In this document: piece after piece, positions 1 through 64,000 of the stretch
Layout of the letters: every line of letters begins with the position of its first letter
Numbering within the stretch: the first letter of the stretch is position 1
Assembly (NCBI GenBank): GCA_902611405.1
Contig: CACLZL010000001.1
Coordinates: forward strand, 124,001 to 188,000
DNA: 64,000 bases
DNA from: an uncultured Pelagibacteraceae bacterium
Lineage (GTDB): Bacteria > Pseudomonadota > Alphaproteobacteria > Pelagibacterales > Pelagibacteraceae
Reading direction: 5' to 3'
Position numbers and translations under genes: made by a program
The notes under the pieces: model-generated
Told to the model about the DNA's origin: nothing
The model's database searches: none
Seen by the model: the letters and a program-made list of their open reading frames with translations, nothing else

Positions 1-43
1 TGTTAGAAAAATTAAATTTCCTAATAATAAAAATTCTTATTAA

Positions 44-655
44 TTAAAAGTATTTTTTAAATTCTTCATTAATATTCAATATTTCAAGATCAACTAATCC
101 ACCAATTACTAATTGTAGACCAACAATTAGGATAAATACTAATCCGATATAAGCTATCCAAATATGTTTTTGAATATAATTAGCCATATATGTAGCTAAA
201 GCACCAGTCAGCACAACTGACAACATAAGACCAAATATCATAAATCCAAAATATCCTTTTGCTGCTGCAACTACACCAATGACATTATCAAAACTAATCA
301 TGATATCTGCAAACAAAACTTTTCCAATACTACTAATATATGAAGGCTCTTTACCTTTTTTAGTAGTGGGTTTTACTTTTTTAATGTCTAATAAATCTTT
401 CCTTAAATCATTAACAATCCAAATTAATAATAGACCACCTAAAATTTTTATAAAATAAAATTCAAATAAAAAAGTTGCAAAAATTGCAAAAAAGATTTTA
501 AAAACAAAGGCCCCAATTACACCCCAAAGAATTATTTGTTTTCTATTTTTTGGAACAAAATTTGAAGCTATAGATCCAACTATAACTGCGTTGTCTGCTG
601 TTAATATAATTGTGATAAAAATTATATTGGTTAAAATTATGAGCTCTTCAATCAA
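44..655 (-). CDS. TerC/YjbE-family integral membrane protein
   Basis: 203 aa, almost entirely hydrophobic, with about six to seven membrane segments and a charged cytoplasmic loop near residues 84-105. Two DN motifs inside membrane segments (D21-N22 and S-F-D123-N124) are the duplicated acidic signature of the TerC family, whose members export or handle metal ions, often Mn2+. The start codon is TTG at 655-653; no upstream in-frame ATG exists and no good Shine-Dalgarno is visible, so the start is less certain than the family call. It is divergent from the TRAP operon. The metal substrate cannot be read from the sequence. Confidence 0.85.
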   Translation of the reverse strand: MIEELIILTNIIFITIILTADNAVIVGSIASNFVPKNRKQIILWGVIGAFVFKIFFAIFATFLFEFYFIKILGGLLLIWIVNDLRKDLLDIKKVKPTTKKGKEPSYISSIGKVLFADIMISFDNVIGVVAAAKGYFGFMIFGLMLSVVLTGALATYMANYIQKHIWIAYIGLVFILIVGLQLVIGGLVDLEILNINEEFKKYF

Positions 656-714
656 GGTATCATTATAATAGTATAATCTAGCAAATTTTCAATGAGACCA
701 TAATGATAATTTTA

Positions 715-743
715 TTGATTTACTCTTTTAGAGATAATTAAAT
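715..743 (+). promoter_or_regulatory. possible sigma-70 promoter for dctPQM
   Basis: TTGATT at 715-720 and TTAAAT at 738-743 are separated by 17 bp and sit about 24 bp before the dctP start. The match is only partial, and TATAAT boxes also occur at 664-669 and 672-677, so the true promoter in this 111-bp gap is uncertain. A strong Shine-Dalgarno (AAAGGAGG, 755-762) precedes the dctP ATG. Confidence 0.3.
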
Positions 744-766
744 GTTAATTTATAAAAGGAGGATAG

Positions 767-1738
767 ATGAAATTATTCAAATTATTTATATCTATAATTA
801 CTTCAGTTTTATTATTTGCTAACGTTTCTTTAGCTGAGAAATGGGATATGGCACTAGCTTATGGTGCAGGTAACTTTCATTCTGCTAATGCAACAGAATT
901 TGCAAAGAATGTAACTGAAAAAAGTGGTGGAAAACTAACAATTGTTACTCACCCAGGTGGTTCGTTATTTAAAGGTGGTGAAATTTTCAGAGCCGTAAGA
1001 ACAGGTCAAGCACCTATCGGTGAAAGATTTATGTCAGCTCTTGGAAAAGAAGATCCTTTATATGAAATTGACTCATTGCCTTTCTTAGCAACTACATATG
1101 ATGATGCTATGAAATTATATGAAGCTTCAAAACCATATATTGTTAAGAGTCTTGATGAAAAAGGATTGGTATTTCTTTATGCAGTGCCATGGCCTGCACA
1201 AGGACTTTACAGTAAAAAGCAAATTAAAAAAGTTGGTGATCTAAATGGATTAAAATTTAGAGCATACAACTCAGCAACAATTAGAATTGCAGAGTTAACA
1301 GGAATGGCACCAACTAAAATTGAAGCAGCTGAAATTAGCCAAGCATTTTCTACAGGTGCTGTCGAAAGTATGATTACTTCACCAACAACTGGTAAAAATA
1401 GTAAGATTTGGGAAAATGGTGTTAAATATTTTTATGATATTGCAGCATGGTTTCCAAAAAATATGATCATAGCTAACAAAGCCGCTTGGAATAAACTTGA
1501 TAAAGCAACTCAAGATTTAGTAATGAACCAAGCAGCAATTGCTGAAGAAAAGGGTTGGGAATTATCCAAACAAGGTAATACTGGAGACAAGAAAGCTTTA
1601 GCAGATGCTGGAATGGAAGTAGGCGAAGTCAATTCAGCTTTGAAAAAACATTTTGAAAAAGTTGGAGCAACAATGTCTGAAGAGTGGAAAGCAAAAGCTG
1701 GAGACAGAGGTGCTGCAGTTTTATCTGCTTACAAATAA
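767..1738 (+). CDS. dctP: TRAP transporter substrate-binding protein (DctP family)
   Basis: 323 aa periplasmic binding protein. A signal peptide ends near A23 (SLA/EKWDM). The body has the DctP fold pattern, including GLKFRAYNS, where the family's arginine contacts a carboxylate ligand, and the AAEISQAFSTGAVES segment typical of TRAP receptors. It delivers substrate to the DctQ/DctM membrane proteins encoded just downstream. The start is set by a strong Shine-Dalgarno, AAAGGAGG, 4 bp upstream of the ATG. An intrinsic terminator follows the gene, which fits much higher expression of the receptor than of the membrane subunits. The ligand is unknown; the neighbouring 5-oxoprolinase genes make pyroglutamate a reasonable guess, since DctP receptors from Bordetella are known to bind it. 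Confidence 0.93.
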   Translation: MKLFKLFISIITSVLLFANVSLAEKWDMALAYGAGNFHSANATEFAKNVTEKSGGKLTIVTHPGGSLFKGGEIFRAVRTGQAPIGERFMSALGKEDPLYEIDSLPFLATTYDDAMKLYEASKPYIVKSLDEKGLVFLYAVPWPAQGLYSKKQIKKVGDLNGLKFRAYNSATIRIAELTGMAPTKIEAAEISQAFSTGAVESMITSPTTGKNSKIWENGVKYFYDIAAWFPKNMIIANKAAWNKLDKATQDLVMNQAAIAEEKGWELSKQGNTGDKKALADAGMEVGEVNSALKKHFEKVGATMSEEWKAKAGDRGAAVLSAYK

Positions 1739-1749
1739 ATAGTCTTAAA

Positions 1750-1782
1750 AAAAAGGCCAACTTGTAGTAAGTTGGCCTTTTT
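1750..1782 (+). terminator. intrinsic terminator/attenuator between dctP and dctQ
   Basis: A perfect 9-bp stem, GGCCAACTT (1755-1763) with AAGTTGGCC (1769-1777), and a 5-nt loop, preceded by an A-tract and followed by five T residues. It lies inside the operon, ending 5 bp before the dctQ ATG, so it should cut transcription after dctP and also occupy the space where a dctQ ribosome site would be. Confidence 0.88.
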
Positions 1783-1787
1783 ACTAA

Positions 1788-2276
1788 ATGTTTCAATCAA
1801 TAAATAATAATCTAAATAAACTTTACAAATTTTCAGGGTATTTAGCTGCTTTTTTTTTAATACTTGTTGCAGTTTTTATTTTAATTGGAATTTCCTCAAG
1901 AATTTTTGGTTTTTACATAAGAGGTTTAGCTGAATACTCAGGCTACTGCATGGCTGCAGCCTCTTTTTTTGCTTTAGCATTTACTTTTGTTGAGGGTGGA
2001 CATATTCGAATTACTCTTTTTTTAGAAAAAGCCTCTGCGTCTTATAAGAGATTTTTAGAAATATGGTGTCTGATCGTAGCAACAATTTTTTCAGGTTATT
2101 TGTCTTTTTACTTATGGAAAATGTTATTAATCTCTTATGATTTTCAAGAGAGAAGTGAAGGTGCAGATGAGATCTTAATTTGGATACCTCAAACTAGTGT
2201 TGCTATCGGATCTTTAATTTTTTTTATAGCTGTTTTACATAAATTTATTTTAACAATTTTAAGTAAGAATGACTGA
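1788..2276 (+). CDS. dctQ: TRAP transporter small membrane subunit (DctQ)
   Basis: 162 aa with four predicted membrane helices, the usual size and layout of DctQ. The segment EGGHIRITLFLEK after helix 2 is the recognisable family signature (compare G-HI-V in other DctQ proteins). It pairs with DctM to form the Na+-driven TRAP permease. The ATG lies only 5 bp after the terminator U-tract and no Shine-Dalgarno is visible, so translation initiation is probably weak or depends on read-through transcripts. It overlaps dctM by 8 bp, which suggests coupled translation. Confidence 0.9.
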   Translation: MFQSINNNLNKLYKFSGYLAAFFLILVAVFILIGISSRIFGFYIRGLAEYSGYCMAAASFFALAFTFVEGGHIRITLFLEKASASYKRFLEIWCLIVATIFSGYLSFYLWKMLLISYDFQERSEGADEILIWIPQTSVAIGSLIFFIAVLHKFILTILSKND

Positions 2277-3579
2277 AATATTTCTCATAATATTTTTTAT
2301 AAGTGTACTTTTATTCTTTCTTGGATCTGGCATCTGGGTAGCGATAAGCATGATAGGAGTTTCAACAATTGGGATGATGTTATTTACTTCAAGACCAGTT
2401 GGGGATGCCATGGCAACTACGATATGGGGAACCTCGTCATCATGGACATTAACAGCTTTACCATTATTTGTTTGGATGGGTGAAATATTATTTAGGACCA
2501 AGTTATCCGAAAATTTATTTGCTGGACTATCACCATGGATGCAAAAATTACCTGGTGGATTAATTCATGTAAATGTTGTTGGTTGTGCACTTTTTGCTGC
2601 AATTTCTGGCTCTTCTGCTGCAACTGTTGCAACAGTAGGTAAGATGTCTATCCCGGAACTAAGAAAAAGAAAATATCCAGAAAAAATTTTGTTAGGTAGT
2701 CTAGCAGGCTCAGGAACTTTAGGACTTCTTATTCCTCCTTCAATAATATTAATAATTTATGGAGTGACTGTTCAAGAGTCTATAGCAAAGCTATTTATTG
2801 CAGGAATTATTCCAGGGATAATGATTGCACTTATATTTATGTCTTACGTGATCATCTGGTCTTTAATAAATAAAAAAAGCATGCCAAAGTATGTAGAAAA
2901 TTTTTCCTTTTTTGAAAAAATAAAAAAATCTAAACAATTATTACCTGTAATTATTTTAATTTCAGCTGTGATTGGATCAATATACACTGGAGTTGCAACA
3001 GCAACTGAGGCTGCTTCTTTAGGTGTAGTAGGGGCTTTAATTTTATCTTACTTTCAAAAGAGCTTAACCATTGAAACATTTAAACAATCTTTATTAGGAG
3101 CAACTAAAACATCTTGTATGATTGCTTTTATTTTAGCTGGTTCCACATTTTTATCATTAGCTATGGGATTTACCGGTCTTCCAAGAAACCTAGCTATATG
3201 GATACAAAACATGGAATTATCTCCTTATGTATTAATTTTTGTTTTAATGATTTTCTATATTATTCTTGGAATGTTTCTTGATGGAATTTCAGCAGTAGTA
3301 CTCACAATGGCAATCATTGAACCAATGATTAGACAAGCTGGTTTTGATATGATTTGGTTTGGAATATTTTTAGTTATTGTAGTTGAGATGGCTCAAATCA
3401 CACCACCTGTAGGATTTAATTTGTTTGTTTTGCAAGGAATGGCTAACAAAGATATGGGATTTATTGCAAGAAGTGCTTTTCCATTATTTTTATTAATGAT
3501 ACTTGCAGTAATACTTGTCGTTATTTTCCCTGAAATTGCATTATGGATGCCTCAACAAATGGTTCAAAATATTAATTAA
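2269..3579 (+). CDS. dctM: TRAP transporter large permease (DctM)
   Basis: 436 aa, about 12 membrane segments, the standard DctM length. Family signatures are visible: AAISGSSAATVATVG near residues 105-120, GTLGLLIPPSI near 146-156, GVATATEAASLG near 240, and AQITPPVGFNLFVLQG near 380-395. It is the substrate- and sodium-conducting subunit of the inner-membrane TRAP complex with DctQ, fed by DctP. Its last 4 bp overlap the convergent TPR gene, so no bidirectional terminator fits between them. Confidence 0.95.
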   Translation: MTEIFLIIFFISVLLFFLGSGIWVAISMIGVSTIGMMLFTSRPVGDAMATTIWGTSSSWTLTALPLFVWMGEILFRTKLSENLFAGLSPWMQKLPGGLIHVNVVGCALFAAISGSSAATVATVGKMSIPELRKRKYPEKILLGSLAGSGTLGLLIPPSIILIIYGVTVQESIAKLFIAGIIPGIMIALIFMSYVIIWSLINKKSMPKYVENFSFFEKIKKSKQLLPVIILISAVIGSIYTGVATATEAASLGVVGALILSYFQKSLTIETFKQSLLGATKTSCMIAFILAGSTFLSLAMGFTGLPRNLAIWIQNMELSPYVLIFVLMIFYIILGMFLDGISAVVLTMAIIEPMIRQAGFDMIWFGIFLVIVVEMAQITPPVGFNLFVLQGMANKDMGFIARSAFPLFLLMILAVILVVIFPEIALWMPQQMVQNIN

Positions 3580-4061
3580 TATTTTGATTTTTTTGTCCCA
3601 TCAATAATTTGTTTCAATTCTTTATATTCTTCACAATTACAGTTTTCTAATATTTTTAATCTTTCTTTGGCTAAATCTAATCTGTTTGTTGCAACATACA
3701 ATTCACCTAAATACTCATTTATCCCAATATGGTTTGGTTCAATCGCCAAACCTTGTAGATAATATTTTTCACCATTTTCATAATCACCAAGTTTTCGAGT
3801 AGTGAACCCTAGATAATTTAAAGTATCAGCTTGATTAGGTTTCTTAGAATTTGATTTTAAAAGTAATTTTTGAGCTTTAGCATATCTTTTTTTTGCTTTC
3901 TCAAGTTTACCTTTTGCTTCATATTTTTTTGCCCACTTTATTGACTCAACTGCTTTTGCATAATCTGTTTTTACTTTTGCTGGTTTAGGATCTGATCCTG
4001 CTGAAAATGAGTTTGTAGCAAATAATGTTAAGCAAACAATTATAAATAGTTTTTTAATCAT
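3576..4061 (-). CDS. exported TPR-repeat protein, function unknown
   Basis: 161 aa. An N-terminal signal peptide (positive start, hydrophobic core, cleavage near NSFSA) implies export. At least two tetratricopeptide-like units follow: one around NQADTLNYLGFTTRKLGDY and one around NHIGINEYLGELYVATNRL. A lysine/alanine-rich helix (residues 30-75) precedes them. It overlaps the upstream pxpA by 8 bp and is probably translated with it. TPR units usually bind protein partners; no enzymatic motif is seen. A periplasmic scaffold or assembly role is possible, but nothing fixes the partner. Confidence 0.75.
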   Translation of the reverse strand: MIKKLFIIVCLTLFATNSFSAGSDPKPAKVKTDYAKAVESIKWAKKYEAKGKLEKAKKRYAKAQKLLLKSNSKKPNQADTLNYLGFTTRKLGDYENGEKYYLQGLAIEPNHIGINEYLGELYVATNRLDLAKERLKILENCNCEEYKELKQIIDGTKKSKY

Positions 4062-4833
4062 TTTTAAATTTCTCCATTTTATTCAAAGGTTTTAATTGCA
4101 GCCCATTTTCTATTAAATTTTCTCTTATTGATTTTGCAGTAGACAATGAACTTTCGTTATCCCCATGTATGCACACAGAGTCTATTTCACAAGGTATCTG
4201 CTTTCCACTGTGACAATTAAGTGACTGATTTTTAACCATATTTAATACGTGTTTTTTAGCTTCTTCTGGATCAGTAATAAGAGCATGTGGTTTTTTTCTA
4301 GAAACCAAATTGCCATCATCTTCGTAATTTCTGTCAGCAAATATTTCACAAGCTATTCGCATGTTTAGTTTTTTGGCTGCTTCTTCCATTTTAGATCCAG
4401 TAGGAACCAAATAAATTAAATCTTTACTTATCTCGTTTATAGCTTTTGCTAAAGTAGTAGCTAAATCTATATCCTCACAAGCCATATTATTTAAAGCACC
4501 GTGTGGTTTTATGTGAGTAACATTCTCTCCATGATCTTGAGCTATTTTTTGAAGAATTTCATATTGATCAATAATCAATTGCCTTACCTCATTAGGTTGA
4601 AGATTCATTCTTTGCCTTCCAAAATTTTCAGGGTCATTAAATGACGGATGCGCTCCAATACTAACACCATTTTTTTTTGAAATTTGAACTACTTGATTCA
4701 TCGACTCACTATCACCTGCATGATAACCACATGCGACATTTGCAGAATTAACTATTTCCAGTAAATCTGGATCATACTTATTTGAATGATGTTTTGATTT
4801 TTCACCTAAATCGCAATTTATATTAATTTCCAT
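4054..4833 (-). CDS. pxpA: 5-oxoprolinase subunit A (LamB/YcsF family)
   Basis: The protein opens MEININCDLGE, the typical start of the YcsF/PxpA family, and carries the conserved VNSANVACGYHAGD and IGAHPSFND(P) segments, HIKPHGALNN, and the late SVCIHGD motif. PxpA works with PxpB and PxpC in ATP-dependent opening of 5-oxoproline to glutamate. The ORF track starts 8 codons earlier (ATG at 4857); I prefer the inner ATG at 4833 because family members begin there and the extra residues are not conserved-looking. That leaves a 27-bp gap to the divergent pxpB. Having subunit A divergent from B and C is less common than one pxpBCA operon. Confidence 0.9.
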   Translation of the reverse strand: MEININCDLGEKSKHHSNKYDPDLLEIVNSANVACGYHAGDSESMNQVVQISKKNGVSIGAHPSFNDPENFGRQRMNLQPNEVRQLIIDQYEILQKIAQDHGENVTHIKPHGALNNMACEDIDLATTLAKAINEISKDLIYLVPTGSKMEEAAKKLNMRIACEIFADRNYEDDGNLVSRKKPHALITDPEEAKKHVLNMVKNQSLNCHSGKQIPCEIDSVCIHGDNESSLSTAKSIRENLIENGLQLKPLNKMEKFKND

Positions 4834-4860
4834 AGTCTCTAATGTTAAGTATAACATGAC

Positions 4861-5535
4861 ATGATAAAAAATATATTAAATCTTGGTGACGCAGCTTTGT
4901 ACTGTGATTTTGGTAATGAAGTAAATAAATCAATTAATTCACAAGTTATAAAATATTTTAAAACTATTAAAGAAAAAAAATTTGAAGGGATAAATAATTT
5001 AACACCTTCTTATAATAAATTAATTATTTCTTATGATCTAAAAAAAACAAATTTTAAAGAAGTAAAAAATTATGTTGAAAATATAAATGCTGAAGACTCA
5101 ATAGATATAAATTCTAAAAAATTAGAAATACCAGTTTGTTGTCATGAAAATTTCTCAATGGATATTAAAAGATTGGAAAAAATATTAAAATTAAGTAGAG
5201 AAAAAATTTTAGAGAATTTTTTAAATAAGGAATATTTTTGTTACATGACAGGGTTTATTGCTGGCATGCCCTTTCTTGGTGACTTAGATGAGAATATGCG
5301 AGCTCAACGTTTAGAAACCCCAAGAGTAAAAGTGCCCAAGGGATCTGTTGCATTAACTGAGCAATTTGCAAACATTTATACATTTGAAAGTCCAGGTGGA
5401 TGGAATATTTTGGGAAATACTCCTTTAGATGTTTTTGATAGTTCAAAAGAAGACAAACCAAACCTAATTAATCCAGGAGATATAGTAGTTTTCAAGGAAA
5501 TTACTTTAGATCAGTATAAAAGTTATAATGAGTAG
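4861..5535 (+). CDS. pxpB: 5-oxoprolinase subunit B (KipI/allophanate hydrolase subunit 1 family)
   Basis: 224 aa, normal for PxpB. The C-terminal half carries the family block: GFIAGMPFLG (around residue 131), RLETPRVKVPKGSVAL, and SPGGWNILG near 180. It forms the catalytic B-C complex with PxpC, which it overlaps by 8 bp. No clear Shine-Dalgarno precedes the ATG at 4861. In older annotations this family is called allophanate hydrolase subunit 1 or the kinase inhibitor KipI; with pxpA and pxpC beside it, the 5-oxoprolinase role is the better reading. Confidence 0.9.
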   Translation: MIKNILNLGDAALYCDFGNEVNKSINSQVIKYFKTIKEKKFEGINNLTPSYNKLIISYDLKKTNFKEVKNYVENINAEDSIDINSKKLEIPVCCHENFSMDIKRLEKILKLSREKILENFLNKEYFCYMTGFIAGMPFLGDLDENMRAQRLETPRVKVPKGSVALTEQFANIYTFESPGGWNILGNTPLDVFDSSKEDKPNLINPGDIVVFKEITLDQYKSYNE

Positions 5536-6472
5536 CAATTATTTAGAAATAATTAGACCTGGAATTAATACCACCTTTCAAGATAAAGGCAGGGATCATC
5601 TTTATCATATTGGCATACCATTTAGTGGTGCTATGGATAATAGAAATTATCTTATAGCTAATAAACTTGTTTATAACAATTTAGACTCTGCAGTCATAGA
5701 GTTTGCATATCAAGGTCCTCATATAAAATATTCCGGAGAAAAAATTAATTGTGCCATCACTGGAGATGTAATTTTTTCAATTAAAAAAAAAGATACTGAA
5801 ATTGAGGGTAAATGTTACGAAAGTTATCAAATTGAAAATGGAGATGAGATAAATATCATATCTACAAATAAATCAGTTTATGGATATTTAGCATTAGGTG
5901 GAGAGTTCGATTTAAAATTTCAATGGAATAGTTGTTCTATAAATACGAAAGCAAATATTGGATCTAATGATGGAAAAAAATTAGATGTAGGGCAAAGAAT
6001 TAATTTAAAAAAAATAAATTCAAATAAGGATATTAAAAAAACAAATTACATTAATACCAAAATAGAAAACATAAGGGTGATCAAAGGTACTAATTTTGAT
6101 TACTTTTCTGAAGAAGGTAAAAAAATATTTTATGAAAAGGAATTCACAGTATCCAAACTTTCAGACAGAATGGGTATGAGACTAGAGGGACCTAAAATTG
6201 ATAATATTGTGAATACCAACATAAAATCAGAGGGTTTGATTAAAGGTGTAATCCAAGTACCGGCAGACGGAAATCCAATTATAATGCTTTCAGATCATGG
6301 TACTATTGGTGGTTATCCAAAAATTGGAGTTGTGGCTAGTGTCGATTATGACCGATTAGTACAGATGTCTCCTGGTTCAAAAATAAAATTTAAAGAGATT
6401 AATTTATCTGATGCAGAGACTTTATTTAAGTTATATGAAATGGAAACTCAAAATTTACTATCACAAATTTAA
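5528..6472 (+). CDS. pxpC: 5-oxoprolinase subunit C (KipA/allophanate hydrolase subunit 2 family)
   Basis: 314 aa with the biotin-dependent-carboxylase-like (AHS2) domain pattern: an opening IRPGINTTFQDKGR, then GIPFSGAMDNRNYLIAN, and later SDRMGMRLEGP and the PADGNPIIMLSDHGTIGGYPKIG block near residues 245-270, which is the strongest signature. It acts with PxpA and PxpB to hydrolyse 5-oxoproline to glutamate with ATP. It follows pxpB with an 8-bp overlap and shares its last base with the EamA gene (TAATG), so the three are one transcription and translation unit. Confidence 0.92.
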   Translation: MSSNYLEIIRPGINTTFQDKGRDHLYHIGIPFSGAMDNRNYLIANKLVYNNLDSAVIEFAYQGPHIKYSGEKINCAITGDVIFSIKKKDTEIEGKCYESYQIENGDEINIISTNKSVYGYLALGGEFDLKFQWNSCSINTKANIGSNDGKKLDVGQRINLKKINSNKDIKKTNYINTKIENIRVIKGTNFDYFSEEGKKIFYEKEFTVSKLSDRMGMRLEGPKIDNIVNTNIKSEGLIKGVIQVPADGNPIIMLSDHGTIGGYPKIGVVASVDYDRLVQMSPGSKIKFKEINLSDAETLFKLYEMETQNLLSQI

Positions 6473-7344
6473 TGAATTTTTTATCAAAAATACCAGGTCC
6501 TTTTTTAGTTTTTTTAGGAGCCTGTGCATTAAGTTTTGGAGGTTTAATTGTTAAGTCTTTCGATGGATCTACACTTTGGCAAATATTATTTTGGAGATCA
6601 CTTTTCTTTATTGGAGTAATTTCAATATTTTTAATATTTACTTACAAAGGAAAAGTTTTCAGTGCTCTTTATAAATCTGGAATTCCAGGTTTATTTGGTG
6701 GAATAATATTATCTATTGGATTTGCCAGCTATGTATTTGCTATGTATGAAACAACAGTAGCTAATGCTAATTTTATAATACAAACCCAAGCTTTGTTTTT
6801 AGCAATTTTTGGTTATGTTTTTTTAAAAGAAAAAATTTCAAAAATTACATTAACTTGTATTATTACAGCAGTAGCAGGTATCATTTTAATGTTGGGAAGT
6901 TCACTAACACCAGGTCAAATGACTGGAAACTTAGTTGCATTCATTATGCCGATATCGTTTGCAATCTTAATTTTAATTGTCAGAAAATACCCAAAAGTCG
7001 ACATGATACCTTTACAACTGGTTGCTGGAATTTTTGCAACACTAATAGGTTTGCTTATGTCACCGAGTATTTTAGTTTCAACAAATGATATTTTTTTAGG
7101 TTTTATTGCAGGATTTTTTCAAGTTGGACTTGGATTTATACTTATAACAATTGGAGCAAGATCAACACCTTCAGCATTTGTTGGAATCATTATGTTAACT
7201 GAAGCTGTTCTAGGACCCATGTGGGCATGGATGTTTGCAAACGAAAATCCGCCACTTACTGTACTTTTTGGTGGAGCCGTAGTTATAACAGCAGTAGTTA
7301 TACAGTTTTTGTCTCCATTACTTGTCAAAAAGATAGCTAAATAA
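6472..7344 (+). CDS. EamA/DMT-family transporter
   Basis: 290 aa with about ten membrane helices in two repeated five-helix halves, the drug/metabolite transporter layout. The end of each half has the EamA feature of an acidic residue in a helix hairpin (FLKEKISKITLT near 116-127 and IIMLTEAVLGPMWAWMFANE near 237-256). It is translationally linked to pxpC by a TAATG overlap. The family exports or imports amino acids and metabolites; the substrate cannot be predicted. The pxp context makes an amino-acid derivative plausible. Confidence 0.88.
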   Translation: MNFLSKIPGPFLVFLGACALSFGGLIVKSFDGSTLWQILFWRSLFFIGVISIFLIFTYKGKVFSALYKSGIPGLFGGIILSIGFASYVFAMYETTVANANFIIQTQALFLAIFGYVFLKEKISKITLTCIITAVAGIILMLGSSLTPGQMTGNLVAFIMPISFAILILIVRKYPKVDMIPLQLVAGIFATLIGLLMSPSILVSTNDIFLGFIAGFFQVGLGFILITIGARSTPSAFVGIIMLTEAVLGPMWAWMFANENPPLTVLFGGAVVITAVVIQFLSPLLVKKIAK

Positions 7345-7346
7345 AT

Positions 7347-7376
7347 TTCACATAAACATTTTAAATGTGCTATAAA
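7347..7376 (+). promoter_or_regulatory. sigma-70-like promoter of the gcvTHP operon
   Basis: TTCACA at 7347-7352 (5 of 6 to TTGACA) and TATAAA at 7371-7376 (5 of 6 to TATAAT) with an 18-bp spacer. A start about 7 bp downstream, near 7383, would fall exactly at the 5' edge of the P1 helix of the glycine riboswitch. This agreement makes it the best promoter call in the window. Confidence 0.65.
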
Positions 7377-7382
7377 TTCATA

Positions 7383-7540
7383 TACGGGAGAGACTACTTT
7401 TGTAGCGCCGAAGGAGCAACCACCCCGGAAACTCTCAGGCAAAAGGACCGTACATATTAACTCTGGAAAGAGAATTATTCTCGCCGAAGGAGCAAATCTC
7501 TCAGGCACCAAGACAGAGGGGGCACAGAAGAGTTAATATG
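7383..7540 (+). promoter_or_regulatory. tandem glycine riboswitch (gcvT leader)
   Basis: Two consecutive aptamers carry the glycine-riboswitch core (GCCGAAGGAGCAA, then CTCTCAGGCA; copies at 7407-7440 and 7482-7507). Aptamer 1 has P1 TACGG (7383-7387) with CCGTA (7448-7452), and an AAAAGGAC stretch at the 3' side. Aptamer 2 has P1 CTCTG (7461-7465) with CAGAG (7514-7518). A second, longer pairing is possible: ATATTAACTCT (7454-7464) is the exact complement of AGAGTTAATAT (7529-7539), which covers the region just before gcvT and two bases of its ATG. The two pairings compete for CTCT 7461-7464, which suggests glycine binding frees the start codon (an ON switch). Confidence 0.95.
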
Positions 7541-8641
7541 GAAATAAAAAAAACATCGTTAAATAAACTTCATCAAAATAATAACGCTAAGTTTGTTGAA
7601 TTCGCTGGTTATGAAATGCCCATTCAGTATAGCAAAGGTATTATTGAAGAACATAAATTCACAAGATCACATTCTGGAATATTTGATGTATCTCATATGG
7701 GTCAATTATTTATATATGGTGACGAAAGTTTAACAGAAGAATTAGAAAAGATTTTTCCATTAGATTTAAAAAATTTAAAACAAAACTGCTCTAAGTATAG
7801 TTTTTTAATGAATGAAGATGCTGGAATTTATGATGATTTAATTATTACCAAAATTAAGGAGGGGTATTTAATTATTCTAAATGCTGCATGCAAAGATAAA
7901 GATTTTGAAATTTTATCGAATTTACTAGGTTCAAAATTTAAAATGAATTTAGACAACAATAGATCTTTGATAGCAATTCAAGGACCTAAGTCTGTTGAAA
8001 TTTTAAACTCAGTTATAAATGGGGTTGATCAATTAAATTTTATGACAGGAAATTGGTTCGATTCTGATAATCAAAGATTATTTGTGACAAGATCAGGTTA
8101 TACAGGGGAAGATGGATTTGAAATTTCAATTTCTAACGAAAAAGCTGAAAAATTTGTTGAAAATTTAATAGGAAAGGGAGCACAACTTATAGGACTTGGG
8201 GCAAGAGATACCTTGAGATTAGAAGCTGGATTATGTTTATATGGTCACGAATTAGATATTAATAAAACACCAGTTGAGGCAAACCTTAGATGGGCAATCT
8301 CAAAATCTAGATTATCAAATGGAGGTTTTATTGGATCGAAAAAAATTATGAACCAAATGCAAGATGGAGCAAAGCAAATAAGAGTAGGGATTAAGCCCGA
8401 AGGTAGATTGATTGCAAGAGAAAAAACAAAGATATTTAATGATACAGATAAACAAATTGGTGAGATAACTAGTGGTACGTTTGGACCAAGTGTAAATGGC
8501 CCTATAGCAATGGGTTATGTTGATAAAGAGTTTTCAAAAGTTGATACTAAAATTTTGCTTGAGGTAAGAGGGAAAAAACATCCAGCAAGTGTTTGTGGAT
8601 TACCATTTTATAAAAAAAATTATGTGAAAGGAGTAAATTAA
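7538..8641 (+). CDS. gcvT: glycine cleavage system T protein (aminomethyltransferase)
   Basis: 367 aa, usual GcvT length. It takes the aminomethyl group from lipoylated GcvH and passes the one-carbon unit to tetrahydrofolate, releasing ammonia. Signatures include [12 protein letters not shown] near residue 20, [10 protein letters not shown] near 47, the folate-site region [10 protein letters not shown] near 188-197, and [13 protein letters not shown] near 222-234. The C-terminal OB-like domain ends with GHPA-type sequence ([12 protein letters not shown]). It is the first gene after the tandem glycine riboswitch and its ATG is part of the predicted switching helix. It ends in TAATG shared with gcvH. 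Confidence 0.97.
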
Positions 8642-9021
8642 TGACTGAAGTAAAATTTTCTAAAGAACATGAGTGGATTACTTTAGAGGGAGATGTAGCC
8701 ACAATAGGAATTACAAAACATGCAACAGAAATGCTTGGAGATATAGTCTTTGCAGAACTTCCTGAAAAAGGATCTAATGTTGAAAAAGATGGTACTGCGG
8801 GAGTAGTAGAGTCTACGAAAGCTGCTAGTGATGTTTATACTCCAGTTAGTGGTGAAGTGGTAGATACCAATCAGTCTATAGTGGATGATCCTGCCAAAAT
8901 CAATGAGGACCCTGAAGGTGGTGCATGGTTTTTTAAATTGAAAATTAAAGACACATCTGAGCTAGATACTTTAATGAACAAAGAAGAATACGATAAATTT
9001 GCAAAGGAGACATCAAGCTAA
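8641..9021 (+). CDS. gcvH: glycine cleavage system H protein
   Basis: 126 aa, the standard size. The lipoyl domain is clear: the attachment site is K60 in [11 protein letters not shown], followed by SGEVV, typical of the lipoyl hairpin. It shuttles the methylamine intermediate from GcvP to GcvT and is reoxidised by dihydrolipoamide dehydrogenase, which is not encoded in this window. The start ATG overlaps the gcvT stop and is preceded by AAAGGAG. It shares its last base with gcvP. Confidence 0.97.
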
Positions 9022-11891
9022 TGTTACATAATTCACAAAAAGATTTTATTAGAAGACACATAGGTCCATCTGAGAAGGACCAAGAAAAAATGCTTAAAGA
9101 TCTTAACTTTAAGTCATTAGATGAATTTATTAATAGCACCATTCCAGAAAAAATTCAGTTTAAGGGTGAATTAAATATCGGTGAACCAAACTCAGAATAT
9201 GAAGCTTTAAGAAAATTAAAAGCAATTTCAAAAAAAAACCAAATTTACTCAAATTTTATAGGCATGGGTTATTATGGGACCTACACACCATACGTAATTT
9301 TAAGAAATATATTAGAAAATCCTGGATGGTATACATCATACACACCTTATCAGCCTGAAGTAGCTCAAGGTAGATTAGAGATGCTATTAAACTTTCAACA
9401 GATGATTGTTGATTTTACTGGAATGGATATAGCAAACGCGTCTTTACTTGACGAGGGAACAGCAGCTGCCGAAGCTATGGGTTTAAGTCATAGACTTAAT
9501 AAAAGTGACAGCAATTTAGTTTTTGTTTCAGAGAATTGCCACCCACAAACAATTGACGTTATTCAAACTAGAGCAGAGCCAATGGGTCTTAAAGTCCTTG
9601 TTGGTGATGAGAATAAAGTTTTAGAGCAGTTAAAAGAAGATATTGTTTGTGGAGTTTTACAATATCCAGGAACTTTAGGTGATATTAAAGATCCTAGTGA
9701 GGCCATAAGTAAAATTCATAAAAAAAATGGAAAAGCAATTTTAGTTTGCGATCTCCTTGCGCTTTCTATGCTAAAAGCACCAAGAGAACTTGGTGCTGAT
9801 ATTGCAGTCGGTAGCTCCCAAAGGTTCGGTATTCCAATGGGTTATGGAGGACCTCATGCAGCCTTTTTTGCAACAAAAGATGAATATAAACGATCTATGC
9901 CAGGTAGGATTGTTGGGGTTTCTGTGGATAGGCATGGAAACCAGGCCTATAGATTGTCATTACAAACTAGAGAGCAACACATTAGAAGAGACAAAGCTAC
10001 AAGTAACATTTGTACTGCTCAAGCCTTGCTAGCGATTGTTTCAGCAGCATATGCAATTTATCACGGTCCTGATGGAATTAAAAGTATTTCAGAAAGAGTA
10101 TCTCAACTAGCAAAAAATTTTGCAGATAAAATAAAACAATCTGGATATGAATTATACTCAGATTATTTTTTTGATACTGTAACTATTATTACCAAAGAAA
10201 AGACTGATCAGATTTTCAAAAATGCTTTAGATCAAAAAGTTAATATTAGAAAAGTAAATTCAGAAATGTTGTCTGTTTCTTTCGATGAGAGAAAAAATGT
10301 TTACAGAGTAAATCAACTATTAAAAATTTTTAATGCTGCCGAGTCTATTAAAAAAGAAGATCCTACTGTCAGTTTACCAAATATACCAAAAAATTTATTA
10401 AGAACTTCAAAATATTTGGAACACCCTGTTTTTAATTCATATCACTCAGAGACAGAAATGCTTAGATACCTTAAAAAGTTAGAGGATAAGGATATAGCTC
10501 TTAACAGAACAATGATCGCTCTAGGTTCATGTACTATGAAATTAAATGCTACTGCGGAAATGATACCTATTTCGTGGAGAGAATTGGCTGAGCCCCACCC
10601 ATTCGTACCTGTCGAACAGATGGAGGGATATAGAGAAATGTTCACAGATCTTAAAAATTGGTTAAGATCTATTACCGGTTTTTCTGGTGTTTCACTTCAG
10701 CCAAATGCGGGGGCCCAAGGAGAGTATGCTGGCTTAATGGTAATAAGAAAGTATCATTTAGATAGAGGGGATGAAAATAGAAATATATGTTTAATTCCAA
10801 GCTCAGCACATGGAACTAATCCAGCAAGTGCACAGATGGTTGGAATGAAAGTTGTAGTTGTTGACTGTGATAAAGAGGGAAATGTTGATTTTGAGGATTT
10901 AAAGAAAAAAGCAGAATTGCATTCAGACAATCTTGGTGCTTTAATGGTAACTTACCCATCAACCCATGGTGTATTTGAGGAAAAAATTAAAGATATATGT
11001 GAAGTAATTCATGAACATGGTGGTCAAGTTTATATGGATGGAGCAAACCTAAACGCACTTGTTGGAGTTGCGAAACCAGGAAATTTTGGTCCTGATGTTT
11101 GTCATATAAATTTGCATAAAACATTTTGCATTCCACATGGTGGAGGAGGACCTGGAATGGGACCTATCGCATGTAAAAGACATTTACAAGTTTATCTGCC
11201 TAATCATCCAGTCGTAAAAGATTGTGGACCTGCAAGTGGAATAGGTGCCGTTTCAGCAGCTCCTTGGGGAAGCTCAAGTATTTTATCAATTTCTTGGATG
11301 TACATTAAGATGATGGGATCCGAAGGTGTAAAACTTGCAACACAAATTGCAATCCTAAATGCAAATTACATAGCAAATAGATTAAAAGACCATTACCCAA
11401 TTCTTTATAAAGGTTCAAATGGTAATGTTGCTCATGAGTGTATTATTGATATTAGATCAATTAAAAGCGAAACAGGTATTTCAGAAGAAGATATAGCTAA
11501 AAGATTAATTGATTATGGATTTCATGCGCCAACAATGTCATGGCCAGTTGCTGGAACAATGATGATTGAACCAACAGAGAGTGAGAGTTTATCTGAACTG
11601 GATAGATTTTGTGACACATTGATTAGCATTAAAGAGGAAATAGATATGGTTAAGTCCGGTAAGTTTGACAAAGTAGATAACCCTATTAAAAATGCACCTC
11701 ACACCGATATTGAATTAGCTTCAGATGAATGGAATCATAAATATTCAAGAGAGCAAGCTGCATATCCTGCAAAATTCTTAAAAGCAAATAAATTTTGGCC
11801 TCCAGTTGCAAGAGTTGACAACGTGTATGGAGATAAAAATATTTTTTGTACTTGTCCAAGTATGGATGAGTTTAAAGAAGATGCAGCATAA
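9021..11891 (+). CDS. gcvP: glycine dehydrogenase (decarboxylating), single-chain P protein
   Basis: 956 aa, the full-length fused form rather than the split GcvPA/GcvPB found in many other bacteria. The N-terminal half carries IGMGYYGTYTP and RLEMLLNFQ; the C-terminal half carries AHGTNPAS, MDGANLNA and the PLP-lysine motif NLHKTFCIPHGGGGPG near residue 699. It decarboxylates glycine and loads the aminomethyl group on GcvH. It is translationally linked to gcvH (TAATG). The next gene starts 6 bp after its stop, so the riboswitch transcript may continue into the FAD oxidoreductase cluster. Confidence 0.97.
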   Translation: MLHNSQKDFIRRHIGPSEKDQEKMLKDLNFKSLDEFINSTIPEKIQFKGELNIGEPNSEYEALRKLKAISKKNQIYSNFIGMGYYGTYTPYVILRNILENPGWYTSYTPYQPEVAQGRLEMLLNFQQMIVDFTGMDIANASLLDEGTAAAEAMGLSHRLNKSDSNLVFVSENCHPQTIDVIQTRAEPMGLKVLVGDENKVLEQLKEDIVCGVLQYPGTLGDIKDPSEAISKIHKKNGKAILVCDLLALSMLKAPRELGADIAVGSSQRFGIPMGYGGPHAAFFATKDEYKRSMPGRIVGVSVDRHGNQAYRLSLQTREQHIRRDKATSNICTAQALLAIVSAAYAIYHGPDGIKSISERVSQLAKNFADKIKQSGYELYSDYFFDTVTIITKEKTDQIFKNALDQKVNIRKVNSEMLSVSFDERKNVYRVNQLLKIFNAAESIKKEDPTVSLPNIPKNLLRTSKYLEHPVFNSYHSETEMLRYLKKLEDKDIALNRTMIALGSCTMKLNATAEMIPISWRELAEPHPFVPVEQMEGYREMFTDLKNWLRSITGFSGVSLQPNAGAQGEYAGLMVIRKYHLDRGDENRNICLIPSSAHGTNPASAQMVGMKVVVVDCDKEGNVDFEDLKKKAELHSDNLGALMVTYPSTHGVFEEKIKDICEVIHEHGGQVYMDGANLNALVGVAKPGNFGPDVCHINLHKTFCIPHGGGGPGMGPIACKRHLQVYLPNHPVVKDCGPASGIGAVSAAPWGSSSILSISWMYIKMMGSEGVKLATQIAILNANYIANRLKDHYPILYKGSNGNVAHECIIDIRSIKSETGISEEDIAKRLIDYGFHAPTMSWPVAGTMMIEPTESESLSELDRFCDTLISIKEEIDMVKSGKFDKVDNPIKNAPHTDIELASDEWNHKYSREQAAYPAKFLKANKFWPPVARVDNVYGDKNIFCTCPSMDEFKEDAA

Positions 11892-11897
11892 TAATTA

Positions 11898-13136
11898 ATG
11901 AAAATTGCTGTCGTTGGGTCAGGTATTTCTGGACTAAGTGCTGCTTATTATTTATCTAAAAAACATCATGTAGATCTTTTCGAAAGAGAAGACCATTTTG
12001 GTGGACATTCTCATACTATAGATTTGTTTTTTGATGAAAAAAAAGTATCAGTTGATATTGGCTTTATTGTTTTTAATTTTCAAACTTATCCAAATTTAAT
12101 TAATTTTTTTAAGGAAAATGATATTCAAATTGAAAAAAGCAACATGTCTTTTTCAGTTTCAGTAGATAATACGAAATTTGAATATTGTGGAAAAGGATTG
12201 AGTGGGATTTTCTGCAATAAATCAAATCTATTTAACACTGATTTCTTAAAAATGTTTTTTGATATAATTAAATTTTATAAAAAAAGTGATCAAGCAATCA
12301 TATCCAATGACAAAATTACCTTAGGTGAATATTTAAAAATTAATAAATTATCCAAAACATTTGTTGATTATCATATAATACCAATGGTATCTGCAATTTG
12401 GTCTATGCCTCCTTATGAAGCAAGCAAAATGCCAATTAGTTTTTTTCTTAGATTTTTCCAAAATCATGGTTTGTTTAAATTGAAAAATAGACCACAGTGG
12501 TACACAGTAACCAATAGAAGCAGAACCTATGTTAGTAAAATAATTTCACAATTAAGTGGGGAACATTATAAAAATTATAAAGTTACAAAAATAAAAAGAA
12601 AAATGTCAGGACTAGATTTATATTACGGTGGAGAAAGTGAATTTTTTGATTACGACAAGGTTATTTTGGCAACACATGCTGATGAAGCCTTAGAGATAAT
12701 AGAAAATCCAACTGAGGATGAGAGAAATATTCTTTCGAATTTTAGCTACAAAGAAAATATAGCTTACATACATACAGATCAGCGTGCCATGCCAAAAAAT
12801 AAAAAGGCTTGGTCTTCTTGGAATTCATCAATAGATGACAAGAATTTAGAGAAAAATTCAATAACCTACTGGTTAAATTTATTGCAAAATTTAAAGTGTG
12901 ATGAAAATATTTTCTTAACACTAAATCCTTACTTCAATATTGATGAGAAAAAAATATTGAAAAAAGTAAAATTTACACATCCATATTACGATCAAAAAGC
13001 ATTAGATGCTCAATCAGAGCTTATTAAAATACAAAATCAAAAAGATTTACTTTTTTGTGGCAGTTATTTTGGTTACGGATTTCATGAAGATGGAATAAAA
13101 TCATCTCTTGAAATGCTGAAAAACCTTAATGATTAG
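11898..13136 (+). CDS. FAD/NAD(P)-dependent oxidoreductase (amine-oxidase-like) of a CFA cluster
   Basis: 412 aa. The N-terminus is a classic FAD-binding Rossmann motif, VVGSGISGLSAAYYLS, followed by FEREDHFGGHSHT, where an acidic residue binds ribose. The protein resembles the flavoproteins that sit beside DUF1365 and cyclopropane-fatty-acid-synthase-like genes in many proteobacteria. In Rhodobacter such genes take part in singlet-oxygen response and unusual fatty acid formation. Its 8-bp overlap with the DUF1365 gene and the cfa-like gene after that support a joint role in modifying unsaturated phospholipid acyl chains. The actual reaction (desaturation or oxidation of a methylated acyl chain) is inference. 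Confidence 0.82.
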   Translation: MKIAVVGSGISGLSAAYYLSKKHHVDLFEREDHFGGHSHTIDLFFDEKKVSVDIGFIVFNFQTYPNLINFFKENDIQIEKSNMSFSVSVDNTKFEYCGKGLSGIFCNKSNLFNTDFLKMFFDIIKFYKKSDQAIISNDKITLGEYLKINKLSKTFVDYHIIPMVSAIWSMPPYEASKMPISFFLRFFQNHGLFKLKNRPQWYTVTNRSRTYVSKIISQLSGEHYKNYKVTKIKRKMSGLDLYYGGESEFFDYDKVILATHADEALEIIENPTEDERNILSNFSYKENIAYIHTDQRAMPKNKKAWSSWNSSIDDKNLEKNSITYWLNLLQNLKCDENIFLTLNPYFNIDEKKILKKVKFTHPYYDQKALDAQSELIKIQNQKDLLFCGSYFGYGFHEDGIKSSLEMLKNLND

Positions 13137-13893
13137 TTCTTGTATATATAATGGAAACGTAATCCATAAGAGATTTAAACCAAAAGAACATTTTTTTAAA
13201 TATAAAGTATTTTCACTTTTCATTGATCTATCAGAGTTAAATGAGCTTAATAATAAATTAAAATTTTTTTCATTAAATAAATTTAATCTTATTAGTTTTT
13301 ACGAAAAAGATCATGGTGACCGTGATGGTTCATCTCTTTTTGAGTGGGTAAAAAAAAATCTAATTAGTAACGAAATCACAACAGATAATATAAAAGTTAA
13401 ACTTTTATGCTATCCAAGAATATTTGGTTATGTTTTTAATCCACTAAGTATTTTTTTTGTATACGATAATAATGATAATTTAATTTCTATATTATATGAG
13501 GTTAAAAATACATTTGGTGAGCAACACACATATGTTTTTAAAGTTGAGGGACAAAATAAATTAATTCAAAATAATTGCTCAAAAAAATTTCATGTTTCAC
13601 CATTCATTGAAATGGATTGTAATTATTTTTTTAGGATATTGAATCCAGAGCAGAAGTTATCAGTTGTAATTGATCAATATGATAAAGAAGGAAAAATTCT
13701 TTTTGCATCTCAAGATGGTGAAAGATCTGCTTTGACAAGTAAAAACTTAATGAATTCTTATCTTAAACACCCTTTAATGACATTTAAAATTATCTCTGCG
13801 ATACATTTTGAAGCGTTTAAATTGTGGTTTAAAGGAATTAAATTAATTAAGAAAAAATTTAAAATTAAAAATAATATAACAGTAGAAAATTAA
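13129..13893 (+). CDS. DUF1365-family protein
   Basis: 254 aa. It matches the DUF1365 pattern: an opening SCIYNGNVIHKRFKPKEHFFKYKVFSLFIDL, then the PRIFGYVFNPLSIFF block around residues 97-111 and VKNTFGEQHTYVF near 125-137. Members of this family almost always lie between a flavoprotein and a cyclopropane-fatty-acid-synthase-like methyltransferase, as here. The biochemical function is not firmly established; a role in lipid modification is inferred from the neighbourhood. It overlaps both neighbours (8 bp and a shared TAATG base), so the three products are probably made in fixed proportion. Confidence 0.85.
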   Translation: MISSCIYNGNVIHKRFKPKEHFFKYKVFSLFIDLSELNELNNKLKFFSLNKFNLISFYEKDHGDRDGSSLFEWVKKNLISNEITTDNIKVKLLCYPRIFGYVFNPLSIFFVYDNNDNLISILYEVKNTFGEQHTYVFKVEGQNKLIQNNCSKKFHVSPFIEMDCNYFFRILNPEQKLSVVIDQYDKEGKILFASQDGERSALTSKNLMNSYLKHPLMTFKIISAIHFEAFKLWFKGIKLIKKKFKIKNNITVEN

Positions 13894-15071
13894 TGTTTTT
13901 AAATAACACTGCAGATAAATTAGTTTTTAAATTTCTTAATAAAATAAATTATGGTTATCTAGAGCTTACTACACATGACGGAAAAGTTTTAAAGTTTGGA
14001 AATCCAAATGAAAAATTGCATGCAAATATTTCAATCAAAAAACCAGATTTTAATTATAATTTAATTAGAGGTGGTAGTATTGGATTTGCTGAGAGCTACA
14101 TGAGAGGTGAATTTGAAACTAATAATTTATCAAATTTAATCGAATTAACTGCAAGAAATATAGAAGTAATACATAAATTCTCAGGCCTTCTTGATTTTCC
14201 AATAATTAATTTTTTAAAAAATAAAATTATTAAAAATACAAAAAGTAGAAGTAAAGAAAATATTGCTAGACATTATGATCTAGGTAATGATTTTTTTTCT
14301 CTTTGGTTAGACGACACACTTACATACTCTAGCGCTATTTTTGATGATAAATCAAAAAATCTATCTGATGCTCAAAACAACAAATATCAAAAATTAATTG
14401 ATCTAATTAAACCAAATAATGGTGACAAAATTTTAGAAATAGGATGTGGTTGGGGAGGTTTTGCCGAGTATCTAGGTAAAAAATACGATGTTAAACTAGA
14501 CTGTATTACAATATCAAAAAAACAATTTGAATACGCAAAAGAAAGAATTTTTAATTGTGGTTTAAACGAAAAAGTAAATATTGAAATAAAAGATTACAGA
14601 GATCTTAAAGGCAAATACAATTCTATTGCTTCTATAGAGATGATTGAGGCAGTTGGTCAAAATTATTTAGAGGGTTATTTTAAAACTATTAAAAATAACT
14701 TATCTGATGGTGGCAAAGCAGCTATTCAAGCAATTACTATCGATGATAGGTTATTTGATAGATATAAAAACAAACAAGATTTTATTCAAAAATATATTTT
14801 TCCAGGTGGTTTTTTGCCAAATAAAAATAGCATTAATCGATACGTTTCTGACAACGGTTTAACTGTTAATTCATATATTTCTTACGCTGATCATTATGCA
14901 AATACATTGGCTATATGGAGAAATGAGTTTTTAAAAAAATGGGATTTAATAAAAAATCAAGGTTTTGACTCAACATTTAAAAGAATGTGGGAGTTTTACC
15001 TTTCTTATTGTGAAGCGGGATTTAAGTCAAAAAATATAGATCTAATTCAGTTTTCAATGCAAAATAAATAA
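13893..15071 (+). CDS. cfa: cyclopropane-fatty-acyl-phospholipid synthase-like methyltransferase
   Basis: 392 aa SAM-dependent methyltransferase of the CFA/mycolic-acid type. Visible motifs: RHYDLGNDFFSLWLDDTLTYS near residues 125-146 (lipid and bicarbonate site region), SAM motif I ILEIGCGWGGFAEYLG near 180-195, IASIEMIEAVGQ near 247-258, and QKYIFPGGFLP near 300. It methylates double bonds of membrane phospholipid acyl chains. With the preceding flavoprotein and DUF1365 gene it may make a more modified lipid (for example a methylated or furan fatty acid) rather than a plain cyclopropane; that choice cannot be made from sequence alone. Confidence 0.88.
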   Translation: MFLNNTADKLVFKFLNKINYGYLELTTHDGKVLKFGNPNEKLHANISIKKPDFNYNLIRGGSIGFAESYMRGEFETNNLSNLIELTARNIEVIHKFSGLLDFPIINFLKNKIIKNTKSRSKENIARHYDLGNDFFSLWLDDTLTYSSAIFDDKSKNLSDAQNNKYQKLIDLIKPNNGDKILEIGCGWGGFAEYLGKKYDVKLDCITISKKQFEYAKERIFNCGLNEKVNIEIKDYRDLKGKYNSIASIEMIEAVGQNYLEGYFKTIKNNLSDGGKAAIQAITIDDRLFDRYKNKQDFIQKYIFPGGFLPNKNSINRYVSDNGLTVNSYISYADHYANTLAIWRNEFLKKWDLIKNQGFDSTFKRMWEFYLSYCEAGFKSKNIDLIQFSMQNK

Positions 15072-15087
15072 AATAATGGAGATATTT

Positions 15088-15636
15088 ATGCGACATATAA
15101 AAATTATTAAGCCAATTTCGTTGATAATTTTATTATTCTTAATTACAAGTTGCTCGAATAATAGCGCTATGAAACCAGAAGATTTTAAAAATAAAGAACC
15201 AAGATTAATCATTGAAGAATATTTATCTGGAAATGTAAAGGCTTGGGGTGTTTTACAAAATAGATCAGGAAAAGTTACAAGACAATTTTCTGCAGACTTA
15301 AATGGAACTTGGGATGGAAAGCAGCTAATTCTTAAAGAAAAATTTAATTGGGATGATGGTGAAGTTCAAGACCGAGAATGGAAAATAAATAAAATTGATG
15401 AAAACAATTATGAAGGGACAGCAGGTGATGTTGTTGGTAAAGCGAAAGGTTATTCTTATGGACCTGCTTTTAAATTTGAATATGTTTTATTAGTTCCGGT
15501 CAAAGGTAAAGAGATAAAAATCACTTTTGATGATTGGATTTTTAAACAAGATGATAGAGTTGCAATAAATAGAGCAACTATGACAAAGTTTGGTTTTAAA
15601 GTAGCAGAATTAACAGTTGTATTTGTAAAAGATTAA
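15088..15636 (+). CDS. DUF3833-type lipoprotein
   Basis: About 182 aa. The N-terminus has a lipoprotein signal peptide ending in a lipobox (LITSC), so the mature protein is probably lipidated and membrane-anchored. The remainder is a beta-rich domain (GTWDGKQLILKEKFNWDDGE, DREWKINK) matching DUF3833 proteins, which occur next to CFA/DUF1365 clusters. The ORF track begins at 15076, but a GGAG Shine-Dalgarno at 15078-15081 lies 6 bp before the ATG at 15088, which decides the start. Function is unknown; the lipocalin-like character and position suggest lipid handling in the envelope. Confidence 0.8.
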   Translation: MRHIKIIKPISLIILLFLITSCSNNSAMKPEDFKNKEPRLIIEEYLSGNVKAWGVLQNRSGKVTRQFSADLNGTWDGKQLILKEKFNWDDGEVQDREWKINKIDENNYEGTAGDVVGKAKGYSYGPAFKFEYVLLVPVKGKEIKITFDDWIFKQDDRVAINRATMTKFGFKVAELTVVFVKD

Positions 15637-16395
15637 CTATTTTTTTTGATATTTTGTGAGTTTTCCAACTAATCCAAAATAAATTTTACTTGGTAAAAAA
15701 CTAAGCAGCTTTAATGTTATTGTAAGTGATTTTGGAAAATGTATTTCAAATATATTTTTGTTTACTAAACCTTCAAAAATTTGATCTGCTGCATACTCAG
15801 GTGTTTTTAAAAAAGGCATTTTAAAATCATTTTTATCTGTCATTGGAGTTTTAATAAAACCAGGAGACACTAAACAAACACGTACATTGTATCTTTTAAA
15901 ATCAAAGTACAAACTTTCAGCTAAGTTATTTAATGCCGACTTTGATGGTCCATATCCAGTTGAATTAGGTAATCCTCTATATCCCGCAATTGATGACACA
16001 ATAGTTATTATTCCTTTTTTTTTATCTCTAAAGTACTGTTCAACAGCTTTAATACAATTAACTGTTCCAAAAAAATTTACCTTAAATACGTCTTCCATTT
16101 GCTCGACATCTATTTCTTTCTCTTTTTTTGGATCCCATGTTCCTGTTGAAAAAAAACAAATATCTATATTTTCAAATTTGTTTTTAATTTCATTAAATAC
16201 TTCTTTACACTTTTCTTTGTCAGTCACATCTAAAGGAAAACCTGAAATATTTTCATAAGAATTTGAAAGCTCATTCAATAATTCAGCTCGTCTTGCAGAT
16301 ATAGCAACGTTCCATCCCATGGCTGCAAACTTAATTGCTAAAGCTTTACCAATGCCAGTACTTCCTCCAGTAATCCAAATAGTTTTTTTACTCAT
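15637..16395 (-). CDS. SDR-family NAD(P)-dependent oxidoreductase
   Basis: 252 aa classical short-chain dehydrogenase. The cofactor motif TGGSTGIGKALA is at residues 8-19 and the catalytic set is present as SSIAGYRG followed by YGPSKSALN (YxxxK). The C-terminus is hydrophobic/basic (LSFLPSKIYFGLVGK), suggesting membrane association. Short-chain dehydrogenases of this sort commonly accompany CFA/DUF1365/DUF3833 clusters, and here the gene abuts the DUF3833 gene on the opposite strand. The substrate is unknown. Its start lies only 8 bp from the divergent tspO ORF start. Confidence 0.85.
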   Translation of the reverse strand: MSKKTIWITGGSTGIGKALAIKFAAMGWNVAISARRAELLNELSNSYENISGFPLDVTDKEKCKEVFNEIKNKFENIDICFFSTGTWDPKKEKEIDVEQMEDVFKVNFFGTVNCIKAVEQYFRDKKKGIITIVSSIAGYRGLPNSTGYGPSKSALNNLAESLYFDFKRYNVRVCLVSPGFIKTPMTDKNDFKMPFLKTPEYAADQIFEGLVNKNIFEIHFPKSLTITLKLLSFLPSKIYFGLVGKLTKYQKK

Positions 16396-16403
16396 TTTTT
16401 GTT

Positions 16404-16886
16404 ATGTATATATTTAATATGCTTAAAAACAAATTTTTAACATTTCTGTTGTTTCTTGCTATTACATTCTCTGCCTCATTCATTGGAGGTTTGTCTACAA
16501 TTACATTTAAAGAACCTTGGTACTCACTATTAAATAAACCAACTTTTAATCCTCCAGATTGGATATTTGGTCCTGTCTGGACATCTCTTTATTTAATGAT
16601 GACTTTCTCTATATGGCTTTATTGGCATACTAAAAATAGAGATATGAATACTGTTTATATTTACTTCATTCATTTAATTTTCAATACAACTTGGAGTGTA
16701 GTTTTTTTTGTTTTTCACAATATGGTCTTGGCTTTATTAGTTTTAATCATTCTAATAGCATTGATAATTAACTTAATTTTAAGGTTTAAACGCGTCAAGA
16801 TGTTGAGCGCCTACTTAATGATTCCATATTTACTTTGGTGTAGCTTTGCACTAATTCTGAATACAAGCTTAATTATGTTAAATTAG
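16404..16886 (+). CDS. tspO: TspO/MBR family membrane protein
   Basis: 160 aa with five membrane helices and the aromatic-rich TspO signatures: WYSLLNKPTFNPPDWIFGPVW at residues ~36-56, and LIFNTTWSVVFF later. TspO proteins bind porphyrins and sterol-like molecules and modulate the response to oxygen, light and stress. An alternative start is the ATG at 16419 (residue 6); no Shine-Dalgarno separates the two. Its position next to a putative photo-oxidative lipid-modification cluster fits a light/oxygen stress function, which remains an inference. Confidence 0.92.
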   Translation: MYIFNMLKNKFLTFLLFLAITFSASFIGGLSTITFKEPWYSLLNKPTFNPPDWIFGPVWTSLYLMMTFSIWLYWHTKNRDMNTVYIYFIHLIFNTTWSVVFFVFHNMVLALLVLIILIALIINLILRFKRVKMLSAYLMIPYLLWCSFALILNTSLIMLN

Positions 16887-16888
16887 AT

Positions 16889-17992
16889 ATGGATGATGTT
16901 GTAGTAATTGGTGGTGGAATAATAGGGGCGGCAACTGCTTATTTTTTATCCAAAGAAGGTAGAAAAGTAAAAGTCATTGAAAGAGATCCTACTTATAAAA
17001 CAGCTTCATTCCCATTATCTCTAGGAGGTTTTAGAAGACAATTTTTCCAAAAAGAAAATATTTTATTAGGAAAATTTGCAAGAGAATTTATTTTTCAAAT
17101 ACCAGAATTATTAAAAACAGAAAAAAATCCTAATCCAACAGCTAGTATGGTAACCAATGGATATCTTTTAATGTTTGGCCCTGAACATGCTGAAGAGCAA
17201 TATAGAGCATTAGAAAACCATAAAGATTGTGATGCAGGAACAAAAAATATTAAAGGCTCAGAATTATCAAAAGTTTTTCCTTATGTTAATAGTGAGGGAA
17301 TTGAAACAGCAACCTATACAGATAACCAAAGCGAAGGATGGATTGATCCATTTATGTTTCATAGCGCTCTTAAAAGTAAAGCTATAGAGCTTGGAGCAGA
17401 ATTTATTAAGGGTGAAGTAAAAAGTATTTCTGAAATAAATGCCAAAACAATTGTTTCTGCGGCTGGTTGTTGGACAAAAGAATTGTTAGAGGATATTCCT
17501 GTTGTTCCTCAAAAGCATACCGTGTTTAGAGTAAAATGCCCAACATATATAAAAGAGATGCCACTAAGTGGAGATTTAACAACGGGTGTTTATTGGAGAC
17601 CAGAAGGAGGAGAATATTTAGCAGGCTCACCTATTTCTGTATTCGACGCAGAAGATTTAGAACCAGCCTGGAATGACTTTGAAGAATTAGTCTGGCCAGC
17701 TCTAGCTAAACGAATACCTGCTTTTGAGGAATTAAAGTTAACTGGTGGATGGGCAGGTTACTATGATTGTAATAGATTGGATAATAATGCAGTAGTTGGT
17801 AAACATCCAAAATATGAGAATGTATACATGGCATCTGGGTTTACCGGACGAGGCTTAATGCAGGCACCAGGTATCGGTAGGGCCTTAACTGAATTAATCA
17901 CAACAGGATCATACCAGACAATTGATATAAGTGATTTTGCAGTTGAAAGAGTTTTGGGTAAATCAGCTAGGCCAGAGCCTTACGTTTTATAA
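16889..17992 (+). CDS. FAD-dependent oxidoreductase, DAO (glycine/sarcosine/D-amino-acid oxidase) family
   Basis: 367 aa. FAD-binding motif VVIGGGIIGAATAYFLS at residues 4-20 and VIERDP after it; LGGFRRQFF near 46-54 resembles the region that contacts the flavin in sarcosine oxidase and dimethylglycine dehydrogenase beta-type chains. The C-terminus carries YMASGFTGRGLMQAPGIGRALTELI, the typical second FAD-contact segment. It should oxidise a secondary or N-methylated amine or amino acid; the exact substrate is unknown. It starts 2 bp after tspO. A link to sarcosine from the creatinase at 28.5 kb is a possibility only. Confidence 0.82.
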   Translation: MDDVVVIGGGIIGAATAYFLSKEGRKVKVIERDPTYKTASFPLSLGGFRRQFFQKENILLGKFAREFIFQIPELLKTEKNPNPTASMVTNGYLLMFGPEHAEEQYRALENHKDCDAGTKNIKGSELSKVFPYVNSEGIETATYTDNQSEGWIDPFMFHSALKSKAIELGAEFIKGEVKSISEINAKTIVSAAGCWTKELLEDIPVVPQKHTVFRVKCPTYIKEMPLSGDLTTGVYWRPEGGEYLAGSPISVFDAEDLEPAWNDFEELVWPALAKRIPAFEELKLTGGWAGYYDCNRLDNNAVVGKHPKYENVYMASGFTGRGLMQAPGIGRALTELITTGSYQTIDISDFAVERVLGKSARPEPYVL

Positions 17993-17994
17993 TT

Positions 17995-19440
17995 TCAAGT
18001 TCCACAAAAAGTTTGATATTTTTCATTGTTTGATGGAGCAGGCGTTTGATATTCCTGAATATTATTTTGATTGTCGTAAGGATTTTTTAAAATAGCTAAT
18101 AATTTTTTCATTTTATCTAAACTTCCTTTGTCTGCTTCAGCTAAGGCTTCCTCTACTTTATGATTTCTAGGAATAACAGTTGGATTATTTTTTTTCATAA
18201 GTTTGATTTGTTTTTCCTTATTTGAATTATTTAACTCAGATCTTTTTTTCCATTCATTTTTCCAATTGATAAATTCAACATTTTTGTAAACTTCATCAGA
18301 ATTAATACCCATTAAATGACAAAAAGTATTTGTGTAATCTGCTTTATTTTTTTCCATCCAATTAAACAAATCATTAATTAATTTTTTATCATTTTTTTCC
18401 TCACCAAATAGACCAAGCTTATCTCTGATCATATTTAACCACTTATCTTCATAAATATTTTGAAAATTATCTATTAAATCTGTTGCTAATTTAATTGCGG
18501 TATTCTCATCTTTATCAATTAGAGGGATCAAACATTCAGCAAATCTTGCTAAATTCCACTTTGTAATTGGTGGTTGATTAGAAAAAGCATATCTTCCAAA
18601 TTTATCGATTGAGCTAAATACAGTTTTTGGATCATAATGATCCATAAATGCACAAGGACCGTAATCAATAGTTTCACCTGAAATTGCCATATTATCAGTA
18701 TTCATAACCCCATGAATAAATCCAACACGCATCCAGTTAATTACTAGCTGGCATTGCTTTTCCATTACGAGATTTAACAAGTCTAATGCTTTTGAATTTG
18801 ATTTTTTAATTTCTGGATAATGTCTGTTTATTGTGTAGTCGACTAAAGTATTTAAATTTTCAGTGTTTTGAGTTGCAGCAATATACTGAAATGTTCCAAC
18901 TCTAAGATGACTTGATGCAACTCTTGTTAATATAGCACCCTGTAAAAGATTTTCTCTTACAACTTTTTCTCCTGTTTTAACTACAGCAAGACTTCTAGTA
19001 GTTGGAATATTTAATGAATGTATTGCTTCACTGATAATATATTCTCTAAGCATAGGTCCAAGTGCAGCTCTTCCATCACCACCCCTAGAAAAAGAAGTTC
19101 TTCCTGAACCTTTAAACTGAATATCAAAGCGATTGTCATTGTTAACTAAATGCTCACCCAATAAAACTGCTCTACCATCTCCTAACATAGTAAAGTGTCC
19201 AAATTGATGACCTGCATACGCTTGCGCAATGGTATTAGTTTCTTCCGGTATGGAGTTTCCAGAAAATATTTCTGCTAATTTTTTTTTGTCTGTTCTTGAA
19301 AAATCTAAATTTAAAGTAGACGCTAGTTCCTCATTTAAAATTACTAATTCAGGATCATGAACAGGAGTTGGTTTAATATTTTCTTTAAAAGTATTTGATA
19401 ACTTTGAATATGTATTATCAAAATGCCAACCAATGGTCAT
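17995..19440 (-). CDS. selO: protein adenylyltransferase SelO (YdiU family)
   Basis: 481 aa, normal for SelO. Pseudokinase-fold landmarks are present: AYAGHQFGHFTMLGDGRAVLLG, FKGSGRTSFSRGGDGRAALGPMLREY, TRSLAVVKTGE, and the HGVMNTDNMAISGETIDYGP block with the metal-binding N and D residues. SelO transfers AMP to Ser/Thr/Tyr of target proteins and is linked to redox stress. The C-terminus (NNEKYQTFCGT) keeps the conserved cysteine that in other bacteria is cysteine and in some eukaryotes selenocysteine. It is 5 bp downstream of fdsA and probably the last gene of the formate dehydrogenase transcript. Confidence 0.95.
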   Translation of the reverse strand: MTIGWHFDNTYSKLSNTFKENIKPTPVHDPELVILNEELASTLNLDFSRTDKKKLAEIFSGNSIPEETNTIAQAYAGHQFGHFTMLGDGRAVLLGEHLVNNDNRFDIQFKGSGRTSFSRGGDGRAALGPMLREYIISEAIHSLNIPTTRSLAVVKTGEKVVRENLLQGAILTRVASSHLRVGTFQYIAATQNTENLNTLVDYTINRHYPEIKKSNSKALDLLNLVMEKQCQLVINWMRVGFIHGVMNTDNMAISGETIDYGPCAFMDHYDPKTVFSSIDKFGRYAFSNQPPITKWNLARFAECLIPLIDKDENTAIKLATDLIDNFQNIYEDKWLNMIRDKLGLFGEEKNDKKLINDLFNWMEKNKADYTNTFCHLMGINSDEVYKNVEFINWKNEWKKRSELNNSNKEKQIKLMKKNNPTVIPRNHKVEEALAEADKGSLDKMKKLLAILKNPYDNQNNIQEYQTPAPSNNEKYQTFCGT

Positions 19441-19445
19441 TTTAA

Positions 19446-22214
19446 TTAACTAACTTCAGCTTGATTTTCTTTTGGTTTAACTTCTGTTTTAAATTGATTA
19501 GAAATTTTTTGTACTTCAACAGAAGATACTTTGTATTCTGCACACATTGTTTCTTCATCTTTACCATGACCTGTAACCATATTAACCATATGCTCTGGGA
19601 AATGGAACGTAGTAAACACAATTCCTTCTTTAACTTTATCTGTAACCTCAACTTTAAGTGCAACCTCACCTCTACCTGAATAAAGTCTTCCAATATCACC
19701 AGTATTTAGATCTCTATGAGCCGCATCTTTAGGATGAATTAATAAAACATCTTCATCAACAATATTTATATTTTTTGTTCTTCTTGTCATTGTTGCTGCG
19801 TTGTAATGTTGTAAAACTCTACTAGTTGTTAAAATCAAAGGGTAGTCTTTTTGATTAGCTTCTATTTCTGATGATTCTTTCCAATCAAAGTTTTTTAGTC
19901 TGCCTTTACCCAATTTAAATGTTTCTGTATGTAAAATTTTTGTATCAGTTCCATCTTCTTGTACTGGCCATTGTAATCCAAATTTTCCAAGTCTCTCTCT
20001 AGTAACTCCCTTAAAGAAAGGAACGATATCAGCAATTTCTGCAAGAACTTGATCTGCATCATAAGTTGGCTGATCAAATCCTAATTTCTGCATCATCTCA
20101 GTTACAATTAATCCATCAGGTTTAGTACCTGGTAGAGGAGGTACAGCTCTGTTCACTCTTTGAATTCTTCTCTCAGTGTTTGTAAAAGTTCCATCTTTTT
20201 CTAAGAAAGTAGTACCTGGCAGAACAACAGTTGCTAATTTTGCCGTTTCACTCATAAATATTTCTTGAACAACTAAAAGTTCTAAAGAATTCATAGCTTC
20301 AATTACATGTGCGCTGTTAGGATCTGTTTGAACAATATCTTCTCCAATGATCCATAAACCTTTTAATTCCTTGTTTATTGCAGCTTCAAACATCTGAGGA
20401 ATTTTTAATCCTGGCTTAGTTGGATGAGTTACTCCATATTTTTCTGTGTAGAATTCTTGATGTTTTTCATCAGCTACAGGAAAATATCCAGCACCTTGGT
20501 GTGGTTGACAACCCATATCTGCTGCACCTTGAACATTGTTTTGACCTCTTAAAGGATTAACCCCGACACCTTTTCGTCCAATGTTTCCAGTAATCATTGC
20601 TAGATCTGCAATTAACATTACAGTTTTAGATCCTTGTTCGTGTTCAGTAACTCCTAAACCATGGAACTCCATTGAATTTCTTGCAGTAGCATATGCTATT
20701 GCTGCTTCTTTAACTAATTGTTTATCTACACCAGCTACTTTTGCTAAATGATCAACATCTTGTCTTTCAATTTCTTTTAAGAAATTATCAAAACCTTCAG
20801 TTCTATCTCTAACAAAATCTGCATTATAAAGTTTTGATTTGATAATAAAGTGCAACATCATATTTAGAACTGCAACATTAGTTCCTGGTCTTAGTTTAAT
20901 ATGATAATCAGCAAGTTTCGCAAGTTCAGTTGTAACTGGATCAAGTACAATTAATTTTTTACCTTTCATAACTTGTTGCTTTATTTTTGCACCTGTTACA
21001 GGATGAGCATTTGTTGGATTAGCTCCAATTACCAAAAATAAATCAGCATGATAAATATCTTCTGTGGAGTTAGTTGCTGCCCCAGTCCCAAAAGTTTGTT
21101 GCATTCCCCAAGCTGTTGGTGAATGACAAATTCTTGCACAACAATCTACACTGTTAGTTCCCACAGCAGCTCTAATCATTTTTTGAAAAACATAATTTTC
21201 TTCATTCGTACATCTTGCAGAAGAAATTCCAGCAAAGGCATCTGGACCATTATCTTTTGTAATTCTGTTCATTTCTTTTTTTATAAAATCATAAGCTTCA
21301 TCCCACGAAGCTTCTTCAAACTTTCCATTTCTTTTAATTAAAGGTGTTTTTAATCTGTCTGGATGATCATAAAAACTAAATGCATATCTTCCTTTAATAC
21401 ATGTATGACCTGCATTTACCTCTGTTTGTTTTGGAGTATCTATTGCAACAACTTTATCATCTTTTATTGATGCTTCTAAATTACATCCAACACCACAGTA
21501 TGAACAAGTTGTTCTAACTTTTTTATCTACAGCTGCAGATTTAGATTGAAATACATCTGAGATAGCATCTGTTGGACATGTATGAGCACATGCTCCACAA
21601 GATACACATGAACTATCTCCAAACATCATATCATTGTCAGTTGTTATTCTAGATTCAAAACCTCGTCCGCTCATTGTTAGCACAAACGAACCTTGAATTT
21701 CATCACAAGCCCTGACACATCTTCCACAATTAATACAATTGTCTAAGTTCATTCTCATGTAATCATGAGAAGTATCTCTTGGAATTCCTTTATGTTGCTT
21801 AGGACTATTATATCTGTGATCAGCAACCCCTAGGTCGTTTGCTACTGTTTGTAATTCACAATTATTATTTACCTCACAAGTATCACATTCCATTGGATGG
21901 TCTGTTAAAACTAATTCAACAATATTTTTTCTTAGACTTGTTAAAGCTTCATTTGAAGTAAAGATATGTTGGTTTTCAGCAACTGGAGTATGACAAGATG
22001 CGACCACTCTTGTTGGACCATCTTTTTCTAAAGCAACTTCTACAGAGCAAACTCTGCAAGCACCATAAGGAGCTAGGTTTGGATCATCACATAAAGTAGG
22101 TACTTTTTTTTCACCTACATAGCTTTTTACAAATTTTAAAATAGATGTGTGTTTAGCACCAATTTCGTATGGTTTTCCATCAATATAAGCAATTTTTCTT
22201 TTTTCTGAGCTCAT
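19446..22214 (-). CDS. fdsA: NAD-dependent formate dehydrogenase, molybdenum alpha subunit
   Basis: 922 aa. The N-terminus is a NuoG-like ferredoxin module: [2Fe-2S] cysteines C42, C53, C56 and C74, then a His-Cys cluster around HPMECDTCEVNNNC (106-119). Two [4Fe-4S] motifs follow (C150/153/156/160 and C193/196/199/203) and a further catalytic-domain cluster (C227, C230, C234, C262). The molybdopterin domain carries CCARICHSPTAWG, with the active-site Cys (selenocysteine in some enzymes). It oxidises formate to CO2 and passes electrons to the FMN subunit, FdsB. The ATG of fdsA shares one base with the fdsB stop. No FdsC or FdsD gene is adjacent; FdhD serves as sulfurtransferase. Confidence 0.96.
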   Translation of the reverse strand: MSSEKRKIAYIDGKPYEIGAKHTSILKFVKSYVGEKKVPTLCDDPNLAPYGACRVCSVEVALEKDGPTRVVASCHTPVAENQHIFTSNEALTSLRKNIVELVLTDHPMECDTCEVNNNCELQTVANDLGVADHRYNSPKQHKGIPRDTSHDYMRMNLDNCINCGRCVRACDEIQGSFVLTMSGRGFESRITTDNDMMFGDSSCVSCGACAHTCPTDAISDVFQSKSAAVDKKVRTTCSYCGVGCNLEASIKDDKVVAIDTPKQTEVNAGHTCIKGRYAFSFYDHPDRLKTPLIKRNGKFEEASWDEAYDFIKKEMNRITKDNGPDAFAGISSARCTNEENYVFQKMIRAAVGTNSVDCCARICHSPTAWGMQQTFGTGAATNSTEDIYHADLFLVIGANPTNAHPVTGAKIKQQVMKGKKLIVLDPVTTELAKLADYHIKLRPGTNVAVLNMMLHFIIKSKLYNADFVRDRTEGFDNFLKEIERQDVDHLAKVAGVDKQLVKEAAIAYATARNSMEFHGLGVTEHEQGSKTVMLIADLAMITGNIGRKGVGVNPLRGQNNVQGAADMGCQPHQGAGYFPVADEKHQEFYTEKYGVTHPTKPGLKIPQMFEAAINKELKGLWIIGEDIVQTDPNSAHVIEAMNSLELLVVQEIFMSETAKLATVVLPGTTFLEKDGTFTNTERRIQRVNRAVPPLPGTKPDGLIVTEMMQKLGFDQPTYDADQVLAEIADIVPFFKGVTRERLGKFGLQWPVQEDGTDTKILHTETFKLGKGRLKNFDWKESSEIEANQKDYPLILTTSRVLQHYNAATMTRRTKNINIVDEDVLLIHPKDAAHRDLNTGDIGRLYSGRGEVALKVEVTDKVKEGIVFTTFHFPEHMVNMVTGHGKDEETMCAEYKVSSVEVQKISNQFKTEVKPKENQAEVS

Positions 22215-23869
22215 TAATTATCTTTCACCATATCATTTTTCATTTCATCGCCAAAGTATTTTAGAATGTTCTGAATTGGAGTTGGGATTGCTCCACAAAG
22301 AGCACATAGGCATCCTTTTTGCATAGTAACCAACAATTCTTCTAGTAATTTTAATGGAATTTTAGCCGTTTTCTTCTTAGCTTGATCAAACATCTCTTTA
22401 CCTCTGTAAGATCCAAGTCTTCCTGGGAAACATTTCCCGCACGATTCTTCAGCTGAGAATTCAAACAAATGATGAATGTATTCAGCCATTGGAAAATCTT
22501 TTGGAATACTAACTACACTTGCGTGACCCAACATAAAACCTTTTGATGTGAACTCTTGAAAATCTAAATTTAAATTTTCTATTTCACTTAAAGGAACAAC
22601 CCCACCTAATGGTCCTCCTATTTGGAAAGCTTTAACAGGTTCTTTGTATCCACCACCAATTTCATTAAATATTTTTTTCATTGGTGTACCCATATCAATT
22701 TCATAAACACCTGGGTTGTTAAAGAAACTATCCAAACAAACTAATTTTGTTCCAGCTGATTTTTTATTTCCAACTGAAGAAAATTTTTCTGATCCATTTA
22801 ACAAAATTCCAGTTGCAGCAGCCAATGTTTCAACATTATTAACCACAGTTGGTTTTTTATATAACCCTTCGGTAACAGGGAAGGGAGGTCTTACATCTAC
22901 TTCAGCTCTTCTTCCTTCAATAGAAGCTATCAAAGCTGTTTCTTCTCCACAAATATAAGCACCTTGTCCTATACAAATTCCAAGATCAAAAGAAAAATCG
23001 GTTCCTAAAATATTTTCACCTAGTAAATTTAATTTTTTAAGTTCATTGATGCAGCCATTAATTGCTTCAATAGATTTAGGATATTCACCTCTAATGTATA
23101 AAACTCCTTCATTACTTCCTATCACATAACCACAAATTACCATTCCAAAAATAACTTTTAAAGGTTGATCCTCTAATAAGTATCTGTCTGAGAAAGCACC
23201 AGAGTCACCTTCGTCTGCATTACAGATAACATATTTTTTTTCTCCTTTTGCTTTACTACAAAAATCCCATTTCATTCCTGTAGGAAATCCCGCACCACCT
23301 CTTCCTGTTAAATTAGAATCTAAAAGTGATTTAACAATTTCTTTTTTATCAGTTTTTAAAAATTTATTTAATTGATCTTTAAATTGGTCAGTTGATGAAA
23401 GTTTATCATCCATTAAGAAACTTGTTGTTGCAAAACTTTTTGAGAAAAATTTCTCTTGTTTAATCTCTTCACCTTTAATTATTTGGTCAATTTTTTCTAT
23501 ATCCTTCCCAGCATAATTTTCTCCATCATAATGGAATGCATGGTTTTCATAACAATGTCCTAAGCAAAACATTTCTCCAACTTTATCGTCACCAAGTTTT
23601 TCTTTTAAAGTGTCTTTTAACTTCTCTTGTGTGCCAGCACACATACATGCGCTTCCATTACAAACAAAAGCTTTCTTTTCTCTATGAGATGGTCTTAAAA
23701 ATTCATAAAATGATTCAGCTCCATGAAGTGTTGAAACCCCAAGGTTATGCTTTTTAGCAATTTCCTTAATATCCTGCGGTTTTTCGCTTAATGTATTTTC
23801 TGAAATTTGCTTAAATAAATTGTCTTTTAAGCCAATTCTACCAGATAAATTACTTATGTTTTTTGACAC
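22214..23869 (-). CDS. fdsB: formate dehydrogenase beta subunit with fused gamma (NuoE-like) domain
   Basis: 551 aa. Residues ~25-115 are a NuoE/FdsG thioredoxin-like [2Fe-2S] domain (VCNGSACMCAG near 70 and FCLGHCYEN near 103). The remainder is NuoF/FdsB: FMN/NADH motif GRGGAGFPTGMKW near 195-207, NADEGDSGAFSDR, and the [4Fe-4S] motif EESCGKCFPGR near 470 with distal cysteines CLCALCG. It passes electrons from FdsA to NAD+. In Cupriavidus or Rhodobacter FdsG and FdsB are separate, so this is a gamma-beta fusion. The gene lies 21 bp downstream of fdhD. Confidence 0.94.
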   Translation of the reverse strand: MSKNISNLSGRIGLKDNLFKQISENTLSEKPQDIKEIAKKHNLGVSTLHGAESFYEFLRPSHREKKAFVCNGSACMCAGTQEKLKDTLKEKLGDDKVGEMFCLGHCYENHAFHYDGENYAGKDIEKIDQIIKGEEIKQEKFFSKSFATTSFLMDDKLSSTDQFKDQLNKFLKTDKKEIVKSLLDSNLTGRGGAGFPTGMKWDFCSKAKGEKKYVICNADEGDSGAFSDRYLLEDQPLKVIFGMVICGYVIGSNEGVLYIRGEYPKSIEAINGCINELKKLNLLGENILGTDFSFDLGICIGQGAYICGEETALIASIEGRRAEVDVRPPFPVTEGLYKKPTVVNNVETLAAATGILLNGSEKFSSVGNKKSAGTKLVCLDSFFNNPGVYEIDMGTPMKKIFNEIGGGYKEPVKAFQIGGPLGGVVPLSEIENLNLDFQEFTSKGFMLGHASVVSIPKDFPMAEYIHHLFEFSAEESCGKCFPGRLGSYRGKEMFDQAKKKTAKIPLKLLEELLVTMQKGCLCALCGAIPTPIQNILKYFGDEMKNDMVKDN

Positions 23870-23890
23870 AAATACCCTTTTCTTTATTAT

Positions 23891-24730
23891 TTATTTCACA
23901 ATAACTTTTTTGTTATTTGTGTAAATATTAAAACTATCCCTCTTTACGAAACCTATAAGGGTAATGTCAAATTTATTCGCTAAATCTATAGCAAGACTTG
24001 TTGGCGCACCAACACCAATCATTATGCCAACATCTGTCATTAAAACCTTTTGAACTAGCTCAAAATTAAGTCTTCCAGAGCATGTGATAAATTGAGATTT
24101 CGGATCAAGTTTACCATTTTTTAAAGTGCAACCAATAAGTTTATCTAAAGCATTGTGTCTTCCTACATCTTCTCTTAGATCTATCAGTTCCCCACTAGAA
24201 TTAAAGAGACCACTTGCATGGATACCACCTGTTTTGCTGAACTCCGATTGAGCTTCTCTTAAAGCATCAGGAGATTTAACAATAATATCTTTTGAAATTT
24301 TTGGTTCAGAGGCGTGAGTTTTATTTTTTTTTACAATCTCAAGTGCATCTAATGAAGATTTTCCACATACACCACAGGAAGAATTGGTTAAAAAATCTCT
24401 TTTTATTTTCGCTATATTAACATTTTCTGAATTTATTAAAGTTGCTAAGATTTTATTTTGAATGTTGTATTGGCCAACTTTTTCACCATAACTTTCAACA
24501 GAAGCAATATCTTCTAAAGATGTAATAATTTGTTCATTAAACAAAAAACCTATTACCAAGTCTTCATCATGACCTGGTGTTCTCATTGTGATAGATAAAT
24601 TTTGATTAATCCATTTATCTTCTGATTTATATTTTAGAGAAATTTCAAGAGGCTCTTCAATGGATATTAAATCTTCGGTATCACTAAAATTTTTTGAAGA
24701 AAATTTTGTAACTTTATATTTTGAATTCAT
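23891..24730 (-). CDS. fdhD: formate dehydrogenase sulfurtransferase FdhD
   Basis: 279 aa, typical length. FdhD transfers sulfur from a cysteine desulfurase to the molybdenum cofactor of formate dehydrogenase. The active-site CxxC is C119-G-V-C122 in the SSCGVCGKSSLDAL block, matching the C121/C124 pair of E. coli FdhD. Other family segments are RTPGHDEDLVIGFLF near 50-65, GGIHASGLF, REDVGRHNALDKLIG near 210, and CSGRLNFELVQK. It sits immediately upstream of fdsB in the same transcription direction, as expected for a dedicated maturation factor. Confidence 0.96.
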   Translation of the reverse strand: MNSKYKVTKFSSKNFSDTEDLISIEEPLEISLKYKSEDKWINQNLSITMRTPGHDEDLVIGFLFNEQIITSLEDIASVESYGEKVGQYNIQNKILATLINSENVNIAKIKRDFLTNSSCGVCGKSSLDALEIVKKNKTHASEPKISKDIIVKSPDALREAQSEFSKTGGIHASGLFNSSGELIDLREDVGRHNALDKLIGCTLKNGKLDPKSQFITCSGRLNFELVQKVLMTDVGIMIGVGAPTSLAIDLANKFDITLIGFVKRDSFNIYTNNKKVIVK

Positions 24731-24734
24731 TAAA

Positions 24735-25211
24735 TTATTTTAAAGGATAATTTTTTTTCAAAAGATATTTGTTAACAATAATTGCCAATAATAAAATAAT
24801 AATACATCCAAAAATTATTGGATTAATTAGATAATCGTAAGAGGCACTACCTATAATTACCATTATAGGATTTCCGCCAGCTGGTGGATGGACAACATTC
24901 AATAATATCATTAAAAATACTCCGATACCAACTGCAGCTGCAATATTGATATAAATAGGTAGTGGAATAAAATGAACAAAAATCACACCAACTAAAGCTG
25001 TTACCAGATGTCCAAAAAAAACATTTTTTGGTTGAGCGAATGGGCTTTCAGGAAAACCAAATAACAAAACCATCGAAGATCCAAAAGACCCTGCTATAAA
25101 ATAGCCAAGAGTACTTTTGTAAGTAAGTACTGTTAATACACCAATTGTTAACGCTGAAAAAAATCCAGCAATTAATGCTTTTTGCAAAATAGGTTTTGAA
25201 ATATTAATCAT
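24735..25211 (-). CDS. HPP-family membrane protein
   Basis: 158 aa with four predicted membrane helices. It contains the name-giving HPPAGGNPIMVI motif near residues 107-118 and the LFGFPESPFAQPKNVFFGHL segment typical of HPP proteins. Some HPP members transport nitrite in plant plastids and cyanobacteria; the bacterial substrates are mostly unknown. Between the NifU-like gene and fdhD, in one minus-strand operon with formate dehydrogenase, a role in moving formate or a related small anion is plausible. That is inference from context only. Confidence 0.88.
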   Translation of the reverse strand: MINISKPILQKALIAGFFSALTIGVLTVLTYKSTLGYFIAGSFGSSMVLLFGFPESPFAQPKNVFFGHLVTALVGVIFVHFIPLPIYINIAAAVGIGVFLMILLNVVHPPAGGNPIMVIIGSASYDYLINPIIFGCIIILLLAIIVNKYLLKKNYPLK

Positions 25212-25610
25212 TTAAATTTTTAAAGCTTTTGCAATTGCTCTTAAGGGTAATAACAAACATTCTTTCCTGGAGAGGTTTTTTTTATCAAAAATTTCCATAA
25301 AATCCTTCCAATGTTTCTCTAAAGTTATTTTAACGTCATCAAACAATTGCTCTCCAATTACAATAAATCCTTTAATTTCTTCTATCTTTTTTTCTTTTAT
25401 TTTTCTTGATAGTAAACTAACTGAAGCCTGACAATAAATACATGATTTACACTGATAAGCCATGTCTTTTACAACTTCATCTTTAACAATTAAGCTTATT
25501 TCCATTTCATCTCCACATAATGGATTTTTGTGTTTAGTTTTATGAGTGTAGTTTTCAAGAACTTTGTTGTTTTCTGTATGTGAGGCAATTTCTAAAATTC
25601 TTAAGTCCAT
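25212..25610 (-). CDS. NifU/IscU-like iron-sulfur cluster scaffold protein
   Basis: 132 aa. It shows the scaffold-domain cysteines: NPLCGDEMEISL (C near residue 32) and CKSCIYCQASVSLLS (near 54-68), corresponding to the CGD and C-x-x-x-S-x-AS elements of IscU/SufU. FdsA and FdsB together need about seven clusters, so a dedicated scaffold or trafficking protein at the head of the operon makes sense. It is the first gene of the minus-strand unit, 43 bp from the divergent mobA. The extra cysteines of the second motif differ from canonical IscU, so it may be a side branch of the family. Confidence 0.8.
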   Translation of the reverse strand: MDLRILEIASHTENNKVLENYTHKTKHKNPLCGDEMEISLIVKDEVVKDMAYQCKSCIYCQASVSLLSRKIKEKKIEEIKGFIVIGEQLFDDVKITLEKHWKDFMEIFDKKNLSRKECLLLPLRAIAKALKI

Positions 25611-25653
25611 TTAATTTCTTTAATTCAAGTTTGAATGTTTTATATTTTGATTA

Positions 25654-26256
25654 ATGGATCATAACAATATTTTAGGCACAGTGCTAGCAGGCGGAAAGTC
25701 ACAAAGATTTGGTGAAGATAAATCACAAGTGTCCTTAGCAAACAAGCTATTAATAGATTATGTATTGTCGGAAATAATTGATCAATTTAAAGAGATTTTG
25801 ATTGTCTCAAATAATTCGATAAATTTTCAAAGTTCAGAAAAAATAACTAAAATTGAAGACTATAAAAAAGGACTTGGTCCTTTATGTGGGGTTTTATCTG
25901 CCATGAAATGGATCAAAACAAATAAAAGAGATTACCAGTGGATAGCAACCTTCCCTGTGGATACTCCTTTTTTTAAGAAACAAATACTAAAAGATTTCAT
26001 TAAAAATATTAATTTTAAAGATAGTGATTTATTTTTTATTAAATCGAATAATACAAGACATAATATTTTTGGCTTATGGTCAATAAAATTACTAGATAGG
26101 TTAGAAAAGGACTTAAATGACGGAGAAAGAAAAGTAGAGTTATGGGCAAATAATGTTGGAGTTAAAATAATTAATATGGAGTTTCCAAATAATGATCCTT
26201 TCTTTAATATAAATACAAAAGAGGATTTAGAAAAAGCTAAAGAAATATTGAAATGA
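25654..26256 (+). CDS. mobA: molybdenum cofactor guanylyltransferase
   Basis: 200 aa nucleotidyltransferase. The N-terminal GTP-binding signature LAGGKSQRFGEDKSQ is at residues 11-25, and the metal-binding aspartate region is FPVDTPFF near 100. MobA attaches GMP to Mo-molybdopterin, giving the bis-MGD cofactor needed by the formate dehydrogenase encoded divergently next door. It overlaps moeA by 4 bp (ATGA). The lack of other mo-genes here means early molybdopterin synthesis is encoded elsewhere. Confidence 0.93.
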   Translation: MDHNNILGTVLAGGKSQRFGEDKSQVSLANKLLIDYVLSEIIDQFKEILIVSNNSINFQSSEKITKIEDYKKGLGPLCGVLSAMKWIKTNKRDYQWIATFPVDTPFFKKQILKDFIKNINFKDSDLFFIKSNNTRHNIFGLWSIKLLDRLEKDLNDGERKVELWANNVGVKIINMEFPNNDPFFNINTKEDLEKAKEILK

Positions 26257-27506
26257 TTAGTTACGAACAATCTAAGAAAATATTAAAAAAAGCAAAAATT
26301 AAAATTAAAGATGAAAAAGTTAATAGTATTAAATCCTTAAATAGAGTTGTTTCTAGCAATGTTTATTCTAATATAAATTATCCAACAGGAGATAATGCTG
26401 CTTTTGATGGATATGCAATTAATTCAAAAGATACAAATCAAATTAAAAAAAATTCCCAAAAACAATTCAAGATAATTGGCTCAATTGCTGCTGGCTCTAA
26501 ACCATTAAAGAAAAAAATTAAAAAATTTGATGCAATAGAGATAATGACAGGAGGGATTATTCCAAGAGGGTTTGATACAATAATTCCTATAGAACAAATA
26601 ATTTTTGCGCCTAATAAAAATAATAAAAAATATATTTTAATTGATCAAAAAATAAAAAAATTTAATCATGTAAGGTTTAAAGGCTCAGATTTTAAAAAAG
26701 GTGAGGTTGTAATAAAAAAAAATACTATTGTTCAGCCAAACCATATTTTAGCTTTTAAAAGTTTAGGTATTAAACAAATTAAAGTTAAAAAAAAGATTAA
26801 TATATTATTTTTTTCAACTGGAAACGAAATATCAAACAAAGACAATATCCCAATTTGGAAAGTAAGAAATTCTAACACACACTATATTAATAACTTAAAT
26901 CAAAATTTTCTATTTAATTTTAAAAGCGGAAGTATATTAAGAGATAATCATCAAAATATTTTTAAACAAAAAATAAATAATTTAATTAAATCTAAAGATG
27001 ATATTATTATTACGTCAGGTGCAGTGTCTGCAGGTAAATTTGATTTTATACCTGATGTTGTTAAAAAATTTAAGTTATCAAACTATTTCAAAAGTGCTGC
27101 AATAAGGCCAGGAAAACCAATAATGTTTGCAAAAATTAAAGGGAAAGAAAAGGCAATATTTGGACTTCCTGGAAATCCGATCTCGTCAGCCGCATGTTTT
27201 AGATTTTTTGTAATTCCATATATTTTAAATGCTTTAGGATTATCAGAAGAAAAATCAATTAAAGCTAATTTGATGAACAGTTTTAATAAAAAAAAGAATT
27301 TCACAAGATTTGTAAAGAGTCAATTAAGCACAACTAAAAATGGAAAATTAAATGTTGAAATTTTAAAAGGTCAGGAATCTTTTAGAATTAAATCATTTGT
27401 AAAATCAAATATTTGGGTTTTGTTACCAGCAGGTAAATCAAAATTTATAAAAGGAGATATCGTTGATTGTTTTTTCCCCAATCTTTCAAATCAAAATTTA
27501 GTTTAG
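26253..27506 (+). CDS. moeA: molybdopterin molybdenumtransferase
   Basis: 417 aa, usual MoeA size. Family blocks seen: NYPTGDNAAFDGYAI near 47-61, IMTGGIIPRGFDTIIPIE near 95-112, FFSTGNEIS near 185, SGAVSAGKFDF near 255, and FGLPGNPISSAACF near 302-315. It inserts molybdate into adenylylated molybdopterin. The protein is strikingly lysine/isoleucine/asparagine-rich (for example KKNSQKQFK, KKKIKKF), reflecting very AT-rich codons. It overlaps mobA and forms the second cofactor gene of the divergent formate dehydrogenase locus. Confidence 0.95.
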   Translation: MISYEQSKKILKKAKIKIKDEKVNSIKSLNRVVSSNVYSNINYPTGDNAAFDGYAINSKDTNQIKKNSQKQFKIIGSIAAGSKPLKKKIKKFDAIEIMTGGIIPRGFDTIIPIEQIIFAPNKNNKKYILIDQKIKKFNHVRFKGSDFKKGEVVIKKNTIVQPNHILAFKSLGIKQIKVKKKINILFFSTGNEISNKDNIPIWKVRNSNTHYINNLNQNFLFNFKSGSILRDNHQNIFKQKINNLIKSKDDIIITSGAVSAGKFDFIPDVVKKFKLSNYFKSAAIRPGKPIMFAKIKGKEKAIFGLPGNPISSAACFRFFVIPYILNALGLSEEKSIKANLMNSFNKKKNFTRFVKSQLSTTKNGKLNVEILKGQESFRIKSFVKSNIWVLLPAGKSKFIKGDIVDCFFPNLSNQNLV

Positions 27507-27555
27507 AAACGTATTTTTGTTGTAGAAAATTCTATTTACAATTAGATTTCTGAAT

Positions 27556-28461
27556 ATGTTAGAGTTGAGAAATCCAAGAATAGCCATTCCAGTTGTGCTT
27601 TTTGCTGGTCTATTATGGTCGTTTGGCCCATTAGTAGTTCGATATATGGATAATCCTCAATTTGTACCTTGGCAGTATATTTTTGGCAGAGGTTTAACAA
27701 TTTTTATCTTATTAAATCTTTATTTATTTTTTGAGGAAGGAAAAAATTTTTACAAAAACTATTATAAAATAGGTTTATCTGGAGTAATCGGTGGATCTGG
27801 ATTGGGGATCGCTATGATTACATTCATTTATTCAATTACAAATACTAGTGCAGCAGTTACTTTGCTTTGTTTAGCAGCAATGCCTTTTTTTACAGCATTA
27901 TTGGCATTTTTATTTTTAAGAGAAAAAATTTCTCTCAATGTTTGGATATCAATAATAATTGCAACTGTTGGTATCATTATTATGGCACTTGGAAACACTG
28001 GTGAAAAATCATTAATTGGTTTCGTGTTTGGTTTAACTTCTTCAATTGGTTTCTCAGTTTTTTCTGTAACGCTTAGATGGAGAAAAGAAACACCAAAATT
28101 CACAACGGTAGCTTTTGCTGGTTTCTTTTGTTTTGTTTTTGCAACAATTATGATTTTATCAAACAACTTAGTTTTCTTTTCATCTAGCTATAACGGAGCT
28201 TTATTTTCTTTGCATGGGACACTAGTTTGTTTTGGATTAATTTTATATTCAATTGGATCTAAAGCGATACCAGCAGCAGAATTGACTTTATTATCTTTAA
28301 CTGAAGTTGTAGGTGGAATTTTTTGGGTTTGGTTACCTTTATTTGGCATTAATGAAGTGCCATCCACAAATACTATAATTGGTGGTTTTTTTCTTTTTGT
28401 ATCTATATTCTATTACAGTTTAATAATGAGATGGAACAAAAGATATATAGCATTAAATTAA
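27556..28461 (+). CDS. EamA/DMT-family transporter beside the creatinase module
   Basis: 301 aa with ten predicted membrane helices in two EamA repeats (FLREKISLNVW near 118-128; LSLTEVVGGIFWVWLPLFG near 251-269). It precedes the creatinase gene by a single base, so it is probably co-transcribed with the creatinase, amidinotransferase and aldolase genes. A role in moving a guanidino compound, amino acid or breakdown product is suggested by that arrangement, but EamA substrates are not predictable from sequence. A 49-bp gap upstream contains a small AT-only palindrome (TAGAAAATTCTA) and room for a promoter. Confidence 0.86.
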   Translation: MLELRNPRIAIPVVLFAGLLWSFGPLVVRYMDNPQFVPWQYIFGRGLTIFILLNLYLFFEEGKNFYKNYYKIGLSGVIGGSGLGIAMITFIYSITNTSAAVTLLCLAAMPFFTALLAFLFLREKISLNVWISIIIATVGIIIMALGNTGEKSLIGFVFGLTSSIGFSVFSVTLRWRKETPKFTTVAFAGFFCFVFATIMILSNNLVFFSSSYNGALFSLHGTLVCFGLILYSIGSKAIPAAELTLLSLTEVVGGIFWVWLPLFGINEVPSTNTIIGGFFLFVSIFYYSLIMRWNKRYIALN

Positions 28462-28462
28462 T

Positions 28463-29680
28463 ATGGAACGACCAGATTTTTTTGAACTTAAAAACGGTGA
28501 AAAAGTAAAATTACCTTTTACAGATAAAGAATATAATGATCGAGTAAGCAAACTTAGATTAGTGATGGACCAAAATGGTTTCGATATGGTTATCTTAACC
28601 TCAATGCATAACGTTGCATATTACACAGGTTTTATTTATTGCTCTTTTGGTAGACCATACGGATGTGTGATCACTCAAAATAAAATCTCAACAATTTCAG
28701 CCAACATTGATGCAAGCCAACCATGGCGTAGATCTCATTGTGATAACGTAATTTATACTGATTGGAAAAGAGATAATTTTTTAAGAGCCATTGTTTCAAT
28801 AATTGGAAGGGATGAGCCTCCAAAAAATATTGGAATTGAAAATGATCATGTAACATTAGATATGCGAGAAAAAATAGGTTCTATTTTTACTTTCTCAGTA
28901 TTTAGCGATGTTTCAAAAGATTTAATGAAACTTAGAATGATTAAATCGAACGAAGAAATTGAGATCATTAGAAATGGTGCAAGAATTGCAGACATTGGTG
29001 GTGAAGAAATAGTTAAAAATATAAGAGAAGATAATACGGAGATCGAAGTAGCAATTACAGCTAGAGATAGAATGGAAAGAGAGATTGTTAAAAGCTATCC
29101 TGGTGCTGAGTATATGGATACTTGGGTATGGTTTCAATCGGGTATCAATACAGATGGAGCTCACAATCCAAAGACTAATAGAAAATTAGTTAAAGGAGAT
29201 ATTTTATCTTTAAATACTTTTCCAATGATCTCAGGATACTACACTGCACTAGAGAGAACTTTATTTTTAGATCATGCCGATGATGCTTCTCTTAAAGCTT
29301 GGGAGGCAAATGTTAAAGTTCATAAAAGAGGATTAGAATTAATTAAACCAGGTGTTAAATGTTCAGATATTTGTCATGAGCTAAATGAATTATTTGCCGA
29401 GCTTGGTTATCTTCAGTATCGAACATTTGGTTACGGACATTCATTTGGTATGCTCTCTCATTTTTACGGAAGAGAAGCTGGTTTAGAATTAAGAGAAGAT
29501 ATTGATACTGTTCTTGAAGAAAATATGGTGGTGTCTATGGAGCCAATGATCATGATCCCAGAAGGTAATCCTGGTGCAGGTGGATATAGAGAACATGATA
29601 TTTTGGTAATAGGCAAAGATGGAGTAGAAAATATTACAAAATTTCCTTTTGGCCCTGAGCATAATATTATAAAAAACTAA
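28463..29680 (+). CDS. creatinase (creatine amidinohydrolase, M24 fold)
   Basis: 405 aa. Creatinase splits creatine into sarcosine and urea. The protein follows Pseudomonas creatinase from end to end as I recall that sequence: YCSFGRPY with F62 and R64 at the same numbering, NIDASQPWRR, WFQSGINTDGAHNP with the proposed catalytic His at 234 (232 in Pseudomonas), ALERTLFLDH, YRTFGYGHSFG, VSMEPMIMIPEG and GYREHDILV. Generic M24 aminopeptidases lack the FGRPY and WFQSG segments and keep five metal ligands that are not intact here. Specificity for creatine rather than guanidinoacetate or another guanidino acid needs testing. It is flanked by an EamA transporter and an amidinotransferase. Confidence 0.88.
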   Translation: MERPDFFELKNGEKVKLPFTDKEYNDRVSKLRLVMDQNGFDMVILTSMHNVAYYTGFIYCSFGRPYGCVITQNKISTISANIDASQPWRRSHCDNVIYTDWKRDNFLRAIVSIIGRDEPPKNIGIENDHVTLDMREKIGSIFTFSVFSDVSKDLMKLRMIKSNEEIEIIRNGARIADIGGEEIVKNIREDNTEIEVAITARDRMEREIVKSYPGAEYMDTWVWFQSGINTDGAHNPKTNRKLVKGDILSLNTFPMISGYYTALERTLFLDHADDASLKAWEANVKVHKRGLELIKPGVKCSDICHELNELFAELGYLQYRTFGYGHSFGMLSHFYGREAGLELREDIDTVLEENMVVSMEPMIMIPEGNPGAGGYREHDILVIGKDGVENITKFPFGPEHNIIKN

Positions 29681-29685
29681 TCTTT

Positions 29686-30801
29686 ATGAGCGAGAATAAA
29701 ACTATTGTTAATAGTTGGAATGAGTGGGATCCGTTAAAACATGTAATTGTTGGCAGAGCGGATGGTACTTGTATACCAGCACCAGAACCAGCATTAGATG
29801 CAAAAGTTCCAGAAGACAGTGATATGCGAGGTCAGTTTGGACCAAGAACAAAAGACACAGTCGATAAAGCAAATCAACTTTTAGATGATTTTTCTAATAT
29901 GCTTGAAAAAAGAGGCATTAAAGTTGATCGACCCACACCAATAGATTTTAATCAAAAAACATCCACTCCAGATTGGGAAGCCGAAACAATGTTTGGTTGC
30001 ATGCCTCCAAGAGATGTTTTGTTAACAGTAGGCAATGAAATTTTAGAAGCAACAATGAGTTACCGATGTCGTTGGTTTGAATATTTATGTTACCGACCAC
30101 TTTTAAAAGATTATTATAATCAAGATCCAAATATGAGTCACGAGTCTGCTCCAAAACCAAGATTAACTGATGCAGATTATAGAAAGGACTATTTATCAGA
30201 TAAAATTGGTGTTCAAAAAAGATTAGAGTGGACTGAAAAAAAATATTTTGTAACTACTGAAGAAGAGCCATTGTTTGATGCAGCGGATGTATTAAGATTT
30301 GGTAAAGATTTAGTTGTTCAACATGGTTTTACAACAAATTTAAAAGGAATTGATTGGCTAAAGAGACATTATAAAGATCACAGAGTTCATGCAGTAAATT
30401 TTCCAGGAGATCCTTATCCAATTCATATTGATGCAACTTTTACCCCAATTAAAGAGGGTTTAATTATCAATAACCCACAAAGAAGACTTCCTAAGGAACA
30501 AAGAAAATTATTTGAAGACAATGGTTGGGAAATCGTAGACAGCGCACAGCCAGCACATAACGAACCACCACCATTATGTTATTCATCAACTTGGCTATCA
30601 ATGAATGTTTTAGTTTTAGATCCTAAAACTGTATGTGTCGAAAAAAGTGAAAAATACCAAGCTGAACAATTAGATAAATTAGGAATGGAAGTTATACCAG
30701 TAGAACTTAGAGATGCCTACGCTTTTGGTGGAGGTTTACATTGTTGTACTGCAGATGTTTACCGAGAGGGTGAACTTAAAGATTACTTTCCGAAACAATA
30801 A
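29686..30801 (+). CDS. arginine:glycine amidinotransferase-like protein
   Basis: 371 aa, pentein fold. It resembles vertebrate glycine amidinotransferase (GATM) across its length: NEWDPLKHVIVGRAD at the start, TVGNEILEA, FDAADVLRFGKDL, PIHIDATF, STWLSMNVL and GGGLHCCTADVYR near the end. The catalytic triad can be placed at D198, H247 and C353, with the same 49-residue D-to-H spacing as the human enzyme. It should move an amidino group between arginine and an acceptor amine; with glycine this gives guanidinoacetate and ornithine, and the reaction is reversible. Streptomycete inosamine-phosphate amidinotransferases are related, so the acceptor is not certain. It starts 5 bp after the creatinase. 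Confidence 0.86.
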   Translation: MSENKTIVNSWNEWDPLKHVIVGRADGTCIPAPEPALDAKVPEDSDMRGQFGPRTKDTVDKANQLLDDFSNMLEKRGIKVDRPTPIDFNQKTSTPDWEAETMFGCMPPRDVLLTVGNEILEATMSYRCRWFEYLCYRPLLKDYYNQDPNMSHESAPKPRLTDADYRKDYLSDKIGVQKRLEWTEKKYFVTTEEEPLFDAADVLRFGKDLVVQHGFTTNLKGIDWLKRHYKDHRVHAVNFPGDPYPIHIDATFTPIKEGLIINNPQRRLPKEQRKLFEDNGWEIVDSAQPAHNEPPPLCYSSTWLSMNVLVLDPKTVCVEKSEKYQAEQLDKLGMEVIPVELRDAYAFGGGLHCCTADVYREGELKDYFPKQ

Positions 30802-30803
30802 TT

Positions 30804-31853
30804 ATGGCAAAAATTAAAATAAAAAGAGAGCGAGTTAAATTCGCTTCTGATAATGTTGCTGGTGCTTGTCCCGAGGTATTAGATGCAATTTTAAAAGCCA
30901 ATGAAGGGGATAGCACACCTTATGGGAATGACCCAATATCAACTGAATTACAAGATAAGTTTTCAAAAATCTTTGAAAAGGAAGTAATTGTTTTTCCAAC
31001 TGCCTCAGGTACTGCAGCTAATGCTTTAGCTTTATCAACTATGACACCTTCTTATGGAAATATTTATTGTCATAAGATGTCCCATATCAATACTGATGAA
31101 TGCGGTGCACCTGAATTTTATACAGGGGGTGGAAAGTTGATTCCTTTAAATGGGGTAATGGGAAAAATAACTGCAGAGGAGTTGGATCAATCGATAGGTG
31201 GAAAAGGGATTGTTCATCATACCCAGCCTTCATCAGTCAGTATCACTCAAGTGTGTGAAACAGGGGAAGTTTATCAATTAGATGAAATCAAAAAAATTGC
31301 AGAAGTTACCCATAAGCATAACTTAAATTTACATATGGATGGCGCTAGGTTTGCTAATGCATTGGTATCTTTAGATGTAACTCCTGCTGAAATGACATGG
31401 AAATCCGGGGTTGATGTATTGTCATTTGGAGCAACTAAAAATGGATGTTTAGCAGCTGAAGCAATTATATTTTTTAAGAAAGAATTAGTAGGAGATATTG
31501 CATTTTTAATGAAAAGAGCGGGGCATTTATTATCAAAAATGCGTTTTGTTTCTGCTCAACTCGATGCATACATTTCAAATGATGTTTGGTTGAGGAACGC
31601 AAAGCACGCTAATGCAATGGGTAAAAAATTAAGTGAAGGGTTAAGTAAGCATAATGATATTGAAATTGCTTATCCAACGGAAGCAAATGAAGTATTTGCA
31701 AAATTTTCAAGAGAAAAAATAGAACATCTTAATTCTGAAGGTTATAAAATGAATGAAGAAGAATTAGATGGAAAAGCGGTAAGATTAGTTGCTGCTTGGA
31801 ATACTAAAGATAGTGATGTTGATGAATTGTTAAATACAATTAAAGCTAACTAG
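30804..31853 (+). CDS. ltaE: L-threonine aldolase / beta-eliminating lyase family
   Basis: 349 aa PLP enzyme of fold type I. Motifs: ASDNVAGACPEVLDAI at the N-terminus, EVIVFPTASGTAANALAL near 54-72, HMDGARFANAL near 175-185, and the PLP-lysine site SFGATKNGCLAAEA near 206-219. Threonine aldolase cleaves threonine (and allo-threonine) into glycine and acetaldehyde. It is 2 bp after the amidinotransferase, closing a cluster in which each enzyme can produce or use glycine. Its last 8 bp overlap the convergent small ORF at 31846, which marks the left edge of the accessory region. Confidence 0.9.
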   Translation: MAKIKIKRERVKFASDNVAGACPEVLDAILKANEGDSTPYGNDPISTELQDKFSKIFEKEVIVFPTASGTAANALALSTMTPSYGNIYCHKMSHINTDECGAPEFYTGGGKLIPLNGVMGKITAEELDQSIGGKGIVHHTQPSSVSITQVCETGEVYQLDEIKKIAEVTHKHNLNLHMDGARFANALVSLDVTPAEMTWKSGVDVLSFGATKNGCLAAEAIIFFKKELVGDIAFLMKRAGHLLSKMRFVSAQLDAYISNDVWLRNAKHANAMGKKLSEGLSKHNDIEIAYPTEANEVFAKFSREKIEHLNSEGYKMNEEELDGKAVRLVAAWNTKDSDVDELLNTIKAN

Positions 31854-32073
31854 GATTTTCTTTTAAAAACTCAATATATTTTATCACTTCATCATATTGT
31901 TCGTCAGGAATATCCTTGTAACTTGCATTGAATTTGCTTTTTACACATATAGCAACATGAGCGTAGGGGTTTCTTCCTTTAGGGTGATTTGGATGGTCCG
32001 GTAATTGCCCCACCAAATAATCGCCAGCTTCCTGAATAATTTTCCAGAGTTTCTGCGAGTTTTCTGGCGTCAT
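31846..32073 (-). CDS. small phage-antirepressor-C-terminus-like protein
   Basis: 75 aa. The sequence ends in KFNASYKDIPDEQYDEVIKYIEF, which resembles the C-terminal helix module of phage antirepressor (Rha/BRO/KilA-type) proteins, where a Y-K-x-[IL]-P-x-x-x-[FY]-D-E pattern is common. No DNA-binding N-terminal part is present, so it is either a stand-alone module or a remnant of a larger phage gene. It lies at the edge of the restriction-modification island and converges with the threonine aldolase gene. The family recognition is by eye and only moderately secure. Confidence 0.55.
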   Translation of the reverse strand: MTPENSQKLWKIIQEAGDYLVGQLPDHPNHPKGRNPYAHVAICVKSKFNASYKDIPDEQYDEVIKYIEFLKENPS

Positions 32074-32114
32074 AACTACTCAAACTTTGTTTTATCTCTA
32101 ATTTGCCTAGTCTG

Positions 32115-32125
32115 GTGCCTAGTTT
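32115..32125 (+). repeat. left copy of an 11-bp direct repeat bracketing the R-M operon
   Basis: GTGCCTAGTTT, identical to 36819-36829. It overlaps the stop codon of the helicase gene. A further GCCTAGT occurs 10 bp to the left (32105-32111). Could be a target duplication or attachment-site remnant, or chance. Confidence 0.4.
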
Positions 32126-34617
32126 TTGGCAATTAAAGTTTCTTTTTTAATTACAGTATCGAATAAACCAATATCTTTCCCTTTATGCTTATACACACCA
32201 GTATAAGACAAGCTGGAGTCCTCATACCTTTTAAATTTATATACTGCATCATTCATTAAACTTGAATTAAATACATTAAGACTAACTAATAATTCAAAAT
32301 CTTTTACAGATATTCCAGTAACTTTTTTGAACAAATTTGGCTCTAATTCAGTTATTACATCTTTTAACCTTCTTTCTCTAAAATCAGTCAGATACATAAA
32401 AATAGGAATTCGTGTGGAAAATTTTATTAATTTTTCTTGTATCTGCTTTCTTAAACTTCTGTATTCTCTTTCTTCATCTGAAAGTTTTTTCTTTTCCTTA
32501 TTTGTAAGCTCAGTTTTATTCGCTTTTTCCTTAGTTTTTTTTATTGAGTCTGATCTATTTATTATTGTTTCAATATCTTTATTTAAGTTTCTAAAACCTT
32601 CAATATTCATCAAAGCTGCCATAGCTTTTTTATTGCTCATAAGTTTTGAAAGAGTTTTATTATCTACGTTAACTAATAATGCGCTTTCCCATCTTCTAGC
32701 TAATAAAGTTGCTGAAGTACCACTCATTGAAATATCCAATATACCAGCTGCATCCATTACTTTCATAGAGCTACCATCATAAGCAAGAACTGGTAAAAAT
32801 TTTGTAAATTCCTCAACTTTTTCCTCTGCACTCTTGTCTTCCGTAGATAATCTACAGCTATAATCTGAAATTTGTTTTAGTGCTCGATCTGGTGCAAAAT
32901 CAAAAATATAACATTTTTCTTTTATAATTTGTTTCTTGTTAGGAGATAAATTATCAGGGTTATGAATTTCCCAAGGAGATTGAACCCTAAATGCTGCTTG
33001 AAAATAAGTCTCAGGACTTGATAAATTTCTAAGCATAAAAATTCCTGACCATGGTTTGACTGTTACTCCAGTTGTCAGTTTTCCACATGATAGAGTTATT
33101 GTCTTAGATTTAAGAGGTTCATCCATTGCCAACTGAACTGGTTTCAAAGCTTTAACCCCTATACCTGCATTTTTGCCTGCTGCTACAATAATTTTGTAAT
33201 CATTGTAAAAAGTGTTTTGTCTTTCCATTAGTAAATTTTTCATAGCATAGCAAGACGCAATGGTTGGCAAAAACCAGAAAGTATGATTCAAATATTTTAA
33301 AAGTCTTGAATCATAAAATGGTAATGGTGGTTTTTTTCCTCCAAGCTTTAAATTATCTTTGGTGGTTTCAAGATAAGAGCCTCTAATTAAATCTAACCAT
33401 TTTTGGACATCATTTTTATATAAAAAAGATGCTTTATCTTTTTCACCTTCAGCAGAAAAAAATGTATTTAAATCAAATTCATCGTATTCTTTATTCATTG
33501 CTATTTCTCTAATGGAGTCAGGTAGTTGATAAGTCATAAGTATCATTTTTGGCAAGGCAGCATAAGGGTTACTATTTCCTTTCCAATTAATCTTAGCACT
33601 TTGCTCATCCGTATAAGTCCAATTAAAAATCTGTTCTTCTATAAATTCACCTGACTCAATTGCTCTAAAAGGTGTTCCAGATAGGTATAAATAATGATCT
33701 GTAGTTATAGGAAGAATATCTTCATTAAAATATTTAATTCCAGCTCCTTCATGAAAATTTAATTCTTCGGTACTTTCTGACTCAAATAGATCTTTAGCGT
33801 TTTCTCTCCAAGCACCATAGTGATACTCGTCAAAAATAACACAATCCCAATTTATTTCATGAACCCACTCATTTTTCGGTTTAATTCCACCTGCTTTATT
33901 TTTTCCTAAAAAATCTTGAAAAGAACCAAAACAAACAATTGGTTTTTTTGTTTTTATTTTTTTTTTGGTAGCATTTGTTTTACTTATAAATTCCCAACCA
34001 TCAAAATCTGTATGAGTTAGTAGATCTTGTTCCCAAGCATTTTCTACGGCAGGCTTAAAAGTTAAAACTAATATTTTTTTCCAATTCATTTTAAGAGCTA
34101 ATTGGTAAGCAGTAAAAGTTTTTCCAAATCTCATTTTAGCATTCCATAGAAAGTGTGGAGTTTTAGATGGCTCATCTTTTTTAAAGGAGTCAAAATATTT
34201 TTTTGTTTTATTAATTGCCTCTATTTGTTCAGGTCGCATTTTAAAAGATAAACTTCTTCCAAATTCTAAATTTCCACCAGATTGCAAAAATCTAATTGAT
34301 GACTTAACATCTTGAACAGTACATCTAAACCATTCTCCTGCTAAATTCAAAAATCCCTTATTTTTTAAAATCTTGTGAATTTCTATATCTGTAAATGTTG
34401 ATCCATCATTTTTGACAGCTGACTCATCTATCAAGATTTCATAAGGAGCATCACCTGGTCTTAAAGTTGGATATTGTTGTCTAACCCTTTGTTTAACATC
34501 TTGAGTAGTGTAGCCAATTTTTAACAAACCTCTGTACTGAGGGTTTAAATCTTTGTAGGCATAAATTCTTGGAGAAATGTCTTTAATAACATTATTAAAA
34601 TATTTTTCACTCATCAA
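32119..34617 (-). CDS. GIY-YIG (T5orf172)-DEAD/DEAH helicase fusion, restriction subunit
   Basis: 832 aa. Residues ~17-100 form a T5orf172/GIY-YIG-like nuclease domain (IYAYKD, LLKIGYT near 31-37, IEIHKIL, GEWFR near 94-98). A superfamily 2 helicase follows: Walker A NAKMRFGKTFTA at 159-170, Walker B VIFDEYHYG near 260, motif III YLSGTPFRA, and motif VI AAFRVQSPW near 540. A lysine/glutamate-rich coiled region (around 690-725) precedes the C-terminus. It is probably the restriction/translocation subunit of the adjacent methylase genes: the helicase would move DNA and the GIY-YIG domain could cut. The nuclease assignment rests on the fold motif, and catalytic competence is unproven. It overlaps the methylase gene by 11 bp. 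Confidence 0.82.
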   Translation of the reverse strand: MMSEKYFNNVIKDISPRIYAYKDLNPQYRGLLKIGYTTQDVKQRVRQQYPTLRPGDAPYEILIDESAVKNDGSTFTDIEIHKILKNKGFLNLAGEWFRCTVQDVKSSIRFLQSGGNLEFGRSLSFKMRPEQIEAINKTKKYFDSFKKDEPSKTPHFLWNAKMRFGKTFTAYQLALKMNWKKILVLTFKPAVENAWEQDLLTHTDFDGWEFISKTNATKKKIKTKKPIVCFGSFQDFLGKNKAGGIKPKNEWVHEINWDCVIFDEYHYGAWRENAKDLFESESTEELNFHEGAGIKYFNEDILPITTDHYLYLSGTPFRAIESGEFIEEQIFNWTYTDEQSAKINWKGNSNPYAALPKMILMTYQLPDSIREIAMNKEYDEFDLNTFFSAEGEKDKASFLYKNDVQKWLDLIRGSYLETTKDNLKLGGKKPPLPFYDSRLLKYLNHTFWFLPTIASCYAMKNLLMERQNTFYNDYKIIVAAGKNAGIGVKALKPVQLAMDEPLKSKTITLSCGKLTTGVTVKPWSGIFMLRNLSSPETYFQAAFRVQSPWEIHNPDNLSPNKKQIIKEKCYIFDFAPDRALKQISDYSCRLSTEDKSAEEKVEEFTKFLPVLAYDGSSMKVMDAAGILDISMSGTSATLLARRWESALLVNVDNKTLSKLMSNKKAMAALMNIEGFRNLNKDIETIINRSDSIKKTKEKANKTELTNKEKKKLSDEEREYRSLRKQIQEKLIKFSTRIPIFMYLTDFRERRLKDVITELEPNLFKKVTGISVKDFELLVSLNVFNSSLMNDAVYKFKRYEDSSLSYTGVYKHKGKDIGLFDTVIKKETLIAKN

Positions 34618-36121
34618 AATTTTTTATTAATTCTTCAATAATAGAGATCTCATTACTATCTAATTTAAAGTTCTTAAATAATTCTTTATCTTTAATTTCT
34701 TTCTCAAAATCTACCTGTGGTACGAAACAAAATTTTTCTCTTGAAATATCTTGAGATGTAAGAGCTTGAAATAACATAAATCTTACAAACCTTGTTTTTA
34801 AATATGTTGATAGATTCTTTGCTTGCTTGAAGGTTTTAAAACTACCTGCTACAAGATAACTTTGAGTGCAAATAGTGTTTGGTTTTATAATTTCTATTTT
34901 TGAGAAAACTCTTCTTTTTCCACTTTTGTCTGCCTGTCCCGCATGTTCTGATGTAGCTTTTGAGAATATAACTTTATAGAGATCAATTAAGTCTCTTCCC
35001 GAGGTTACATTATCTTTATTTGTATAAGTTAATCCCTTACTTGTATAAACTTCAACATCATTTTTACCTGGTTTATCTTTATCCCAAAAATTAGTATGTA
35101 AACCAAACGGAGTTTGTGGACCTACAATCTCTGATAACATTTTTCCGGATTTATTATTTTTAATAACTTTATCAATAATTTTATCCGCATCATTATATCT
35201 TGTAAAAATATGTCTTTTAGCCAAGTTACGCATTGTAGTACTTTCATTTCCGTTCTGCATGCTAGTAAATTTGCAATCGCCGTTATAGTTTTTGTCCCAC
35301 AAAAAATACATTGCACCACCAGCAACTTCTACTCCGTTAAAACAATCTCTTGAGTCAGGATAATCTACCATTTCTTTAATTCTTTTATCTTTCAACATTT
35401 TATCTCTGAAACCATCTATACCCCTTCCACCAGTGAACCATCGTGAGGGAATTATCATTGAAACGTAAGAAGGTTTAAGGCTTATTGCCATTTCAACAAA
35501 TTTATGAAAGATTAAAATTGCGTAATTCTTTTTTTCGACACCAACATTTAATTGATAGGGAGGATTTCCAATTATTACGTCAAATTTCATTTGATTTTCT
35601 TTGAATAAATTATTCTGATGAATAAATTGATACGCATAACTTTCATATTTGTTACCTCTGCCTAATATTCGCTTGTTTGCACCACAGTATATACAAACTT
35701 CATCTTTCCAGATATGTTTATCTTCATCATATCTAATATTTCCTTCTTCGTTGTTAAAAATTGATGCGATAGAATATTTATTTTTGGCGTTTTTTGAACA
35801 GTACAAAGATCTTCTAGCAATCAAAGATGTTAACTCGGTTGTAGCAATTCCAAATACTTGATTCTTTAAAATATGATTTATTCTTTTTTCCAGATTGGGG
35901 ATTTCCTTTTCTAAGCCCAAGATGAGTCTTTTAGTAATTTCTCTTAAAAAAACTCCAGATTTAGTACATGGATCAAGAAATTTAGAATTTTTATTTTTCC
36001 ATAAAGACTTAGGTAGCTTATCTAGCATAGAATTAGCTAAAGTGGGTGATGTAAATACTTCATCACTGCTAAGATTAGCAATACAATTAAGAACATCTGG
36101 ATTATAATTTACATTAAACAT
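34607..36121 (-). CDS. N6-adenine DNA methyltransferase (Eco57I-like) of the R-M operon
   Basis: 504 aa. After an EVFTSPTLANSML segment it has a motif I region FLDPCTKSGVFLREI (around residues 48-62), an unusual form in which the G-x-G turn is K-S-G. Motif IV NPPY is intact in VIIGNPPYQLN near 185, the catalytic signature for N6-adenine methylation. A CxxC (VCIYCGANK) near 142 may bind zinc. The C-terminal half (GRDLIDLYKVIFSKA, NTICTQSYLVAG) looks like the target-recognition part of Eco57I/type I-like methylases. It overlaps both neighbours, so the three genes form one translational unit. Confidence 0.83.
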   Translation of the reverse strand: MFNVNYNPDVLNCIANLSSDEVFTSPTLANSMLDKLPKSLWKNKNSKFLDPCTKSGVFLREITKRLILGLEKEIPNLEKRINHILKNQVFGIATTELTSLIARRSLYCSKNAKNKYSIASIFNNEEGNIRYDEDKHIWKDEVCIYCGANKRILGRGNKYESYAYQFIHQNNLFKENQMKFDVIIGNPPYQLNVGVEKKNYAILIFHKFVEMAISLKPSYVSMIIPSRWFTGGRGIDGFRDKMLKDKRIKEMVDYPDSRDCFNGVEVAGGAMYFLWDKNYNGDCKFTSMQNGNESTTMRNLAKRHIFTRYNDADKIIDKVIKNNKSGKMLSEIVGPQTPFGLHTNFWDKDKPGKNDVEVYTSKGLTYTNKDNVTSGRDLIDLYKVIFSKATSEHAGQADKSGKRRVFSKIEIIKPNTICTQSYLVAGSFKTFKQAKNLSTYLKTRFVRFMLFQALTSQDISREKFCFVPQVDFEKEIKDKELFKNFKLDSNEISIIEELIKNFDE

Positions 36122-36755
36122 TTTCTATTTCTGTATAAATAATTGGTTCAAAAACTTTTATTGGAGGTGGAATAATAACCTCTTCACCTTTTTCAGAGAA
36201 TAACGTGTCTTCTTCATATGGTCTATAAGATAGTAGGTCAGCAAGTGTATAATCTGATCTTTGGACCAAACTACCTTTTACAAAACTCCACTCAGAAAAT
36301 ATAATAGGTTTTTTTTTATTAGGTTCTGTTAAAGTTAAAGCATCTCCCCAGAGTATATTTCTTGAGATTATATATTTAATTGAAGATAAAAACTTGGAAT
36401 TAGACGTAGAAAAAAATTTTTTTTCGTATATATCCTTGAAATGTTTAAAAAGTCTTTCCCTGCAACTTAGCACATTATCTTTTAGTATCTCTACACCATA
36501 TAAGCTACTTATAACTTGAAAAGAATATCTCTCATACTCTATTTGACTATTGCTATATTTTTTTTTTACAATCTCTAACTTTCGTTCTAAAACTTTTATA
36601 AGAAAATTTCCATCACCACATGCTGGCTCTAAAAACCTTGATTCTAAACGCTCTGTTTCATCTTTTACAAGATTAAGCATAGACTCAACTTCTTTTGGGT
36701 TGGTAAATACTTCTCCAAAATCTTTAATTCTGTTTTTATTTTTTTTTTCTGACAC
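36114..36755 (-). CDS. small N6-methylase-like protein lacking NPPY
   Basis: 213 aa. It begins with FGEVFTNPKEVESML followed by a canonical SAM motif I, FLEPACGDGNFLIKVLE (41-57), and SRNILWGDALT (a motif III-like acidic turn) near 130-140. No NPPY catalytic motif occurs, so by itself it probably cannot methylate. The start is GTG at 36755; ten A residues follow within the first codons. The next gene repeats the same EVFT-P plus motif I layout, so the pair looks like a duplicated or heterodimeric methylase rather than one gene split by a frameshift. It may bind SAM and act as partner or specificity subunit. Confidence 0.72.
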   Translation of the reverse strand: MSEKKNKNRIKDFGEVFTNPKEVESMLNLVKDETERLESRFLEPACGDGNFLIKVLERKLEIVKKKYSNSQIEYERYSFQVISSLYGVEILKDNVLSCRERLFKHFKDIYEKKFFSTSNSKFLSSIKYIISRNILWGDALTLTEPNKKKPIIFSEWSFVKGSLVQRSDYTLADLLSYRPYEEDTLFSEKGEEVIIPPPIKVFEPIIYTEIENV

Positions 36756-36762
36756 AATTTAA

Positions 36763-36787
36763 TTTAACAAAAAGTTAAAAATTTAAC
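36763..36787 (-). promoter_or_regulatory. operator-like triple TTTAAC/GTTAAA repeat upstream of the R-M operon
   Basis: TTTAAC (36763-36768), GTTAAA (36774-36779) and TTTAAC (36782-36787) form two overlapping inverted repeats 8-32 bp upstream of the GTG start of the first operon gene. This is where a repressor or controller protein would act. No controller gene is recognised nearby except the small antirepressor-like ORF at 31846. The composition is AT-only apart from the C/G, so chance is possible. Confidence 0.35.
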
Positions 36788-36818
36788 CATTTGTTTTAAT
36801 TTTAATTTGTGTTATTTA

Positions 36819-36829
36819 GTGCCTAGTTT
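36819..36829 (+). repeat. right copy of the 11-bp direct repeat bracketing the R-M operon
   Basis: GTGCCTAGTTT, identical to 32115-32125, in the 186-bp gap upstream of the methylase operon. The gap otherwise holds the operator-like repeat and AT-rich sequence with no recognisable gene or RNA. Confidence 0.4.
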
Positions 36830-36941
36830 GCTCCTTTAATTAATGATCTAACTTGAAAACATAAATTAAACAATTTTGAAGCAAAATTTAAACATAAGAT
36901 AAAGACGAGAAAAAAAGTATGAATATTATTAATCTAAATAC

Positions 36942-37409
36942 TTATCTAAAAAATAAACTTTTTCTAATATCTATAATTTCTCTGATTTGTTTGTCTTTAA
37001 TAGCATTCCAAGAAACAAATAAAGTACATAATTGATATAAGGCAAATATCTCGTTTTTTTGATTTTGAGATAAATCACTATCTGCCTCTACATAGTTTTC
37101 AAAATAAGAAATATTATTTCTCGCACAATTTAAATAATATTTACAAGCATCTGTTACTGTAGCCGTTGACCACCAGTTTGAATCTCTTAAAAGAGCAGAT
37201 ATTTCTTGGTAGAAAGAACTTGTTTCAGAAATAGCCAAATCCTTTTGAACATTTTCTGAAAATTGATCTAATTCAAATTGAATTAAAGCTAATATCTTTT
37301 TTTCGCTACTTCTCTTTACAAGTAGTTCAATGACGTTTTTATACGACATTGATTGGATTTTATTCCAATTATCAAAAAAATCGTTTGGTGCTTTATTTGA
37401 ATCTCCCAT
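36942..37409 (-). CDS. hypothetical protein, accessory region
   Basis: 155 aa, not recognised. It is soluble and predicted mostly helical, with no signal peptide or membrane segment. It is rich in aromatic and acidic residues (SNWWSTATVTDACKYYLN near 91-108; NYVEADSDLSQNQK). The ORF has coding-like composition, starts with ATG (MGDSNKAPNDFF) and lies 36 bp after the gene at 37446 in the same direction. It is located between a defence-like operon and a metabolic cluster. No function can be given. Confidence 0.6.
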   Translation of the reverse strand: MGDSNKAPNDFFDNWNKIQSMSYKNVIELLVKRSSEKKILALIQFELDQFSENVQKDLAISETSSFYQEISALLRDSNWWSTATVTDACKYYLNCARNNISYFENYVEADSDLSQNQKNEIFALYQLCTLFVSWNAIKDKQIREIIDIRKSLFFR

Positions 37410-37445
37410 TTCTAACTATTTAAGCGACATAAACATAGACACTAA

Positions 37446-38129
37446 TTATTTATTTAAAAAATTAGCCTCAAAAGCAATATTTAAAAAAGACCTAATATTC
37501 TCTAAGGAATTAATTTTGGATTGATTGATTTCTCCATTTTCTTTTATTTTAGGAATTAATTTAAAAATATCATTAATAATATTCTTTCTTGTTTCTTGAA
37601 CTACTTCTTTAATTTTTGATACTCCTAAATTTAAACAACATTCCTCAAAGATTATATGTGTTAAAAAAGATATCGAATAAGTTTGAGCGATTAAAGCACC
37701 ATTAGAAAAATCTTTTTCTTGAGAAATGCCTGATTTAGAAATGATTGGGTCATAAAGAATCAAATATTTTAAGTAGTTATTTAAATTATTCTCAGTCAGA
37801 TTAGTAAAAGGCAAATATCTCATATTACTTAGATCTTGAGGATCAGGATAAAGTATAATTGGAAACAACGAGGTTGCTGTTAAAACCTCATTAAATATAA
37901 TATTTTTAGTTGTTTTAATCTGGTGGGTTAAATCTTTACTTTTAGTAATTTGTAAAGAGTAATTTTTAACAATTTTTATAATTTCTTTTGCTTTAATTTT
38001 ATCAGGATCATTTTGAATCCAGCTATACATTGGATCGTGTAATCTTTCATCTAGCTCTTCAAGATTTAAATTTTTAAACTTATTTATTGTTTCTTTACAA
38101 ATTTGAAAAATAAAATCTTGATCCAACAT
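37446..38129 (-). CDS. hypothetical protein, accessory region
   Basis: 227 aa, not recognised. It is helical and soluble, with acidic N-terminal half (LNLEELDERLHDPMYSWIQ) and a hydrophobic central stretch (LTATSLFPIILYPDP, residues ~86-100) too short and polar-flanked to be a clear membrane helix. A CC pair occurs in IFEECCLNLGV. It lies 27 bp downstream of a 51-aa ORF and 36 bp upstream of the 155-aa ORF on the same strand. The three may form one small operon. No enzymatic motif is visible. Confidence 0.6.
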   Translation of the reverse strand: MLDQDFIFQICKETINKFKNLNLEELDERLHDPMYSWIQNDPDKIKAKEIIKIVKNYSLQITKSKDLTHQIKTTKNIIFNEVLTATSLFPIILYPDPQDLSNMRYLPFTNLTENNLNNYLKYLILYDPIISKSGISQEKDFSNGALIAQTYSISFLTHIIFEECCLNLGVSKIKEVVQETRKNIINDIFKLIPKIKENGEINQSKINSLENIRSFLNIAFEANFLNK

Positions 38130-38156
38130 TTTAAAATTTACACATTTTATTAAGTC

Positions 38157-38312
38157 TTAGTCATCATCAAGAATATTTTTATGATCAACTCTACCTTTAT
38201 GGGCAATTAAAACTAAATAGTCATATAAAAAAGTATTTTTTATGAACTCTTTTTCTTTTGATGAAAGTTTGTTAATTCTTTCAAGTTCTTTTTGAGCACT
38301 TTTTGAGTTCAT
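38157..38312 (-). CDS. small hypothetical protein (51 aa), missing from the ORF track
   Basis: ATG at 38312-38310, stop TAA at 38159-38157. The product starts MNSKSAQKELERINKLSSKE and ends in DDD; it is charged and helical, with an amphipathic N-terminal half and acidic tail. It fits between the Gfo/Idh gene (30 bp) and the 227-aa gene (27 bp) on the same strand, which is the normal spacing for this genome, and would fill an otherwise unusual 213-bp gap. No family is recognised; an antitoxin-like or regulatory helper is only a guess. Confidence 0.5.
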   Translation of the reverse strand: MNSKSAQKELERINKLSSKEKEFIKNTFLYDYLVLIAHKGRVDHKNILDDD

Positions 38313-38342
38313 AGAATAAATTATAATAAATTAATTGTAATA

Positions 38343-39413
38343 TCAAGGTAACCAAGAATTATATAAAGGATTATCTTTATTGATTGGAAGTTTAATATTC
38401 TTATTTTGTCTAGAAGAGTCATACACAGCAGTTACAAATTCTAGTGATTTTCTAGCATCTGATAAATTTACCTCATCACTAGGAGATCCATCTAGTTTGT
38501 TTGCAATTTCTTCAAACATACCTGCATACCATGATTTTGGTTCTTTTACTTTTGATAGTACTTCATCTATTTGAGCTTGAGTTATAGGAGCTCTTGGTAA
38601 AAAGTCCCATTCATCATCAGCTGGACTATATGGCTTATCTGGTGATGCGCCAGACTCAGCTGTTAATCCTTCAAAACAAAATCGAAGTCTACTAGTATCA
38701 TTTGCTGCACCCAATGTAATTGAACTTGTCACTAATGTGCCGTTTTCCATTTCAATAGAAAGGGCAGCACAATCCTCAACTTCAATATCATTTACTCTAG
38801 TCGTTAATTTTGCAAAAACATTTGAAACAGGACCTAGGATCATACTAATTAAATCATGAATATGAATAGAGTGACTTAAAATAGCCCCACCTTGTTCACC
38901 TTCCCAAGTTCCTCTCCAAGGTTTTGAATAGTAATCTTTTCCTCTATTCCAATGAGTTTCTAAAGAAGCAACCAATGGTTTGCCTGCTAAACCAGATTTA
39001 ATTAATGCTTTTATTTTTGAAAATCCTAGACCATATCGATATTGAAATACTGGAAAAATAACTTTACCAGTTTCTTTGCTGATTTTTTCTAATTCATCTA
39101 CTTCTTTAAGACTTGAGACTAAAGGTTTTTCACAAATTACATGCTTTCCAGCCTTCATGGCTTTTTTACAAGCAGAAAAATGTAAATGAGGTGGCAGACA
39201 AATATCAATGATATCAATTTCTTTAACTTTTAATACATCGTCAAAATTTAGAGAAACTTTTGTCTCAGTATTTGATTGTAATATTTTATCAATAGCTTCC
39301 CTAGTTAAACCGCATAATGTGTGAACATTAAATCTCTCAGATACTTTTTGAAAATCTTCAAAATGTTTTGCCCCTATATTGGTTCCTATTATTGCAACTT
39401 GATATTTTTTCAT
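38343..39413 (-). CDS. Gfo/Idh/MocA-family oxidoreductase
   Basis: 356 aa. The N-terminal Rossmann fold (AIIGTNIGAKHFEDF) is followed by the family hallmark CEKPLVSS near residues 93-100, where the lysine-proline loop contacts the nicotinamide. The C-terminal alpha/beta domain carries GGAILSHSIHIHDLI near 174-188, with the His used for substrate or catalysis. It oxidises or reduces a sugar, inositol or amino-sugar-like substrate with NAD(P). It overlaps the second Gfo/Idh gene by 4 bp; two paralogues plus a PhyH dioxygenase suggest successive steps on one polyol or sugar-acid substrate, which is unidentified. Confidence 0.88.
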   Translation of the reverse strand: MKKYQVAIIGTNIGAKHFEDFQKVSERFNVHTLCGLTREAIDKILQSNTETKVSLNFDDVLKVKEIDIIDICLPPHLHFSACKKAMKAGKHVICEKPLVSSLKEVDELEKISKETGKVIFPVFQYRYGLGFSKIKALIKSGLAGKPLVASLETHWNRGKDYYSKPWRGTWEGEQGGAILSHSIHIHDLISMILGPVSNVFAKLTTRVNDIEVEDCAALSIEMENGTLVTSSITLGAANDTSRLRFCFEGLTAESGASPDKPYSPADDEWDFLPRAPITQAQIDEVLSKVKEPKSWYAGMFEEIANKLDGSPSDEVNLSDARKSLEFVTAVYDSSRQNKNIKLPINKDNPLYNSWLP

Positions 39414-40420
39414 TTTTTTTCAGCTTGCTCTTGAGCTTTGATAGCAAGTTCCATTGAAAGATAAGTAAGTTCTTGAGGACATGCAGTATCTGTTCTGTTT
39501 AAAACATCATTAATTAAATTATTAAAGTAGGGTAGTTTAACATTAGAGCAATCGATGTATTTCACTTCATCATTATTTGCTAAAAATAAATGATTACCTT
39601 TTTTTGATTTTGCTAAATCAGTATATTTTCTTATTTCAATAAAACCTTTGTCTCCAAGTATTAACAATCTGCCATCCCCCCAGGTTGGAAGGGCATCTGG
39701 AGTAAACCAATCTAGGCGAATATAACCATGCCCACCATTACCAGTAAGGTTCACTTCACCAAAATCTTGAAAACCAGGCGTATCTTTCTTTGTCGTATTT
39801 TCTACTAATGAATGGTTGATTTTTGCCTGATTTGAATTCGTAAAAACCAAAAATTGATGAATTTGGTGAGAACCAATATCGGTAATGATTCCTCCATAAC
39901 TTTGACGATTATAAAACCAATCAGGTCTTTCATAGTTTCCTTGTCTATGGGGACCAGTTCCAATCGTTTGTTTTACTTTTCCTATTTTATTCTCATTTAC
40001 TAATTCTTCAGCTTTAGCAACTGCAGCAACGTGAAATCTCTCTGAAAAATTTACTGACCATATTTTTCCAGTTTCTTTTACTGTTTTTTTGATCTGATTT
40101 AATTGATCAAGGGTAGTGCAACCCGGTTTATCTACCATAACATCTTTACCAGCTTTTAAAGCATCTATTGAATGACCAGCTCTATCTACAGGAATTGAAG
40201 ATATTAAAATCATATCAATTGATGAGTCATTTAATATCTCTTTTTTATTTTCTTTTCTTTTAATATTTGGATATTTAGAATTAAATTCTTTTAGAGTTAA
40301 TGGATTACCCTCAGTCCAAAAATATTCACACGTACATCCTTCTTTTAACATCTCACCCAACATGTCAAAGATATGACCATGATCGATACCTATTACTCCA
40401 AGATTAATAGTCTTTTTCAT
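39410..40420 (-). CDS. second Gfo/Idh/MocA-family oxidoreductase
   Basis: 336 aa. It starts LGVIGIDHGHIFDML (Rossmann), has the family motif VDKPGCTTL (variant of EKP) near 92-100, and GGIITDIGSHQIHQFLVF near 176-193 with the conserved D-x-x-x-H. The DKPG variant and the IDHGH start distinguish it from its neighbour, so the two are not a recent duplication. It is likely an NAD(P)-dependent dehydrogenase acting in the same pathway. It lies 4 bp downstream of the phytanoyl-CoA dioxygenase-like gene. Confidence 0.87.
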   Translation of the reverse strand: MKKTINLGVIGIDHGHIFDMLGEMLKEGCTCEYFWTEGNPLTLKEFNSKYPNIKRKENKKEILNDSSIDMILISSIPVDRAGHSIDALKAGKDVMVDKPGCTTLDQLNQIKKTVKETGKIWSVNFSERFHVAAVAKAEELVNENKIGKVKQTIGTGPHRQGNYERPDWFYNRQSYGGIITDIGSHQIHQFLVFTNSNQAKINHSLVENTTKKDTPGFQDFGEVNLTGNGGHGYIRLDWFTPDALPTWGDGRLLILGDKGFIEIRKYTDLAKSKKGNHLFLANNDEVKYIDCSNVKLPYFNNLINDVLNRTDTACPQELTYLSMELAIKAQEQAEKK

Positions 40421-40424
40421 CTAG

Positions 40425-41249
40425 TTAATAAGTTCCTTTTCTATCTGAACCTCTGTAAAATATTTCTTGCAAATATTTATTTTCTCTTATTCTCAAGGAT
40501 TTACCTGCTTCACTCATAAACGAATTAGTACGACCAATTACCTCGTGATAATGAAGCTCATCTTTTCCTCTAGCAATTTGAACACTGTTTTTACCTAAGG
40601 TTTGTTTTACATTCGTACCTATATAGCTTTGGATAACAAAACCAATTCTTCTATCATTACTTTTGTTTATACCTGAGCCGTGAACTATTCTTGGATGGTG
40701 TAAAGACATTTGACCTGCTTTAAGTTCTATAGATTTAATTTCATTTTCTGGAACTCCTTCTACCGTTTGGCCACGTGTTAATAGATTTCCTTCGTTAAAT
40801 TTTTGGTTATGATCTCTTAGTTCTCTATGAGATTTCGGCCACATTCTCATACAACCATTTTTATTATTGGAATCTGTGATTGCTATCCATGCAGTAACCC
40901 AATTGTGAGGTTCCAATCCGATATATTTTGCATCTTGGTGATAGCTTACAAATTCCTCTTGTTTAGGATTTTTTATAAATAAAGTAGTACTGCAAACTAA
41001 AATATTTTTTCCAATAATACTTTCAACAGCATCAAGAATTTTTGAATTATGAACAATTGCATCAAGTTTAGGAGAGATTAAATGAACATTATATCTACCA
41101 GATTTATCAATTTCATTAGGTATTTCTTTTTCTATCAACTCTATTTCATTTTTTGCTGCTAAAGCTTCTTCTTTAGTCAAAACATCTAAAGGAGCAACAT
41201 ATCCTTCTTCATTGTACTGTTTAAGTTGATTTGAATTAAGATAAGTCAT
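40425..41249 (-). CDS. phytanoyl-CoA dioxygenase (PhyH)-family Fe(II)/2-oxoglutarate oxygenase
   Basis: 274 aa. The iron triad can be placed at H104 and D106 (SYHQDAKYI) and H190 (PRIVHGSG), with R200/R201 for the 2-oxoglutarate carboxylate. W-x-A-x-x-D (WIAITDSNNKNGCMRMWP) is the usual core strand. Family members hydroxylate diverse small molecules and natural products. It is first in a minus-strand operon with two Gfo/Idh dehydrogenases, so hydroxylation followed by oxidation of one substrate is a reasonable scheme. It is not a clear EctD; the ectoine hydroxylase signature residues are not recognised despite the nearby Ehu-like transporter. Confidence 0.87.
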   Translation of the reverse strand: MTYLNSNQLKQYNEEGYVAPLDVLTKEEALAAKNEIELIEKEIPNEIDKSGRYNVHLISPKLDAIVHNSKILDAVESIIGKNILVCSTTLFIKNPKQEEFVSYHQDAKYIGLEPHNWVTAWIAITDSNNKNGCMRMWPKSHRELRDHNQKFNEGNLLTRGQTVEGVPENEIKSIELKAGQMSLHHPRIVHGSGINKSNDRRIGFVIQSYIGTNVKQTLGKNSVQIARGKDELHYHEVIGRTNSFMSEAGKSLRIRENKYLQEIFYRGSDRKGTY

Positions 41250-41267
41250 ATTATTTTTAAAGATTAT

Positions 41268-42056
41268 ATGAGTGCAATTATTACTTCAATACATAACTGT
41301 CCTGTTAAATCTATTTCATTTCAAAACATTGAGAAGTGTAAAATTAATAAAAATATTGGAATAGTTGGGGATAGAGTTTTTGCTTTTTCTCAAAATCTTG
41401 ATTTGGATCAATCTAAAGAATTTGAAAAAAATCCCAAAGCAAGGAAAGGAAAATGGAATAAAATTGTAACACTTAAAAATACTCCAGTGTTTAATAAGTA
41501 TAATTTTTCAAATGAGGAAAATAAGTTAACTTTAACACTTAAAGATAAAGAAATTATTACTATTAATATTAATAACTTTGATGAAAGAGACGATCTTGTA
41601 AAAAAATTAATTGAATTAGAGGGTTCTTTAAAAAATGATATTAGACTTATGAGAAATGATGAGTACCCTTTTTATGATACTTCCATATCTAATAAATCAG
41701 TGTTTAACAATTCAATTTCTCTTATAAATATAAATAGTGTTAGAGATTTTGAAAATAAAATTGATAGAAAAATTGAAATGTCAACATTTAGAGGGAATTT
41801 GTATTTTGATGGGATGGAGGCCTGGGAAGAAAGAAATTGGATTGGTAAAACTCTAAAAATTAATAATGTCTTGTTTAAAGTAGAAAAAAATATTCCAAGA
41901 TGTGTTGCTATTAACTTAAAACCTAAAACAGATGATAATTCTTTTAATTTACTTAAAATTTTAAAACAAACTTACGATCATTATGAGATGGGTGTTTATT
42001 TGACACCCGAAAATGACGGTGAAATAAATTTATCAGAAAAAATCCTTATAAAATAA
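41268..42056 (+). CDS. MOSC-domain protein
   Basis: 262 aa. It has the MOSC N-terminal beta-barrel opening (ITSIHNCPVKSI, GIVGDRVFAF) and the C-terminal MOSC core FRGNLYFDGMEAWEERNWIG with the conserved cysteine in PRCVAINLKP near residue 212. MOSC proteins bind molybdenum cofactor or carry sulfur, as in mARC/YiiM-type amidoxime reductases and MOCO sulfurases. The absence of a fused ferredoxin domain means an electron partner would be separate. It starts 18 bp from the divergent PhyH gene. Substrate unknown. Confidence 0.85.
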   Translation: MSAIITSIHNCPVKSISFQNIEKCKINKNIGIVGDRVFAFSQNLDLDQSKEFEKNPKARKGKWNKIVTLKNTPVFNKYNFSNEENKLTLTLKDKEIITININNFDERDDLVKKLIELEGSLKNDIRLMRNDEYPFYDTSISNKSVFNNSISLININSVRDFENKIDRKIEMSTFRGNLYFDGMEAWEERNWIGKTLKINNVLFKVEKNIPRCVAINLKPKTDDNSFNLLKILKQTYDHYEMGVYLTPENDGEINLSEKILIK

Positions 42057-42153
42057 ATATTAAACAACTTAAGATTGAAATTTTTTTTCAGTCTGGCTGT
42101 ACACTTGTAATCTTATCTGCTTAACTTTATCTAAACATAATAAGGGAGATATC

Positions 42154-42999
42154 ATGAGAAAAATATATAAAACATTAACTGTTTTGTTTGTTCTTCTGTT
42201 TAGTATTTCGACTGTTAATGCAAAGACGTTAACTGAAAGACTTGCAGATGGTCACAAATTAAGATTAGGTTTTGGTACTGCTGTGCCATGGGCATATGCT
42301 GGAGATAATGGTGAGGCATTAGGTTTCGTGAACATGATTGCATTAACTGTTTTAGAAGAAATGGGTATTACTGAGCATGAAACTAAGGTATTTGAATGGT
42401 CAGGCCTTATCCCAGGAATAAACGCTGATAGATCAGATATGATTACTGGAGGTATGTACATTCTAAAAAGCAGATGTGCGAATATTGATTTTTCAGATCC
42501 AATTGGAGTATTTGGAGATGCGATGTTAGTTCCAAAAGGTAATCCTAAAGGAATTAATAATTATGCAGATGTAATAAGAACAGGAGCTAAACTTGTAACT
42601 GGAACTGGTTTTAATACTGTAGAGGCAGCAAAAAAAGCTGGTGTTCCAGATAGTCAAATGCTTTTAGTAGAAGGTGAAGTTGGTATTTTAGCAGCGATGA
42701 AAGCTGGAAGAGCAGATGCTGCTGTTCAAACTTTCTTTGGTGCAAAAGAGCATGAGGAAAAAACTGGTGGAGCATTTGAAGTAACTGATCCTAAATTAAT
42801 GCCTAAAGAGACTGTAAATGTTGTTGGTATTGGTTTTAGAAAAAGTGATAGCAAGTTCAGAGAAGCTTTCAATGTAGCTCTAGCTAAAGTTTTAGCTAAC
42901 CCTGGAAAAATGTTAGAAAGAGCTGGTAAGTATGGCTATGATAAAGCTCAACTACCACCACCTGACATGACTACTGAGTGGGCTTGCTCAACTAAATAA
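42154..42999 (+). CDS. ABC transporter substrate-binding protein, ectoine/polar amino acid type (EhuB-like)
   Basis: 281 aa periplasmic binding protein family 3. Signal peptide ends near A23 (TVNA/KTLTER). The pattern GFVNMIALTVLEEMGI, EWSGLIPGINADRSDMITGGMYILKSRC and FSDPIGVFGDAMLVPKGNP resembles EhuB, including the R-C near 107 and the late EWACSTK cysteine. A strong Shine-Dalgarno (AAGGGAGA, 42142-42149) precedes the ATG. The downstream genes are two permeases and an ATPase in the ehuBCDA order. Ectoine, hydroxyectoine or a related polar amino acid is the likely ligand, but binding-site residues were not checked. A terminator follows the gene. Confidence 0.88.
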   Translation: MRKIYKTLTVLFVLLFSISTVNAKTLTERLADGHKLRLGFGTAVPWAYAGDNGEALGFVNMIALTVLEEMGITEHETKVFEWSGLIPGINADRSDMITGGMYILKSRCANIDFSDPIGVFGDAMLVPKGNPKGINNYADVIRTGAKLVTGTGFNTVEAAKKAGVPDSQMLLVEGEVGILAAMKAGRADAAVQTFFGAKEHEEKTGGAFEVTDPKLMPKETVNVVGIGFRKSDSKFREAFNVALAKVLANPGKMLERAGKYGYDKAQLPPPDMTTEWACSTK

Positions 43000-43018
43000 T
43001 TTACATAATTTAAAGACT

Positions 43019-43050
43019 AAACCAGGCATCTTAAATGTTGCCTGGTTTTT
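43019..43050 (+). terminator. intrinsic terminator/attenuator between the binding-protein gene and permeases
   Basis: A perfect 10-bp stem AAACCAGGCA (43019-43028) with TGCCTGGTTT (43039-43048) closed by a 10-nt loop and followed by T residues. As in the TRAP operon, it sits inside the operon just after the binding-protein gene. Confidence 0.85.
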
Positions 43051-43070
43051 AAAATCTAAAGGAAAATACT

Positions 43071-43742
43071 TTGACATATTTTGAATTTTTGAACGAGCAT
43101 GGCATTACCCTATTATTAGGAACAGTAACTACAATAAAAGTTCTTGTTTGTTCTATGATTCTATATGTGATTATTTCTATGATTTTTGGTTTGATGAGAC
43201 TTTCTAAAAATTTAGCTATACAAGGGATTGCAACGGTATATATAGAATTTTTTAGAGGAACTTCTTTATTAGTTCAATTATTTTGGGCCTATTATGTATT
43301 ACCTTTTTTTGGAATATCACTAGAAGCTTTTACAGCTGGAGTAGTAGCTCTAGGTTTGAATTTTGGTGCATATGGTGCAGAAATTGTAAGGGCGGGAATT
43401 CTTGCGGTGCCGAAAGGACAATGGGAGGCAGCACATGCTTTAAATTTTACTCCAGCAAAAAGAATTAAAAGAATTATTATTCCGCAAATATTTCCAATAA
43501 TTTTACCACCCGCTGCAAATTTAACTGTAGAATTATTAAAAGCTACAGCATTGGTTGCATTAGTGACAGTTGTCGATTTAACTTTTGAAGCAAAACAAAT
43601 TAACTCTATTACATGGTTATCAGCACAGTGTTTTGGAACAGCATTACTGATTTACTATATTATTGCTAGATTTGCATTAGTTCCATTTTTAAGATGGTTA
43701 GAAGTATTAGCAGCTAGAAAGGTTGGAAAGGAGAGAATTTAG
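43071..43742 (+). CDS. ABC transporter permease (EhuC-like)
   Basis: 223 aa, His/Glu/Gln/Arg/opine family permease with about five helices. The ABC-permease EAA loop is GAEIVRAGILAVPKGQWEAAHALNF near residues 103-127 followed by RIIIPQIFPIILPP. Start is TTG at 43071, with AAAGGA at 43057-43062; no in-frame ATG fits the N-terminus. The combination of an upstream terminator and TTG start implies lower synthesis than the binding protein. It forms a heterodimeric channel with the next gene product. Confidence 0.9.
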   Translation: MTYFEFLNEHGITLLLGTVTTIKVLVCSMILYVIISMIFGLMRLSKNLAIQGIATVYIEFFRGTSLLVQLFWAYYVLPFFGISLEAFTAGVVALGLNFGAYGAEIVRAGILAVPKGQWEAAHALNFTPAKRIKRIIIPQIFPIILPPAANLTVELLKATALVALVTVVDLTFEAKQINSITWLSAQCFGTALLIYYIIARFALVPFLRWLEVLAARKVGKERI

Positions 43743-43745
43743 ATT

Positions 43746-44423
43746 ATGGAAATGGGGTGGAGATGGGATTTTACAATAGAAATTTTGCCACAAATGGCAA
43801 TAGCAACTTTAAACACTATTCTTGCTGCTGGTGTGGGTTATGCAATTGCTTTGGTTGTTGGATTATTTTTTTTACTAGGCCAAAGAACACCGTTTAAAAT
43901 TGTTAACTGGTTAAATAGAGAAATAGTAGAATTTATAAGATCTACACCTCTTCTAATTCAATTATTTTTTGTTTATTTCGTACTACCACAATTTGGCATT
44001 ACATTATCAGCGTGGGTATGTGGAATGATTACAATCGGTCTTCATTTTGGAACTTATTTATCCGAAGTTTACAGAGGGGCGCTGGAAGGAGTTTCAAAAA
44101 CACAATGGGAGGCTTGTAGAGCTCTTAATTTTTCTACAATTTATACTTATAGAAGAATTGTCTTACCACAAGCATTTCCAATAGCTATACCGGGAATGGG
44201 GAATTACTTGGTCGGAATTTTTAAAGATACCCCATTACTATCTACTATTGGCGTAGCAGAATTATTTCATGCAGCTACAGCTGTAGGTGGCTACAATTAT
44301 AGATATTTAGAACCATATACTATAGTTGGAATAATATTTTTAACATTATCTATTCCAGCAGCAATGTGGGTAAGAAAATTAGAAAATGATGTTAATAAAG
44401 CACAAGGTAAAATAAAAAAATAA
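43746..44423 (+). CDS. ABC transporter permease (EhuD-like)
   Basis: 225 aa. Paralogue of the preceding permease: IVEFIRSTPLLIQLFFVYFVLP near 55-76, and the EAA loop SEVYRGALEGVSKTQWEACRALNF near 109-132, then RRIVLPQAFPIAIPG. The protein ends with a basic tail. It pairs with the EhuC-like permease; both are needed for the heterodimer and the spacing (3 bp) suggests co-translation. Start ATG at 43746; a second possible ATG two codons later (MEMGW) does not change the call. Confidence 0.91.
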   Translation: MEMGWRWDFTIEILPQMAIATLNTILAAGVGYAIALVVGLFFLLGQRTPFKIVNWLNREIVEFIRSTPLLIQLFFVYFVLPQFGITLSAWVCGMITIGLHFGTYLSEVYRGALEGVSKTQWEACRALNFSTIYTYRRIVLPQAFPIAIPGMGNYLVGIFKDTPLLSTIGVAELFHAATAVGGYNYRYLEPYTIVGIIFLTLSIPAAMWVRKLENDVNKAQGKIKK

Positions 44424-44426
44424 ATT

Positions 44427-45215
44427 ATGAAAAATGCATTAGATGAAATAATTGTTCAATTTGATCAAGTAACAAAACAATATGGTGATTTAGTAGTTTT
44501 AGATAAATTAAATTTAGATATTAAAAAAAATGAAATGGTCTCAATTATTGGACCATCTGGATCTGGTAAAACTACAGTTCTAAGAGTTTTGATGACTTTA
44601 GAAAAAATAAATGGGGGAGTTATAAATTTAGACGGTGAGCCATTAACTCATATGAATGAAAATGGTAATCTAATTGAAGCAAATGAAAAATATTTAAGGG
44701 AAAGACGTTCCAAAATTGGAATGGTTTTTCAACAATTTAACTTATTTCCTCATATGACTGCTTTACAAAATTGCATAGAAGCACCAATTGAAGTTTTGGG
44801 TCTTAAAAAAGAAGAAGCTGAAGAAAGAGCTCTTGATTTACTTGAGTTAGTAGGGCTTACAGATAAAAAAGATCAGCACCCAAGTAGACTTTCTGGAGGG
44901 CAGCAACAAAGAGTAGCTATAGCAAGAGCACTTGCTATGAGACCTAAAGTTATGCTTTTAGATGAGATAACTTCTGCGCTTGATCCCGAGGTTGTTGGAG
45001 AGGTTTTAAATGTTATACGTTCTCTCAATAAAGAGCACAACTTAACCATGATTATGGTGACCCATCAGATGGGATTTGCTCGTGAAATTTCAGACAGAGT
45101 TTGTTTTTTTAATGAGGGTAAAATATTTGAGGAAGGTCCGCCAGAAAAATTATTTGGAGATCCACAAAATGAGAGAACTAAACAGTTTCTTCATGCAGTT
45201 CTGGACTCTCATTAA
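44427..45215 (+). CDS. ABC transporter ATP-binding protein (EhuA-like)
   Basis: 262 aa amino-acid ABC ATPase (GlnQ/EhuA type). Walker [10 protein letters not shown] near 42-50, Q-loop FQQFNLFPH, signature [15 protein letters not shown] near 152-166, Walker [14 protein letters not shown] near 172-184, and switch His in MVTHQMGF. It energises uptake through the two preceding permeases. The 3-bp gap to the EhuD-like gene shows an operon. Its 3' end faces the minus-strand MFS gene 14 bp away without a visible hairpin. Confidence 0.94.
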
Positions 45216-45229
45216 TCTTAAACTTTAAT

Positions 45230-46543
45230 TTATTTATAATTTTGATCGGTTTCTATCGTTGTAGAGTTTTCTTCCAATGTAGCTGGGGTATCAGGATCTA
45301 ATTCTAACCCAGCTGGTGTAATTGTTGCTGGAACTGGTGTAAATGTTGAGTCAGGATTTTCAACAGTATCTCTTACTTTCATTCTATACAAACCAAATCC
45401 ACCAATGATCGCATGAGCAATAATTAAAAAAATAAATAAACCATTTATCCCATACCATTCCATAAATATAGAACATAAAATAGGACCACTAATTGCTCCA
45501 ACGCCAAAAATAAACTGCAAACCACCGCCTGCAGCTACGAATTTTGATTTAGGAACAAAGTCATTTGTATGGGCAAGATTTAGTGAAAATAATGGAAGAC
45601 ATAAACTAGAATAGAGTCCTACAGAAATAAAAAATATAATTTTTCTAAAGCTAAATTCATCCATGTAATAAATATTTTGAATAGGATCATTAGAAGTTAA
45701 AATTGAAATTAAAGCTAAAAAAGAACTTCCAAAAGTTGTTACTACAATTACTTTTCTTCTATCAAAAGTATCTGAAAAATAACCGATTGGACCTTGACCA
45801 ATCACTCCAGCAATTGTCGAGATAAATAAAAGTATCGACGTTTCAGTTAAAGTTAATTTTGCAAGAGTTGCATAAACAGATATTAAAGAAAAGAATGCTG
45901 CATGAATAATACCAGTAAAGAATGAACTGAGTGAACCAAGAGGAGAAATATTATATAATTCTTTAATACTTATTGTTTCTATCTTTTTAAATTTTGGAGC
46001 AGGTCTTTTAGTTAATAAAATTGGGACTAGAGCCACTGAAAGTAAAATTGAAACTAAAATAAATGGTTCATAATCATCAGGTTTACTAACGTTAAGTAGC
46101 AACATGCCTATGGCTAAACCAAAGTAAATTACCATCATATAAGCAGATAGTAGTTGTCCTCTGTTTTTATTTGTAGCTCTATCATTTAACCAACTTTCCG
46201 TAACTACATAACAACTAACTAAACTTATACCTGTTATAAATCTACTAATTGTCCACATAAATGGATTTACATAAACTACAGCAACTAAAGCACTTAAAGA
46301 AGCAAGTGACGCAAATGCAGCAAATACTCTTATATGACCAACTTTTGAAACAAAATTAGGCGTAGTTCTTGAACCCACAAAGTAACCGATAAAGTATCCA
46401 GACATGAAAATACCAGTTGTAAAAACACTAAAATCTTCAAGCACTGATCTAATACCCATAACTTGCATTTGCAATCCATGAGCAATCATCATTACCCCTA
46501 TCCCTATAAATAGAGCCCAAGACTTTTTTACTTCTCTTTGCAT
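45230..46543 (-). CDS. MFS transporter
   Basis: 437 aa with about 12 helices. Loop 2-3 holds GSRTTPNFVSKVGHIRVFA (an A-motif variant), and a second copy appears as GYFSDTFDRRKVIVV in the second half. The arrangement resembles the YcaD/YfkF group of proton-coupled exporters. A cytoplasmic C-terminal tail of about 50 residues is proline/threonine/glutamate-rich (TPVPATITPAG) and not part of the fold. The substrate is unknown. It is transcribed away from the EamA gene 31 bp upstream, in the same direction. Confidence 0.88.
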   Translation of the reverse strand: MQREVKKSWALFIGIGVMMIAHGLQMQVMGIRSVLEDFSVFTTGIFMSGYFIGYFVGSRTTPNFVSKVGHIRVFAAFASLASLSALVAVVYVNPFMWTISRFITGISLVSCYVVTESWLNDRATNKNRGQLLSAYMMVIYFGLAIGMLLLNVSKPDDYEPFILVSILLSVALVPILLTKRPAPKFKKIETISIKELYNISPLGSLSSFFTGIIHAAFFSLISVYATLAKLTLTETSILLFISTIAGVIGQGPIGYFSDTFDRRKVIVVTTFGSSFLALISILTSNDPIQNIYYMDEFSFRKIIFFISVGLYSSLCLPLFSLNLAHTNDFVPKSKFVAAGGGLQFIFGVGAISGPILCSIFMEWYGINGLFIFLIIAHAIIGGFGLYRMKVRDTVENPDSTFTPVPATITPAGLELDPDTPATLEENSTTIETDQNYK

Positions 46544-46574
46544 ATTTTGTTTTTAAATTTTAATAATTTTTTGG

Positions 46575-47450
46575 CTAAGTAGTTTTGGTTTGTGTTTTTT
46601 TTATGGCCAGTAAAGAATGAATTGCTATCGTGGTAATGATAACTATACCCCCATAGATGGTCTCGTTAGAAGGCTGTTCTTTGATAACCATCCAGACCCA
46701 TATCGGTCCAAGGATAGTTTCTAGGAGAAAAAATAGATTAACTTCAGCTGCTGTAATAAATCTTGGTGCTATAGTGACTAAAACAAATGGTATAGCTACA
46801 CACATCACACACATTAAAGGTATATAAAAAAGATCATTTCCCACCAATGCAAAGTCTTTAACGAAGAAAAAGGCAAATATTGCAACACACGATTTTCCAA
46901 TTACAGCAGCAGGCACTAAATCGTTAGATTTTGCATATCTTGCAATGTTTGCATTACAGGCTAATCCAAAAGAAGTTATTAAACCAAAAAAATCTCCATA
47001 AAAATTACCAAGACTTAAAGAGTCGTAAAAAATATAAACACAAGCAATAAAGGTAATTATAATAGCAATCCAAGTCCTATTATCCGGTTTTTCTTTTAAG
47101 AAAATAGCTCCTAATATTGCTGATAGCATTGGTGCAAGAGCTACCATTAATAAAGTATTTGCTACATTGGTATTTTGTATTGAGATAATAAAAGTAATAT
47201 TGCAAATAGAAAAACTAATTACATAAAAAATACCTGGGTAACCAATTTTCAACAAAGCTTTTAAGAAATTATTTTTATAAAAAAAAAGAAGACCAATTAG
47301 AACTACGACAAATGGTATTGCACCTCTGTAAAAAAGCATTCCCCAAGTATCAATATTTGATAATCTGATTAGTAAAGAGTCTGGAGTTATAAACATAACT
47401 CCTATAAAGGCCATCAATGAACCTTTTTTTTGATTACTTAAATCATTCAC
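46575..47450 (-). CDS. EamA/DMT-family transporter
   Basis: 291 aa with ten predicted helices in two EamA repeats (FLKEKPDNRTW near 118-128; LFFLLETILGPIWVWMVIKEQP near 240-261). It overlaps gshB by 4 bp, so it is co-translated with the glutathione synthesis genes. A role in moving glutathione precursors or related thiols is conceivable, but there is no sequence evidence for the substrate. This is the third EamA protein in the window. Confidence 0.88.
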   Translation of the reverse strand: MNDLSNQKKGSLMAFIGVMFITPDSLLIRLSNIDTWGMLFYRGAIPFVVVLIGLLFFYKNNFLKALLKIGYPGIFYVISFSICNITFIISIQNTNVANTLLMVALAPMLSAILGAIFLKEKPDNRTWIAIIITFIACVYIFYDSLSLGNFYGDFFGLITSFGLACNANIARYAKSNDLVPAAVIGKSCVAIFAFFFVKDFALVGNDLFYIPLMCVMCVAIPFVLVTIAPRFITAAEVNLFFLLETILGPIWVWMVIKEQPSNETIYGGIVIITTIAIHSLLAIKKTQTKTT

Positions 47451-48373
47451 GCCTTAAGTTCTTTCCAAAAAGTTTTAGCTAAATTTATCCCTGATAGATC
47501 ATAAAGTGTTTTGATTCCAGTTGGAGATGTAACATTTATGTCTCCATTAAGTTTTTGATCTATAAAATCAATTCCTGCAAAAAAAATATTTTCTTTCATT
47601 AAATCTTTTGCAATTAGTTTTGAAACCTTATTTTCTTTACTTGTTAATCTGATATTAGTTGGTTTTGCTCCTTTACTCATATTGCTTAAAATCGAACCTT
47701 TTTTTGGTACTCTTGAAATTGCACCACATACTTTTCCATTAATAATAAAGACTCTTTTATCTCCTTTACTTATTCTAGGAAGAAATTGCTGACACATGAT
47801 ATGATCATTTTTTTTTATAAATTTATTAATTAATTTTGAATTAAATTTAGTTAGTAAATGAATATCATTTCCACTGAAACTATGAATGGGCTTTAAAATT
47901 ACTTTTTTGTTTTTTTTGAAAAATTTTTTTATTTCATCCATATTTTGAGTAAAAATAGTAGCAGGCATATATTTTTGATATTTAGATGAATACAATTTTT
48001 CAGAAATATTCCTAATTGAGGTGGGGTTATTAATTATTTTAACTTTTCTCTTAATTTTATCCAAAATATATGTTGTTGAAATATACTCAAGATTAAAAGG
48101 TGGATCTTGGCGAATAAGAAGAAATTTACATTTTGTTAAATCTAAATTTTGTTTTTTTAAGATTTTATAGAATTTTTTTTGTCTATAGTTAAATTTAATG
48201 AAAAAACCCTTGGCTATAACTTTTGAATTAACAACTGATAAGTTTTTTGGATCATAATAAAAAATTTTATATTTTTTATTCTGAATTTCGTTTGCTAAAA
48301 ATACACTTGTATCCGTTAAAGGATTTAGTTTAGAAGGATAGTTTCCTTGAATAGCAACAATTTTATTTATCAT
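47447..48373 (-). CDS. gshB: glutathione synthetase
   Basis: 308 aa ATP-grasp enzyme, joining gamma-glutamylcysteine and glycine. Visible elements: FLIRQDPPFNLEYI (substrate loop near 85-98), NNPTSIRNISEKLYS near 115-129, KPIHSFSGNDIHLL (ATP-binding, near 161-174), RISKGDKRVFIINGK near 199-213 and FAGIDFID near 264, NVTSPTG near 278. It is compact and lysine-rich compared with typical GshB. It overlaps gshA by 11 bp. Glycine is its co-substrate, another link to the glycine theme of the window. Confidence 0.93.
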   Translation of the reverse strand: MINKIVAIQGNYPSKLNPLTDTSVFLANEIQNKKYKIFYYDPKNLSVVNSKVIAKGFFIKFNYRQKKFYKILKKQNLDLTKCKFLLIRQDPPFNLEYISTTYILDKIKRKVKIINNPTSIRNISEKLYSSKYQKYMPATIFTQNMDEIKKFFKKNKKVILKPIHSFSGNDIHLLTKFNSKLINKFIKKNDHIMCQQFLPRISKGDKRVFIINGKVCGAISRVPKKGSILSNMSKGAKPTNIRLTSKENKVSKLIAKDLMKENIFFAGIDFIDQKLNGDINVTSPTGIKTLYDLSGINLAKTFWKELKA

Positions 48374-49658
48374 ACAATTCGTCTAAATTCTCATTTTTTG
48401 AAAATTTACTAATCATATGATCTGCGTTTGTTGTCTTATTATCAATTACTTTTTGTAGATGGTTTAGAAATATAGTTTCGTTATTACCTTTTTTACTTAA
48501 AACATCTCTATTGTCTAATCCTTTTCTTGAAAGATCTAAAAGCGTAGATGACCAATAAAGAAGATCTTTGCCCATTAATTGAGTATTAAATCCCTTTTGT
48601 GGTGCTTCTAGATAAGCGTTAATTATTTTATCTTTATCCCATGTTTTAATTAGTTCATGAACTTCATCTAAATTTCCATAAAGCATACCTATATTAAAAG
48701 CTGGTCCAGAACATAAACAATCCCAACCACAGGTATCCATTGATCTCAATTCAATATATTTTTTAACTCTGTTTTCAGTAAATATCGTACTTAAGTGAGT
48801 TGTTAAGTCTGTTTCGGTTGGAAGTCTTTTTTCAATCTCTCGAATATTTCCTTCCATAAAATCTTTAAAAATATATTTTTTGCCTGAAATATATTGATTT
48901 TTATTTTGTATAAATAAAATAGGAAATTTAATTACAAAATCAGCATATTTTTCAAAATTCATATTTTCGAAAAATAATTTAGGTAATCCACCTCTAGAAG
49001 TACTTTGCCATACTTTAGATCTATAAGATAAATAGTTACTATTTTTTTTCTCCACAATTGAGGAATTAGCAAACAAAGCAATTGCAATTGGAACAATTGA
49101 GTTTGCTACTCTAAACTTTTTAACAAAATCTTCCTCTGAGCTAAAATCTATATTTAACTGTGTGCCACATGTTCGATACATCATATCTAAACTAAGCTCA
49201 CCACCTAAAGGCATATCCTTGGTCATCAATTTATATCGTTGTTTAGGATTATTGGGGATTTCATTTAATTTAGATATTGGATCAAATCCTGCACTTACAA
49301 TTTTTATATCTAATTTTTTGGTAACTTGTTTTAATTCAAACAAATAATCTTGTGACTCTGCACAAGCTTCATGCATATGATTTAATTTATCTCCTGATAA
49401 TTCTATTTGATTGCCTGGTTCAAGGGTTATATTTTTACCACCTTTATTTAGACCAATTATATTTTCTTTTTCAAAAACTGGATTCCAGCCAAATTCAAGT
49501 AAGGCTGTAAACATTTCTTTTATTTTTGGATAATCAACTCTCTTGTTGTCTAATTTATTAAACAGAAACTTTTCATGCTCTATACCAATTTTAAAATTTT
49601 TGGACTCTTTAATACCTGATTTAAAATAATTAATAATTTTTTCTTTTGAATCAATCAT
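48363..49658 (-). CDS. gshA: glutamate-cysteine ligase (alphaproteobacterial/plant type)
   Basis: 431 aa. It matches the GCS2/plant-type GshA: IGIEHEKFLF at ~24-33, ITLEPGNQIELSGD near 75-88 (metal and glutamate site), MYRTCGTQLNIDF near 158-170 and YIELRSMDTCGW near 295-306. It makes gamma-glutamylcysteine, the first step of glutathione synthesis, with gshB in the overlapping next gene. The two genes and the EamA transporter form one minus-strand operon. No regulatory element is visible in the 29-bp gap upstream. Confidence 0.94.
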   Translation of the reverse strand: MIDSKEKIINYFKSGIKESKNFKIGIEHEKFLFNKLDNKRVDYPKIKEMFTALLEFGWNPVFEKENIIGLNKGGKNITLEPGNQIELSGDKLNHMHEACAESQDYLFELKQVTKKLDIKIVSAGFDPISKLNEIPNNPKQRYKLMTKDMPLGGELSLDMMYRTCGTQLNIDFSSEEDFVKKFRVANSIVPIAIALFANSSIVEKKNSNYLSYRSKVWQSTSRGGLPKLFFENMNFEKYADFVIKFPILFIQNKNQYISGKKYIFKDFMEGNIREIEKRLPTETDLTTHLSTIFTENRVKKYIELRSMDTCGWDCLCSGPAFNIGMLYGNLDEVHELIKTWDKDKIINAYLEAPQKGFNTQLMGKDLLYWSSTLLDLSRKGLDNRDVLSKKGNNETIFLNHLQKVIDNKTTNADHMISKFSKNENLDELYDK

Positions 49659-49687
49659 TCGCTGTAAATAGTGATTTATATCTAAAT

Positions 49688-50245
49688 TTAAAGATAATAA
49701 TAAGGCTCTTTTGCGAATATTTTTTTAACTAATGGCTTAAAATCATCCAATGACATATTTTTATAATCAGGATCAAAAGAGCATTGGTCATATTTTTCAC
49801 AAAAATCTATAGTATCTTGATAGTATTTGTGATCTTTAAATTTATCTCTTACATTTCTATCACCACCTAAATGATGAGCGCTGTAGTAAGTTTGAAAAAG
49901 ACCATGATGTAGAATGATCCAATAGGTTCTATCCGAAACATAAGGTCTTAGTATGGATGCTGCATATTGAGAATGATTCATTGGTGCTAGATCATCTCCA
50001 ATATCATGTAGTAATGTTGCAACAACCATTTCATCACTTTCTTTATTTTTAAAAGCTCTTGTTGCAGCTTGTAATGAATGTTCTAGTCTAGTAACTTTGT
50101 AACCTTCTAAAGTCGTAGTTTGTTTAGATAAATAACTTAAAATTCTCTCAGCTGTTTGTCTCTCAAATTTTTTTTCAAATTTTTCAAGAAGTTCATAATC
50201 TTCTTTAGTGCCGTTTTTCATTTCAGTAAAATTTACCGTTTTCAT
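49688..50245 (-). CDS. HD-domain protein, possible mixed-valence diiron oxygenase
   Basis: 185 aa HD-fold protein. Likely metal ligands are H56 (RLEHSLQAA), H80-D81 (LLHDIGDD), H91 (MNHSQYA), H114 (ILHHGLF) and D153 (KYDQCS). Six-ligand sets like this occur in PhnZ and myo-inositol oxygenase, where the HD fold performs O2-dependent C-C or C-P cleavage instead of phosphohydrolysis. The remainder (AHHLGGDRNVRDKFKDH, FCEKYDQCSFDPDY) is characteristic of a conserved subfamily often annotated in phosphonate degradation contexts. No phosphonate gene is near; it lies 3 bp after purF. An ordinary phosphohydrolase is the alternative. Confidence 0.8.
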   Translation of the reverse strand: MKTVNFTEMKNGTKEDYELLEKFEKKFERQTAERILSYLSKQTTTLEGYKVTRLEHSLQAATRAFKNKESDEMVVATLLHDIGDDLAPMNHSQYAASILRPYVSDRTYWIILHHGLFQTYYSAHHLGGDRNVRDKFKDHKYYQDTIDFCEKYDQCSFDPDYKNMSLDDFKPLVKKIFAKEPYYYL

Positions 50246-50248
50246 AAT

Positions 50249-51730
50249 TTAATTATTTGATCCAGTACTTAATAAAGATAATTGAGTTATTTTATTATCT
50301 CCTAATTCATCTACTAATTTGACAGGATATTCACCAGTAAAATAATGGTCTGTTAATTGAGGATAAGCTTCATTTCTTTTTTCAAAACCAATAGCTTTAT
50401 ATAATCCTTGGATTGATAAAAATCTTAAAGATTTAGCTCCAATATATTCACATATTTCATCATTATTTTTATTTGCTGCTAACAACTCTTTTTTAGTTGG
50501 TGTGTCTACACCATAGAAATCTGGATATCTTATTTCAGGGCATGCAATTTTAACATGAACTTCTTTTGCACCCGCGTCGTAAAGCATTTTAACAATTTTG
50601 TAAGATGTTGTTCCTCGAACAAGAGAGTCATCAATAAGAATTATTTTTTTATTTTTAATTGTTGTTTGATTAGCATTTAATTTTAATTTTACACCCAAGC
50701 TTCTAATTTTCTGGCTTGGTTCGATGAAAGTTCTTCCAACATAATGATTTCTAATTAATCCATGTTCAAAATTCATCTTTAATTCTTGAGCAAAACCCAT
50801 AGCAGCAGCATTTCCAGAATCTGGTACTGGAACCACTATATCTGCGTCTGTATCATTTTCTTTTGCAAGCTCTCTTCCAATATTTTTTCTGTGTTCATAT
50901 GCTGTTTTACCTCCAATTAGACTATCTGGTCTTGAAAAATAAATATACTCAAATACACAAGGCCTTACTTTTTTTGCAGGGAATGGTTTAATACTTTTCA
51001 TTTTATTATTTTCAATTAAAACTATCTCACCATTTTCAACTTCTCTCATAAATTTTGCACCAATAATGTCAAATGCACAAGTTTCTGATGCTAAGACATA
51101 ACTATTACCAAGCTTACCAATAACAAGAGGTCTAATTCCATAGGGATCTCTAACTCCGATTAATGAGTTCTGTGTCAACATAACTAGAGCATAACCACCT
51201 TGAATTTGAAAAATTGCATCAATTACTTTGTCAATAGTTTTTGATCTTTTTGATTTAGCAATTAACTGAACAATAGTTTCAGTATCTGAAGTTGTGTAAA
51301 AGATAGCTCCATTTTGGACTAGCTTATTTCTCAAATATATTGAATTAGTGAGATTTCCATTATGTGCAACTCCAATTCCACCTGCGTTGGTGTCAGCAAA
51401 AAAGGGCTGAATATTTCTTAATATATTGTTTCCTGTAGTGCTGTATCTATTATGGCCAATTGCATAATTTCCCTTAAGATTATTAAGCACTTTTTCTTTG
51501 TTGAAATTATCACCAACTAAACCAAATCTTTTTTCCGAATAATATTTTTCTCCATCAAAAGTAACTATTCCACAACCTTCTTGACCTCTATGTTGTAGAG
51601 CATGCAGACCAAGTGCAGTCAGAGCTGACGCATCTTTGTTATTGCTTATACCAAAAACACCACATTCTTCTTTTAATCTAGGATTATAATTCTGTAATTT
51701 TTTCTTTAGATTCTTGATATGTTTTTTCAT
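50249..51730 (-). CDS. purF: amidophosphoribosyltransferase
   Basis: 493 aa, first committed step of purine synthesis. The Ntn-hydrolase nucleophile is C23 in KEECGVFGI, preceded by a 22-residue propeptide that must be removed. The glutaminase domain shows LQHRGQEGCGI and NRYSTTG; the PRPP-binding loop is IILIDDSLVRGTTS near 361-374. The ATG at 51730 lies 47 bp inside cvpA; no later ATG, GTG or TTG occurs before C23, so the overlap seems real. The gene order cvpA-purF is conserved widely in proteobacteria. Confidence 0.96.
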   Translation of the reverse strand: MKKHIKNLKKKLQNYNPRLKEECGVFGISNNKDASALTALGLHALQHRGQEGCGIVTFDGEKYYSEKRFGLVGDNFNKEKVLNNLKGNYAIGHNRYSTTGNNILRNIQPFFADTNAGGIGVAHNGNLTNSIYLRNKLVQNGAIFYTTSDTETIVQLIAKSKRSKTIDKVIDAIFQIQGGYALVMLTQNSLIGVRDPYGIRPLVIGKLGNSYVLASETCAFDIIGAKFMREVENGEIVLIENNKMKSIKPFPAKKVRPCVFEYIYFSRPDSLIGGKTAYEHRKNIGRELAKENDTDADIVVPVPDSGNAAAMGFAQELKMNFEHGLIRNHYVGRTFIEPSQKIRSLGVKLKLNANQTTIKNKKIILIDDSLVRGTTSYKIVKMLYDAGAKEVHVKIACPEIRYPDFYGVDTPTKKELLAANKNNDEICEYIGAKSLRFLSIQGLYKAIGFEKRNEAYPQLTDHYFTGEYPVKLVDELGDNKITQLSLLSTGSNN

Positions 51731-52229
51731 TAGGAAATTCTTTTATCAGATAACTACTACCTTTTTCTAAATATGGAAAGATGTATGATTTGTCAAAATT
51801 TATTGGCCATTTATCATAATTATATACGATATGAACACCTGAAAAGATACAAACAGAAATAATGTAAGCTCTTATAAAACCAAAAAAGAATCCAAATGTA
51901 GTATCCAAGCCACCGATTCCCGTGTATTTGACTGCTTTACTGATTCCTTTATTAACTAATAAAACTAAAAAGATAACAACCACAAATATTACTATTCCCA
52001 AAACAACATCGAGCACATACTCATTATCAATTATATCTTTTACATATGGTTTAATTTTTGGAAACAGAATTAGTGTAATTATGTATGCCAGCAACCATTT
52101 AGCCATTGAAAGAATACTTAAAATGAAACCTTTTTTATAACAATTAATCAAAGATAGAATTGTTAAAATTAAATATATTAAATCAATTATTGATGTTGCT
52201 TTATAAAAATCTTTAATGATTTCTAACAT
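51684..52229 (-). CDS. cvpA: CvpA-family membrane protein
   Basis: 181 aa with about four helices at the N-terminal side (DLIYLILTILSLINCYKKGFI, IITLILFPKIKPY, VVLGIVIFVVVIFLVLLV, GLDTTFGFFFGFIRAYIIS). The GLDTTFGFFFG motif near 112-122 is the family's conserved part. CvpA proteins were named for colicin V production and are linked to envelope stress tolerance; the molecular role is unresolved. It is upstream of purF as in many genomes, sharing a long 47-bp overlap, and follows the MMPL gene with a TAATG-like 1-base overlap. Confidence 0.9.
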   Translation of the reverse strand: MLEIIKDFYKATSIIDLIYLILTILSLINCYKKGFILSILSMAKWLLAYIITLILFPKIKPYVKDIIDNEYVLDVVLGIVIFVVVIFLVLLVNKGISKAVKYTGIGGLDTTFGFFFGFIRAYIISVCIFSGVHIVYNYDKWPINFDKSYIFPYLEKGSSYLIKEFPNEKTYQESKEKITEL

Positions 52230-54628
52230 TAAGATGATTTGCCAAAAGGTTTAATAATGCAGATTAATGCAGGTAAGAGAGTCAATACTGATATCATAGC
52301 CAACAACATAGCTAGTCCAGTAAAAACACCAAAATAAATTGTTGGAATAAATTTTGACAACACTAAAATTGAAAATCCAAAAACAATCGTAATTGAAGTG
52401 TTTAGTATAGCTACTCCAACGGTTGAATGACACCTTTTTAATGTCTTGTTGTAATCTTTTATTTTATAGAATTCTTCTTTAAATCTGTAAATATAGTGAA
52501 TACTATTATCTACTGCAATTCCTATTGTAATTGCTGCAATAGTTATAGTCATCATATCCAAAGGTATTCCTAACAATCCAATTATTCCTAGTATAAAAAA
52601 AGCAGCAATAAAATTTGGCACAACACCAATTAATGAAAGCTTAATATTTCTAAATAGGATTATGAACATTGAAAATATTCCAATCATAACTAATCCCAAT
52701 GTTAAAATTTGAGATTTAAACAAGCTTTGCAATAAATTATTAAATAATATTAATACACCTGCTAATTTATAATCATTTTCTTCTAAACCAAATTTATCTT
52801 TCAAATCAAAATTGATTTTGTTAATCAAATCATTTCTTCTTAAATTTTCCTGAGAATCTATTATTCTTAAACTAATTCTAGCTTCATTATCTTTGATTGA
52901 AAGATAGGGATCAATGATTTCAGTTTTAATACTCTCAGGAATTTTGGAGTAAAGCACTCCCATTTCTAAAGTTCCTAAAGGCTTGTTGTTATTTAATTGA
53001 GTAGCAACTTCAATAATAGATGAAAAAGATAGAACTTTTCCAATTTCAGGTAAGCTATCAAGGTAATTGTGAACAGAAGTTATCAAATCAATTTTATCTT
53101 TGGTAAACCAATATTTTTCATCATTATTCTCTTCTTCTTCATCACCCCAATCATCAAACTCATCATCTTCTTTAGATTTTTTTACTTTTTCTTTCTTTGG
53201 AAACTTTATAATAACCTCCAAAGGAGTGGTTCCACCTAGTTCTTCATCTATAAGCTTCATACCCTTATAAATTTCAGTATTCTTATTAAAGTAATTTATA
53301 AAACTATTTTCAACTTCAAGCTTACTTATTCCAACAATACTGAATATTATAATTATTCCTGTTACTAAGAAGATTGAGTTTTTATTATTAAGAGAAATCA
53401 GACTAAGTAAATTTGTAATTTTTGATTTCTGTTCTCTTTTAACTGAAATATTATTTGTGGGTGCAAAGTTTAAAAGGGTAGGTAGCAAAGTAAATGTAAT
53501 AATAAATGATGTAATTAATCCAAAAGTCATCATCCAACCAAAATCAATAATTGGTTTTATTTCACTAAAAATAAGAGATAAGAATGCAAAAATTGTTGTC
53601 AAGACAGTATAAAGTATTGGCCAAAACATTTTTGAAGTAGTTAAGGAAATAATTTCAAAATTATTTTTTAATGGAAAATCTTTTTTAAGCTGAAGAAATC
53701 TAGTACTCATGTGAATATTCATTGCCATTGTTAAAATCAACATAAGTGCAATAAAATTTGATGAGATTACTGTAACCTTCCATCCAAGTAATCCAAGTAA
53801 CCCCATCATAATTATTACAGAAAAAAGACAACTACTTATAGGAACTATAATCCAAAGAAGGTTTCTAAAAACAAACCATAAAGTAGCAATTATAAATAAT
53901 AGAACCCCCAAACCAAAAACTATTATATCACTTTTGATAAAAGTCATCATATCATCAGCAATCATTGGTATTCCTCCAAGATAAATTTTTCCAACATCAC
54001 CATAACTTTGGATAACTTGTCTTATTTCTAAAATATTCTGATGGTTTTGTTTCTTGATTTGATCTTTAATTAGTTCAATTTCTTCTTTTGATTTATTTTC
54101 TACATTTTCTAATTTCTCAAACTGTTTAATGTTAACAATAATTCCACTAGTTTTACCGTCTTCACTAATTACAAAATTTCTAAAAACAGGACTATTTAAA
54201 ATTTCTTTAAAGCCTCGATTTCTATCAACATCTTCATCTTTTAATGTTTTGAAGTTGTTCAGTCTTTCTTGTAGAGGAGTATCTGAATTGTTTAGAAGTG
54301 GAATATCTAGTAATGTAATTACACTATGGACCCAGTCTAGGCTTTGAATTTTATATTTTAAACTTAATAAATTATTAATTGATGAGTCAGTTACCATTCC
54401 CTCATTGGGAGTATAAGTAAGAATTAAAAATTCTTTACTTCCATATCTTTCAGATATTTCTTTCAGATATGCTAAATCTGGATCACCCTCTATCAATAGA
54501 GTTTCTGACGAAGCATCTAATCTAAAATTTTTTGAATAGTAACCAAAACTTAAAATAGCAATAATTAACAACACAAATATTGCTTTAGGATTTTTAAGGA
54601 TAACGTTTTGATAAAAATGAGCTATCAT
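52229..54628 (-). CDS. MMPL/RND-superfamily exporter (HAE3-like)
   Basis: 799 aa with the RND layout: one N-terminal helix, a periplasmic domain, a bundle of five to six helices, and the same repeated. The helix-bundle GxxxD-type residues are in ITIAAITIGIAVDNSIHYIYRF near 690-712, the proton-relay segment. It resembles hopanoid/lipid transporter-like MMPL proteins (HpnN group), which move lipids or hydrophobic compounds to the outer membrane. An acidic, low-complexity insert (EDDEFDDWGDEEEENNDEKYW, near residue 485) interrupts the second periplasmic domain. It lies between dnaB and cvpA, where alr or radA often sit in other Alphaproteobacteria. Confidence 0.87.
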   Translation of the reverse strand: MIAHFYQNVILKNPKAIFVLLIIAILSFGYYSKNFRLDASSETLLIEGDPDLAYLKEISERYGSKEFLILTYTPNEGMVTDSSINNLLSLKYKIQSLDWVHSVITLLDIPLLNNSDTPLQERLNNFKTLKDEDVDRNRGFKEILNSPVFRNFVISEDGKTSGIIVNIKQFEKLENVENKSKEEIELIKDQIKKQNHQNILEIRQVIQSYGDVGKIYLGGIPMIADDMMTFIKSDIIVFGLGVLLFIIATLWFVFRNLLWIIVPISSCLFSVIIMMGLLGLLGWKVTVISSNFIALMLILTMAMNIHMSTRFLQLKKDFPLKNNFEIISLTTSKMFWPILYTVLTTIFAFLSLIFSEIKPIIDFGWMMTFGLITSFIITFTLLPTLLNFAPTNNISVKREQKSKITNLLSLISLNNKNSIFLVTGIIIIFSIVGISKLEVENSFINYFNKNTEIYKGMKLIDEELGGTTPLEVIIKFPKKEKVKKSKEDDEFDDWGDEEEENNDEKYWFTKDKIDLITSVHNYLDSLPEIGKVLSFSSIIEVATQLNNNKPLGTLEMGVLYSKIPESIKTEIIDPYLSIKDNEARISLRIIDSQENLRRNDLINKINFDLKDKFGLEENDYKLAGVLILFNNLLQSLFKSQILTLGLVMIGIFSMFIILFRNIKLSLIGVVPNFIAAFFILGIIGLLGIPLDMMTITIAAITIGIAVDNSIHYIYRFKEEFYKIKDYNKTLKRCHSTVGVAILNTSITIVFGFSILVLSKFIPTIYFGVFTGLAMLLAMISVLTLLPALICIIKPFGKSS

Positions 54629-54649
54629 TCAAGCTCTTTATATTGGAAT

Positions 54650-56089
54650 TTAACTTAATTGAGTATCCTTAAATTTTGTAAATCTTTCCTCAAATTCAAG
54701 AGTTACATTACCAATAGGACCATGTCTTTGTTTTCCAATTATAATTTGAGCTAAATGAGCAACTTCATTCATTTTTGCCTGCCACTCAGCATGCTCAACT
54801 GTTGCCTCTCTTGGTTCTTTTCTTGAAAGATAATATCCTTCTCTATAAACAAACATTACAACGTCGGCATCTTGTTCAATAGAACCTGATTCTCTCAAGT
54901 CTGATAATTGAGGTTTGTGATCATCTCTTTGTTCTACTTGTCTAGATAATTGAGAAAGAGCTACAACAGGTACAGAAAGTTCTTTAGCGATAGCTTTAAG
55001 ACCTTGTGTTATTTGAGAAATTTCTTGTACTCGTCCATCTCTATTGTTTAGAGAGCCACGCATTAATTGAATATAATCTACCAAAATCATATCAAGACCA
55101 TGAAGTCTTTTTATTCTTCTTGCTCTATTACTTAATGCAGCAACACTGATAGCGGGTGTTTCATCTATATAAAGTGGGAGATCAGCAATATCTTTTGACG
55201 TTTCTATAAATTTATCAAATTGATCGTCAGTTATTCTTCCTCTTCTAATGAAGTCCGAACTTATTCTAGCTTGCTCAGAAATTATCCTTGTGGATAACTG
55301 TTCAGAAGACATTTCAAGTGAAAAAAATGCTATGGTTGATTGTTTTCCACTATCTTGTAATTTTTTAGCAGCATTATAAGCAATATTAGTTGCAAGCGAA
55401 GTTTTACCCATCGATGGACGACCCGCAATAATAATTAAATCTGATTGATGTAATCCACCTAGTTTATTATCTAAATCTGTTAAGCCTGTCGGAACTCCTA
55501 CTATGCCTTCTTCATTTTTAAAAGCAGCTTGAGCCATTTCTATTGTTTGCTTCATAGCATCATCAAATTTTACCAAAGAAGTGTTAGAAGAACCTTTTTC
55601 AGCTAAATCAAATAAAAGTTTTTCGGTATCTTCAATGATAGATTGACCGTCTTTATCTAGGTCCGTTATTTTTGCATTATCTGCTGCTTGTTCAGAAATT
55701 TTTATAAGCTCACGTCTTACAAACATATCGTAAATAATTTTGGCATACTCAATTGCCTGTCTTACAGATGTAGAGAATTTAGTAATTTTAACTAAATATT
55801 CCGAAACATTAATATCATCTTTTTCATTTTTAAAATAATTTTTTAAAGTTATTGGATTTGCAAGCATCCCTTTAAAAATCATACTTCTTATTGCATTAAA
55901 AATTTTTTGATGCATTGGATCAAAAAATTTATCACCAAAAGTAGCTTGAATTTCAGGATCTAAAATAAGACTTATTTCATCATATATTTCATTATTTACT
56001 AAAAGAGATCCAATGACAGCCTGTTCTGCTTCAATATTATTTGGTAATTCTTTGATTTGATCTTTTACAATACTTAGGTTGTTTTCCAT
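54650..56089 (-). CDS. dnaB: replicative DNA helicase
   Basis: 479 aa. The N-terminal DnaB domain opens LPNNIEAEQAVIGSLLVNNEIYDEI, and the RecA-like helicase domain carries Walker A GRPSMGKTS near 217-225, Walker B MILVDYIQLM, and the RQVEQRDDHKPQLSDLRESGSIEQDADVVMFVYR block near 375-410. It unwinds DNA at the replication fork as a hexamer. It follows the rpsF-rpsR-rplI ribosomal genes across a 69-bp gap, a conserved arrangement. No intein is present. Confidence 0.97.
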   Translation of the reverse strand: MENNLSIVKDQIKELPNNIEAEQAVIGSLLVNNEIYDEISLILDPEIQATFGDKFFDPMHQKIFNAIRSMIFKGMLANPITLKNYFKNEKDDINVSEYLVKITKFSTSVRQAIEYAKIIYDMFVRRELIKISEQAADNAKITDLDKDGQSIIEDTEKLLFDLAEKGSSNTSLVKFDDAMKQTIEMAQAAFKNEEGIVGVPTGLTDLDNKLGGLHQSDLIIIAGRPSMGKTSLATNIAYNAAKKLQDSGKQSTIAFFSLEMSSEQLSTRIISEQARISSDFIRRGRITDDQFDKFIETSKDIADLPLYIDETPAISVAALSNRARRIKRLHGLDMILVDYIQLMRGSLNNRDGRVQEISQITQGLKAIAKELSVPVVALSQLSRQVEQRDDHKPQLSDLRESGSIEQDADVVMFVYREGYYLSRKEPREATVEHAEWQAKMNEVAHLAQIIIGKQRHGPIGNVTLEFEERFTKFKDTQLS

Positions 56090-56158
56090 TAAAAATAATT
56101 TACATGAAAACGGATTGAATTAAATTGTAAATTGGTGCTGGGGAAAAGACTGTATAAT

Positions 56159-56617
56159 TTATTGAATTGTATCAGCTGATGAAACATTCATAGTAATTTC
56201 AGCGTCAACTTCAGAGTGTAAAGAAATTTTAACTTTAAATTTTCCTAATGCTTTTATTTCTTCAACTGGTTGTATCATTGAGGGCTTGATATCAATTTTA
56301 TTTTCTTGTTGAATAAGTTTGGAAATTTCAGTTGGTTTAACAGACCCATATAATTCATTATTTTCTGTACTTAGTTTTTTAACTAAATATTCTTTGCCAT
56401 TTATTTGTTCAGCAATTTGAGAGGCTTCTTTTTTCTTTTCGTTATCTTTTTTTGATAACTCAGCTTTCATTTTTTCAACTTCTTTTATATTTTCTTTTGA
56501 TGCATAAAGAGCTTTTTTATTAGCTATTAAAAAGTTTCTTGCAAAGCCTCTTTTGACATCTATCACCTCACCAATAGATCCAATTCTTTTCACGTTTTCT
56601 AATAAAATTACTTTCAT
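56159..56617 (-). CDS. rplI: 50S ribosomal protein L9
   Basis: 152 aa. The N-terminal signature MKVILLENVKRIGSIGEVIDVKRGFARNFLI is diagnostic, followed by a long charged helix and the C-terminal RNA-binding domain. L9 binds 23S rRNA and bridges neighbouring ribosomes. It follows rpsR by 1 bp in the conserved rpsF-rpsR-rplI operon. Length is normal, with a lysine-rich linker reflecting AT-rich codons. Confidence 0.97.
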   Translation of the reverse strand: MKVILLENVKRIGSIGEVIDVKRGFARNFLIANKKALYASKENIKEVEKMKAELSKKDNEKKKEASQIAEQINGKEYLVKKLSTENNELYGSVKPTEISKLIQQENKIDIKPSMIQPVEEIKALGKFKVKISLHSEVDAEITMNVSSADTIQ

Positions 56618-56618
56618 T

Positions 56619-56891
56619 TTATAATAGCGCTAAGTTTCTTGCTCTTTTGATTGAAAGAGAGAGTTCTCTTTGTTTCTTTTGTGACACATTTGTAATTCTT
56701 GAAGGTAAAATTTTACCATTTTCAGAAACATACTTTTTCAAGAGTTTAATATTTTTATAATCTACTTCGGGAGCACCTTTTACTGATAAAGGACAAGTTT
56801 TTTTAAATTTATATTTATTTGGTTGAAAAATACTTAATTTTGCAAAGTTACTTTGCTTACCTTTTTTATTTCCACTTTGTCTTTTCGGCAT
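56619..56891 (-). CDS. rpsR: 30S ribosomal protein S18
   Basis: 90 aa, somewhat longer than the usual 75 because of a basic N-terminal extension ([18 protein letters not shown]). The core has [35 protein letters not shown]..., matching S18's Y-K-D-x-x-x-L-x-x-F-[IV]-x-x-x-G-K-I-x-P-x-R-x-T pattern. S18 forms the platform of the 30S subunit with S6. It shares one base with rpsF. Confidence 0.97.
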
Positions 56892-57244
56892 TAGTTTTTA
56901 GTACTTTCTTTTTTTTCACTATCTTCTTTTTTTCCAAAATAGTTTGTTTCCAAATCGAATTTTTTTACCCTGACTGTTAAATATCTAAGTAACTTTTTAT
57001 CAATTGCCTCGTTTTTCTCTAATTCTTCAATTACATTACCTTTACCTTTTATCTTAAAATGTATGTAACTTCCTTTTTTATTCTTTTTGATAAGATAAGA
57101 TAAGTTTAATAGTCCCCAATTCTCAGTTTTAACAATTTCACCCTCATTTTTTTCAACAATTTTTGAATATTTTTCTGTAAGTTGCTTTAATTCACTCGGT
57201 GAAGTATCTTGCCTGGCAATAATAGTATGTTCGTATAAATTCAT
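56891..57244 (-). CDS. rpsF: 30S ribosomal protein S6
   Basis: 117 aa. It starts [19 protein letters not shown] and carries [25 protein letters not shown], the S6 beta-strand core, and a short charged C-terminal tail (SEKKESTKN). It binds S18 and 16S rRNA on the platform. It is the first gene of the rpsF-rpsR-rplI-dnaB unit, divergent from fabD. Confidence 0.97.
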
Positions 57245-57331
57245 TTAAGTTCTTTAATAAAAAATGAGGATATACTATTATAAAAGTTCAATTACAATAG
57301 TTAAAAAGGCAAAAATATTAGTTTTTTTTAT
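57245..57331. promoter_or_regulatory. divergent rpsF / fabD promoter region
   Basis: An 87-bp gap between the start codons of two divergent housekeeping operons. On the minus strand a TATAAT lies about 40 bp before rpsF with a weak TTTAAC 17 bp further upstream. On the plus strand only AT-rich candidates are seen. A promoter for each operon must lie here or in the coding sequence. No riboswitch or S6:S18 leader hairpin was recognised. Confidence 0.35.
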
Positions 57332-58258
57332 ATGTTTTCAGTAATATTTCCAGGTCAAGGATCTCAAATGGTAGGCATGGGAAAAGAGTTATATGAAAAA
57401 TTCGATATAGTTAAAAGTGTTTTTAAAGAGGCAGATGATACTTTAAATTTTTCTATTTCTAAGCTTATTCTAGAGGGACCAAAAGAAGAGTTAGATTTAA
57501 CAGCTAATACACAACCAGCAATATTTTTAATTAGCTATTCAATATTTAATTTGGTGATAAAGGAATTTAACATAGACTTAAATAAAGCAAAATATTTTGC
57601 AGGACACTCTTTGGGTGAATATTCAGCTCTATCATGTGCAAGATATCTGGATTTTTCAGATACTCTAAAAATATTAAGAGTCAGAGGAGACGCTATGCAA
57701 AACGCTGTTCCAAAAGGAGAAGGGGGAATGGTTGCCGTATTAGGAGCGACAGTTGAAGTAATTGAAAAAATTTTAAAAGAAAATGAAGAAGTTTTTAAAG
57801 TACAAATTGCAAATGATAATTCTGAGGGACAAATTGTTTTAAGTGGAAATACAGAAGATTTAGACAAGTTAATTCAATATTTAAAGGAAAACTCAATAAA
57901 AAATATTAAACTTCCAGTTAGCGCACCCTTTCACTGTGATTTGATGAATAATGCTACAAAAATTATGAGAGCAGAGTTAAATAAAATGAATTTTAAAAAT
58001 GGACAAAATAAATTAATTTCAAATGTGACTGCAAACGAAATTGAAAATCCAGAAGAGCTTAAAAATCTGCTAATTAAGCAAATAGAAAACAGAGTTAGGT
58101 GGAGAGAAAGTGTGATTAATATGATAGAAAATGGCGTAAATCATTTTATAGAAATAGGACCAGGGAAAGTTTTGTCAGGTTTGGTAAAAAGAATTAATAG
58201 AGATGTTAAAATTGACACAATTAATAGTCAAAGTGATATAGAGAGTCTAAATATATGA
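57332..58258 (+). CDS. fabD: malonyl-CoA-ACP transacylase
   Basis: 308 aa. The opening FPGQGSQMVGMG oxyanion motif, active-site serine S93 in GHSLGEYSAL, and the conserved His in APFHCDLM near 203 are all present. FabD moves malonate from CoA to ACP to supply fatty acid elongation. It overlaps fabG by 4 bp (ATGA) and begins the fabD-fabG-acpP-gmk operon. Confidence 0.96.
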   Translation: MFSVIFPGQGSQMVGMGKELYEKFDIVKSVFKEADDTLNFSISKLILEGPKEELDLTANTQPAIFLISYSIFNLVIKEFNIDLNKAKYFAGHSLGEYSALSCARYLDFSDTLKILRVRGDAMQNAVPKGEGGMVAVLGATVEVIEKILKENEEVFKVQIANDNSEGQIVLSGNTEDLDKLIQYLKENSIKNIKLPVSAPFHCDLMNNATKIMRAELNKMNFKNGQNKLISNVTANEIENPEELKNLLIKQIENRVRWRESVINMIENGVNHFIEIGPGKVLSGLVKRINRDVKIDTINSQSDIESLNI

Positions 58259-58992
58259 CAGATTTAAAAGGCAAAAATATTATTGTTACAGGTGCTTCAG
58301 GCGGGATTGGAAATTCAATAATTGAAAAATTATATCAATCAGGAGCAAATATTCTAGCCTCAGGTACAAGAATAGAAAAACTTGATGAGCTTAAAAATAA
58401 ATATGAAAATATTAAAATACTTAAGTTTGACATTTCGCAAAGTGATAAAGTTGAAGAATTTATAGAAAAAGCCACAATAGACTTGGGTGGAAATTTAGAT
58501 TGTGTAATTAATAACGCAGGAATTACTCAAGATAATTTAGCGATAAGGATGAGTTTAGAAGAATGGCAAAAAGTGATTGATGTAAATTTGACCTCAACTT
58601 TCTTAATGAGTAAATCTGCGATAAAAAAAATGCTTAAAAATAAATCTGGTAAGATTGTAAATATTACATCTGTTGTAGGTCATACAGGAAATCTAGGTCA
58701 GGCTAATTACACTGCATCTAAAGCAGGAATAATTGCTATGTCAAAGAGTTTGGCAATTGAATATGCTAAGAAAAATATAAATATAAATTGTATCTCACCA
58801 GGCTTTATTAAAACAGCTATGACAAACAAATTAGATGATAAATTTAAAGATGCTATAATATCAAAAATTCCATCAGGACGTCTAGGAGAGCCAGATGATA
58901 TTGCAAATGCAGTGTTTTTTTTATGCTCAAGCCAATCAGATTATATAAATGGTGAAACCTTGCATGTTAATGGAGGCATGTATATGGCTTGA
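58255..58992 (+). CDS. fabG: 3-oxoacyl-ACP reductase
   Basis: 245 aa SDR. NADPH-binding GASGGIGNSI near 14-23, NNAGIT near 84-89, and catalytic Y-x-x-x-K in YTASKAG near 152-158 follow the FabG pattern, including the C-terminal SDYINGETLHVNGGMYM. It reduces 3-oxoacyl-ACP in fatty acid elongation. Its place between fabD and acpP supports FabG over other SDRs. Confidence 0.95.
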   Translation: MTDLKGKNIIVTGASGGIGNSIIEKLYQSGANILASGTRIEKLDELKNKYENIKILKFDISQSDKVEEFIEKATIDLGGNLDCVINNAGITQDNLAIRMSLEEWQKVIDVNLTSTFLMSKSAIKKMLKNKSGKIVNITSVVGHTGNLGQANYTASKAGIIAMSKSLAIEYAKKNININCISPGFIKTAMTNKLDDKFKDAIISKIPSGRLGEPDDIANAVFFLCSSQSDYINGETLHVNGGMYMA

Positions 58993-59040
58993 CAAAATAG
59001 GTTTTTAAACTATTAAGAATTTATAACAAAAAGGATCAAT

Positions 59041-59280
59041 ATGTCAGATGATGTTTCAAGCAAAGTAAAAAAAATTGTAGCTGATCACTTAGGTATCGAC
59101 GAAGCAAAAGTTACTGAAGAATCAAGTTTTATAGATGATTTGGGTGCAGATAGTTTAGATACAGTTGAATTAGTAATGGCCTTTGAAGAAGAATTTGGAT
59201 CTGAAATTTCAGACAGTGAAGCTGAGAAAATTTTAACTGTTGGCGATGCAGTTAAATTCATCGAAGGAAAAGCAAACTAG
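59041..59280 (+). CDS. acpP: acyl carrier protein
   Basis: 79 aa, acidic. The 4'-phosphopantetheine site is S38 in [18 protein letters not shown] 48-bp gap and an AAGGA Shine-Dalgarno precede the ATG. It carries growing acyl chains for FabD, FabG and other enzymes. In most Alphaproteobacteria fabF follows directly; here the next gene is gmk. Confidence 0.97.
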
Positions 59281-59288
59281 AAAGTTAA

Positions 59289-59921
59289 ATGCCATCAGAA
59301 AAAGATGGGATAATGATAATATTATCCTCTCCTTCAGGAGCAGGCAAAACCACACTAGTTAAAAAATTGTCTCAACAAGACAATTTTGAAATCTCAATAT
59401 CACATACAACTAGGCAACCTAGGCTAAACGAAAATCAAGATGAAGATTATTTTTTTGTTAGCGAGTCAGAGTTTAAAAGATTAATTCAAAATGAGGAATT
59501 CCTGGAATACGCAAAAGTTTTTAATAACTTTTATGGTACAACAAGAACACCTGTTATAGACAGGTTAAATAAAGGTAAAAATGTTCTGTTTGATATTGAT
59601 TGGCAAGGAGCTGATCAAATCAAGAATAAAAAAATGGATTATAAATTAATAACTTTTTTTATACTTCCTCCAAGCAAAGAAGTTTTATATGAAAGATTAT
59701 CTAAACGACACATTAAAGATAAACTAATAGCCAAAGAAAGAATGAAACAATTTGAAAGAGATGTCCTACATTGGATAAATTATGATTATGTAGTTATAAA
59801 TAACGATTTAAATGAATGTTACTTAAAAATTACAAATTTGATTGACGCTGAAAAAAATAGTGGATCAAAAGATTATGATTTAGAATATATAAGAACGCAT
59901 GTAGATAAACTAACTTCATAA
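59289..59921 (+). CDS. gmk: guanylate kinase
   Basis: 210 aa. P-loop [12 protein letters not shown] near residues 13-24, GMP-binding [10 protein letters not shown] and EDYFFV after it, and [11 protein letters not shown] near 97-107. It phosphorylates GMP to GDP. It starts 8 bp after acpP, and its last 6 bp overlap the convergent rsmA gene. Confidence 0.96.
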
Positions 59922-60695
59922 GTTTTCATATTCATGCACTAGTTTGTAATATGTCTCAAAATCTATGTTCTGTGGCCTCAGATTTAAATCAATTTTTAAT
60001 TTTTCTAAAATCCTTTCATCTCCATTAAATAGTTTATGGTAAGGTTTTTTTAACATTTTTCTTCTTTGATTAAAAAAAATTCTTGTTATTTTTTCTAAAT
60101 TTTTTGGATCTTTAATTTTTATAAAATTTTCTTTTGGATACAAAAATAACAAGGTACTATTTATTTTTGGTTTTGGAGAAAAAGAATCAGGTTTAATATC
60201 ACATATCTTTTTAATATTAAGTTTCCAGTTACAAATAATTGATAGTCTACCATAATTAGGAGTATTAAATTTAGCAATTATTCTATCAGCAACTTCCTTT
60301 TGAAACATCAAGACTAGACAATCAAACCAAAAGTTATCTTTTAGATTAATTATCCATTTACTAAGGATTTCTGTTGAAATATTGTAAGGCAAATTACCAT
60401 AAACAGTTACTTTTTCTTTAAAAAAATTACTTTCATCAATTTTTAAAATATCTTGATTAATAATTGTTAGCTTATTATTAAATTTTTTTTTAAGATAAAT
60501 TGCAAGTTCGTTATCTTTTTCAATTACAAAAAATTTTTTTGGTTTTTTTTTAATTATATATGATGTTAGATTTCCAGTACCTGGTCCAATTTCAAGAATT
60601 ATTTTATTTTCTATATTAGTAGCATTTACTATTTTGTTTAAAATATTTTTATCAATTAAAAAATTTTGACCTAAACTTTTCTTAGCTTTAATCAA
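59916..60695 (-). CDS. rsmA: 16S rRNA (adenine1518/1519-N6)-dimethyltransferase
   Basis: 259 aa KsgA. It begins [15 protein letters not shown], then SAM motif [12 protein letters not shown] near 35-45 and catalytic NLPYNIST near 101-108, with a C-terminal [10 protein letters not shown] block near 210-220. It dimethylates two adjacent adenines at the 3' end of 16S rRNA. It overlaps pdxA by 4 bp in the widely conserved lptD-surA-pdxA-rsmA order. Confidence 0.96.
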
Positions 60696-61657
60696 TTTTT
60701 ATCCAAAAATTCTATTGCCTTAATTAAACTTAGTGGATTTGAAACGTTTTTTCCTATCATTTTTTCATTAGGACCGTGGTCGGGTGAGACTCTTTTAAAT
60801 GGTAATCCTAAGGTAATATTTATTGCATCATATTCAAATAATGTTTTTATAGGAGTTAAAACCTGATCATGATACATTCCAATTATTACATCAAATTTTT
60901 TTCTGTTATTTTTTAAAAATAAAGTATCTGCAGGAAATGGTCCAGAAATCTTATAATTTATACTTTTTAGACTTTTTATTAAAGGTTTCAAAATTTTATC
61001 ATCTTCGTTGAATTTTTTTACACTTTCACAATGTGGATTAAGTCCTGCAACACCAATTCTTGGCTTAATTTTTAAAAATTTTTTGTAAAAATTATTCACT
61101 AATTTTATTTTCTCAGTCAACACTTTTTTATTTATTTTACTCGCTACATATTTTAGCGGCAAATGAGTTGTTATAGGACATACAGATAGTTTTTTATTGT
61201 ATATCAACATTGCAACTTCTTTTGTATTAAATTTATATGCAAGATATTCTGTAATACCTAAAAATTTTTTATTTAAAAAATTTTTTTTGGATATAGGACC
61301 ATTTAACAATTTGTCAGTTAACCCAATATTAATTAATTTAAATGCTTCTTTAAAACATTTTTCTATATATGATTTTGATTTATGAGATATTTTTTTTGAT
61401 TTTTTTGAAATATTATAATCAATATTAATTATATTAATTGAATTATTGTTTAAATTAAATCTTTTGTAAAAATCTTTATTTAATGCTTTTATTTTTTTTT
61501 TAAATTTAAATTTTTTCATATTGATTTTTAATAATTTAAGAGATCCAATTAAAATTATCGGACTAACAAATTTTTTTTTTTTTAAACTTTTAAAAAAAAT
61601 TTCAAAAAAAATACTATTGGGTTCACCTGCTAATATTAATATTGGTTTACGTTTCAT
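60692..61657 (-). CDS. pdxA: 4-hydroxythreonine-4-phosphate dehydrogenase (PdxA), lysine-rich variant
   Basis: 321 aa. Three metal-binding histidines are recognisable in PITTHLPLKYV, GLNPHCES and GMYHDQVLTPIKTL, and the C-terminus has GLPFKRVSPDHGP with the family's S-x-D-H-G. PdxA oxidises 4-phosphohydroxy-threonine in pyridoxal phosphate synthesis. The usual N-terminal GDPAGIGPE is replaced by AGEPNSIFFE, and residues 25-85 are unusually lysine-rich with homopolymer codons (A13 at 61571-61583). It overlaps surA by 11 bp. The role is supported by synteny, but the altered N-terminus deserves comparison with relatives. Confidence 0.9.
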   Translation of the reverse strand: MKRKPILILAGEPNSIFFEIFFKSLKKKKFVSPIILIGSLKLLKINMKKFKFKKKIKALNKDFYKRFNLNNNSINIINIDYNISKKSKKISHKSKSYIEKCFKEAFKLINIGLTDKLLNGPISKKNFLNKKFLGITEYLAYKFNTKEVAMLIYNKKLSVCPITTHLPLKYVASKINKKVLTEKIKLVNNFYKKFLKIKPRIGVAGLNPHCESVKKFNEDDKILKPLIKSLKSINYKISGPFPADTLFLKNNRKKFDVIIGMYHDQVLTPIKTLFEYDAINITLGLPFKRVSPDHGPNEKMIGKNVSNPLSLIKAIEFLDKN

Positions 61658-62573
61658 TTATTTGAATATCTTTTTTAATTTTATTAAAATATATAATTGA
61701 TAATTGATTTAATTGCTCATTAGTTTTTTCATCAATTATTAATTTGAGAGCTTTGTTTAAGTTTAATTTTTCATTTGTTTTTCTTTTATCTTGGATTTTT
61801 AAAACCAGAAAGCCACCAGGTATTATTATTGGTTCAGTTAATTCACCAATTTTAGTATCTTCTATTTTATTCATAATTTTTGGATTTAATGATGTTTTTT
61901 TAATCCATCCAAGCTTTCCTCCTTTGTTAACAGAATCTGAAATACTGTGAATCAGAACTGCATTTTCAAAACCCTTAAGTTCTATATCCTTTTTTATCTT
62001 TTCAATTTTTTCAATAAGATTTTCTTTTTTTTGAACATTAAAAACAATTTCAAAAAGTAAATATTCTGTTTGAAAAATATTTTTATTTAATTCCGATTTT
62101 ATTTTTTCTTCATCAATTTTTACATCTTTTAAAAATTTTTTTATTATCAATCGATTCCATAAAGCTTCAACTTTTATTTTAGCTTTAATTGTACTTAAAT
62201 TTAGATCATTTATTTCAATATACTGAATAAATTCTTCATAGGAAGAAAATCCAATTTTTTTTGAGTAATTTGAAATAATTTTTTTTAAGTTCTGATCATC
62301 TATATCTATGCTTTTAAAATTTTTTTTTATTTCAATTTTTTTTATTTTTTCCCTTATCAGAGAATTTTTTGAAATTTCGTAGGCTTTTTCTTTTTCAATT
62401 TTTTTAAAATTTTCATTAAGTAAACTCAAGTATTTAATCTCATTATATATATCTATCGTTGTTATAATTTCGTTATCAACTTTAGCTAAAATTTTATTTT
62501 CAATTGCATTTAAATTGCTAATAAAAAAAAATAGGTAAATTATAATGGCAATATTAATAGATCTTATTTTCAT
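61647..62573 (-). CDS. surA: SurA-like periplasmic peptidyl-prolyl isomerase/chaperone
   Basis: 308 aa. N-terminal signal peptide (AIIIYLFFFISNLNA), then a SurA N-terminal chaperone domain (ILAKVDNEIITTIDIYNEIKYL) and a single parvulin domain (ILFEIVFNVQKKE ... GGKLGWIKK ... ELTEPIIIPGGFLVLKI, about residues 170-270). E. coli SurA has two parvulin domains, so this is a shorter form. It helps outer-membrane proteins fold, including LptD encoded just upstream, with which it overlaps by 4 bp. Confidence 0.9.
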   Translation of the reverse strand: MKIRSINIAIIIYLFFFISNLNAIENKILAKVDNEIITTIDIYNEIKYLSLLNENFKKIEKEKAYEISKNSLIREKIKKIEIKKNFKSIDIDDQNLKKIISNYSKKIGFSSYEEFIQYIEINDLNLSTIKAKIKVEALWNRLIIKKFLKDVKIDEEKIKSELNKNIFQTEYLLFEIVFNVQKKENLIEKIEKIKKDIELKGFENAVLIHSISDSVNKGGKLGWIKKTSLNPKIMNKIEDTKIGELTEPIIIPGGFLVLKIQDKRKTNEKLNLNKALKLIIDEKTNEQLNQLSIIYFNKIKKDIQINET

Positions 62574-64000
62574 CTATCTATCTTATGCTCATATGTTGTT
62601 AGAGGTATCAATGTAAGAGTAAAAAATAAGTTTTCTGATGGTTTTAGGTCTCTATCTTGGTAGTATGTTTTTTTATATTTTATACCAGCGGTCAAGCAAT
62701 CATTTTTATATTCATAAACAAGATCGTAATATTCAGTAAGATTAAGTTTTCTATTTCTTCTAGTATTAAATGATAAGTAATTATTTTCATCTATTTCATA
62801 TCTTGTTCTATTTTCTATTACATTTGCATCTCCTATTTCTCCACTTTCTTCAATAAAGTTAAATGACGTTAAGAGATTATTAACAGAGATATTAGCTTGA
62901 ACTTCGTTATACTCAAATGAATTTAAATCATTATCTATAGAGAAATTATAATTTAAATTTAAATAATCAAAGTAGTTGGATGAGATTGAACCAAATAAAT
63001 TAGAATTTTTTCTATTTAATGTACTTACTTTTGGTAATAGATTTTCTTCTTTATCTCTAAAAACTGTTGCCATTTTAAATTCAAAAAATTTATTTATATC
63101 ATCCAGGTCTTCTGTTCTATAATCTATACCTAAAGTTAATGACCTACCCGATTCAAATGAATCATCTAATCCTAACCTGTTATTTGAAAAAATATTACTT
63201 ATATTAATTTTTCTTTCAGAGGATGAGTAATTCTTCATATCACTTGGATTAAACCTAAATGATAATTTTGGTGTTAAAAAATTTTTATTAGAATTATTCT
63301 CTTTTATTAATGGTAAAGAGGATGTAATTTCAAAATCACTCATTAATTCAACTTGAGGACTTGTTTTGTATTCAGTATCATTTTTACCAATTGAGTTAAG
63401 ATTTTTTAAATTTATGTTAAAATTATTCTTGAAGCCCGAGTCAGTAATTATGTCAAAACCTCTATAAGTAAAATCATTAGTAACTTTTGATCTTAAGTTA
63501 TTTGTATTTTTTAGTTCGTTTGTACCGTTAGACATAAAATTAATTGATCCATTTACGAAATTAGTTGATAAGGTTTTGCTTAAATTATAATATGGTAAAA
63601 CATAATGATAACGATCATTATTTGTTAACTGTAAATTTTCATAGGCATGGAACCCACCACTTAAATCAAAATTTTCGTGATTTAATTCTAATTTTAATTC
63701 ACTATTAAGAACATCAAAATTTTCCGGTCTTATATAACTTTCTGTAATGTAAGTATCAAAAACTTTTAAATACGTGTCATTGGATGTTTTTTCAAAATTT
63801 ATTGTCAATTTACTTGACTCAAATTCACTTAAATTTAGGTCTAAATCGTAATTTCCAAAAAAATGACTTATGTTATTTTTTTCGTTAGTTTCTGTTGACG
63901 TGTAACTTCTTGTATAAGCAATATCTGCTATTAGATTTGAGTCTTTATTTATTTTTCTAAATTCGGTTTGAAACATTTGAACGTTTTTGTCAAAAATTGT
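62570..64000 (-). CDS. lptD: LPS-assembly protein LptD, 5'-truncated at the window edge
   Basis: The ORF track begins at an internal ATG (63976), but the frame stays open to base 64000 with no stop, so the gene continues beyond the window. The visible ~476 residues are the C-terminal beta-barrel part: repeated amphipathic strands (LTINFEKTSNDTYLKVF, LNYNFSIDNDLNSFEYN) and an asparagine/serine-rich composition. LptD inserts lipopolysaccharide into the outer leaflet. Synteny with surA-pdxA-rsmA secures the call, although individual strands are not strongly conserved. Confidence 0.85.
   Translation of the reverse strand, partial: TIFDKNVQMFQTEFRKINKDSNLIADIAYTRSYTSTETNEKNNISHFFGNYDLDLNLSEFESSKLTINFEKTSNDTYLKVFDTYITESYIRPENFDVLNSELKLELNHENFDLSGGFHAYENLQLTNNDRYHYVLPYYNLSKTLSTNFVNGSINFMSNGTNELKNTNNLRSKVTNDFTYRGFDIITDSGFKNNFNINLKNLNSIGKNDTEYKTSPQVELMSDFEITSSLPLIKENNSNKNFLTPKLSFRFNPSDMKNYSSSERKINISNIFSNNRLGLDDSFESGRSLTLGIDYRTEDLDDINKFFEFKMATVFRDKEENLLPKVSTLNRKNSNLFGSISSNYFDYLNLNYNFSIDNDLNSFEYNEVQANISVNNLLTSFNFIEESGEIGDANVIENRTRYEIDENNYLSFNTRRNRKLNLTEYYDLVYEYKNDCLTAGIKYKKTYYQDRDLKPSENLFFTLTLIPLTTYEHKIDR

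Follow-up and report, generated by a model that had tools for sequence, protein, structure and literature searches.

Three adjacent genes of unknown family in a marine Pelagibacter probably represent independent layers of a hypervariable locus with a candidate satellite attachment site

Introduction

Three small genes on the minus strand of a Pelagibacteraceae genome, encoding proteins of 51, 227, and 155 amino acids (aa) and referred to as u51, u227, and u155, probably represent three independent layers of a hypervariable Pelagibacter locus and not one system. Briefly, u155 would be a resident, genus-restricted gene for a helical protein, usually located between a PhyH-Gfo gene string and a gene for a 75-aa protein (o75); u51-u227 would be a recent, private, and AT-rich insert, acquired most likely via recombination between conserved flanks; and the neighboring restriction-modification (R-M) operon would have arrived separately, carried by a cassette inserted at the o75 5′ end. 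The sequence features of this 5′ end most readily suggest an attachment site (attB) for satellite-type integrases, of which integrase-less cassettes would also take advantage. The features of the locus are listed in Table 1, and "the window" denotes the whole 64,000-nucleotide stretch of DNA that was analyzed. Elsewhere in the window, a glycine riboswitch (Rfam RF00504, 70 bits) is found at 7375-7460, before a gcvT-like gene.

Table 1. Coordinates of the features discussed, given as positions in the window.
Feature	Position	Strand	Description
o75 (75-aa gene)	31846..32073	-	present here in all AmdT-anchored relatives examined; 5′ end is the proposed insertion target
First 58 bp of o75	32016..32073	-	duplicated target, proposed attB core (about 20 codons)
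Putative attR arm of R-M insertion	32088..32123	-	ACTAGGCACCAGACTAGGCAAATTAGAGATAAAACA; overlaps stop codon of the 832-aa gene
R-M operon	32119..36755	-	separate insertion between u155 and o75
Putative left arm-repeat copy of R-M insertion	36819..36828	-	AACTAGGCAC; 10-11 nt match, weak alone
u155	36942..37409	-	Pelagibacter-only conserved helical protein, resident at the locus
u51-u227 insertion	37410..38345	-	replaces the 11-bp GfoA-u155 spacer
u227	37446..38129	-	orphan, private to the window genome in all collections searched
u51	38157..38312	-	small charged protein; one clear relative in the genus, without u227
GfoA (Gfo/Idh/MocA oxidoreductase)	38343..39413	-	Pfam PF01408; upstream neighbor of u155 in relatives by synteny

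Coding Status of the Three Genes

The original prediction described three minus-strand open reading frames (ORFs) of unknown family, separated by gaps of 27 and 36 bp and bordering defense genes, and all of these points were borne out, the R-M operon lying on the far side of u155. All three ORFs look coding-like, with codon-usage log-likelihoods of 0.295 (u51), 0.164 (u227), and 0.155 (u155) bits per codon that fall within or close to the range of the window genes (mean, 0.284; lowest training gene, 0.161), and four of five spurious antisense control ORFs scored negative. Shuffling of the interval produced no ORF of 227 aa and produced one of 51 aa in 0.6-1.7% of trials. Scans of u51, u227, and u155 against Pfam, NCBIfam, PADLOC, and PHROGs returned sub-threshold noise only, including for toxin, antitoxin, and defense families, and searches of PDB sequences yielded no match.

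A Private Insertion at the GfoA-u155 Seam

The u51-u227 insertion comprises 936 bp with a GC content of 22.9% vs. 29.5% for the window, and the window GfoA is three codons shorter at its end than GfoA in relatives. None of the 78 other u155 loci contains u51 or u227, and the insertion is regarded as derived because the nearest relatives of the window u155 (97-98% identity) all have GfoA directly upstream. No credible relative of u227 was found in sampled genomes (41 + 300 + 297) or among phages, plasmids, viral contigs, and genome contigs. The tool that detected no u227 relative in the genome contigs did detect 78 of u155 there; u155 was given as an alignment, so that the two scans differ in sensitivity. 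One u227 match, a 225-aa ORF in contig L184, was rejected from its gene context and from the sequence of this ORF, which we take to be a histidine-pathway enzyme, and the remaining weak u227 matches were rejected as short or as containing stops. The single-sequence AlphaFold model of u227 (pLDDT 40) is unreliable.

The 51-aa gene, which was predicted although it was unlisted, has a relative of 53 aa in contig C42 of another Pelagibacter genome, G017 (57-58% identity, E 2.8e-15). The two genes share 20 of 48 codons, and 22 of 47 base differences are located at third codon positions; u51 is considered a real gene because this relative exists and the differences are concentrated at third positions. 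In G017 (L200:3300-4225), the genes next to the u51 relative encode a membrane-like protein of 72 aa and a protein of 55 aa; the group lies upstream of a tRNA-Met-like sequence, lacks u227, and possibly marks another insertion hotspot. Weak u51 matches in L021 and L037 were rejected as antisense to core genes. Judged from this one relative on a 4.2-kb contig, the occurrence of u51 without u227 argues against an obligate u51-u227 pair. The window's exact gene combination, like u227 itself, has been seen once, and the history of u51-u227 proposed here depends on a single genome with 88% completeness.

The same seam is occupied differently elsewhere: in L048:6875-9749 (with u155 turned to the plus strand) and 24 other loci, a different insert lies between PhyH or GfoA and u155, encoding on the opposite strand a VCBS-repeat protein, a 230-aa secreted-looking protein, and a CDP-alcohol transferase-like protein. 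It could be supposed that u51-u227 alone is a two-gene defense or toxin-antitoxin cassette that arrived at a defense-rich locus, since the pair is private and AT-rich and the other side of the locus holds many R-M and helicase cassettes; this is unlikely given that the u51 relative has no adjoining u227, that relatives carry the above VCBS-repeat and CDP-alcohol transferase-like genes as non-defense cargo at the GfoA-u155 seam, and that the pair gave no sequence match or reliable structural match. The u51-u227 insertion lies at a different seam from the o75 cassettes described below and has no ends of their kind. Our best guess for u51 and u227 is a carried accessory function that is possibly phage-related.

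A Cassette Family at the 5′ End of o75

Inserts larger than 300 bp are present between u155 and o75 in 39 of the 78 loci, and their ORFs of at least 80 aa form 93 clusters (73 cluster representatives after two loci with another context were left out). The cargo includes type IIG and type III R-M genes, helicases, a photolyase-like protein, and secreted-looking proteins; defense genes seem enriched among it, as an impression formed without a matched control set. Each of 22 chromosomal elements carries at its left end a second copy of the first 58 bp of o75 and has an intact o75 at its right end, so that a target duplication flanks the insert and the target gene is rebuilt. The o75 fragment in these elements is followed by a conserved leader of ~110 bp (GGGGTGCTAGTGGTACACC...CACACTA repeats). 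Close to both ends of each element there is a tandem arm repeat, consisting of ACTA and about six element-specific bases, twice. The mean longest string shared by the arm repeats is 15.2 nt within an element (21 elements) vs. 7.7 nt between elements, and the observed pairing was reached in none of 10,000 permutations. An empty form is seen at L134:1364-1591, where 227 bp hold an o75 fragment, the leader, and the arm repeats and no cargo; tandem elements are found in L127, L138, and L148, and the o75 fragment likewise marks cassettes in genomes that lack u155 (e.g., L093).

The R-M operon of the window is probably, though not certainly, a cassette of this o75 type, as judged from its ends. It comprises genes for a 213-aa methyltransferase (MTase)-like protein, a 504-aa Eco57I-like MTase, and an 832-aa GIY-YIG/ResIII protein, an unusually split layout in which the 213-aa protein resembles an N-terminal MTase piece and the GIY-YIG domain is of the T5orf172 kind. 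The right arm is clear and fits the cassette family, whereas the left end lost the o75 fragment that is usual there and shares an 11-mer with a shuffle P of 0.015. The 40 bp after the window u155 resemble an older insertion common to L145, L156, and others. The R-M operon is absent from all 78 other u155 loci, as are u51 and u227, so that the conservation of the trio and of its link to R-M genes, suggested as a check on the original prediction, was not observed.

Two Satellite-Like Contigs That Pair the o75 Core With an Integrase Gene

L187 was the single viral contig retrieved by the o75 core, and a relaxed core-plus-leader pattern revealed no other. L187 (9,070 bp) encodes a 581-aa tyrosine integrase (PHROG integrase, E 1e-22; Pfam Phage_integrase, E 8.6e-6, just short of the cut-off), and a second contig, L188 (9,003 bp), encodes an integrase with 62% identity to that of L187; these are the only two autonomous elements found. 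The o75 core lies just upstream of the integrase gene in L187, and the same arrangement with a more diverged core is found in L188. In both contigs, the core and arm repeats beside the tyrosine integrase form a putative attP (L187:5540-7469 and L188:4880-6841), of which an arm runs into the integrase gene, and the L188 arm is identical to the cassette arms of L127 and L129 over 37-38 nt. Terminal direct repeats of 29 bp (L187) and 81 bp (L188) are consistent with circular molecules. Other genes of the two contigs encode an AEP primase(-helicase) and a RusA-like protein, and seven of the larger L187 ORFs, a part of all ORFs in the two contigs, gave no structural-family match. Relatives of the two integrases were found in none of the 78 u155 loci and in 5 of 250 genomes of the genus, at least one of them broken (G682).

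From these arrangements, we infer integrase activity and mobilization in trans. The candidate tyrosine integrase of ~9-kb satellite-like elements would recombine an attP, in the order arm repeats, o75 5′ core, leader, and arm repeats, with an attB formed by o75 codons 1-20, and would thereby rebuild o75; the chromosomal cassettes retain attL and attR, their element-specific arm repeats being paired across the two ends. The cassettes were probably moved in trans, because they encode no relative of the L187 and L188 integrases.

SAR11 bacteria recombine readily, and the o75 duplications and cassettes might instead be products of homologous recombination and gene-scale duplication without an integrase, with which the absence of the left-end o75 fragment from several elements would agree. 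This explanation appears improbable in view of the conserved leader, of the element-specific arm repeats that match at both ends, and of the recurrence of this layout next to the integrase genes of L187 and L188, which both look circular. We lean, by a modest degree, toward a reading in which cassettes without an integrase copy the attachment sites of specific satellite integrases, core and element-specific arm repeats included, and enter the o75 5′ end in trans, much of the exchangeable SAR11 R-M repertoire at this locus rides on phage satellites, and u51-u227 may be an overflow of cargo into the adjacent seam.

u155 as a Resident Gene

Relatives of u155 number 78 in the species-level genome collection, all of them Pelagibacteraceae or Pelagibacter by record title, with identities of mostly 88-98% and outliers at 74-76%. 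The gene is present in 15 of 197 sampled genomes of the order, all of the same genus, and in 16 of 201 sampled genomes of the genus, many of which are incomplete. Its conservation equals that of the surrounding metabolic genes. An AlphaFold2 model of u155 is all-helical (pLDDT 85), and a fold search with this model in PDB and BFVD returned no match. A further copy with 57% identity in G047 (L053:8327-10127) belongs to another variable region, where it comes directly after a pair of type IV pilin-like genes. Because pilin-like genes also adjoin the L115 copy, a role in pili was considered, but it was abandoned after L177 proved to have no such genes; the L177 copy sits between what are presumably nadA-like and ygfZ-like genes.

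Across the 78 loci, GfoA lies 11 bp upstream of u155 in 36, whereas 25 have a VCBS-repeat gene and 10 have PhyH in the upstream position, a methyltransferase-like gene being another such neighbor; downstream, an intact o75 follows directly in 34 and an o75 5′ fragment in 16. Pairwise identities of u155 correlate with those of GfoA (Spearman 0.57) more than with those of AmdT (0.24) and o75 (0.13). The suggestion that the genes are the tail of a Gfo/Idh operon thus holds in part for u155 and fails for u51 and u227. That all three form the distal end of this operon and serve sugar metabolism is very unlikely: the position of u155 directly after GfoA and its tracking of the GfoA sequence would fit, but u51 and u227 are missing from those loci, and u155 lacks the constant GfoA association required of an operon member, as it also follows the other genes named above and lies far from Gfo genes in L177 and G047.

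The regular spacing that had drawn attention to the trio carries no meaning, given that u155 of relatives abuts GfoA or o75 by 11 bp without u51 and u227, and the adjacency to the R-M operon is retained here for u155 (186 bp away) and is not claimed for u51 and u227. The proposed toxin-antitoxin or phage-defense arrangement did not hold up, as u155 occurs without u51 and u227 in 78 of 78 other loci, the u51 relative occurs without u227, and u227 is unique; the conserved adjacency needed for a type II toxin-antitoxin module was found neither for u51-u227-u155 nor for u51-u227. Accordingly, that the three genes are one such module tied to the R-M operon is scarcely credible, the tight spacing, common strand, and R-M neighbor standing against the lack of co-occurrence in 78 relatives, the u51 relative without u227, the lack of any PADLOC, Pfam, NCBIfam, or PHROGs family match, and the conservation of u155 at the level of its metabolic neighbors.

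Comparison With Known Mobile Elements

With regard to VEIMEs (virion-encapsidated integrative mobile elements) and PICMIs, L187 and L188 are similar in that they are small, come from a viral contig collection, carry a tyrosine integrase and a primase, and show no recognizable capsid genes among the ORFs scanned; the VEIME details used for this comparison are general background. They differ in that their putative attachment site is the 5′ end of a small protein gene, and the o75 chromosomal cassettes differ in carrying R-M or other cargo without an integrase of the L187/L188 type. Flexible genomic islands in SAR11 and in other streamlined bacterioplankton likewise have a fixed position and replaceable cargo that includes defense genes, whereas the o75 locus allows both an exact target site and a candidate integrase to be specified. 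VEIMEs have been named as a marine satellite family (PMC11389934), and marine satellites (VEIMEs, tycheposons, and PICMIs) and integrase-less integron arrays have been covered in several articles (PMC11389934; PMC10872708; PMC10803314).

Tycheposons in Methylophilaceae have been described in streamlined marine bacteria with a tyrosine recombinase and variable cargo (PMC10872708), and the o75 system shares these properties with the tycheposons of Prochlorococcus and Methylophilaceae. By contrast, tycheposons sit at tRNA genes and carry their recombinase, whereas the window contains no tRNA, the target is the 75-aa protein gene o75, and the 78 u155 loci have no relative of the L187 and L188 integrases. 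CALINs are integron cassette arrays without an integrase (PMC11389934) and, together with cis-mobilizable elements, resemble the o75 cassettes as cargo units that lack their own integrase, form tandem arrays, and are presumably mobilized in trans; however, the boundaries found for o75 cassettes are phage-type attL/attR direct repeats with a long core and arm sites, whereas CALINs have attC hairpins. Literature searches, which covered articles other than the main VEIME paper, yielded no description of cassettes at SAR11 o75.

Perspective

For the three genes themselves, the result is mostly negative: closeness to R-M genes does not turn unknown genes into a defense module. SAR11 is among the most abundant bacterial groups of the ocean, and the exchange of its defense and other genes is at issue. 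The surrounding locus is of more consequence than the trio in this respect: with its exact target site, its candidate integrase, and the pairing of arm repeats as a matching rule, the movement of cassettes becomes directly testable.
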